From a virus: a stretch of 20,798 nucleotides of DNA. Below the pieces are notes generated by a model. The model was not told the DNA's origin, searched no databases, and was given only the letters and a program-made list of their open reading frames with translations. The stretch is from the IMG/VR virus record IMGVR_UViG_3300034106_004307, positions 1 to 20,798 of that record; one strand, written 5' to 3'. This document shows, piece by piece, positions 1 through 20,798 of this stretch (position 1 is its first letter; every line of letters starts with the position of its first letter). The position numbers and the translations under genes were made by a program.

Positions 1-111
1 TTTTAAACAAGCATTTTCTGTTTCTAAAACAGATACAAGATTTTCAGCAATATTGAGTGCTGTATGTAGTTTGTGAACCTTATAGACTAGCTCATCATTT
101 ATAGAATTCAT
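1..111 (-). CDS. Small protein of unknown function, cut by the window edge
   Basis: An open frame starts with ATG at 111 and runs off the left edge after 37 codons without a stop. An AGGAG Shine-Dalgarno sequence lies 7-8 bases before the ATG. The visible part begins MNSINDELVYKVHKLH and has a heptad-like spacing of hydrophobic residues, which suggests a helical or coiled-coil protein. It is the third gene of a short minus-strand group that follows the promoter at 538-565. I do not recognise the family, and the C-terminus is outside the window. Confidence 0.6.
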   Translation of the reverse strand, partial: MNSINDELVYKVHKLHTALNIAENLVSVLETENACLK

Positions 112-146
112 AATAAGTCTCCTTGATGACCTAGTATATTTATACA

Positions 147-437
147 CTATAAACTATTCAAAAAGCCTCTCAGTTCTTCTATTTGACTTTTATCTAGCAT
201 AATTTGATCAGTATATGGTTGACCATATCTTAGTACTTGATAAATATACCGTAATTTCTGATACCAACTCATTTTATGACAAAAAGAATTATGACTTTGA
301 TAAATACATAAGTCTATAGATTCAAATTCTCCATCATATCTTACTACCAAAACCTCACTATCACAATCGCATCTTATAAATGCTGTTCTAAAATCATGCT
401 TTTTTGTTTTTTCGTTTTTTACCGAAAATTCGTTCAT
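147..437 (-). CDS. Conserved phage-type protein with a CDCxSE motif, unknown function
   Basis: The protein has 96 residues from the ATG at 437. A longer frame upstream would need a TTG start and has no better ribosome site. The start lies inside the 3' part of the preceding 37-residue gene (44 bp overlap), which is common in compact phage genomes. The core reads CDCDSEVLVVRYDGEFESI, followed by a basic helical segment (WYQKLRYIYQVLRYGQPYTD) and a final hydrophobic helix. From memory, small proteins with a C-x-C-x-S-E-x-L start and a GxxYxDQ(I/V) segment recur in tailed phages. No function is known to me, and the two close cysteines might bind a metal. Confidence 0.7.
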   Translation of the reverse strand: MNEFSVKNEKTKKHDFRTAFIRCDCDSEVLVVRYDGEFESIDLCIYQSHNSFCHKMSWYQKLRYIYQVLRYGQPYTDQIMLDKSQIEELRGFLNSL

Positions 438-507
438 AGTTTTTATCCCAGGTTTTTTGATCAATACTTTTAGGGCGACGTTTACTTCCTTTACCGTTTT
501 GACTCAT
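394..507 (-). CDS. Tiny NGKG-type phage protein, 37 residues
   Basis: This short frame starts MSQNGKGSKRRPKSID and ends in a lysine-rich tail (GKKRKNKKA). The pattern N-G-K-G-S-x-x-R-P followed by a W/F-rich middle and an I-F-G-K-K end matches a family of 30-40-residue basic proteins that I recognise in many tailed phages. Their role is unknown. The start could be either of two consecutive ATGs (510 or 507); GAAAG is better spaced for the second. It is the first gene after the promoter at 538-565. Its 3' end overlaps the next gene in another frame. The strong basic charge suggests nucleic acid binding, which is only inference. Confidence 0.75.
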   Translation of the reverse strand: MSQNGKGSKRRPKSIDQKTWDKNYERIFGKKRKNKKA

Positions 508-537
508 CATAGTCTTTCTATTATTCGTGTTATTTCT

Positions 538-565
538 ATCATAAGTAATAGTGTTGGGCTGTCAA
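538..565 (-). promoter_or_regulatory. Sigma70-like promoter
   Basis: On the minus strand, TTGACA (565-560) and TATGAT (543-538) are separated by 16 bp. It points at the group of three small genes that begins at 507, and it lies in a 100-bp gap between that group and the divergent GIY-YIG gene. Confidence 0.75.
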
Positions 566-618
566 GAAAATATAACTTTTGCTGTCGAGTGGTGTATATA
601 GTATTATAAGGAGTCAAT

Positions 619-1506
619 ATGATTCGACAAAAAGTATCTGGTATCTATAAAATTATTAATACCATAAATAATAAATATTATGTTGGATCTAGTTATGATA
701 TTTATTATAGATGGAGAAAACATAAAGAAAAACTCAATAAAAATAAACATCATTCTATTAAATTACAAAGATCTTGGAATCGTGATGGTAAAGATTCATT
801 CAGGTTTACAATTATAGAAAAATGTGATAGGTCATTATTGATAGAAAAAGAACAAAATTATCTTAATATAGCAGAAAAAAATAAAAAAGATTCATATAAT
901 ATGATATTTAATGCAATCAGACCACCTGATCGTTTTGGGTGTAAACATTCGTGTTGGATTAAAGTGTCTAATAAAACAAAACGTCTATTAAGAGAATATT
1001 GGATAAAAAATGGCACTATGAAAACATTAATTTTTGCAAAAACTCGATATAATATAGGATCTAAAATAGTATGTAATAGACTTATTCCTAGTTTTAAAAA
1101 ACAAACAGATGAAAGACCAGAAAGATCGATAACAGATCAGACTATTTATACATTTTATCATAAAGGCGGCAAGATATATACAGGTAAAAGAATTGATTTT
1201 ATTAAACAGTATAAATTAACAGAATGTTGTATTTCTAATATGCTTGCTGGAAGATTTAAAAGTCACAACGGATGGTCTTTAACTAAAAATTTATCAGAGC
1301 CGGACAAATCTGGACTTAATAACGCTAACTGCGATAAAAATTTATATACTATATACAACATTCATACTCAACAAAAAATAACTGATACTAGATATGCAAT
1401 ATATGCTATAAAAAAAATACTAAAAAAAGAAATTATATACAAATTAATTAAGAAAAAAATTAAAAAAACCAAAGACGGCTGGATAATTTATGATTCTAAG
1501 CAATGA
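619..1506 (+). CDS. GIY-YIG homing endonuclease (free-standing, Seg-like)
   Basis: This 295-residue protein begins with a GIY-YIG nuclease domain. SGIYKI at residues 8-13 and YYVGSS at 19-24 are the two halves of the signature. They are followed by D-x-x-x-R-W-R-x-H, a conserved LQRSWNRDGKDSFRF block, and a glutamate in the IIEKC and EKEQ segments expected for the metal site. The lysine-rich C-terminal two thirds presumably bind DNA. Such enzymes cut a gene-free allele so that repair copies the endonuclease gene. The gene is on the strand opposite its neighbours, is very A-rich, and starts 5 bases after AAGGAG. Its last 19 bp overlap the 3' end of the converging glycosylase gene. Confidence 0.93.
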   Translation: MIRQKVSGIYKIINTINNKYYVGSSYDIYYRWRKHKEKLNKNKHHSIKLQRSWNRDGKDSFRFTIIEKCDRSLLIEKEQNYLNIAEKNKKDSYNMIFNAIRPPDRFGCKHSCWIKVSNKTKRLLREYWIKNGTMKTLIFAKTRYNIGSKIVCNRLIPSFKKQTDERPERSITDQTIYTFYHKGGKIYTGKRIDFIKQYKLTECCISNMLAGRFKSHNGWSLTKNLSEPDKSGLNNANCDKNLYTIYNIHTQQKITDTRYAIYAIKKILKKEIIYKLIKKKIKKTKDGWIIYDSKQ

Positions 1507-2192
1507 CTCCAATATCGGCAATCCTCCTGTTTCTGTAAAGTATTCCAATACAAAGACCTCATAATATAACAGGGGACTCCGGCCTTGCCGCAGCGAACAC
1601 TCCAGTGTCTTTCGATTTTCTTATAAGTTTCCATACCCTTTGGACTCTTGTTATACTTTAGTGTTTCGCATCCATATAGCCTAAGCAAATGAACATCCAA
1701 ACAAACTACTCTACATTCATTCGGGTTTTGCATTTCGCAACTAAACGAGATTTTCGCTGCTCCTAATCCGCGAATTTTTTGGATAATACTATCTCTCTGC
1801 TTAACGTGATACTTTTTGGTAGTAATAATATAGTCTTTGGGATTACTCCAAAACTTATCTTTAAAATCCCAAATATATTCTGTACGGTTGTTGTGCAGAC
1901 CGACGCCACTGTCTTTGATCTTGGTAAGCAAGAGTTCTTTGTTATCAAACCATTCGCTAAAGTTTTTGACTGCGTTATAACCTTTCACGTTGCTTTCCCA
2001 AGTAGTATGAACGCTCATAAAACTAAACAAATATCGACGAAAAATATCTTCGTGATTTTGAGGCTTAATACTCTCCCAATACTCCTTATATGAAACAACT
2101 TTGTCTCGTGGAAAAGTTTCAAAGAAAATGTCAGCCTTAGTCTTGTCCAAAGTAGTATTCTGAACGGGTATAACAGTATTCTCAACAATCAT
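1488..2192 (-). CDS. HhH-GPD type DNA glycosylase-like protein
   Basis: The 234-residue protein carries a helix-hairpin-helix (IRGLGAAKISF, residues 140-150) followed by a stretch ending VVCLDVHLLRLYG (162-174). This is the usual order in HhH-GPD base-excision glycosylases, with Asp166 in the position of the catalytic aspartate. Cysteines at 201, 208, 225 and 231 resemble, but do not exactly match, the 4Fe-4S spacing of endonuclease III. The lysine used by bifunctional enzymes is not obvious, so it may be a monofunctional N-glycosylase. The start is the ATG at 2192, 5 bases after GGAGG; a slightly longer frame would need TTG. It has its own promoter at 2227-2255. The substrate base cannot be told from sequence. 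Confidence 0.75.
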   Translation of the reverse strand: MIVENTVIPVQNTTLDKTKADIFFETFPRDKVVSYKEYWESIKPQNHEDIFRRYLFSFMSVHTTWESNVKGYNAVKNFSEWFDNKELLLTKIKDSGVGLHNNRTEYIWDFKDKFWSNPKDYIITTKKYHVKQRDSIIQKIRGLGAAKISFSCEMQNPNECRVVCLDVHLLRLYGCETLKYNKSPKGMETYKKIERHWSVRCGKAGVPCYIMRSLYWNTLQKQEDCRYWSHCLES

Positions 2193-2226
2193 AGGTTCCT
2201 CCAAAGTTTAATAGCGTTATGCTACG

Positions 2227-2255
2227 ATTCTACACTAAGTGTATCGGTTTGTCAA
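2227..2255 (-). promoter_or_regulatory. Sigma70-like promoter with a palindrome in the spacer
   Basis: TTGACA (2255-2250) and TAGAAT (2232-2227) are 17 bp apart on the minus strand, upstream of the glycosylase gene. A 13-bp palindrome, TACACT-A-AGTGTA (2231-2243), touches the -10 box and could be a repressor or activator site. The operator role is inference. Confidence 0.8.
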
Positions 2256-2266
2256 GACCTCTTTCT

Positions 2267-3583
2267 TTAAACCGTCCTAGCAGACCCATGCAAAAATTTA
2301 AAAGTTGGGAAGCGTAAACTAATGCCCCCATCTTGGTTCTTAGTCTCTTCAAAATACTGGATAGTTATTTGCTTGCCCAAAATTTTACAAGGATTACAGT
2401 AAAACTCTTGACGCTGTTCAATAGAGAATCCACTACCAATTCTAACAATATGACCCTTATGTTTAATCATAACACAACTCAGCATAGTTTCTTCATGCTC
2501 TTTACCATTTAGAACATACCTAAATGGCCCCATTTCTGTGTCGATTACTTCATATTCATCATCAAAAAAGCTCTTATATTTGAGTAGGTCTTTGCTTCTC
2601 TTTCCTTTATATGGCTCATCAGCACGAAGCATCAAACCCTCATAACCATATTCCTTTGCTTTTCCTGTCCATTCAGCAAAATGGTCATCGTCTTTAATGA
2701 GTTCTTGACCAAGAACACTAAGACAAACGCAAGTATTCTCTCTCATTACTTCTCGTAGGTTATTGTAACGAATAGAATATGGCTTATTTTTTTCACCTTT
2801 CTTATTGTAAAACTCGTCGTGACTAATCATATCAAAAATTTTATATGAAGGATTAGAAATAGTATGATCCTTCTTTTTAAGTTGCTTCATAATACCCTGA
2901 AAATCCTCATTACCATCATCATCTACTAGGCAAAGTTCTCCATCAAATACTACATTAGTAACACCAAGAGCCTTAATTCCACCAGCAACAATATCTAGAG
3001 TATCGAATGGCTTTCCTGTGCGAGAATAAAATGATGTATCTCCGTTACTATCAACAATACCAATACATCTAGCACCATCAATCTTTCGACTAACATACCA
3101 GCCATCCTTCCAATCTACAAGTTTAGGTTCGTATTTATCCGCCAGAGCAACACTAAACTCTGGAATATGATCCGGTATAGCCTTGTTTATAATCTTGTCA
3201 CCAGCACGGGTTTTCAAGTCCTTATCAATAATACAATGAATTAGTTCCTCATATTCGTCATTATGTTCAATAAAACTATTGACAGCAGAGATAGCATCGT
3301 GACCAGTAATCTTACGGTCTTTTAGATCATCCAAAAGATCAAAGAAATTACTGTATTCATTCTTTCGTGCAACAAGATGATTCTTTTTCTTTAGATTATC
3401 GCTTGTTACATTATATTGCCACAAAGGATGATAAGTATAAAGAAGAATTTTCTTAGCAAATATCGCTGATGGATTATTGAAAATCCCACAATTAATCTTA
3501 ATAATATCTTCTTTGTCTTTTGTACTACTAGTTGCTCTCAGGGCATCAACCATATTCTGCACATAATCAAAATGGTGAGTCAT
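2267..3583 (-). CDS. ATP-dependent DNA ligase
   Basis: The 438-residue protein has the ordered nucleotidyltransferase motifs of ATP-dependent DNA ligases: motif I KIDGAR (Lys167 would be adenylated), motif III YSRTGKPFD (186-194), motif IIIa FDGELCL (213-219), motif IV EGLMLR (315-320) and motif V LLKYK (333-337). A C-terminal OB-fold part follows, with GSGFS and LRFPTFKFLHG near the end. A helical N-terminal region of about 150 residues precedes the catalytic core, as in larger phage ligases. It would seal nicks during phage replication and repair. The start has AGGAG 9 bases upstream. It is preceded by its own promoter at 3609-3636 and followed by the glycosylase gene's promoter, so it is probably a single-gene unit. 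Confidence 0.95.
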   Translation of the reverse strand: MTHHFDYVQNMVDALRATSSTKDKEDIIKINCGIFNNPSAIFAKKILLYTYHPLWQYNVTSDNLKKKNHLVARKNEYSNFFDLLDDLKDRKITGHDAISAVNSFIEHNDEYEELIHCIIDKDLKTRAGDKIINKAIPDHIPEFSVALADKYEPKLVDWKDGWYVSRKIDGARCIGIVDSNGDTSFYSRTGKPFDTLDIVAGGIKALGVTNVVFDGELCLVDDDGNEDFQGIMKQLKKKDHTISNPSYKIFDMISHDEFYNKKGEKNKPYSIRYNNLREVMRENTCVCLSVLGQELIKDDDHFAEWTGKAKEYGYEGLMLRADEPYKGKRSKDLLKYKSFFDDEYEVIDTEMGPFRYVLNGKEHEETMLSCVMIKHKGHIVRIGSGFSIEQRQEFYCNPCKILGKQITIQYFEETKNQDGGISLRFPTFKFLHGSARTV

Positions 3584-3602
3584 CCGTTTAGTCTCCTTTG
3601 TT

Positions 3603-3636
3603 TAGCGTAGTATACCATACGCTAGTCCTTTGTCAA
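3603..3636 (-). promoter_or_regulatory. Promoter of the ligase gene with an operator-like palindrome
   Basis: TTGACA (3636-3631) and TATACT (3614-3609) lie 16 bp apart, with an extended TGG before the -10. A perfect 7-bp inverted repeat, TAGCGTA (3603-3609) and TACGCTA (3618-3624), straddles the -10 box and looks like a binding site for a dimeric regulator. That role is inference. Confidence 0.8.
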
Positions 3637-3647
3637 GTATCGACAAT

Positions 3648-3854
3648 CTAGTGCTGCTTCTTGAATCTTTCGCTTAATTTTTGTACTAAATCACTGCCCG
3701 ATGTTGTAAAAAAACAAGGGAATAAAGAATGTACTATAAGATAGAATCCTGCTATTAAACAATTAACTCCATAGAACATAGCAAAAACCATATGTTCATT
3801 ATAGGTCATTTTATTTTCTTCTAAGTGTTCAGTCCACTTTTGTTTTATGCTCAT
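3648..3854 (-). CDS. Small membrane protein, DUF6356-like
   Basis: The 68-residue protein starts MSIKQKWTEHLEENKMTYNE and has one or two hydrophobic segments (FAMFYGVNCLIAGFYLIVHS, residues 24-43). A conserved-looking HSLFPCFFTTSGSDLV segment and a basic tail (RFKKQH) follow. The order H-L/P, x-M-T/S-Y-x-x-H, a membrane segment, H-x-L-x-P-x-x-F-x-T-T-x-S and a basic end matches what I remember of DUF6356 proteins, whose role is unknown. The start overlaps the end of the protease gene by 26 bp, so the two are probably translated together. The low-complexity hydrophobic part limits certainty of the family assignment. Confidence 0.7.
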   Translation of the reverse strand: MSIKQKWTEHLEENKMTYNEHMVFAMFYGVNCLIAGFYLIVHSLFPCFFTTSGSDLVQKLSERFKKQH

Positions 3855-4590
3855 TTATCCAATCCACAAATTTTGATACTCTTGTATGACCAGATTCTTC
3901 ACCATATGTAGATCTGGGACTTTTTTTACCAACACACATTAAACAAGAATTAATACCGGCTAATTTATTGTCTATAAATAGTCCACCACCACTATCTCCG
4001 CTTGCTATTAAAAATTCTAAACTCGTATATCTATCACTACTTCTGGTTGATGGTGTGCATACTAATAAGTCTCTATCTATAAAATCTATAAAGTTAGATC
4101 CTGCTCTTTTTTTATGATCAGATAATACTGCACCAGTATGAAAAGTTCCAGTTAAGCCATATCCAGATATGCAACTAATTTTTCCAACCTCGTCCGATAA
4201 AGTATAAAGTTTTGGATAAAAATCTAAACCTATTTTTTCTTCTACATAACCTAAAGCAATATCAGCAATACCAAATGTTTCTTCACTATAATCTTTATGA
4301 ACTATCACTTTCTTAGCCAGGATTTTTTTATCTTTAACTGTGATATAACATACTTTGCAGTCTTTAACAACATGAGCCGCAGTTAAAAAATGATTATCGT
4401 CAATAGCCACAGCAGATCCACAAAACATCATATCTTGCTGATTATTTCCGCACACGCTTACAACATAATTAAAATCTTTACCATATTCTATATATCTGTT
4501 ATCTGGAGTAGAAGGATCGATAGTTCCTGCAAAAACACCACTAGCACAGAAGCATAGAATATAACCTACTAAGATTTTTAATAGTTTCAT
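3829..4590 (-). CDS. Secreted trypsin-like serine protease (S1 family)
   Basis: The 253-residue protein has a Sec signal peptide (MKLLKILVGYILCFCASGVFAG, cut probably after FAG near residue 22). The chymotrypsin-fold triad follows: His73 in LTAAHVV, Asp110 in IADIALGY and Ser200 in GDSGGGLF. Eight or more cysteines in the mature part suggest disulphide bonds, so it would act in the periplasm or outside the cell. The start at 4590 is chosen over an upstream ATG (4626) because GGAGG lies 8 bases before it and the signal peptide then begins at residue 1. A stem-loop places this ribosome site in its loop. Its target is unknown; candidates are envelope proteins or competitors' receptors, which is speculation. 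Confidence 0.92.
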   Translation of the reverse strand: MKLLKILVGYILCFCASGVFAGTIDPSTPDNRYIEYGKDFNYVVSVCGNNQQDMMFCGSAVAIDDNHFLTAAHVVKDCKVCYITVKDKKILAKKVIVHKDYSEETFGIADIALGYVEEKIGLDFYPKLYTLSDEVGKISCISGYGLTGTFHTGAVLSDHKKRAGSNFIDFIDRDLLVCTPSTRSSDRYTSLEFLIASGDSGGGLFIDNKLAGINSCLMCVGKKSPRSTYGEESGHTRVSKFVDWINEHKTKVD

Positions 4591-4617
4591 CTTATAGTCC
4601 TCCAAAAAGACCATAAG
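4591..4617 (-). promoter_or_regulatory. Stem-loop presenting the protease ribosome site
   Basis: In the mRNA, CUUAUGGUC (4617-4609) pairs with GACUAUAAG (4599-4591) over 9 bp including one G-U pair. The loop holds UUUUUGGAG, so the Shine-Dalgarno GGAG is exposed in the loop and the ATG follows the stem directly. This layout suggests translational control, for example by an RNA-binding protein or a small RNA. Confidence 0.55.
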
Positions 4618-4627
4618 ATAATACACT

Positions 4628-4655
4628 ATTATCTGTTTTTTCTATCTCTTGTCAT
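4628..4655 (-). promoter_or_regulatory. Possible weak promoter for the protease gene
   Basis: ATGACA (4655-4650) and GATAAT (4633-4628) are 16 bp apart on the minus strand, each one base off consensus. They overlap the last codons of the HNH gene and lie about 40 bp before the protease start. Confidence 0.4.
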
Positions 4656-4979
4656 TATTAGATAATTAACGGCTTTTATAACACTATCTAAATTATCTCC
4701 TAGTTTTCCAAGACCAGTATTGCAAGGTTCGCAGATCCAACCCCTAAAACTATCATCAGAATGATCATGATCTAAACACCATTTGAAGGGAACTTTTCCA
4801 CAAAGTTCACAAAATTCTGGTTTTGGTGGGGCTATTTTATGTAGTCCGCTTCGTATCTTAGAATGTTTTTTAACACACTTTCTACATCTACTATCTAGAT
4901 TATCTTTGTACATACTGTGTTTAGGAAAACTTTTAAGGTTTTTTCTTTCACCACAATAAGTACAAATTTTTCTAGGCAT
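4629..4979 (-). CDS. HNH endonuclease of the recombination endonuclease VII type
   Basis: The 116-residue protein begins MPRKICTYCGERKNL. It has a zinc-binding CxxC pair near the start (CTYC), another pair (CRKC), then CELCG, the catalytic CLDHDHSDDSFRGWICEPCN block, and a GLGKLGDN tail. D-H-D-H, then F-R-G and C-x-x-C-N, is the signature of Pfam endonuclease VII proteins, many of which are free-standing homing endonucleases in phages. The start is the ATG at 4979; the longer frame would run into the tmRNA. Only two bases separate this ATG from the tmRNA discriminator base, and there is no Shine-Dalgarno sequence. Translation may therefore depend on the tmRNA precursor transcript. Mobility is inferred from the family. 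Confidence 0.9.
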   Translation of the reverse strand: MPRKICTYCGERKNLKSFPKHSMYKDNLDSRCRKCVKKHSKIRSGLHKIAPPKPEFCELCGKVPFKWCLDHDHSDDSFRGWICEPCNTGLGKLGDNLDSVIKAVNYLIMTRDRKNR

Positions 4980-4981
4980 AT

Positions 4982-5336
4982 TGGAGGCGATGGGAGTCGA
5001 ACCCATTTCTTGCGATATTTCTAATTACATCTTCTACAAGTTTATTTTATTCATGAGTTAAATTGAATTACAGAATAAACAAGACTAATCCAACCTTACC
5101 AACTTCTCTTAACCTACAACCCGTTGGATACTGTAAGTGCAGAGGGATTTGACGACAGACTTTTGATCGCTACCCTCATTCGCAATCGCAGTCTGTTACT
5201 GCCCTTTTTTGTCAGGCAGCAAGTGCTAACTGATTTGTGCCAGTTAAAGCATTTGGTAGATTTTTATAGTGGCCTTTCTACCAACCACTACTTGCTAACA
5301 TAATCTTCTATATCCAATCGATACCGTTACGCCCCC
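4982..5336 (-). ncRNA. ssrA: tmRNA (transfer-messenger RNA), one-piece form
   Basis: The 355-nt gene starts GGGGGCGUAACGGUAUCGAUUGG and ends with a T-arm (GGGUUCGACUCCC) and CGCCUCC plus discriminator A; CCA is not encoded. The acceptor strands pair over 7 bp with a G3-U70 pair, the alanyl-tRNA synthetase identity element. A pseudoknot follows (AGUGG with CCACU, UGGUAGA with UCUACCA). Twelve bases later, after UAACU, comes the predicted resume codon GGC (5241-5239). The tag frame reads GTNQLALAA and stops with UGA (5214-5212), giving a full tag AGTNQLALAA. A CUGCC/GGCAG stem around the stop and at least two further pseudoknot-like domains (GAGGG/CCCUC, AUCCAAC/GUUGGAU) complete the fold. It would rescue stalled ribosomes and mark products for ClpXP-type proteolysis. 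Confidence 0.95.
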
Positions 5337-5340
5337 TATT

Positions 5341-5907
5341 TTATATAGTACACTTTTTACACTTATTGTCAACTGTCTTATTAGATTCAATAAAATTCCT
5401 ATATACTCCCATAACTATACCACTAGTAGTTCCCACATTTAGTGAACGTACACTACCATAATGAGGAATGGTCAAAATCACATTAGCACGATCTAAAATC
5501 AGATTTGATAATCCTTTGCTTTCTTCTCCAAAAATAAATATTGGCTCAAGAGCATTATAGAACTTGTAGTGGAAAAGATTAATGGTTTTGTCATCATACT
5601 CTGGAATATTATTTTCTATTGCAATAAGGGTTCGTCCAGAACATTGCAAAAGAAAAGACTCTTCGTCTTTATGGTGATATATAGGAGTATAATTATGTGT
5701 TCCTACGCTACCTCTTTTATCCCACTTCTTTTTGCCAACATAGTGTACACTTCTAAATCCAAAAAAGTTAGCATTACGAACCATTGTGCTAAGATTAAAG
5801 TCTCCATTTATATTAATCATAGCAACACTGGCTGGTATACTAGTGCTATGACAATAATTAGCAATATCTGGAATCTCTAGTTCTTTAAGACTATCTATCA
5901 CATTCAT
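5341..5907 (-). CDS. SPOUT-class (TrmH/SpoU family) RNA 2'-O-methyltransferase
   Basis: The 188-residue protein shows all three SpoU motifs: motif 1 NLSTMVRNANFFG (38-50, with Arg44), motif 2 IFIFGEESKGLSN (123-135) and motif 3 IPHYGSVRSLNVGTTSGI (147-164). These form the trefoil-knot S-adenosylmethionine site of enzymes that methylate ribose 2'-OH groups in tRNA or rRNA. It lacks an extra N-terminal RNA-binding domain, so it resembles the compact TrmL/TrmH type. The end has two cysteine pairs (NKCKKCTI). It overlaps the preceding 55-residue gene and runs up to the tmRNA, whose promoter lies in its last codons. The substrate is unknown; a phage or host tRNA, or the tmRNA itself, are possibilities. 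Confidence 0.93.
   Translation of the reverse strand: MNVIDSLKELEIPDIANYCHSTSIPASVAMININGDFNLSTMVRNANFFGFRSVHYVGKKKWDKRGSVGTHNYTPIYHHKDEESFLLQCSGRTLIAIENNIPEYDDKTINLFHYKFYNALEPIFIFGEESKGLSNLILDRANVILTIPHYGSVRSLNVGTTSGIVMGVYRNFIESNKTVDNKCKKCTI
5345..5372 (-). promoter_or_regulatory. Promoter of the tmRNA gene
   Basis: TTGACA (5372-5367) and TACTAT (5350-5345) are 16 bp apart. The first base of the tmRNA (5336) lies 9 bases past the -10, a normal distance for a transcription start, so the 5' end may need no processing. The promoter is embedded in the last codons of the SPOUT methyltransferase gene. Confidence 0.8.
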
Positions 5908-6058
5908 TTTGAAGATCCAATAATTGTTTTTCCAAATTGGCTATTTCTTTATAAACTTCCACACATTTTACACAAAAGTCGGAACTAATATAGTCTCTAG
6001 CGTCTGCTATTTTATCCTTCAGACTTCTTATTCTTTCTTCTAGATTTTGATTTAGCAT
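5891..6058 (-). CDS. Small coiled-coil protein with a CxxC pair
   Basis: The 55-residue frame begins MLNQNLEERIRSLKDK and continues as a charged heptad-like helix, with FCVKCVE in the middle and IANLEKQLLDLQ near the end. The start lies 47 bp inside the end of the preceding gene, and its own stop overlaps the start of the methyltransferase gene, so it bridges two genes as expected for an overlapping phage gene. A GAG 9 bases before the ATG is a weak ribosome site. The family is unknown. Confidence is moderate because the gene is short and overlaps on both sides. Confidence 0.55.
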   Translation of the reverse strand: MLNQNLEERIRSLKDKIADARDYISSDFCVKCVEVYKEIANLEKQLLDLQNECDR

Positions 6059-6395
6059 TTGGTTTTCTCTTTTCTTTGGCCCAGAATATCATTTCATTAG
6101 ACTTATCATCCCAAGCACACTCTACCAAATCTTGAGCGGCCAGTTTTGCCAATCCAACATTATGAATCCAAATTGCAGTATTTTCAAAAATCTTTTCGTT
6201 AATATCTTCATCCAACAGAGGTCTATTTTCGTCATCAAAACCAACACACTCATTATTAACCAGATTAATTATTTGTTGTATGCTAACATAGTCATTCAAA
6301 TTATCGTTATGGTTTTCGCTCAGACTTTTAGCGGCAGCATCCCTTATTTGGGTTGCATATCCTTCAAGATTAGTAATAGCATAAACTTCACTCAT
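6012..6395 (-). CDS. Conserved phage-type protein, unknown function
   Basis: The 127-residue protein starts MSEVYAITNLEGYATQIRD. The ATG at 6395 is chosen because GGAG lies 6 bases upstream; the longer frame has no such site and would overlap the gene before. The body is acidic and helical (INEKIFENTAIWIHNVGLAKLAAQD), followed by AWDDKSNEMIFW and a very basic tail (KPNAKSKSRRKNKKSEG). The acidic body with a basic tail suggests a nucleic-acid-associated protein, but I recognise no domain. It follows the 92-residue gene by 13 bp in the run from the promoter at 7132-7159. Confidence 0.75.
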   Translation of the reverse strand: MSEVYAITNLEGYATQIRDAAAKSLSENHNDNLNDYVSIQQIINLVNNECVGFDDENRPLLDEDINEKIFENTAIWIHNVGLAKLAAQDLVECAWDDKSNEMIFWAKEKRKPNAKSKSRRKNKKSEG

Positions 6396-6408
6396 GATCT
6401 TCTCCAAG

Positions 6409-6687
6409 TTATATATATTTAGATACACCTTTATTATCTGAATTTTGACCCTTATCCAAGAGCCTATTTATAGTCTGCTGCATAGTATACTCTCCCCTTT
6501 GCAGCCACTTTTTATCTTCATACAATGCTGTGGTAATTTGTGGAATATAATACTGATATGCTACATCAAATTCTTCTGGAAAATATTCCTTGAGTATCCT
6601 TTCAATATGAAATAAAGAATCAACTATTTGATCTCTATAGTCTATTAGTCTATTTATTTGTCTTTTTTGTTCTGGAGTTAAACTCAT
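6409..6687 (-). CDS. Conserved phage-type helical protein, unknown function
   Basis: The 92-residue protein reads MSLTPEQKRQINRLIDYRDQ at the start and continues with HIERILKEYFPEEFDVAYQ, IPQITTALYEDKKWL and a short helical tail. It is predicted to be all-helical. I recall similar proteins with the Y/L-R-D-Q-L-V and F-P-E-E-F-x-V-A-Y-Q patterns in other large phages, with no assigned role. The ATG overlaps the end of the preceding zinc-ribbon gene by 4 bp (ATGA), so translation is probably coupled. Confidence 0.8.
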   Translation of the reverse strand: MSLTPEQKRQINRLIDYRDQIVDSLFHIERILKEYFPEEFDVAYQYYIPQITTALYEDKKWLQRGEYTMQQTINRLLDKGQNSDNKGVSKYI

Positions 6688-7091
6688 ACGGTTTGTTCCT
6701 TACTCTTCAGTTTCATCAACTTATGCTTAGTTTTCCAAACATTAGTTTGCTTATCCTGAATATCCCCGCCCATATAAATATGGCAGAAACCTGAGTGTCT
6801 GTCAACTCCCCAGGCCAGAATACCATTTTCATCGATACTATCCACAACAAAACGACCTCTATAACCCATAGGAATAAAGTCACCCTTACTGAAAAAATAT
6901 GGGCCACCCGCGACCTTAATTCTGTCACCCTTTACCAGTTCACGCCAATTAACCTTAGCAATAACCTTTGTATTCTTAGATTCTTTGCTCTTTGGCTTAA
7001 AAACAAAAATATGGTTACATTCAGGACAAGAATATGCCCTCGGGCCTGTTTCAAAAGAACATGAAGGGCAAGACTTTTTTCCGCGTGGCAT
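6684..7091 (-). CDS. Zinc-ribbon protein with a beta-barrel-like second half
   Basis: The 135-residue protein begins MPRGKKSCPSCSFETGPRAYSC, with two CxxC pairs (CPSC at 8-11, CPEC at 22-25) forming a zinc ribbon. A linker follows, then a segment NWRELVKGDRIKV...GGPYF...GYRGRFVVDSID that resembles a KOW/SH3-like small barrel. The same order of an MPRGKKSCP ribbon and a GDRIKV barrel is familiar to me from other phages, where it is unassigned. It may bind RNA or a polymerase (inference). It is the first gene after the promoter at 7132-7159, with AGGA 9 bases before the ATG. A 24-nt stretch inside it (6784-6807) nearly repeats the promoter region at 16385-16408. Confidence 0.8.
   Translation of the reverse strand: MPRGKKSCPSCSFETGPRAYSCPECNHIFVFKPKSKESKNTKVIAKVNWRELVKGDRIKVAGGPYFFSKGDFIPMGYRGRFVVDSIDENGILAWGVDRHSGFCHIYMGGDIQDKQTNVWKTKHKLMKLKSKEQTV
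6784..6807. repeat. Copy of a 24-nt sequence also found at a promoter
   Basis: This stretch matches 16385-16408 at 23 of 24 positions; the one difference is C versus T at the sixteenth base. Here it lies in the zinc-ribbon gene. On the minus strand it contains TTGACA, and CATATT 17 bp further on could be a weak -10 for the next gene. At 16385-16408 it is the -35 box and spacer of a strong promoter. Confidence 0.6.
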
Positions 7092-7131
7092 CTTTAGGTT
7101 TCCTGTTTAAAGTTTGAATCGAACTGATCTA

Positions 7132-7159
7132 AGCATACCAGATAGATCGGTCTTGTCAA
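7132..7159 (-). promoter_or_regulatory. Sigma70-like promoter with extended -10
   Basis: TTGACA (7159-7154) and TATGCT (7137-7132) are 16 bp apart with TGG before the -10. It overlaps the end of the 79-residue gene and drives the zinc-ribbon gene that starts at 7091. Confidence 0.8.
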
Positions 7160-7395
7160 GGATGGTTCTTTAAAAATTCTATAGACGACGCACTATCAAG
7201 TATATTTAGCACACCACTATTATAGTGACAAAAATAACTGCTATGAATTTTTCTTTTGGTTAAATTATTTTCTTCTATCTCAATATAAACATTAATGCGA
7301 TATCTATTTTCCCACAGATTAATTACTTTGGTCATCAAATGCTTTTTAGGTTTTTCTACTATCTTGAATAGCAAACCTTCAATTTCTATATCCAT
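7156..7395 (-). CDS. Small protein of unknown function
   Basis: The 79-residue protein starts MDIEIEGLLFKIVEKPKKH and alternates short charged and hydrophobic strands (YRINVYIEIEEN), suggesting a small beta-sheet protein. A C-terminal SIEFLKNHP helix follows. Its ATG overlaps the stop of the preceding gene by one base (TAATG-type junction). The downstream promoter overlaps its last codons. I do not recognise a family. Confidence 0.65.
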   Translation of the reverse strand: MDIEIEGLLFKIVEKPKKHLMTKVINLWENRYRINVYIEIEENNLTKRKIHSSYFCHYNSGVLNILDSASSIEFLKNHP

Positions 7396-7592
7396 TAGTT
7401 AGTTTCGCCTTCTATTTTAATATAAAGTTGCTTAGATCCATCTGCTTCATATAGTTCGATCAAATCAGCATCATGAATACCACCATACTGATTATCGTAC
7501 ACTTTTACCTGTGCTTGCCAATCAAATTGTCCAAGATTTTTAAAGTCATTGGCTCGCTCATTAAGAAACTGAAAAAGATCAATCCACTTCAT
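7395..7592 (-). CDS. Small conserved phage-type protein, unknown function
   Basis: The 65-residue protein begins MKWIDLFQFLNERANDFKNL, then QVKVYDNQYGGIHDADLIEL and a short LYIKIEGETN end. The layout of an N-terminal helix, a V-x-V-Y-D strand, an acidic loop and a final I-x-I/L-x-I-x-x strand recurs in small phage proteins of unknown role. It follows the zinc-finger gene after two bases and abuts the next gene, so it is one member of a tightly packed group. Confidence 0.7.
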   Translation of the reverse strand: MKWIDLFQFLNERANDFKNLGQFDWQAQVKVYDNQYGGIHDADLIELYEADGSKQLYIKIEGETN

Positions 7593-7594
7593 AA

Positions 7595-7813
7595 TTACCT
7601 CGCTCGCCTATTGGCTCTATCAAGAATACGAATAGTTTCCCTAGCATTACTAGGAACCATCACAAGAGATGGTGCTGTTTTATGGTCAAAATTCATGTAG
7701 CCCACAGCCCTTTTTTCTACACTACATTCTTTACAAATAATCTTACGATTAGTTTCAGTCAGAAATTCATACCTATCAATACCCACACAATTTTTGCAAT
7801 AAATACAATTCAT
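7595..7813 (-). CDS. Small zinc-finger protein
   Basis: The 72-residue protein starts MNCIYCKNCVGIDRYEFL. CxxCxxC at residues 3-9 and CKEC after an 18-residue spacer could hold one zinc ion. A basic helical tail (NARETIRILDRANRRAR) follows. The ATG at 7813 is chosen because GGAGG lies 5 bases upstream; the longer frame would need TTG. A strong promoter at 7832-7859 directly precedes it. It may bind nucleic acid or host RNA polymerase, as many short phage zinc proteins do, but this is inference. Confidence 0.75.
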   Translation of the reverse strand: MNCIYCKNCVGIDRYEFLTETNRKIICKECSVEKRAVGYMNFDHKTAPSLVMVPSNARETIRILDRANRRAR

Positions 7814-7831
7814 AATAGCCTCCAAACTTGG

Positions 7832-7859
7832 ATTATACCAAGGACTCTTGAAGTGTCAA
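7832..7859 (-). promoter_or_regulatory. Strong sigma70-like promoter with extended -10
   Basis: TTGACA (7859-7854) and a perfect TATAAT (7837-7832) are 16 bp apart, with TGG before the -10. The -35 box is part of a CTTGA-CACT-TCAAG inverted repeat (7847-7860), a possible operator. It overlaps the stop codon of the deaminase-like gene and drives the zinc-finger gene at 7813. Confidence 0.85.
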
Positions 7860-8291
7860 GTTACCATTAAAAACCAGATCACCAAAACTATCACAAAAAT
7901 CGCCATTATCTGTACTATAGAAAATATCATTTAGTCCTACTGCTTTTAGAAGTTTAGTGCAATTTTCACAAGGTTTACTGCCTAAAATAAGTCCTTTTCT
8001 ATTAATACGCATAACAACAACTGACCAATTAGCATCAATGGTATTATAGCGATCCAACAGTTGAGAAATAAGACGAGATTCAGAATGGTAATATGGAAAC
8101 TCCTTATACTTTGGAAGATTAAAATCTTCACCTATTCTATAAGCACCAGTATGGGTTTTAACCGGATTATTTTGAGTAAACGCTATGAGTTTAGTACCAT
8201 CAAAACATCCAGTATAATGATAACATCTTACACTCTTAGAAGGATTCCAATTCTGAAATGCTTTGCGAATCGTTTTCTGGATTATCTTCAT
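7833..8291 (-). CDS. Cytidine deaminase superfamily protein
   Basis: The 152-residue protein has the two zinc motifs of the cytidine/deoxycytidylate deaminase fold. HSESRLI (69-75) has Glu71 as the likely proton shuttle, and KPCENCTKLL (106-115) has Cys108 and Cys111. The usual H-A-E is H-S-E here. The spacing between the motifs (about 37 residues) and the V-V-x-x-x-R-I-N-R-K strand between them fit the fold. It may deaminate a free nucleotide or nucleoside, or a modified base. The substrate is not clear because other conserved dCMP-deaminase residues are absent. The start overlaps the preceding 61-residue gene by 56 bp, with no obvious Shine-Dalgarno sequence. Confidence 0.8.
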   Translation of the reverse strand: MKIIQKTIRKAFQNWNPSKSVRCYHYTGCFDGTKLIAFTQNNPVKTHTGAYRIGEDFNLPKYKEFPYYHSESRLISQLLDRYNTIDANWSVVVMRINRKGLILGSKPCENCTKLLKAVGLNDIFYSTDNGDFCDSFGDLVFNGNLTLQESLV

Positions 8292-8421
8292 TATCTATTG
8301 TTTTAGGAGTTTCGTATAGTGTGTCGTTGTCGAATGATAGTGTATCATACGCTTGTGATCGGTCAACTAGTGGTGGCATCTTTATTTTTTTTGGTTGTGG
8401 TCTTTTTAATGAATCGTCCAT
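8236..8421 (-). CDS. Small acidic, probably disordered protein
   Basis: The 61-residue protein begins MDDSLKRPQPKKIKMPPLVD. The second half is rich in Asp, Glu, Asn and Ser (TIDNEDNPENDSQSISELE). Composition suggests an unfolded chain with a basic N-terminus and an acidic C-terminus. It lies 9 bp after the 48-residue membrane protein gene and overlaps the deaminase-like gene by 56 bp. I know no family. The long overlap makes its exact end worth checking, but the spacing to its neighbours supports a real gene. Confidence 0.6.
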   Translation of the reverse strand: MDDSLKRPQPKKIKMPPLVDRSQAYDTLSFDNDTLYETPKTIDNEDNPENDSQSISELESF

Positions 8422-8430
8422 AGTAAACTC

Positions 8431-8577
8431 CTATTTACTCGCTAACAAATATAAACCTATATTTGCGAAACTATATCCCGCATAAGCAATACACATACCA
8501 GCATTACCTTTATATCCTTGTTCTATACTTACCCAAGCATATACAAGACCACATAAAGCAATTAGCCATCCACTCAT
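8431..8577 (-). CDS. Small two-segment membrane protein, 48 residues
   Basis: The protein reads MSGWLIALCGLVYAWVSIEQ at the start, then a polar turn GYKGNAGM and a second hydrophobic stretch (CIAYAGYSFANIGLYLLA). Two membrane-spanning helices joined by a short loop are likely. I recall very similar phage miniproteins with a YAWV-x-I-x-Q-G-x-K-G-N turn and a Y-A-G-Y-A-x-A-N end, all of unknown role. It sits between the HNH gene and the 61-residue gene on the same strand with almost no spacing. Confidence 0.75.
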   Translation of the reverse strand: MSGWLIALCGLVYAWVSIEQGYKGNAGMCIAYAGYSFANIGLYLLASK

Positions 8578-8579
8578 CT

Positions 8580-9029
8580 TTAGTTCCTTATATTAGTCTT
8601 ATGAAAATTTAATACTTCTTGACATAATACAATAAACTCATCATACAATAAATTACCTTTTGCTTGATTAGCGTCTTTACAAGCAATATTACAATTGTCT
8701 AATGAGTTTTGACCGCCCCTATTTTTAGGAATAATATGATCTAAATGATAAGATTTTCCATCCAGTAAATCAATAGGACGACCAGTCAAATAACAAATAG
8801 GATTTTCTCCTATCTTAGATAGTAACTCTTGTGCTTTAAATGTCATAGAAGGATATTTCCATAATTTCTTATCTCTGTGAAATCTAATAATTTTATTCTT
8901 TAATATGGTATTTATATCAGTTTCTTTAGATGGTTTGCTAATATATGGCTGTTTCTTTTTATAGTTATCTCTATTACCTCTAAAATTTTCTAGTTTTTTA
9001 GATACTATATCTTTTATGCTTTTACTCAT
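8580..9029 (-). CDS. HNH homing endonuclease
   Basis: The 149-residue protein has a basic N-terminal half and a C-terminal HNH domain: PICYLTGRPIDLLDG, then SYHLDHIIPKNRGGQNS (catalytic D-H and H), then LDNCNIACKDANQAKGNL with the N and K of the ββα-metal fold. A single cysteine in the CYLTG turn suggests that a full zinc knuckle is absent. It is probably a free-standing homing endonuclease, inserted between uvsE (4 bp ATGA overlap) and the membrane miniprotein. The ribosome site is weak. Mobility is inferred from family and context. Confidence 0.92.
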   Translation of the reverse strand: MSKSIKDIVSKKLENFRGNRDNYKKKQPYISKPSKETDINTILKNKIIRFHRDKKLWKYPSMTFKAQELLSKIGENPICYLTGRPIDLLDGKSYHLDHIIPKNRGGQNSLDNCNIACKDANQAKGNLLYDEFIVLCQEVLNFHKTNIRN

Positions 9030-9958
9030 ACTTGACTTAGAACATTATTATTAAAATTTGGATAAAGTTCTTGATACTTTTTGATAGCCAAACATTTTGA
9101 TTTTATTTCAAAATCGAGATCAAATTCAAGGCCATATGTATTGATAGGTTCAACAGCGTACTCTGCATGAGCCCTTGGATTATTACCTTCTCTACTTTCG
9201 CTATAGTGAAATAGTGGTCGAGTTTGCCAAGTATCATAACATATATTTATTGCTTCACATTCTGTTAATCCGTTAGGATGACATTTGTGATGCAGATAAT
9301 CGAAAGTTATTGGGATGCGAGTAATTTGATGAAAAATATCTACTAATTCTCTAACACTCCAGCAGTTAATTTTGTCATCATTTTCAATAGTGATACGAGC
9401 TTGGCAATTTTCAGCTAGTCTTTTGAAATTAGCATAAAACCGTTGGGCTATTTCTTGTCTAGTGCCATTATTGTTATGTACATGAAAATTCATAGGAGAA
9501 TTAGTATTTGATGGCAAACCAATTCTATCAAAGAAACTACTGTAAAAATTAAGTTCTGTGATAGTTTTTTCTACTACCTTTTCTGAAAGACTAGATAAAC
9601 TGTTGTATTCTGATGGATGGGCTGAGACACGAACTCCAGTGTTTTTAATGGTTTGTTCGATATTATCGAATTCGTCTTGAATAAGATCATGATTAGGCAA
9701 ATCTTCCAAACTTACATTAGCCTCATCATAAGTAATTAGAGGAAATATATCTGATGAAACACGATATACCCAGTTGTTTTCAGAGCAAAACTTGATAGTT
9801 TCATTAGTTACCTGAAGGTTGTTCAAAATTCTGCCCCCTAGAATTTCTATGGCTTCGCTACGAGGCAAAGAGGAAAATCTTTTAAAAGTCATAGTCTGAA
9901 AACTAAAACCTTGTTCTTTTAGTTTGAGGCTAATACAACACAACCCTGGCCTATTCAT
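9026..9958 (-). CDS. uvsE: UV-damage endonuclease (UVDE/UvsE family)
   Basis: The 310-residue protein matches UV-damage endonucleases in length and motifs: N-terminal RPGLCCISL, YRVSSDIFPL (65-74), RVSAHPSEY (110-118), FHVHNNNG, ITIENDDK and the metal-binding H-H-x-x-H-P segment in DYLHHKCHPNG, then HYSES and AHAEY near the end. It is a TIM-barrel, metal-dependent enzyme that nicks DNA 5' to UV photoproducts and some other lesions. It therefore starts a repair route independent of UvrABC. The gene has its own promoter at 9980-10007. It overlaps the HNH gene that follows. Confidence 0.96.
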   Translation of the reverse strand: MNRPGLCCISLKLKEQGFSFQTMTFKRFSSLPRSEAIEILGGRILNNLQVTNETIKFCSENNWVYRVSSDIFPLITYDEANVSLEDLPNHDLIQDEFDNIEQTIKNTGVRVSAHPSEYNSLSSLSEKVVEKTITELNFYSSFFDRIGLPSNTNSPMNFHVHNNNGTRQEIAQRFYANFKRLAENCQARITIENDDKINCWSVRELVDIFHQITRIPITFDYLHHKCHPNGLTECEAINICYDTWQTRPLFHYSESREGNNPRAHAEYAVEPINTYGLEFDLDFEIKSKCLAIKKYQELYPNFNNNVLSQV

Positions 9959-9979
9959 ACAATTTCTCCGTAAACCAAT

Positions 9980-10007
9980 AGTATATCACAATATCGGCAA
10001 AGGTCAA
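9980..10007 (-). promoter_or_regulatory. Sigma70-like promoter of uvsE
   Basis: TTGACC (10007-10002) and TATACT (9985-9980) are 16 bp apart, with TGA before the -10. It overlaps the end of the 64-residue gene and precedes uvsE by about 20 bp. Confidence 0.75.
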
Positions 10008-10198
10008 GAGGCATCTTGAGAAATTTCTTCAACGCTATAGACTTTTACTAGATTATATTCTATGCTTGGAAAATGTAGATTAAAATTATCTAATGCTTTT
10101 TTATCACAGTCGGCATCAACAATTTGATTTATTAAAAGACTTTGTTTTGAAACATCGTTATTCTTATAAACCTGTGCTGTAATATTAAATAGTCTCAT
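10004..10198 (-). CDS. Small conserved phage-type protein, unknown function
   Basis: The 64-residue protein starts MRLFNITAQVYKNNDVSKQS, continues QIVDADCDKKALDNFNLHFP and ends in VYSVEEISQDAS. Predicted strands flank one helix, a small alpha/beta fold with an A/D-x-x-x-x-A-x-x-x-F pattern that I remember from short phage proteins. It overlaps thyX by 4 bp (ATGA). The uvsE promoter begins in its last codons. Confidence 0.7.
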   Translation of the reverse strand: MRLFNITAQVYKNNDVSKQSLLINQIVDADCDKKALDNFNLHFPSIEYNLVKVYSVEEISQDAS

Positions 10199-10818
10199 AA
10201 TCCAAAAGCCTCTATAGTATATTTAAAAGGATCTCCATCAATATTTTTGACCAAATCTAGCATTTGTTGTGCTATTTCTCTAATTTCTAATTGAGCATTA
10301 GGTTTGTTTCGTAAAGATTGAAAATGATAAAAACTTCTCCAGTTAAAACTAACATCGGCAGTAATTTGAGTGTTGTAACCTCTAAAAAATCTAGCACTTT
10401 CTTTGGCTCTTTTACGATCAATACCATAATTATCAACCAAATCATTCAAGCACTCATGATATTTTCTTAATCCTTCTTCTGTATATGCTCTTAGTTGTTC
10501 TTGCCATATTTTAGGCCAATCAGTTGGAATCAAAAACTTATCTTCTTTAATTTCTTTGTATCTTGCACTCTCTCCATTAACACTAACTCCAATCCTATGT
10601 TTAATAATATGTATATGAGAAGCAATATCTGTAGTGACCAAAAAGTGTAAATAAGATTTTTCAAAAGGAGTGTGATGACCCTCATCCGCCAACATCTTTA
10701 ATAGTTTAGGGATACGATTAATCTTATCTTCTGATAAGTCTCTGGAAGTGCTAGTCCAAGCAGAACAAGCATGAATTTGATCGTCTCCATAATATCCTAT
10801 TAATTCTATATTATTCAT
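10195..10818 (-). CDS. thyX: Flavin-dependent thymidylate synthase
   Basis: The 207-residue protein is ThyX, which makes dTMP from dUMP using FAD, NADPH and methylenetetrahydrofolate. The ThyX motif appears as KHRIGVSVNGESARY (73-87), where the usual first Arg is Lys and the nucleophile-side Ser is kept. GHHTPFEKSYLHF precedes it, and NWRSFYHFQSLRNKPNAQLE with the following IREIA is the typical C-terminal block. Length is normal for the family. Its ATG overlaps the stop of the 51-residue membrane protein gene. It supplies thymidylate for phage DNA when the host pool is limiting. Confidence 0.97.
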   Translation of the reverse strand: MNNIELIGYYGDDQIHACSAWTSTSRDLSEDKINRIPKLLKMLADEGHHTPFEKSYLHFLVTTDIASHIHIIKHRIGVSVNGESARYKEIKEDKFLIPTDWPKIWQEQLRAYTEEGLRKYHECLNDLVDNYGIDRKRAKESARFFRGYNTQITADVSFNWRSFYHFQSLRNKPNAQLEIREIAQQMLDLVKNIDGDPFKYTIEAFGL

Positions 10819-10970
10819 TTATCCCACCTAGACATTATTTTTTCCCATACTGGTTTAAAAAAATATGAAGTAACAACACTTACTAAGCCACCAACAACAC
10901 CATTTACAATTACCACTGGTATCATTAATGTTTTAAACTGTTGATCGTCGTTTTTATGTTCCGTAGTCAC
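10815..10970 (-). CDS. Small membrane protein, 51 residues, GTG start
   Basis: This frame starts at GTG (10970), inside the end of the 84-residue gene, and stops in an ATGA overlap with thyX. AAGG lies 9 bases before the GTG; the internal ATG has no ribosome site. The protein has a polar start (TTEHKNDDQQFK), one glycine- and valine-rich membrane helix (LMIPVVIVNGVVGGLVSVVT) and a basic, tryptophan-containing end (FFKPVWEKIMSRWDK). The overlaps on both sides fill what would otherwise be a 135-bp gap. No function is known. Confidence 0.75.
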   Translation of the reverse strand: MTTEHKNDDQQFKTLMIPVVIVNGVVGGLVSVVTSYFFKPVWEKIMSRWDK

Positions 10971-11208
10971 TTAAATTAGCCTTTTTGATCTCTTTATTTT
11001 TATCATACTCATTCTGATGATCTATCCACTTATAGTCTGTATGATGGTTAAATATTTGTCTAGCAAGTTTGCTAATGCTAGTAGCAATCCCACAATCATC
11101 AGCACTATCAGAATCGGATTGTTTCCAATAATACTTATTATCGTCTTTACTTTTGACAGCATCGTAGCCTAAACCTTTGGCCCACTTTTTAACCTCGCTT
11201 ATTTGCAC
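10954..11208 (-). CDS. Conserved phage-type protein, unknown function
   Basis: The 84-residue protein starts MQISEVKKWAKGLGYDAVKS, then DNKYYWKQ and a middle segment GIATSISKLARQIFNHHTD. A polar, lysine-rich end follows. The pattern I-S-E-I/V-K-K-W-A-K, then Y-Y-W, then G-V/I-A-T-S-V/I-S-K-L-A-x-x-I-F-N is one I recognise from other phage genomes without a function. It overlaps the next membrane protein gene. Confidence 0.8.
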   Translation of the reverse strand: MQISEVKKWAKGLGYDAVKSKDDNKYYWKQSDSDSADDCGIATSISKLARQIFNHHTDYKWIDHQNEYDKNKEIKKANLSDYGT

Positions 11209-11219
11209 AAATTTGTCCT

Positions 11220-11405
11220 TTATTTTTGTAGTTGTTCGTCAGCGATCATATGTTGTTTATATACAAACCCGGCGGCAAATCCATCCATATAAAGTTTCTT
11301 CATTACTCTTATACAATCTTTGTTATCTCTAATATAGTAAAGATTATTAACTACCCATTCATTATAACTTTTTTCTTCATCACAAATATAATCGTCATTA
11401 CTCAT
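11220..11405 (-). CDS. Small protein of unknown function
   Basis: The 61-residue protein begins MSNDDYICDEEKSYNEWVVN and ends MIADEQLQK. It is acidic at the start and probably helical after residue 10. Its ATG overlaps the stop of the HExxH gene by 4 bp and it is followed by 11 untranslated bases. I do not recognise it. Confidence 0.6.
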   Translation of the reverse strand: MSNDDYICDEEKSYNEWVVNNLYYIRDNKDCIRVMKKLYMDGFAAGFVYKQHMIADEQLQK

Positions 11406-12022
11406 TTTTTAACCTTTGATGTATTGTACTTATTAAAGATTTTATTGACTCCAGCAATAATACTGGGACAAGTCATATTTATCAGATCATTATCGTCGTT
11501 ATCCGTTATATATGCTTGTATTTCATCATAAATAACATCTTTGCAGTAGCCTTTATCTAGAATATACTTGTTAGTCTTTGCTAGTTTTTTCTTATTTCTA
11601 TCTAGAAAAGTGTCTATCTCTTGCTTATATTTGTAGTTGCTAGCATACAAAGCATGAGATAATTCATGTCTTAATATATTACCAGTTTGAGATCCTATAA
11701 TATAAAAGTCATCATTTCTATATCGTAAAAGATGTAGTAGTCCTTGTTCTTCATCTGTTAATGGGTCAAATAAACCATCTTTAAAAGGTCTGAGAACTTT
11801 ACTTGGAAAATTAAACCCTACCCAGTGAGTATGATAACTATTACTACCATATGTTTCACTATACCAATTTCTTAATTGACCAACAGTAAAAATATTGTTA
11901 CGAAACTTTTTGTTGGGACTTTCATAATGCTCTTGGAATCTCATGAACGTTAAACCTAATTCATTTTGAGAATCTGCCCAAATCCAAACACTATTATAGG
12001 GTTGTTTTTTACACTGTAGCAT
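11402..12022 (-). CDS. HExxH metallopeptidase-like protein
   Basis: The 206-residue protein carries ILRHELSHALYAS (116-128), a zinc-peptidase HExxH motif (His119, Glu120, His123). IYDEIQAY follows, with Glu167 as a possible third zinc ligand, the arrangement of gluzincin-type enzymes. An N-terminal part with WIWADSQNELGLTFMRFQEH and WVGFNFP has no fold I can name. No signal peptide is present, so it should act in the cytoplasm, or it may be a catalytically inactive relative. The start overlaps the end of the 72-residue gene by 14 bp. Confidence 0.7.
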   Translation of the reverse strand: MLQCKKQPYNSVWIWADSQNELGLTFMRFQEHYESPNKKFRNNIFTVGQLRNWYSETYGSNSYHTHWVGFNFPSKVLRPFKDGLFDPLTDEEQGLLHLLRYRNDDFYIIGSQTGNILRHELSHALYASNYKYKQEIDTFLDRNKKKLAKTNKYILDKGYCKDVIYDEIQAYITDNDDNDLINMTCPSIIAGVNKIFNKYNTSKVKK

Positions 12023-12227
12023 TATCCGGCCATTCCTTGCTTAGAAAAAGTAGGGTATTTTTGACCTTGGCTTCTTCATAATAGCAGTCATGCTCTGTGT
12101 TAACAAGGGTATTATATTTACTAGGCCAAACAGCGTGTAAAACATTCATTACAGTTTGTCCATATCGCCAGTTAAAAGTATTATATGTCTGATTGACTAA
12201 TTCGATATATTCATTATAAGTAGTCAT
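12009..12227 (-). CDS. Conserved phage-type protein, unknown function
   Basis: The 72-residue protein starts MTTYNEYIELVNQTYNTFNW, continues RYGQTVMNVLHAVWPSKYNT and has TEHDCYYEEAKVKNTLLFLS near the end. The block W-R-Y-G-Q-T-x-M-N-V-L followed by a D-C-F/Y-Y turn is familiar to me from small phage proteins, function unknown. ATGA overlap with the 36-residue gene upstream and a 14-bp overlap with the HExxH gene downstream suggest coupled translation. Confidence 0.75.
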   Translation of the reverse strand: MTTYNEYIELVNQTYNTFNWRYGQTVMNVLHAVWPSKYNTLVNTEHDCYYEEAKVKNTLLFLSKEWPDNATV

Positions 12228-12334
12228 TCTATATCATATTGTTCGGGGAAAAGATCAAGGTATAAATCTGCAAACGGTGCTTGTACCCCATCATTTATTT
12301 CTGAACCATAAATAGGCAGAGTATCATGATTCAT
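12224..12334 (-). CDS. Tiny acidic protein, 36 residues
   Basis: This frame reads MNHDTLPIYGSEINDGVQAP and then FADLYLDLFPEQYDIE. It stops in an ATGA overlap with the next gene and begins shortly after the previous stop, filling a 112-bp gap. Its ribosome site is poor; the nearest AGGA is about 15 bases away. The sequence is acidic with aromatic residues spaced along it. The function is unknown. The start/stop coupling is the main support. Confidence 0.55.
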   Translation of the reverse strand: MNHDTLPIYGSEINDGVQAPFADLYLDLFPEQYDIE

Positions 12335-12339
12335 GATAA

Positions 12340-12567
12340 CTATGCTGTTCCTAATTTTTTCATTAGAGTTAATTCTACCACATATCGTGCGGTATCTGGT
12401 ACTGTACTACCACCCATGTAATAACTACCGATAAAATCGTACAAAGTATTATTAAGAAAATCTTTGTCATGCCATAACTTAGTATATTCTGTACTATATT
12501 CCATACTAATATACCATCCAACCTCATTCATAAAATTAATAATTTGTCGATCCATTTTATTGTTCAT
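12340..12567 (-). CDS. Small protein of unknown function
   Basis: The 75-residue protein starts MNNKMDRQIINFMNEVGWYI and continues as a mostly helical chain with WHDKDFLNNTLYDFIGSYYM and a final VVELTLMKKLGTA. No recognisable motif is present. It overlaps the preceding gene by 4 bp, and an unusual density of tyrosine, tryptophan and methionine sets it apart from its neighbours. A later start at residue 5 is possible. Confidence 0.6.
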   Translation of the reverse strand: MNNKMDRQIINFMNEVGWYISMEYSTEYTKLWHDKDFLNNTLYDFIGSYYMGGSTVPDTARYVVELTLMKKLGTA

Positions 12568-12806
12568 AGATAATCCTCGGTTTCAACCAGAGATTCCTTG
12601 TAACCATCCAGTTTAAAACACTGGCTCATAGTATCGCTCAACTTATTAGCGTGGACTGACAGCAAAACCTTGAGTCCCTCTAGGGCATTAACGGTTTCAT
12701 CATTGGTCAGATTATGCTCCAGAATACCTTCGCTCAAAGAACCTAACTGTTCAGCAAAGTTGTATAACTGGCTAATCTCTTCTTCTAGATTAAAACGGTC
12801 TTTCAT
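12564..12806 (-). CDS. Small helical protein of unknown function
   Basis: The 80-residue protein begins MKDRFNLEEEISQLYNFAEQ. It continues with long amphipathic helices (NDETVNALEGLKVLLSVHAN, KLSDTMSQCFKLDGY) and an acidic end. It is likely a helical bundle or a partner-binding protein. Its ATG overlaps the previous stop by one base. The possible promoter at 12858-12887, inside the preceding gene, points at it. Confidence 0.65.
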   Translation of the reverse strand: MKDRFNLEEEISQLYNFAEQLGSLSEGILEHNLTNDETVNALEGLKVLLSVHANKLSDTMSQCFKLDGYKESLVETEDYL

Positions 12807-13117
12807 TATACTGTCTCTCCGTATTCGTTGTAGTCTGTATTCAGTTCATCCCCGTGCCATTGTACCACACTCTCTAGTGCGTTGTCAAGGTCTTTAAAAT
12901 AATGAGATCGTGAAGGCCCAAGAACATAAGAGTATATGTTCACACCAGTAATTTTTAGTTCACAGTTTTTATCTTCCCAGTAATTGCCAAAATCCAGTGA
13001 TATATGACCCTCACTACTTTTACAATGACCATCTTCAGAGAACTCAAAATAATGGTCATATGCTTCTTTAAGAAGTTTTCTAATCTTTAGTAGTTTTTCT
13101 TGATCTTTATTATTCAT
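12806..13117 (-). CDS. Small protein of unknown function
   Basis: The 103-residue protein starts MNNKDQEKLLKIRKLLKEAY. A beta-rich middle follows (GHISLDFGNYWEDKNCELKI, TGVNIYSYVLGPSRSHYF), then a helix (DLDNALESVVQWH) and an acidic end. This alpha-beta-alpha order resembles small immunity or substrate-binding folds, but I can assign no family. It overlaps the secreted-protein gene by 4 bp (ATGA). A candidate promoter is embedded near its end. Confidence 0.65.
   Translation of the reverse strand: MNNKDQEKLLKIRKLLKEAYDHYFEFSEDGHCKSSEGHISLDFGNYWEDKNCELKITGVNIYSYVLGPSRSHYFKDLDNALESVVQWHGDELNTDYNEYGETV
12858..12887 (-). promoter_or_regulatory. Possible internal promoter with extended -10
   Basis: TTGACA (12887-12882) and TACAAT (12863-12858) are 18 bp apart, with TGG before the -10. 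It lies in the last third of the 103-residue gene and points at the gene starting at 12806. It has the same extended form as the other promoters here, but the spacing is at the long end. Confidence 0.55.
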
Positions 13118-13395
13118 CTATATATTACAACTGGTTGATAAATCCACTGAACTGTTGGTCTACTAACTACAGTTTGAGTTCTACGAAATAGACAATACTG
13201 GTCTACAATGATATTTTGTTGTACACTGTAAGGAACCCATTGGTAAACTATTACGGGCTGTTGAACTGTTGGAACAGGATAATAATTGATATTGGGTTGA
13301 ACAACAGTGATGGGGTAAGGTTGATAAGGAACCCATTCTTGAGCAAAGATTTCTGTTGATGTAAAAAGCATTAGTAGAACTATTAAATATTTCAT
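13114..13395 (-). CDS. Secreted Tyr/Pro/Val-rich protein
   Basis: The 93-residue protein has a clear Sec signal peptide (MKYLIVLLMLFTSTEIFAQ, probable cut after FAQ or IFA). The mature part is built almost only of Val, Pro, Gln, Tyr and Trp in repeated units such as EWVPYQPYP, NYYPVPTVQ and YQWVPYSVQ. It has one cysteine and ends WIYQPVVIYR. It would be exported to the periplasm or beyond. The extended beta or polyproline-like composition resembles surface or cell-wall associated segments, and the function is unknown. It begins 13 bp after the gene for a zinc-ribbon membrane protein. Confidence 0.75.
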   Translation of the reverse strand: MKYLIVLLMLFTSTEIFAQEWVPYQPYPITVVQPNINYYPVPTVQQPVIVYQWVPYSVQQNIIVDQYCLFRRTQTVVSRPTVQWIYQPVVIYR

Positions 13396-13407
13396 ATAAA
13401 TTCCTTA

Positions 13408-13890
13408 TTATTTGTGGTGTTTACTATCATACTCTTCCTGGGTTACATAAGAACCGTCAGAATTTTGAGAAGTAAAGGTTCCCATACCCATACATTCGCT
13501 ACACGTCGCCATTTCTATTTTTCGCCCAGCAGCAATATATTCTTCAAGCAAAGTTCTGTAGCGGTCATTTACAACTTTACAGTAAACATATCCATCACCC
13601 TTTTCTAATTTAACACACTCTTTGCATTTGTCAACCATTAGATGTTTATTAATGAACAAAGTGATCGAAGCCTCTACCATAAGTTTATTAACATCTGTAG
13701 GATATTCTCCAGATCCTTTACACTGATGACAAACTATCTTGTATTTTTCAAATTGTTGTTGGTGATGATATTCTAGTCTTTTCTTTTTAAGATAATCGTA
13801 TAGGTGGTCTTTAGGACCAAATAGTATTGCTAATATTGTAAGTAATGTAACAAAGGCTAGTATGATATGGTCAGAATGAAGTTTATTCAT
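13408..13890 (-). CDS. Membrane-anchored DnaJ-type zinc-ribbon protein
   Basis: The 160-residue protein has one N-terminal membrane helix (IILAFVTLLTILAILFG, 9-25), a basic stretch, then cysteine units like those of DnaJ: CHQCKGSG (54-61) and CSECMGMG late in the chain (about 130-137). CKEC and a lone cysteine lie between them. Two CxxCxGxG repeats plus the inner CxxC could hold two zinc ions. No J domain is present, so this is not a full DnaJ. It would face the cytoplasm if the N-terminal helix is an uncleaved anchor with the basic side inside. It overlaps the preceding membrane protein gene by 8 bp. Confidence 0.75.
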   Translation of the reverse strand: MNKLHSDHIILAFVTLLTILAILFGPKDHLYDYLKKKRLEYHHQQQFEKYKIVCHQCKGSGEYPTDVNKLMVEASITLFINKHLMVDKCKECVKLEKGDGYVYCKVVNDRYRTLLEEYIAAGRKIEMATCSECMGMGTFTSQNSDGSYVTQEEYDSKHHK

Positions 13891-14212
13891 TTCCTACCAT
13901 CCATTCTACTTCATTAAATTCAAAAGTTTTATTTAGATGTTCAGAAAAAATGACAGGATGATAACCCCACAGATAAAATACCTCTCCCTTTGTCCACCCT
14001 ATCTCGTCGTGCTTACAAAACCATACCTTATCAAATTGATTAAGAGAATATTGTTGAACTAGCGGTTTAGAGTTTTTTAACTGACTTATATTTTGCTTGT
14101 GGGTAGGATTTAATACTACAATCACAAATGGAATAAATAATAACGCTAAAAACATAAATACTAATACTATGCCATTTGGCCCATGATTCTTATATTTACG
14201 ATGAGGATTCAT
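13883..14212 (-). CDS. Small single-pass membrane protein, unknown function
   Basis: The 109-residue protein has a basic start (MNPHRKYKNHG), one strong membrane helix (IVLVFMFLALLFIPFVIVVL, 15-34) and a polar remainder with DKVWFCKHDEIGWTKGEVFY and a WMVGNE end. Tryptophan and cysteine residues in the tail suggest a small folded domain. It overlaps the end of the metallophosphoesterase gene by 17 bp and the zinc-ribbon gene by 8 bp, so the three are likely translated together. Confidence 0.7.
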   Translation of the reverse strand: MNPHRKYKNHGPNGIVLVFMFLALLFIPFVIVVLNPTHKQNISQLKNSKPLVQQYSLNQFDKVWFCKHDEIGWTKGEVFYLWGYHPVIFSEHLNKTFEFNEVEWMVGNE

Positions 14213-14796
14213 TTTTATCCTTGTTATTAAATAGTTTTTGTATTTCCTTGAAACTCCAAGGTTCTCCGAATGGCTTATTATAGTTTATTGTATTATCCAC
14301 ACCAACATCTAGAGTTTTTCGTTTTGATGCTTTATCCTCATGATCTAGTTTACTGTGAAGATGACCATAAAGCATATAACTGCCCTTATGAGAAGCAGGC
14401 CAACTTCTGTGAGGATAGTGACTTAGATATATCCTTTGATTGCAATATATTATTTCTTTTACTTCTTGCATACTACTAAATCCATTCATATCCACAACAT
14501 TTTCACTAGGATAATAATCAGTTTTTTTGTCATGGTTGCCCATGATTAAGTGAATATCTTGGCACTTTATTCGTATGCGATAGTCTATCGGTTTCTTTCC
14601 TTTAAAAGAAAAATCTCCCAGTATGTATAGAGTATCATCAGTCCCAACAGTTTCATTTATTCTGTCGAGCATTACTTGATCCATTATGTGAACATTATCA
14701 AATGGACGATTACAATGTTTGATTATATTGTTATGACCTTAATTAGCCCGCAGGCTAACCAAAGTGAGTGTCTGATGTAAAGTATATCATACTCAC
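14196..14796 (-). CDS. Metallophosphoesterase interrupted by a 22-nt bypass-like element
   Basis: This is a calcineurin-like phosphoesterase in two reading frames. The first part starts at GTG 14796, 8 bases after AAGGAG (or at ATG 14790), and encodes MIYFTSDTHFG up to the GGT at 14760-14758. TAG follows at once. The second part begins after another GGT (14738-14736) with HNNIIKHCNRPFDNV and runs intact to a stop at 14196. Joined without the 22 nt, it gives a 192-residue protein with all family metal motifs: DTHFGH, ILGDF, MGNHDK, LSHYPH and YGHLH. The first two metal ligands (Asp and His of DTH) come only from the first part. The join restores DTHFGH exactly. I infer ribosomal bypass. Disruption of the gene, or an assembly error, is the alternative. 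Confidence 0.85.
14736..14760 (-). promoter_or_regulatory. Candidate translational bypass (ribosome-hopping) site
   Basis: Take-off codon GGU (14760-14758) is followed directly by UAG. A stem of 6 bp, UUAGCC with GGCUAA, carries a UGCG loop closed by C-G (an UNCG-class stable tetraloop). Then UUAA and the matching landing codon GGU (14738-14736) follow. The 19-nt gap between the codons contains stops in all three frames, including UAA directly before the landing codon in the resumed frame. Simple frameshifting therefore cannot reach the second part. The order glycine codon, UAG, hairpin, matching glycine codon is that of the phage T4 gene 60 bypass. Function is inferred. Confidence 0.75.
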
Positions 14797-14808
14797 TTTA
14801 TTTTCTCC

Positions 14809-14964
14809 TTAGTTGAAGTACATTCTATCCAGCTTCTTAAGAATATTTATATATACTTCCGGCCTATCATAGATTTCAACACCTTCTGGTCCGTTATCTA
14901 TTTCTTTTAGTTTTTCCTCTAATAGATCTACTAAAATATCCAAATCTTTATTAGTTAGTTTCAT
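14809..14964 (-). CDS. Small protein of unknown function, 51 residues
   Basis: This frame starts MKLTNKDLDILVDLLEEKLK and ends VYINILKKLDRMYFN. It is predicted to be two amphipathic helices around a polar turn (DNGPEGVEIYDRP). Its ATG overlaps the stop of the upstream gene (ATGA). The ribosome site of the metallophosphoesterase (AAGGAG) overlaps its own last codon. Those two couplings are the main support, since no family is recognised. Confidence 0.7.
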   Translation of the reverse strand: MKLTNKDLDILVDLLEEKLKEIDNGPEGVEIYDRPEVYINILKKLDRMYFN

Positions 14965-15176
14965 ACAAATAGTCTATCCTGTAATAGTTGTTTAACGGTT
15001 TCTGTTACATTAATTCCATCAATTTTCCCACAAATATATGCTGTTTTAAGCCATTTCTCTATAACTTTCCAATGATCTACAGCATCATTTGGAGGATCAA
15101 CTATCGTTTCACGATAAATACGCTCTAGTCTTGTGTCGTATCCTTCTTTTTCATTCATCCACTCTTGAAAATTCAT
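14961..15176 (-). CDS. Small protein of unknown function
   Basis: The 71-residue protein begins MNFQEWMNEKEGYDTRLERI and contains DHWKVIEKWLKTAYICGKID, ending TETVKQLLQDRLFV. It is probably all-helical. It overlaps both neighbours by 4 bp with ATGA junctions and forms part of the long run from the promoter at 16379-16407. Confidence 0.65.
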   Translation of the reverse strand: MNFQEWMNEKEGYDTRLERIYRETIVDPPNDAVDHWKVIEKWLKTAYICGKIDGINVTETVKQLLQDRLFV

Positions 15177-15487
15177 TGGCTCATCCTTGTAATTTCAAAT
15201 CCCCAGCCTAAAAGTCTAAAGTTAAAACCCTTACCCCAATCGTATGTATAATAATACATTTCGGTAGTTAGATCCAAACTGAATCCGTAACAATATAAAT
15301 CATCACTTGGGTGCCAATCAGAGTCTATCTTTGGCTTTTTATAGAATAAGAAACCGAATGGACTAAACCATTTAATATGAACATCAAAATATTCTTCCCA
15401 TGAGCGTGGTCTATCTGCCATATAAATTGTTTCAGCGATCATTCTATCTAACTCGTCTTGATCCAATATTTCTTTTAAGTCTTTCAT
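15173..15487 (-). CDS. Aromatic-rich protein of unknown function
   Basis: The 104-residue protein from ATG 15487 starts MKDLKEILDQDELDRMIAET. A tryptophan- and tyrosine-rich part follows (RSWEEYFDVHIKWFSPFGFL, MYYYTYDWGKGFNFRLLGWG) and it ends EITRMSQ. The start at 15487 overlaps the previous stop by 4 bp, which is the habit here; an earlier ATG would overlap the membrane gene by 67 bp. Many strands in the second half suggest a compact beta domain. No family is recognised. Confidence 0.65.
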   Translation of the reverse strand: MKDLKEILDQDELDRMIAETIYMADRPRSWEEYFDVHIKWFSPFGFLFYKKPKIDSDWHPSDDLYCYGFSLDLTTEMYYYTYDWGKGFNFRLLGWGFEITRMSQ

Positions 15488-15708
15488 TTTAGCAATACCA
15501 TGTAGTAAGTGAAACTTAATATCCAACTTATCCAGAAAATAAGCAAACAAAGGTTAAGAACCCAATAGGTTTGACCTAGATAGTTTAGGCGAAACAAGTT
15601 CACTATGCTACCTAATAGTATAAGAGAAAAAACTGCTAGAGTTATGCTTACTCCTGTTGCTAATCCTATGCTAGATAGTAATCGTCCTATAAAAAATAAA
15701 ATATTCAT
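15484..15708 (-). CDS. Small membrane protein with two helices
   Basis: The 74-residue protein starts MNILFFIGRLLSSIGLATGV and has two long hydrophobic helices, about residues 17-37 and 50-72, joined by a short loop NLFRLNYLGQTYW. The overall form is that of a small inner-membrane protein. It overlaps the STAS-like gene by one base and the following gene by 4 bp. The function is unknown. Confidence 0.65.
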   Translation of the reverse strand: MNILFFIGRLLSSIGLATGVSITLAVFSLILLGSIVNLFRLNYLGQTYWVLNLCLLIFWISWILSFTYYMVLLK

Positions 15709-16007
15709 TATACTTCTAGTATCTCTGCTATTCCTTCTAACACACTTTTCTTAACACCTTTACTCATATTACTCAATAAGATATGATCTTTAAAAAATTC
15801 TTCACCCTTTTCTTTCACAATAACCCCAAAAGAGTTTCTTGTCCATCCACCAGATAATGAACGAACCCCAGCAAAATCAACCTCAACATTAAAGCCAAGA
15901 TCAATTTCTTCTAGTATGCTTTTGCGTAATTCAGTAGCTAGTTTCGTGCTGCTCAAATCACTACCATACATATCTTTAATTTCGTAATAAATCAATGGCC
16001 CCTTCAT
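15708..16007 (-). CDS. STAS-like protein (DUF4325 type)
   Basis: The 99-residue protein from ATG 16007 has the order found in DUF4325 STAS-like domains: a helix with LATELRKSILEEIDLG, then the strand VEVDFAGVRSLSGGWTRNSF and a helix GVKKSVLEGIAEIL. The V-x-V-D-F-x-G-V block followed by a serine-containing turn is the best indicator. Such domains occur in regulatory or anti-sigma contexts, but here the partner is unknown. The ATG is 5 bases after AAGGA; the longer frame would need TTG and lacks a site. Confidence 0.6.
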   Translation of the reverse strand: MKGPLIYYEIKDMYGSDLSSTKLATELRKSILEEIDLGFNVEVDFAGVRSLSGGWTRNSFGVIVKEKGEEFFKDHILLSNMSKGVKKSVLEGIAEILEV

Positions 16008-16071
16008 ATTATTCCTTGTCAAAATCTAGTAAGTCTGGATTAATTAAGTCTATCATATGGTATATTAACTA

Positions 16072-16194
16072 TCATAGATATTTCTTAAACATTAAGGGGC
16101 CGATACGAACGAACTTATATGGAACACCACTATTAAATCGTGTTCCATAATAAAACAAGTTAGTTATACTCCACCCTATCCAAACTATTGTCAT
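16072..16194 (-). CDS. Small basic protein, 40 residues
   Basis: This frame starts MTIVWIGWSITNLFYYGTRF and continues NSGVPYKFVRIGPLMFKKYL. The ribosome site AAAGGAAAAAG directly precedes the ATG and it is the first coding frame after the structured leader. The G-V/F-P-x-x-x-V-R-I-G-P-L-x-x-K-x-Y ending resembles tiny phage proteins of unknown role. Possible membrane association is suggested by the aromatic first half. The gap of about 65 bp to the next gene contains only a 15-codon frame. Confidence 0.65.
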   Translation of the reverse strand: MTIVWIGWSITNLFYYGTRFNSGVPYKFVRIGPLMFKKYL

Positions 16195-16199
16195 CTTTT

Positions 16200-16372
16200 T
16201 CCTTTGTATTGAAAACGCCCCCATTATCTGACGTTGAAACCCTAGATACGGGAAACAGAGGTCAAGGACGTTGCCTTCTGGCGATCAACCCAGCGGCGTC
16301 GGTTAATTCCGATCTTGTTCATTTTGGTGTATATTATAATGGGATTGTGTTGCAGACTTTCCTCTAACTGTA
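16200..16372 (-). ncRNA. G+C-richer structured leader or small RNA
   Basis: Between the strong promoter at 16379-16407 and the 40-residue gene lies about 170 bp without a coding frame on the minus strand. It is visibly richer in G and C than the surroundings and contains several complementary segments: AGAGG...GUC (16365-16355, with an AAA bulge) against GACCUCU (16263-16257), UCGG/CCGA (16312-16299), CUGG/CCAG (16293-16278), GCC/GGC (16282-16273) and CCC/GGG (16252-16240). This suggests a folded 5' leader or independent RNA. I match it to no known riboswitch or RNA family; a conserved-looking GAGGAAAGUC stretch alone is not enough to call RNase P RNA. Confidence 0.5.
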
Positions 16373-16378
16373 CAATAC

Positions 16379-16407
16379 ATTATACCAGAAACCTGAGTGT
16401 TTGTCAA
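16379..16407 (-). promoter_or_regulatory. Strong sigma70-like promoter with extended -10
   Basis: TTGACA (16407-16402) and a perfect TATAAT (16384-16379) are 17 bp apart, with TGG before the -10. Transcription would start near 16372, at the start of the structured leader, and run through the longest gene run in the window. Most of the -35 and spacer (16385-16408) repeats the sequence at 6784-6807 with one mismatch. Just beyond it, TTGACA at 16416-16421 on the plus strand may serve the HNH gene, but no good -10 follows. Confidence 0.88.
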
Positions 16408-16453
16408 CTGCAACTTGACAGCATTTGGGTTTTCTGTTTTTAAGGGTCTGATG

Positions 16454-17047
16454 ATGGTTATCATTATCAAAGAATGTAGTAAGTGTAAAGAATATAAAGT
16501 TTTAGATTGTTTTTATAATGCAAAAAATAGATTGTTTAACAAAACACCGTACTGTAAAACTTGTAATTATTTAAGTGAAATTGAATACAAAAAGAAAAAT
16601 AAAGATAAAGTTTATCAAAGACGTAAAAAATATAGATCAAATAATAAAGATAAAATTAATAAAGATTGTATTACATATAGAAAAAATAATAAAAATCGAA
16701 TTAATCAAAATAAAAAAATAAGAAGAAAAACAGATGCACAATTTAAAGTTAAAGCAAATCTCAGAAATAGACTATATATGGCAGTAAAAAATGAATATAA
16801 ATCAGTATCTACTTTAGAATTGTTAGGATGTACAGTTCCGTATTTAATCAAACATTTAGAAAAACAATTTACCGAAGGTATGACTTGGGACAATTATGGA
16901 TTATATGGATGGCATATAGATCATATTTTACCGTGTGCTAGTTTTGATTTAACTGATCTAGAACAGCAGAAAAAATGTTTTCATTACTCTAATTTACAAC
17001 CTTTATGGGCGGCAGATAATATATCTAAAAAAGATAAAATTCTTTAA
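16454..17047 (+). CDS. HNH endonuclease, likely homing
   Basis: The 197-residue protein from the second of two ATGs (16454; AAGGG lies 7 bases upstream) starts MVIIIKECSKCKEYKVLDCF. It has an N-terminal zinc knuckle (CSKC, CKTC) and a lysine- and asparagine-rich linker of about 60 residues. An HNH-like end follows: WDNYGLYGWHIDHILPCASF, then CFHYSNLQPLWAADNISKKDKI. The I-D-H-I-x-P, F-H-Y-x-N-L-Q-P-L-W and N-x-x-K motifs match a family of phage and bacterial HNH proteins. It is on the plus strand within a minus-strand block and is very A-rich, as is the GIY-YIG gene, which fits a mobile insertion. Confidence 0.92.
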   Translation: MVIIIKECSKCKEYKVLDCFYNAKNRLFNKTPYCKTCNYLSEIEYKKKNKDKVYQRRKKYRSNNKDKINKDCITYRKNNKNRINQNKKIRRKTDAQFKVKANLRNRLYMAVKNEYKSVSTLELLGCTVPYLIKHLEKQFTEGMTWDNYGLYGWHIDHILPCASFDLTDLEQQKKCFHYSNLQPLWAADNISKKDKIL

Positions 17048-17049
17048 AT

Positions 17050-17283
17050 CTAAATCTCTTCTCCAGTATTATAGTCTATAACTGGCTTTTTACAAGCCTC
17101 AATCATTTTTTCTAGGTTCCACTGCAATCCCTCAACATCATCTGATAATGGCAAAGATATTCTGCCTATGCTTGGGTTATCCAAATATTTATCATAATAT
17201 ACATCATGAATTTCATAAGAGATATCTGTTTCGCCAAGAGGAATCTTGGTTACTTTTTTAACGACACGATAATTCCAACTCAT
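17050..17283 (-). CDS. Small conserved phage-type protein, unknown function
   Basis: The 77-residue protein starts MSWNYRVVKKVTKIPLGETD, continues SYEIHDVYYDKYLDNPSIG and has LQWNLEKMIEACKKPVID before a short acidic end. The sequence M-S-W-N-Y-R-V followed by I-x-E-V/I-Y-Y/F-D and a C-terminal helix with a K-P-V-I/L is common in small proteins of phages and some bacteria, function unknown. It converges with the HNH gene, leaving only two bases between their stops. Confidence 0.8.
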   Translation of the reverse strand: MSWNYRVVKKVTKIPLGETDISYEIHDVYYDKYLDNPSIGRISLPLSDDVEGLQWNLEKMIEACKKPVIDYNTGEEI

Positions 17284-17498
17284 TATTCTATCTCCGTAAT
17301 GCTCAAATATAATTCTGTAGTGAGTATATCAATATCCTCAATCTCATCTTCTGAAAAAACATCGTATAGATTTGCTCTAGAAAACTCACTAATATCACCA
17401 ACATGAGTTGGTGAACCTATATCATTAGTATTCTTCCAGAACTTTAGTTGTTGTTCAAGAAATTCTATAACTTTAAGTTGTTTAACTGTTGGTTTCAT
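17283..17498 (-). CDS. Small acidic protein, unknown function
   Basis: The 71-residue protein starts MKPTVKQLKVIEFLEQQLKF and ends EDIDILTTELYLSITEIE. It is strongly acidic in the second half. The helix at the start resembles a leucine-zipper-like segment. It overlaps the next gene by one base and is the first gene after the promoter at 17528-17555. No clear ribosome site is visible. Confidence 0.65.
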   Translation of the reverse strand: MKPTVKQLKVIEFLEQQLKFWKNTNDIGSPTHVGDISEFSRANLYDVFSEDEIEDIDILTTELYLSITEIE

Positions 17499-17527
17499 GT
17501 TTGTTTATCGGTACTCATGGTAAGTGT

Positions 17528-17555
17528 AGTTTAACAGAAATTTCTGGTTTGTCAA
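17528..17555 (-). promoter_or_regulatory. Promoter with a 12-bp palindrome in the spacer
   Basis: TTGACA (17555-17550) and TAAACT (17533-17528) are 16 bp apart. A perfect palindrome, CAGAAATTTCTG (17535-17546), sits between the two boxes where a repressor or activator could bind. It drives the two genes ending at 17050. Confidence 0.75.
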
Positions 17556-17557
17556 AT

Positions 17558-17917
17558 CTAGTCAATTTCTTTTCTTTGAATAACAGGTATATCAATTCCC
17601 AGTTCTTGATCTAGTCTATTTAATTCTTTTAAAATTGCTAATCTTTCTTTTTGACCAGCATATATTGCTACTGATCTATTATGTAAATCAACAATATATT
17701 CCGCCGTTTCTTTATCTACGCTACCATCTGGTATAATACAATCGAAATCTCTTGTAATATCTTCTTTAATCCAGTTGCTTATTTTTTCTTTAAATTTTAT
17801 TGATTCAGATGGGATTATAACTCTGCACCAACAACTTTCTCCAGTATTACAAAAAGATAGTTGCCAGGGTATAGTTAAACTATACTTATGGGCTTCGTCA
17901 TAATTATCAAATATCAT
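17558..17917 (-). CDS. Conserved phage-type protein, unknown function
   Basis: The 119-residue protein begins MIFDNYDEAHKYSLTIPWQL, has SFCNTGESCWCRVIIPSESI and then FDCIIPDGSVDKETAEYIVD followed by LHNRSVAIYAGQK. The second half is helical and acidic. The I-P-D-G-S-x-x-K-E-x-A-E-x-I-V-D-L-H-N segment is one I recall from many phage proteins of unknown role. It overlaps the lysine-rich membrane gene by 4 bp and is last before the promoter at 17528-17555. Confidence 0.75.
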   Translation of the reverse strand: MIFDNYDEAHKYSLTIPWQLSFCNTGESCWCRVIIPSESIKFKEKISNWIKEDITRDFDCIIPDGSVDKETAEYIVDLHNRSVAIYAGQKERLAILKELNRLDQELGIDIPVIQRKEID

Positions 17918-18177
17918 TTGTGTTTTTTCCTTTTGGGTTTTTTTGATTTTAAAATAGTATCTAGTTTAGATATATATGAGTGATATGTTTCGTCTTGTAT
18001 TTTTTCTATTTCTTTTTTCTTCTTTTTTTCATGATGATATTTTGTAAATTTAACTTTTACTTGTTTGATTCCATAAAACATAATTATAAACGGAGCAATA
18101 ATAATGAGTAGTAAAGCTATTATACCAAGAACATATATTCCATATTTAAAAACATATAATATATCTAGGTCTGTCAT
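17914..18177 (-). CDS. Small membrane protein with a lysine-rich cytoplasmic tail
   Basis: The 87-residue protein has a hydrophobic N-terminal half with one long or two short membrane helices (IYVLGIIALLLIIIAPFIIM, about 13-32). A basic tail follows, with VKVKFTKYHHEKKKKKEIEK and KSKKPKRKKHK. It resembles the 101-residue protein encoded at 18886-19191 in order and composition: membrane part, P-F-I/M-I-M/F-F, K-x-K-x-K, long lysine-rich helix, basic end. The two are probably paralogues. The tail suggests attachment to DNA or RNA at the membrane, which is inference. Confidence 0.7.
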   Translation of the reverse strand: MTDLDILYVFKYGIYVLGIIALLLIIIAPFIIMFYGIKQVKVKFTKYHHEKKKKKEIEKIQDETYHSYISKLDTILKSKKPKRKKHK

Positions 18178-18377
18178 CGGGTCACTACTATTTTAACACC
18201 ATCAAATTCGTGGCGATCATAAGAATCGTGCATCCCACAAGAATAAGGCTTATTTACTACTCTAAAATCAAAATCCCAGGCTTTACCATCAATGCCTTCT
18301 TTTTTAAGATGACTAACAATAATATCTCTTAAATTGTCTATAGACAGATCAATCTCTGTTTTATTTTGTATTTTCAT
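18174..18377 (-). CDS. Small protein of unknown function
   Basis: The 67-residue protein starts MKIQNKTEIDLSIDNLRDII and contains WDFDFRVVNKPYSCGMHDSY, with a final strand FDGVKIVVTR. The helix-strand-strand layout with a histidine- and aspartate-rich loop (CGMHDSYDRHEFDG) resembles a small metal-binding or enzyme-inhibitor fold, but there is no family match. It overlaps the upstream gene by 4 bp (ATGA), with AGGA directly before the ATG. Confidence 0.65.
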   Translation of the reverse strand: MKIQNKTEIDLSIDNLRDIIVSHLKKEGIDGKAWDFDFRVVNKPYSCGMHDSYDRHEFDGVKIVVTR

Positions 18378-18505
18378 TCCTGCACCTTTGTTCCCATATC
18401 ATAGGGGTAACCATTTTCGGGATCATTACTATAAACTCCCTCGTATTCATTATCCCACCAAGGAATTTTACTATCGGGCAATTCACTATCTACATCAGCA
18501 GTCAT
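18374..18505 (-). CDS. Small acidic protein, 43 residues
   Basis: This frame reads MTADVDSELPDSKIPWWDNE, then YEGVYSNDPENGYPYDMG and TKVQE. It fills a 124-bp gap and has ATGA overlaps at both ends, strong evidence that it is translated. It is highly acidic, with two adjacent tryptophans and several tyrosines, and is likely unstructured. The function is unknown. Its acidity could mimic DNA, but no comparison supports this. Confidence 0.65.
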   Translation of the reverse strand: MTADVDSELPDSKIPWWDNEYEGVYSNDPENGYPYDMGTKVQE

Positions 18506-18690
18506 ATCATTCTTTCTACTGTTCCACTAGGCCCATTAATTATTTCCAATATAACCCTCATACTCATATCAACATCATAACACAAATTTGCAACCTTCTC
18601 ATCATGATAATCAAATTTTAATGCTATTTGTTGAATTTCTTCAGCAATAACTTTTATATCATTTATATGTTCGTCAGTCAATTTAGTCAT
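18502..18690 (-). CDS. Small helical protein of unknown function
   Basis: The 62-residue protein from ATG 18690 starts MTKLTDEHINDIKVIAEEIQ and contains KFDYHDEKVANLCYDVDMSM with a final ILEIINGPSGTVERMI. An earlier ATG at 18708 is possible but gives a longer overlap with the upstream gene. It is predicted all-helical. ATGA coupling to the 43-residue gene that follows supports it. Confidence 0.6.
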   Translation of the reverse strand: MTKLTDEHINDIKVIAEEIQQIALKFDYHDEKVANLCYDVDMSMRVILEIINGPSGTVERMI

Positions 18691-18883
18691 AATCTTCGTT
18701 CTTCTCATTCAAGTTTCGTAAAGTGTCTGTTACCATAAAAAGAGTATCAGTATTGTATTCTTTTTCTTGTGGCAACCATACCCATTCATTGTTATTAAAT
18801 AGAAAATATCCATATTCACTATTGTAGACAGTATCACTAATCCACTTTAGGTGCGATGGAGGTAAACGATTTGAACAACTCAT
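18683..18883 (-). CDS. Small protein of unknown function
   Basis: The 66-residue protein starts MSCSNRLPPSHLKWISDTVY. Strands follow (YGYFLFNNNEWVWLPQEKEY) and it ends in an acidic segment (NLNEKNEDYD). The Y-G-Y-F-L-F-N-N-N-E-W-V-W hairpin suggests a small beta fold. It begins two bases after the stop of the upstream membrane gene and overlaps the next. The ribosome site is weak. No family is recognised. Confidence 0.6.
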   Translation of the reverse strand: MSCSNRLPPSHLKWISDTVYNSEYGYFLFNNNEWVWLPQEKEYNTDTLFMVTDTLRNLNEKNEDYD

Positions 18884-18885
18884 AA

Positions 18886-19191
18886 TTATTTACTCTTTTT
18901 CTTTTTAGTCTTTTTATGAAACTTATCAAGAGTATCTTTGTACTCTTGTTTCATTTTATCTACTAACTTTTCTTTGTTTTTCTTTTTTACTATTTTAATC
19001 TTTATCTTGTTAATTAACCCGAAAAAAATCATGAAAGGAAGAAAACATAGTGAAAGTATTAGCAGTAATCCTAGTAGCAAAGCAATATTGTAACCTATAT
19101 ATTGTATCCACAAAGAAAGCCAAATAAACCAAGCCTCTAGAGTATAGAGATTTTCATATAGGTGAGCATACTTTTCAAAATTATTCATCAT
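18886..19191 (-). CDS. Small membrane protein with a lysine-rich tail
   Basis: The 101-residue protein has a polar start (MMNNFEKYAHLYENLYTLEA), two hydrophobic stretches (WFIWLSLWIQYIGYNIALLL and LLILSLCFLPFMIFFGLI) and a tail with more than twenty lysines (KIKIKIVKKKNKEKLVDKMK, KKTKKKKSK). It is similar in plan to the protein at 17914-18177. A 100-bp leader with two hairpins precedes it. The lysine tail would be cytoplasmic and could contact nucleic acids. Confidence 0.7.
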   Translation of the reverse strand: MMNNFEKYAHLYENLYTLEAWFIWLSLWIQYIGYNIALLLGLLLILSLCFLPFMIFFGLINKIKIKIVKKKNKEKLVDKMKQEYKDTLDKFHKKTKKKKSK

Positions 19192-19207
19192 TTATTTTAT
19201 TAGTAAA

Positions 19208-19238
19208 AGCAACATTCCAGTCTTACAGGAACCTTGCT
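19208..19238 (-). terminator. Hairpin with short U tract, possible terminator or leader element
   Basis: AGCAA-GG-UUCC and GGAA-UG-UUGCU form a stem broken by a GG/UG internal loop, with a 9-nt loop, and the RNA continues UUUUAC. This looks like a weak intrinsic terminator. A second small stem, AGGAU/AUCCU (19279-19262), directly overlaps the stop of the metallophosphoesterase gene. Because a promoter lies just upstream, the hairpins could form an attenuator or leader for the 101-residue gene. No riboswitch family is recognised. Confidence 0.4.
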
Positions 19239-19277
19239 GAATCTCTACGGTAGTTGATTAAAGGATTACCCGCGATC

Positions 19278-19895
19278 CTAACCTGTCGGCTCAACTATAT
19301 CATACGTTTCTAATTCGTCAAGACAAACAAACTTTGTTTTACCATAAGTTATAGTGCTACTCAAGTGGTGATGAGCATGAATCCACAACTTAGGTTCGTG
19401 TATTTTGAATAATTCTCCTAAAGCCCAATTAGTAATATTCTCATACATTCTAGAGTGTGGCCCAATATATCGTGGAACCATAAAGTCTGGACAATCATGA
19501 GTTATCATAATTTCTGGCTTAATTTGTCGGTATAGTTCTCTTGCTTTCATAAATTGATCTATAGTTACCTGTTCATCTTTCCACCAATCTATACCAATAG
19601 TTCGATGTTGACGATCAATACTATATGCTCCACGGTAATAAAAAAATGGGATTTTATTTAACACCGTATTTCCATAGTCACCCATAAAATGAGGATAGTT
19701 CCAACAAAAATCGTAATTATCGTGATTCCCTGGAAGAATTAAGTGTCTAGTAGAATCTACATTTTTTAATGTATCATACCTAAACCCGAAATCTCCTATC
19801 TGAATTGTGTAGGGATACTTATCGGTTTGGCTTATAATCTTATGATACTTATCATATTTACCATGAAGATCACCGATTATTGTTATCTTGTTCAT
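19278..19895 (-). CDS. Calcineurin-like metallophosphoesterase
   Basis: The 205-residue protein shows the full set of metallophosphoesterase motifs: IGDLHG (7-12), IQIGDFGF, LPGNHDN, MITHDCPD and WIHAHHH near the end. These ligands bind two metals and hydrolyse phosphate esters. It is a different branch from the interrupted one at 14196-14796, with GDLHG in place of SDTHFGH. No signal peptide is present, so it acts in the cytoplasm. Possible substrates are nucleotides, RNA or protein phosphates. Its start overlaps the preceding gene by 26 bp. A candidate promoter and a small hairpin overlap its last codons and stop. Confidence 0.93.
   Translation of the reverse strand: MNKITIIGDLHGKYDKYHKIISQTDKYPYTIQIGDFGFRYDTLKNVDSTRHLILPGNHDNYDFCWNYPHFMGDYGNTVLNKIPFFYYRGAYSIDRQHRTIGIDWWKDEQVTIDQFMKARELYRQIKPEIMITHDCPDFMVPRYIGPHSRMYENITNWALGELFKIHEPKLWIHAHHHLSSTITYGKTKFVCLDELETYDIVEPTG
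19294..19321 (-). promoter_or_regulatory. Sigma70-like promoter with extended -10
   Basis: TTGACG (19321-19316) and TATAGT (19299-19294) are 16 bp apart, with TGA before the -10. It lies in the last codons of the metallophosphoesterase gene and would give a leader of about 100 nt before the gene at 19191. Confidence 0.65.
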
Positions 19896-20199
19896 AAGAC
19901 TGTAATCTTTTTTCTAATTCTTCTATCTTATCCAAACATTCGTTTCGTCTATTATGCCACAATCTGCTCAGTCCCGTAAAGTTATCATTATAACTGGTTG
20001 TATCGCCCTTGTCAAATACAAAATCGGCTATTTGCTCAGACAAGTTTAACAAATCTTCTCTGCTCATAAAATGATTGGTTACTCCATCATATCCAAACAT
20101 TCTAAGAAGAAAACATTTGCCTCGTAAAAAAGGATTATGATGAAGTTCAACTTGAATATCATCGTTTATGATAATATTTTGGTTTCTATATTCACTCAT
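19870..20199 (-). CDS. Small protein of unknown function
   Basis: The 109-residue protein begins MSEYRNQNIIINDDIQVELH, continues with FLRGKCFLLRMFGYDGVTNH, FMSREDLLNLSEQIADFVFD, and a final coiled-coil-like NECLDKIEELEKRLQSYEQD. The middle S-R-E-D-L-L-N-L helix resembles small phage proteins of unknown role. It overlaps the lipoprotein gene by 4 bp and the metallophosphoesterase gene by 26 bp. Confidence 0.65.
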   Translation of the reverse strand: MSEYRNQNIIINDDIQVELHHNPFLRGKCFLLRMFGYDGVTNHFMSREDLLNLSEQIADFVFDKGDTTSYNDNFTGLSRLWHNRRNECLDKIEELEKRLQSYEQDNNNR

Positions 20200-20468
20200 T
20201 TTATTCTATTAAAATCAATAATAATAGGACTAGGTGATGAAACTGGTTTTTCGGGTTGATTTTTAAAACAAGGACAATCCGGGTGATGTAAAATAAATCC
20301 AGAATTTGGCATTATAAATAAATGCTCGTCATGTAAAATTGTAAGACAATAATGGGATTTGCTGATTGTAACCTTTTCTCTTTCGTATCTTTCTTTTTTG
20401 ATAAACTCTGGTGGCTCACAACCAGTTAGAAACAATATGCAAATTAATACAAGACTAAGCTTTTTCAT
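20196..20468 (-). CDS. Small lipoprotein
   Basis: The 90-residue protein has a signal peptide with a lipobox (MKKLSLVLICILFLTGCE, cysteine 17), so the mature protein would start with a lipidated cysteine and be anchored to a membrane facing the periplasm or outside. The mature part has further cysteines (HYCLTILHD, HPDCPCFKN) and ends in a proline-rich segment. Phage lipoproteins often block superinfection, but no motif shows this here. Its start overlaps the end of the upstream gene by 14 bp. Confidence 0.85.
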   Translation of the reverse strand: MKKLSLVLICILFLTGCEPPEFIKKERYEREKVTISKSHYCLTILHDEHLFIMPNSGFILHHPDCPCFKNQPEKPVSSPSPIIIDFNRIK

Positions 20469-20775
20469 AAGGCTTAATTATCCATCCCAATTTTATTAAA
20501 TCCAATCTTACTTCATCAGTAACAACACCCTCGCCAACAAAACCCTCTCTCTCACCAATTCCAGAACAATAGTAATCCATATAATCATTTCCGCCATTAA
20601 TTTCGCTAACTATTCCTCCAGAATGTCTCCAAGAACAAGTCCATTCATCTTTTCCATAGAAAAATCGGTTATTACATAAGGCAGCGTATAGATTTTGACT
20701 ATATACTTGGCTACTTTTACACTTTTCAATAATGTTTTGATTTGATAACAAATCTTTTTCTAGGTCTGGTTTCAT
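20455..20775 (-). CDS. Conserved phage-type protein, unknown function
   Basis: The 106-residue protein starts MKPDLEKDLLSNQNIIEKCK. It carries SQNLYAALCNNRFFYGKDEW, TCSWRHSGGIVSEINGG, DYMDYYCSGIGEREGFVGEG and VVTDEVRLDLIKLGWIIKPY. The block Y-A-Q/x-N-L-Y-A-A-L-C-N-N, then C-S-W-R-x-x-G-G-I-V, Y-C-S-G-I and V-T-D-E-x-R-x-D-L-x-x-L-G-W is one I recognise from many phage and prophage proteins, function unknown. It probably forms a compact alpha/beta fold. The ATG overlaps the stop of an upstream gene that enters from outside the window. Confidence 0.88.
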   Translation of the reverse strand: MKPDLEKDLLSNQNIIEKCKSSQVYSQNLYAALCNNRFFYGKDEWTCSWRHSGGIVSEINGGNDYMDYYCSGIGEREGFVGEGVVTDEVRLDLIKLGWIIKPYEKA

Positions 20776-20798
20776 AAATCTATATTAACTCCATGTTG
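20772..20798 (-). CDS. C-terminal end of a gene entering from the right
   Basis: Eight codons (QHGVNIDL) and a TGA that overlaps the next ATG (ATGA) are visible before the window ends. The frame is inferred from the overlap habit of this region. The product cannot be named. Confidence 0.35.
   Translation of the reverse strand, partial: QHGVNIDL

Follow-up and report, generated by a model that had tools for sequence, protein, structure and literature searches.

tmRNA genes have been described in Bacillus phage G, in the mycobacteriophages Bxz1 and Wildcat, in Stenotrophomonas phage Marzo and in huge phages (PMC4131195, PMC8928761, PMC7162821), and SmpB has also been reported in huge phages (PMC7162821). 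Such a gene is present in approximately 2% of sequenced phages (402 of 18,146 genomes; PMC9004378), which agrees with a sequence-only reading of the locus studied here, where tmRNA was regarded as a minority trait of phages. The contact between the D-loop and the T-loop is required for SmpB binding (PMC3968760). The T-loop of tmRNA genes hosts group I introns and ssrA is an integration site of islands (PMC11915505), and U-to-G changes in the T-loop of the alphaproteobacterial type are known from Caulobacter and Reclinomonas (PMC1168896). In the open-access literature we found no earlier description of a single tmRNA family that alternates between elbow types. Phage tmRNA is already known; what is new here is a family with a tag signature of its own and an interchangeable elbow.

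The DNA analysed (hereafter the window) is a 20.8-kb IMG/VR virus record of 20,798 nt. ARAGORN identified a single tmRNA in it, at 4982-5336 on the minus strand, with the tag GTNQLALAA*. The gene is of the one-piece type and comprises 355 nt, from the mature 5' G at 5336 to the discriminator A at 4982. A covariance-model search, the check proposed in the sequence-only reading, gave a match to RF00023 at 4979-5336 that covered the entire model (positions 1-374 of 374) with 106.2 bits, well above the gathering score of 47 (E 5.4e-41). The fold energy lay 4.3 standard deviations under that of dinucleotide shuffles (z -4.3), and none of 100 shuffles was as good. The complete, phage-encoded one-piece tmRNA postulated earlier was thus recovered end to end by ARAGORN and RF00023.

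The individual parts of the RNA, all encoded on the minus strand, are those of a canonical tmRNA. The acceptor stem is formed by GGGGGCG (5330..5336) and CGCCUCC (4983..4989); it contains the predicted G3-U70 pair which, together with A73, constitutes alanine identity, so that by sequence the RNA is chargeable with alanine. CCA is absent from the gene, the bases that follow the discriminator A being AUA. The D-loop region UAACGGUAUCGA (5318..5329) contains the standard GG elbow partner, and the T-arm AUGGG UUCGACU CCCAU (4990..5006) a standard T-loop; the elbow of the window copy is therefore of the GG/UUCGACU type and not the AG D-loop with GGCAG T-loop of alpha_tmRNA. The resume codon GGC, also correctly recognized before, directly follows CUUUAACU, a context common to most relatives. 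It opens the tag frame at 5212..5241 (GGC ACA AAT CAG TTA GCA CTT GCT GCC UGA), which encodes (A)GTNQLALAA with the expected ALAA end, i.e. a degradation-type C-terminus followed by a stop codon.

The assumption that the tmRNA has its own promoter fared less clearly. A promoter-like site, TTGACA-16-TACTAT (5345..5372, minus strand), is located 9-36 nt upstream of the tmRNA, where it overlaps the end of the preceding SpoU gene, and transcription is predicted to start no more than about 2 nt from the mature 5' end. Two relatives (L270 and L300) retain the site, and GTGTA recurs at -17 to -14 among the relatives, where 16 of 58 distinct upstream regions contain it, compared with 1.9% of background 40-nt windows. 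However, the number of such promoter-like sites in the region (7, against 6.6 expected) is at chance level. Judged from these sequence features, promoter activity is plausible.

The window tmRNA belongs to a larger viral family. A search for relatives of ThyX led to 80 viral contigs. The tmRNA was present in 14 of the 18 closest ThyX relatives (82-88% identical), and three of the other four contigs were too short; it thus occurs in 14 of the 15 close ThyX relatives whose contigs reach the site. Screening of IMG/VR with a tag pattern yielded at least 119 stretches and, with other loci, the collection comprised at least 85 distinct sequences, at least 83 of them complete at both ends. The tags of this family, which numbers at least 83 different viral tmRNAs, follow the form G[ETNAK][NT]QLALAA. 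Since QLALAA was fixed in the IMG/VR pattern, tag conservation in that set arises partly by selection; close relatives found without the tag pattern all have tags ending in QLALAA. Of the at least 85 distinct sequences, 83 have a complete acceptor of 7 bp together with G3-U70 and A73, in the form of several different compensated stems, and conservation is higher in the tmRNA than around it (96% versus approximately 70% in L327, and 93% versus 68% in L236). A DNA search of 50,697 phage records with the window tmRNA gave no match. About 25 of the at least 85 distinct members, mostly those with unusual T-loops, were missed by ARAGORN, and phage tmRNAs are therefore probably undercounted. Two members deserve separate mention: in L097 (1501-1858) the resume codon is apparently AGC instead of GGC and the tag is SETQLALAA, while L308 (5121-5455) is a distant one-piece viral tmRNA with the tag GENQLALAA and an AG/GGCAG elbow, situated on a contig rich in tRNA genes, and represents a lineage of its own whose tag is similar.

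Three features of this family went beyond the sequence-only reading: the family-wide switching of the elbow, the neighbouring SpoU and HNH genes, and the fact that no SmpB was found. The elbow is the most informative of these for the question of function. The T-loops of the at least 83 complete sequences fall into the classes UUCRA (68), GGCAG (8), UUCGCC (3), GUCGAA (2) and UGCRA (2), each with its own D-loop partner: GG in 68/68 UUCRA forms, AG in all 10 GGCAG and UGCRA forms, and UG in all five UUCGCC and GUCGAA forms. D-loop and T-loop types therefore match in 83/83 cases (of at least 85 distinct sequences). The AG/GGCAG elbow was found in eight relatives, one of which is the divergent L308. 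On the best tree built from the body alone (nt 27-319, elbow excluded), there were 14 changes between the standard and a non-standard elbow, at least seven of them on well-supported branches; L308 and three other sequences have divergent bodies and an unsure placement, and the L270 case described below remains without them. In the supported independent pairs the D-loop changed together with the T-loop in seven of seven (p 0.016).

L270, the nearest relative of the window, provides the clearest example. The two loci are 98% identical in the tmRNA body and 94% in the flanks, and yet L270 has the AG/GGCAG elbow, with the T-arm GCGGG GGCAGAA CCCGC in place of that of the window; strong differences are confined to the two elbow pieces and a 21-nt insert. 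Across 15 independent close pairs, divergence was 18.8% in the T-arm (with this segment off by one base), 3.1% in the body and 1.9% in the 3' acceptor strand; the T-arm thus changes at about six times the rate of the body. Gene conversion of the body in a single event does not account for the co-change between the window and L270, where flanks and body both match. Chimeric assembly is an unlikely source of the odd elbows, since the 15 distinct sequences that carry them come from separate contigs. The concerted change of the elbow indicates selection on the contact between D-loop and T-loop, and is therefore the best evidence in this study that the tmRNA works; as a comparative argument, we regard it as strong evidence that the RNA is in use.

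The tmRNA is tightly enclosed by two genes of the same strand. Directly upstream, a SpoU-family RNA 2'-O-methyltransferase gene (5341..5907, minus strand, 188 aa; PF00588, E 7.5e-22) ends 4 nt short of it; the subfamily models RlmB, TrmL and TrmH gave only weak matches to the product, none over the cut-off. Of 64 related loci with sufficient sequence, 27 have a same-strand SpoU gene that ends no more than 1.5 kb upstream of the tmRNA. On the other side, the ATG of an endonuclease VII-like HNH gene (4629..4979, minus strand; PF02945, E 4.1e-12) lies 2 nt downstream of the tmRNA. Among 81 related loci, 27 have an HNH gene immediately next to the 3' end of the tmRNA (L270, L323 and L347 are examples), and even where the tmRNA bodies are 99% identical (L322 and L323) one locus may have the gene and the other lack it. 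From this distribution it looks like a mobile, homing-type gene.

Further genes of the window are worth recording. The gene at 3829-4626 (minus strand) encodes a trypsin-like serine protease that apparently has a signal peptide, with homologs near the tmRNA in several relatives, and a second GTGTATTAT promoter-like site (4618-4626) precedes it. More homing-type endonuclease genes are located at 619-1506 and 8580-9029 (GIY-YIG and HNH Pfam matches), and an HNH-like candidate of the homing type, judged by eye only, at 16397-17047. In four relatives (L242, L261, L284 and L327), CAUCUCCA...GGAGAU recurs just downstream of the tmRNA, before the next gene. These stretches possibly form a hairpin that hides the ribosome-binding site, or they might be relics of displaced tmRNA 3' ends; the relic reading is ambiguous, because in several loci CAUCUCCA can pair with the GGAGAU before the next gene.

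It is conceivable, although we put this forward only tentatively, that the T-arm is a contested, swappable module: an agent targeting the T-arm would drive its repeated replacement, and the D-loop would follow, preserving the elbow and the binding of SmpB. Candidates for the agent are a homing endonuclease, for instance that of the adjacent HNH gene, an ssrA-type intron or integrase, and a host RNase, an attribution that we likewise consider somewhat doubtful. Elbow type showed no clear association with the presence of SpoU or HNH, and the HNH gene is therefore named here as a hypothetical driver.

As regards the host, the suggestion of a Bacillus-type tmRNA is not supported. The tag of B. subtilis has 14 residues; no long GKTNSFNQNVALAA-like tag is present here, GTNQLALAA having nine encoded residues, and the listed matches of the tag pattern lie elsewhere. 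A relaxed pattern applied to GTDB genomes, which detects tags of this shape only, had Bacteroidota and one Chloroflexota record among the matches listed, and the UAACUGGC context is present in a Bacteroidota tmRNA (L149). The Bacteroidota host suggested by the tag shape is, however, weakened by the result that none of 396 Bacteroidota genomes contained a QLALAA tag, and by Shine-Dalgarno use: such sites precede a fraction of 0.42-0.45 of the phage genes (0.43 for the window), compared with 0.04 for loci of Bacteroidota. Assignment of a host through relatives of the terminase, helicase and ThyX did not succeed, the nearest isolates being remote (approximately 24-60% identity) and mutually discordant. 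In a 152-kb relative, the structural and replication genes also have remote isolate matches only.

A profile search for SmpB was negative in all 33 related records, many of which are metagenome fragments, and positive in 10 control genomes; the window tmRNA therefore probably uses the SmpB, alanyl-tRNA synthetase and proteases of the host. We consider it very likely that this RNA is a functional phage tmRNA performing host-dependent ribosome rescue with tagging. It would be transcribed during infection, probably from the sigma-70-like promoter that starts at or near the mature 5' end, after which the host would add CCA and the RNA would be charged with alanine. The charged RNA would then bind host SmpB and EF-Tu and enter ribosomes stalled on broken mRNA; (A)GTNQLALAA would be added to the nascent chain, translation would terminate at the tmRNA UGA, and the tagged product would be destroyed by host proteases of the ClpXP type. 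From these steps we infer a likely benefit for the phage, namely that ribosomes are kept cycling while host and phage mRNAs are cut.

Other roles have to be considered. The chief purpose of tmRNA tagging might be to deliver nascent host proteins to proteases as a source of amino acids, as proposed for phage Melnitz (PMC9004378), rather than to rescue ribosomes. The ALAA end fits this idea, and the absence of QLALAA from the 396 sampled Bacteroidota genomes means that the tag may be phage-specific; but every tmRNA rescues while tagging and no feature found here separates the two aims, and we regard directed proteolysis as the main role as unlikely. The lack of SmpB in the 33 records would also suit an inhibitor that competes for SmpB or ribosomes and blocks the host tmRNA, as proposed for the RNA of mycobacteriophage DS6A, given that endogenous tmRNA is inhibited by DS6A-like RNA consisting of the tRNA-like domain only (PMC4131195, PMC11915505). 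A decoy would have no need of an mRNA-like domain, tag frame, resume context and stop codon, all of which are kept here, and this makes inhibition very improbable.

Finally, ssrA is a frequent integration site of islands and prophages (PMC11915505, PMC9004378), so the gene might be an ssrA taken over from a host, or a remnant of an integration event there, useless to the phage. This is hardly credible for a complete gene that occurs family-wide, is conserved above its flanks and has a compensated elbow; moreover, no integrase was detected among the subset of window proteins scanned.

Taken alone, the window gene adds one more tmRNA-carrying phage, and it is the surrounding family that is more useful. 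Its many close pairs, in which the elbow is swapped within a nearly unchanged RNA, constitute a natural test set of D-loop/T-loop combinations, bearing on those accepted by SmpB, AlaRS, RNase P and the T-loop modification enzymes. Should mobile or defence nucleases indeed target the T-arm, tmRNA would be a further front in phage conflict, alongside tRNAs.

To conclude, the window RNA shares with the standard one-piece tmRNA (RF00023) the whole model, G3-U70, A73, the GG/UUCGACU elbow, the resume codon and a short ALAA tag; it differs in being a phage gene, in that CCA is not encoded, and in a QLALAA signature absent from the Bacteroidota genomes sampled. Unlike in huge phages, no SmpB was found in its relatives. 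It resembles Bacteroidota tmRNA in the nine-residue tag with a Gly start and an ALAA end (GxxNYALAA, GENNYALAA type) and, in at least one case, in the UAACUGGC context, whereas the phage tag reads QL at the place where NY is usual in Bacteroidota, the acceptor stems differ, and the phages use Shine-Dalgarno sites. Several relatives (L270, L236, L244 and others) have an AAAUAG D-loop and a GGCAGNN T-loop, as in the alphaproteobacterial two-piece tmRNA (RF01849). AG with GGCAG is the RF01849 consensus type, and 110 of 119 viral GGCAG T-arms occur in the permuted arrangement; in contrast, the phage RNAs described here are one-piece and the window copy has the standard elbow. Compared with the DS6A-like decoy, which consists of a tRNA-like domain only, the window RNA possesses the full mRNA-like domain and a tag frame.

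What the first reader, a model, noticed from the sequence alone, without database searches (positions are those of the whole stretch)
14736..14760. Candidate translational bypass site in a phage metallophosphoesterase
Frame 1 ends DTHFG with GGT followed by TAG. Twenty-two bases later, after a second GGT, another frame continues HNNIIKHCNRPF and runs intact to the end. Joining them rebuilds the DTHFGH metal motif of this phosphoesterase subfamily with no residue lost or gained. The 19-nt gap (TAGCCTGCGGGCTAATTAA) has stops in all three frames, with TAA directly before the landing GGT in the resumed frame, so +1 or -1 frameshifting cannot explain it. The gap forms a 6-bp hairpin with an UNCG-type loop. 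Glycine take-off codon, UAG, hairpin and matching landing codon are the features of the T4 gene 60 hop. The gap is shorter than in gene 60, and only 11-13 residues precede it, too few for a gene 60-like nascent-peptide signal. The insert looks like a small mobile element flanked by GGT copies.
Basis: partly seen in the sequence, partly recalled or inferred. Interest (0 to 1): 0.96.

Follow-up and report, generated by a model that had tools for sequence, protein, structure and literature searches.

The report
Ribosome hop in phage phosphoesterase gene
A phage enzyme gene is cut in two by a 22-base insert that ribosomes almost certainly jump over, and relatives show why: a selfish DNA-cutting gene (homing endonuclease) sits beside the same enzyme gene in many phages, where that gene is broken at the same spot by different small inserts, each matched to a ribosome hop or shift.

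Summary
On the minus strand ATG…CAC TTT GGT is followed by TAGCCTGCGGGCTAATTAA and then GGT CAT…, and the joined frames give MIYFTSDTHFG|HNNIIKHC…. Seven other phage contigs carry the same insert at the same codon. Their downstream proteins have diverged, yet both flanks are under protein-level selection (dN/dS 0.105 before, 0.13-0.14 after) while the gap is nearly frozen. This is not an assembly error or a pseudogene; ribosomal bypassing is the best explanation.

The wider finding is new in the material I could search. A NUMOD3/HNH-type homing endonuclease (HEG) lies directly upstream of this phosphoesterase in 18 distinct loci. In 15 of them the target gene is interrupted within four codons (x-H-F-G of D-x-H-F-G-H) by nine different hop-type inserts or by one-base insertions. 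Hop-type inserts always place a stop codon right after the take-off codon, usually end in a matching landing codon, and have a 5' hairpin abutting the take-off codon. Loci with one-base (+1) insertions and uninterrupted loci lack that hairpin.

The window keeps the insert without the HEG. The take-off hairpin core is that of T4 gene 60, but there is no room for T4's nascent-peptide signal. HEG cleavage and the hop itself are inferred, not shown.

The parts
14805..14810 (-). Shine-Dalgarno-like AAGGAG ahead of the phosphoesterase start
   Evidence: sequence
14791..14800 (-). 5' arm of the 5' stem-loop (TAAAGTGAGT)
   Evidence: 10 bp with 14769-14760, z 4.7 against shuffles; in the predicted fold
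14758..14790 (-). First coding part, MIYFTSDTHFG (11 codons from ATG; 13 from the GTG at 14796)
   Evidence: dN/dS 0.105 over 8 alleles
14760..14769 (-). 3' arm of the 5' stem-loop (ACTCACTTTG), abutting the take-off codon
14758..14760 (-). Take-off codon GGT (Gly), followed by TAG
   Evidence: GGT in all 8 alleles
14741..14760 (-). Take-off hairpin GGTTAGCC-TGCG-GGCTAATT
   Evidence: stem core as in T4 gene 60, loop UGCG instead of UUCG
14739..14757 (-). Non-coding gap TAGCCTGCGGGCTAATTAA (19 nt)
   Evidence: absent from uninterrupted homologues, present in 7 other contigs with 3 variable columns
14736..14738 (-). Landing codon GGT
   Evidence: aligns to the single Gly of uninterrupted homologues
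14196..14738 (-). Second coding part, GHNNIIKHCNRPF... (180 aa from the landing codon), metallophosphoesterase body
   Evidence: Pfam Metallophos_2 E 1e-4, below the curated cutoff; phage homologues over 95% of its length; dN/dS 0.13-0.14; uninterrupted relative matches PDB 1xm7

Best explanation
The insert is a translational bypass (ribosome-hop) element in a phage metallophosphoesterase gene. It is the immune-allele part of a homing-endonuclease cassette, and the HEG itself is absent from this window. Proposed working: (1) a NUMOD3/HNH-type HEG cuts the highly conserved codons D-x-H-F-G-H of phosphoesterase genes, and the small insert destroys that site [inferred]; (2) the ribosome reads MIYFTSDTHFG and stops on GGT with UAG in the A site, where the UNCG-capped hairpin can form [sequence shown, event inferred]; (3) peptidyl-tRNA-Gly lets go and the 5' stem-loop, whose 3' arm is the codons just read, re-zips behind the ribosome and pushes it forward; this stands in for the nascent-peptide signal of T4 gene 60 [inferred]; (4) the tRNA re-pairs on the second GGT and translation resumes with CAT, restoring D-x-H-F-G-H without adding or losing a residue [inferred from the alignment].
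For: Same insert, same codon, eight alleles whose downstream coding differs by 16-35% in nucleotides. dN/dS is 0.105 before the gap and 0.130/0.138 after it; synonymous divergence is 0.28-0.68 per site against 0.058 per site in the gap, whose stem is invariant. A profile search for the adjacent HEG, with the loci already held, gives 18 distinct HEG-phosphoesterase loci, 15 interrupted at the same four codons. HEG presence goes with interruption in the phosphoesterase-ascertained set: 4/4 against 5/60, Fisher p = 2e-4. All nine hop-type insert classes have a stop right after take-off (chance about 1e-12), and six of nine have a landing codon matching in two bases (p = 4e-6). Hop loci carry a 5' stem ending 0-4 nt from the end of the take-off codon (shuffle p 0.01-0.02 for the window, L191, L197, L257, L265, L268, L269, L271, L273, L275, L053); the four +1 loci do not, nor do the 55 uninterrupted loci as a set. 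Folding z-scores are -4 to -8 for eight of nine tested. [quoted passage not shown]
Against: No protein, ribosome-profiling or cleavage data. All insert-bearing phosphoesterases are metagenome contigs. T4 needs a nascent-peptide signal about 30 residues back (PMC5009743), and here only 11-13 residues exist. In the shared-insert group other than the window and L191 the contiguous 5' stem is 6 bp (plus a bulged extension) and not significant alone (p 0.10-0.19). In L182 the TAA before the landing site is lost, so a +1 shift is formally possible there. L220 lands on GGA from GGT and its landing frame is open through the gap.
Confidence: 0.8

Rival explanations
1. The phosphoesterase is inactivated: the insert is a HEG-induced scar and the two halves are remnants or two separate polypeptides.
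For: HEG cleavage followed by faulty repair would make indels at one site. No joined protein has been seen.
Against: dN/dS of about 0.1 on both sides, including the 18 codons between the gap and the first downstream in-frame ATG. The downstream frame is full length in every interrupted locus except L267, whose contig ends. Stops fall exactly after take-off and landing codons match. The upstream part carries the D-x-H ligands, so a restart would make an enzyme without them.
Confidence: 0.08
2. The hairpins regulate translation initiation or coupling (the 5' arm overlaps the start codon), with the stop after a mini-ORF acting as a leader, and the phosphoesterase body is made by re-initiation downstream.
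For: The 5' arm includes or touches the start codon or RBS in many loci. The shared-insert alleles have an SD-like UAAGG at the landing site.
Against: There is no in-frame ATG/GTG/TTG until codon 19 of the second part, and the coding before it is conserved. The 3' arm abuts the take-off codon, and the hairpin is absent where the gene is uninterrupted or only +1 shifted, including HEG-bearing uninterrupted loci.
Confidence: 0.07
3. Ribosomal frameshifting with readthrough instead of a hop.
For: Several HEG-bearing relatives (L260, L261-263, L264/266, L267) have one-base insertions after TTT that +1 shifting would repair. L182 could be joined by one +1 shift.
Against: In the window the landing frame has TAA directly before GGT and frame 0 has TAG and TAA. 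Reading the gap would also insert about 7 residues into the metal motif.
Confidence: 0.04
4. Assembly or sequencing artefact.
For: Metagenome contigs; raw reads were not available.
Against: The same insert occurs in contigs from at least six other metagenomes, with independent substitutions.
Confidence: 0.01

Closest known systems
T4 gene 60 programmed translational bypass (50 nt, GGA to GGA)
   Same: Gly take-off, UAG next, hairpin core UAGCC-UUCG-GGCUA identical in most relatives (window has UGCG), matching landing codon, 5' stem-loop, interrupted conserved catalytic motif, HEG association in relatives (PMC11194080, PMC5009743)
   Different: Different gene; 19-nt gap instead of 47 nt plus landing codon; only 11-13 codons before the hop, so no KKYK nascent-peptide signal; 5' stem abuts take-off (0-4 nt) rather than ending about 12 nt upstream
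T4 mobA plus bypass insert as a homing cassette (Bonocora et al. 2011, from memory; insert proposed to protect against the HEG in PMC5009743)
   Same: HEG gene next to the target; the insert lies in the target and removes the presumed cleavage site
   Different: HEG is NUMOD3/HNH-type with no significant similarity to T4 MobA and at most a marginal one to S16 gp3; target is a phosphoesterase; many different inserts in one HEG-target pairing; HEG missing from the window
Synthetic stop-hops (+5/+6) of Weiss et al. 1987, cited in PMC5009743
   Same: L269 CTT-TGA-CTA, L271 CAG-TGA-CAA and L275 ACT-TA-ACT are hops over a stop between matched codons
   Different: Here natural, at one conserved motif, with a 5' hairpin
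Mitochondrial byp elements of Magnusiomyces capitatus (PMC5009743)
   Same: Short untranslated inserts in coding sequence that are bypassed
   Different: Byps are many per genome and seem independent of mRNA context; here one copy in the window and strong structure

Membership tests
T4 gene 60-type programmed bypassing | Take-off and landing codons read by the same tRNA | tested here: met
   GGT/GGT in the window and all 8 shared-insert alleles
[quoted passage not shown]
   TAG at 14757-14755; 9/9 hop classes have TAG, TGA or TAA there
T4 gene 60-type programmed bypassing | Take-off stem-loop with stable tetraloop | tested here: met
   -10.3 to -12.7 kcal/mol, z -3.4 to -3.8; core as T4
T4 gene 60-type programmed bypassing | 5' stem-loop upstream of take-off | tested here: met
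   10-bp stem in the window, z 4.7; shared-insert relatives other than L191 weaker
T4 gene 60-type programmed bypassing | Nascent-peptide signal (KKYK about 30 residues before the P site) | tested here: not met
   only 11-13 residues precede take-off; so it is not filed as a gene 60-type member, only as working like one
T4 gene 60-type programmed bypassing | SD-like sequence six nt 5' of landing | tested here: inconclusive
   UAAGG overlaps the landing codon instead
T4 gene 60-type programmed bypassing | Joined protein product | not testable with these tools
   needs mass spectrometry or a reporter; selection on both flanks is indirect support
HEG plus immunity-insert homing cassette | HEG gene adjacent to the interrupted target | tested here: not met
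   not met in the window (no tblastn hit); met in relatives L188, L182, L220, L197 and the loci
HEG plus immunity-insert homing cassette | HEG cuts the uninterrupted but not the interrupted site | not testable with these tools
   in vitro cleavage needed
MobA family | Sequence homology to MobA | tested here: not met
   no blastp match to T4 MobA; best to S16 gp3 is E 0.006 over 51 aa
Metallophosphoesterase (calcineurin-like) | Motifs D-x-H, GD, GNHD, H, GHxH | tested here: met
   invariant columns of A3; PDB 1xm7 by sequence E 2e-11 and by fold TM 0.70; the D-x-H part lies before the gap, the rest after it

The most novel reading that the evidence does not exclude
One homing-endonuclease family has repeatedly settled beside phage phosphoesterase genes. 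Each time the target is protected by a different short interruption that needs recoding: hops over 2-23 nt, or +1 shifts. For the hops a 5' hairpin, whose upstream arm is often supplied by the end of the HEG gene or its trailer, acts as the motor, with no nascent-peptide signal. Programmed ribosome hopping would then be a recurrent, evolvable solution and not a T4 curiosity.
Probability: 0.6. Interest if true: 0.97.

Novelty: new variant of a known kind. Interest (0 to 1): 0.93.

Why it matters
T4 gene 60 has been the one firmly established, efficient bacterial-ribosome bypass, so it could not be told which of its parts are essential. Here are nine natural hop designs of different gap length, codon and stop, with matched uninterrupted controls and +1-shift alternatives, all at one motif. 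They suggest a minimal recipe (stop in the A site, matched codon, 5' hairpin abutting take-off) without the nascent-peptide signal. They also give an evolutionary reason: immunity to a homing endonuclease without losing the target protein. The papers found in the held library report neither these elements nor this HEG-phosphoesterase pairing.

Tried and rejected
Pattern GGNTAGCCTTCGGGCTANC in viral contigs gave 77 places. Most are one intergenic marine-phage motif (ACTTTCTCAAT GGGTAGCCTTCGGGCTACCCAC) and not bypass sites. GGTTAGCCNNNNGGCTAAC gave 74 places, mostly chance or intergenic. The genome-contig scan gave two hits, judged intergenic or at a gene end. L251/L252 are intergenic. Vibrio phage BUCT194 and Bacillus phage Moonbeam hits lie inside open genes and are chance. 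Isolated phages with a partial match to the HEG's HNH part (Serratia BF, Cronobacter GAP32) carry it among tRNA genes, not beside a phosphoesterase. A glycosyltransferase query from L053 found no phage relative. Rfam finds no known element at the site, only a tmRNA elsewhere. The independent-pairs test of HEG against interruption on the tree had only two usable starred pairs, so it is uninformative. Two searches failed on wrong frames and were redone. Pseudogene, readthrough and frameshift readings of the window were considered and set aside for the reasons given under the rivals.

Full report
WHAT IS THERE. The feature lies on the minus strand. After AAGGAG and ATG (14790-14788; an in-frame GTG stands six bases earlier) the frame reads MIYFTSDTHFG and meets TAG at 14757. 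Nineteen bases later (TAGCCTGCGGGCTAATTAA) a second GGT (14738-14736) opens a 180-residue frame, GHNNIIKHCNRPF…. Joined, the two make a calcineurin-like metallophosphoesterase. The second part alone matches Pfam Metallophos_2 (E 1e-4, below the curated cutoff) and phage phosphoesterases over 95% of its length. An uninterrupted relative matches PDB 1xm7 by sequence and by predicted fold. The D-x-H metal motif is encoded before the gap and all other ligand motifs after it. Frame 0 is closed by TAG and TAA and the landing frame by TAA directly before GGT; the third frame is open through the gap, so 'stops in all three frames' is inexact.

THE INSERT IS OLD AND KEPT. Among 15 close homologues, L002, L010 and L012 carry the same insert and the others whose 5' end is held run straight through the motif with exactly 22 nt less. 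Pattern and profile scans add L018, L019, L020 and L182, plus a distant phosphoesterase (L220/L253, 35% identity) with the same hairpin and a 23-nt gap. Over eight alleles dN/dS is 0.105 in the 11 codons before the gap, 0.130 in the first 18 after it and 0.138 in the rest. Synonymous divergence is 0.28, 0.49 and 0.68 per site. The gap varies at only three of 19 positions (one in the loop, two after the stem), 0.058 per site. Recombination around the 5' end may have lowered gap divergence, but the gap is still well below the synonymous level of the codons beside it. Pseudogene and artefact are therefore unlikely.

T4 GENE 60. T4 reads GGA-TAGCCTTCGGGCTATC…GGA. Most relatives of the window read GGT-TAGCCTTCGGGCTAAC-TAA-GGT, and the window has TGCG in the loop. 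The 14-nt core is identical, and the next pair out is A-U in T4 and U-A here. Given a UAG start and a C(UUCG)G loop only a few stem bases are free, so convergence is possible. A topoisomerase gene 60 with GGT and the same hairpin also occurs in Salmonella phage S16 and Escherichia phage UoN_LG358_1, with a variant loop in Shewanella phage Thanatos-1, beside MobA-like genes. A marine contig (L053) has GGT-TAGCCTTCGGGCTAACTA-GGC after 15 codons of a glycosyltransferase-9 gene.

THE HOMING ENDONUCLEASE. In L188/L019, L182/L254 and L220/L253 the gene ending just before the phosphoesterase start is a 280-306-residue protein with a zinc-ribbon-like start, a NUMOD3 motif (Pfam, in two of four members) and an HNH-like C-terminus (my reading of the motif). 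A tblastn of these proteins against all loci then held found them only beside interrupted phosphoesterases: those three and L197. In the set ascertained through the phosphoesterase, 4/4 HEG-bearing loci are interrupted against 5/60 without (p = 2e-4). A profile scan for the HEG brought 14 further distinct loci, all with a phosphoesterase next. In 11 of these the motif D-x-H-F-G-H is broken: ATC|TAGCGAGG|ATC (L257), CAT|TGAC|CAC (L265), CAT|TAGC|TAT (L268), CTT|TGA|CTA (L269), CAG|TGA|CAA (L271/L272), ACG|TA|GCT (L273), ACT|TA|ACT (L275), and one base after TTT (L260, L261-263, L264/266, L267). L197 has CAT|TAGATGC|TAT. L270, L274 and L276 are uninterrupted but have altered motif residues (W, Y/N, C/S). 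All take-offs fall in four consecutive codons.

THE HOP SIGNATURE. Every hop class has a stop directly after the take-off codon (9/9; chance (3/64)^9, about 1e-12). In six of nine the landing codon agrees in its first two bases (p = 4e-6); the other three differ by a possible first-position G·U pair. A target-site duplication could explain matching codons but not the stops. A 5' stem ends 0-4 nt from the end of the take-off codon: 13-14 bp in L197, L257, L265 and L268, 8-10 bp in the window, L191, L269, L271, L273, L275 and L053 (p 0.01-0.02), and 6-7 bp in L220 (p 0.07) and the remaining shared-insert alleles (p 0.10-0.19 on the contiguous part; a bulged extension is predicted on folding). 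The four one-base (+1) loci lack it, and among the 55 uninterrupted loci only 5% reach p 0.05. Folding z-scores of hop regions are -4 to -8 for eight of nine and -2.9 for L053. In the shared-insert group all eight use CAC for the motif His and all 12 close uninterrupted alleles use CAT (p = 8e-6; phylogeny not corrected). CAC makes the stem pair with G instead of G·U. On a quick tree, interruption changes at least 11 times and HEG presence at least 7 times.

MECHANISM. Shown: anatomy, conservation, selection on both flanks, association with the HEG, hairpin-hop association. Inferred: HEG cleavage at the motif, insert as immunity, ribosome take-off, sliding and landing. [quoted passage not shown] Here the peptide is too short for that signal. 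The 5' hairpin abutting the take-off codon is the obvious substitute, and short gaps need little push. In several loci the 5' arm lies at the end of the HEG gene or just after it, so the cassette may bring its own motor.

THE WINDOW. It has no HEG of this family, so it keeps only the presumed immune allele. Its closest allele without the insert that shares the leader is L180.

LIMITS. Sequence evidence only; metagenome contigs; loci were found through the HEG; landing sites come from alignment; insert classes in HEG-bearing loci are mostly singletons; the literature search covers open-access papers only, so novelty is a statement about the held library.

Noticed in passing
window 4979-5336 (-): Phage-encoded tmRNA (tag GTNQLALAA), Rfam RF00023 106 bits; a ribosome-rescue RNA in a phage that also appears to use a ribosome hop.
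   Followed up: no
window 619-1506 (+), 4629-5006 (-), 8580-9029 (-), 16397-17047 (+): GIY-YIG (619-1506), endonuclease VII-like (4629-5006) and HNH (8580-9029) genes by Pfam; the HNH-like look of 16397-17047 is by eye, no Pfam match. The phage looks rich in such endonucleases.
   Followed up: partly
L164 (Thanatos-1), L165 (S16), L168 (UoN_LG358_1): Other Straboviridae carry gene 60-like bypass sites with GGT take-off next to MobA-like genes; the two halves are annotated as separate proteins.
   Followed up: partly
L053 10186-11202 (+): Glycosyltransferase-9 gene with the same hairpin insert (TTTGGT|TAGCCTTCGGGCTAACTA|GGC), in frame with TAG and TAA, and a 9-bp 5' stem over the start codon; no HEG of this family found in the contig.
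   Followed up: partly
L260, L261-263, L264/L266, L267: HEG-bearing phosphoesterases with one extra base after TTT (TTT_C GGN or TTT_T GGG), candidate +1 frameshift sites; the HEG frame ends close to or inside the start of the phosphoesterase.
   Followed up: partly
L197 3940-4010: Phosphoesterase with two extra stretches (8 nt upstream making a 13-16-bp hairpin, 10 nt at the hop); the only in-frame start I see is ATG 24 codons before the hop, inside the HEG gene.
   Followed up: partly
viral contigs (for example L025-L037): Marine-phage intergenic motif ACTTTCTCAAT-GGGTAGCCTTCGGGCTACCCAC repeated in dozens of contigs before a gene start; function unknown.
   Followed up: no
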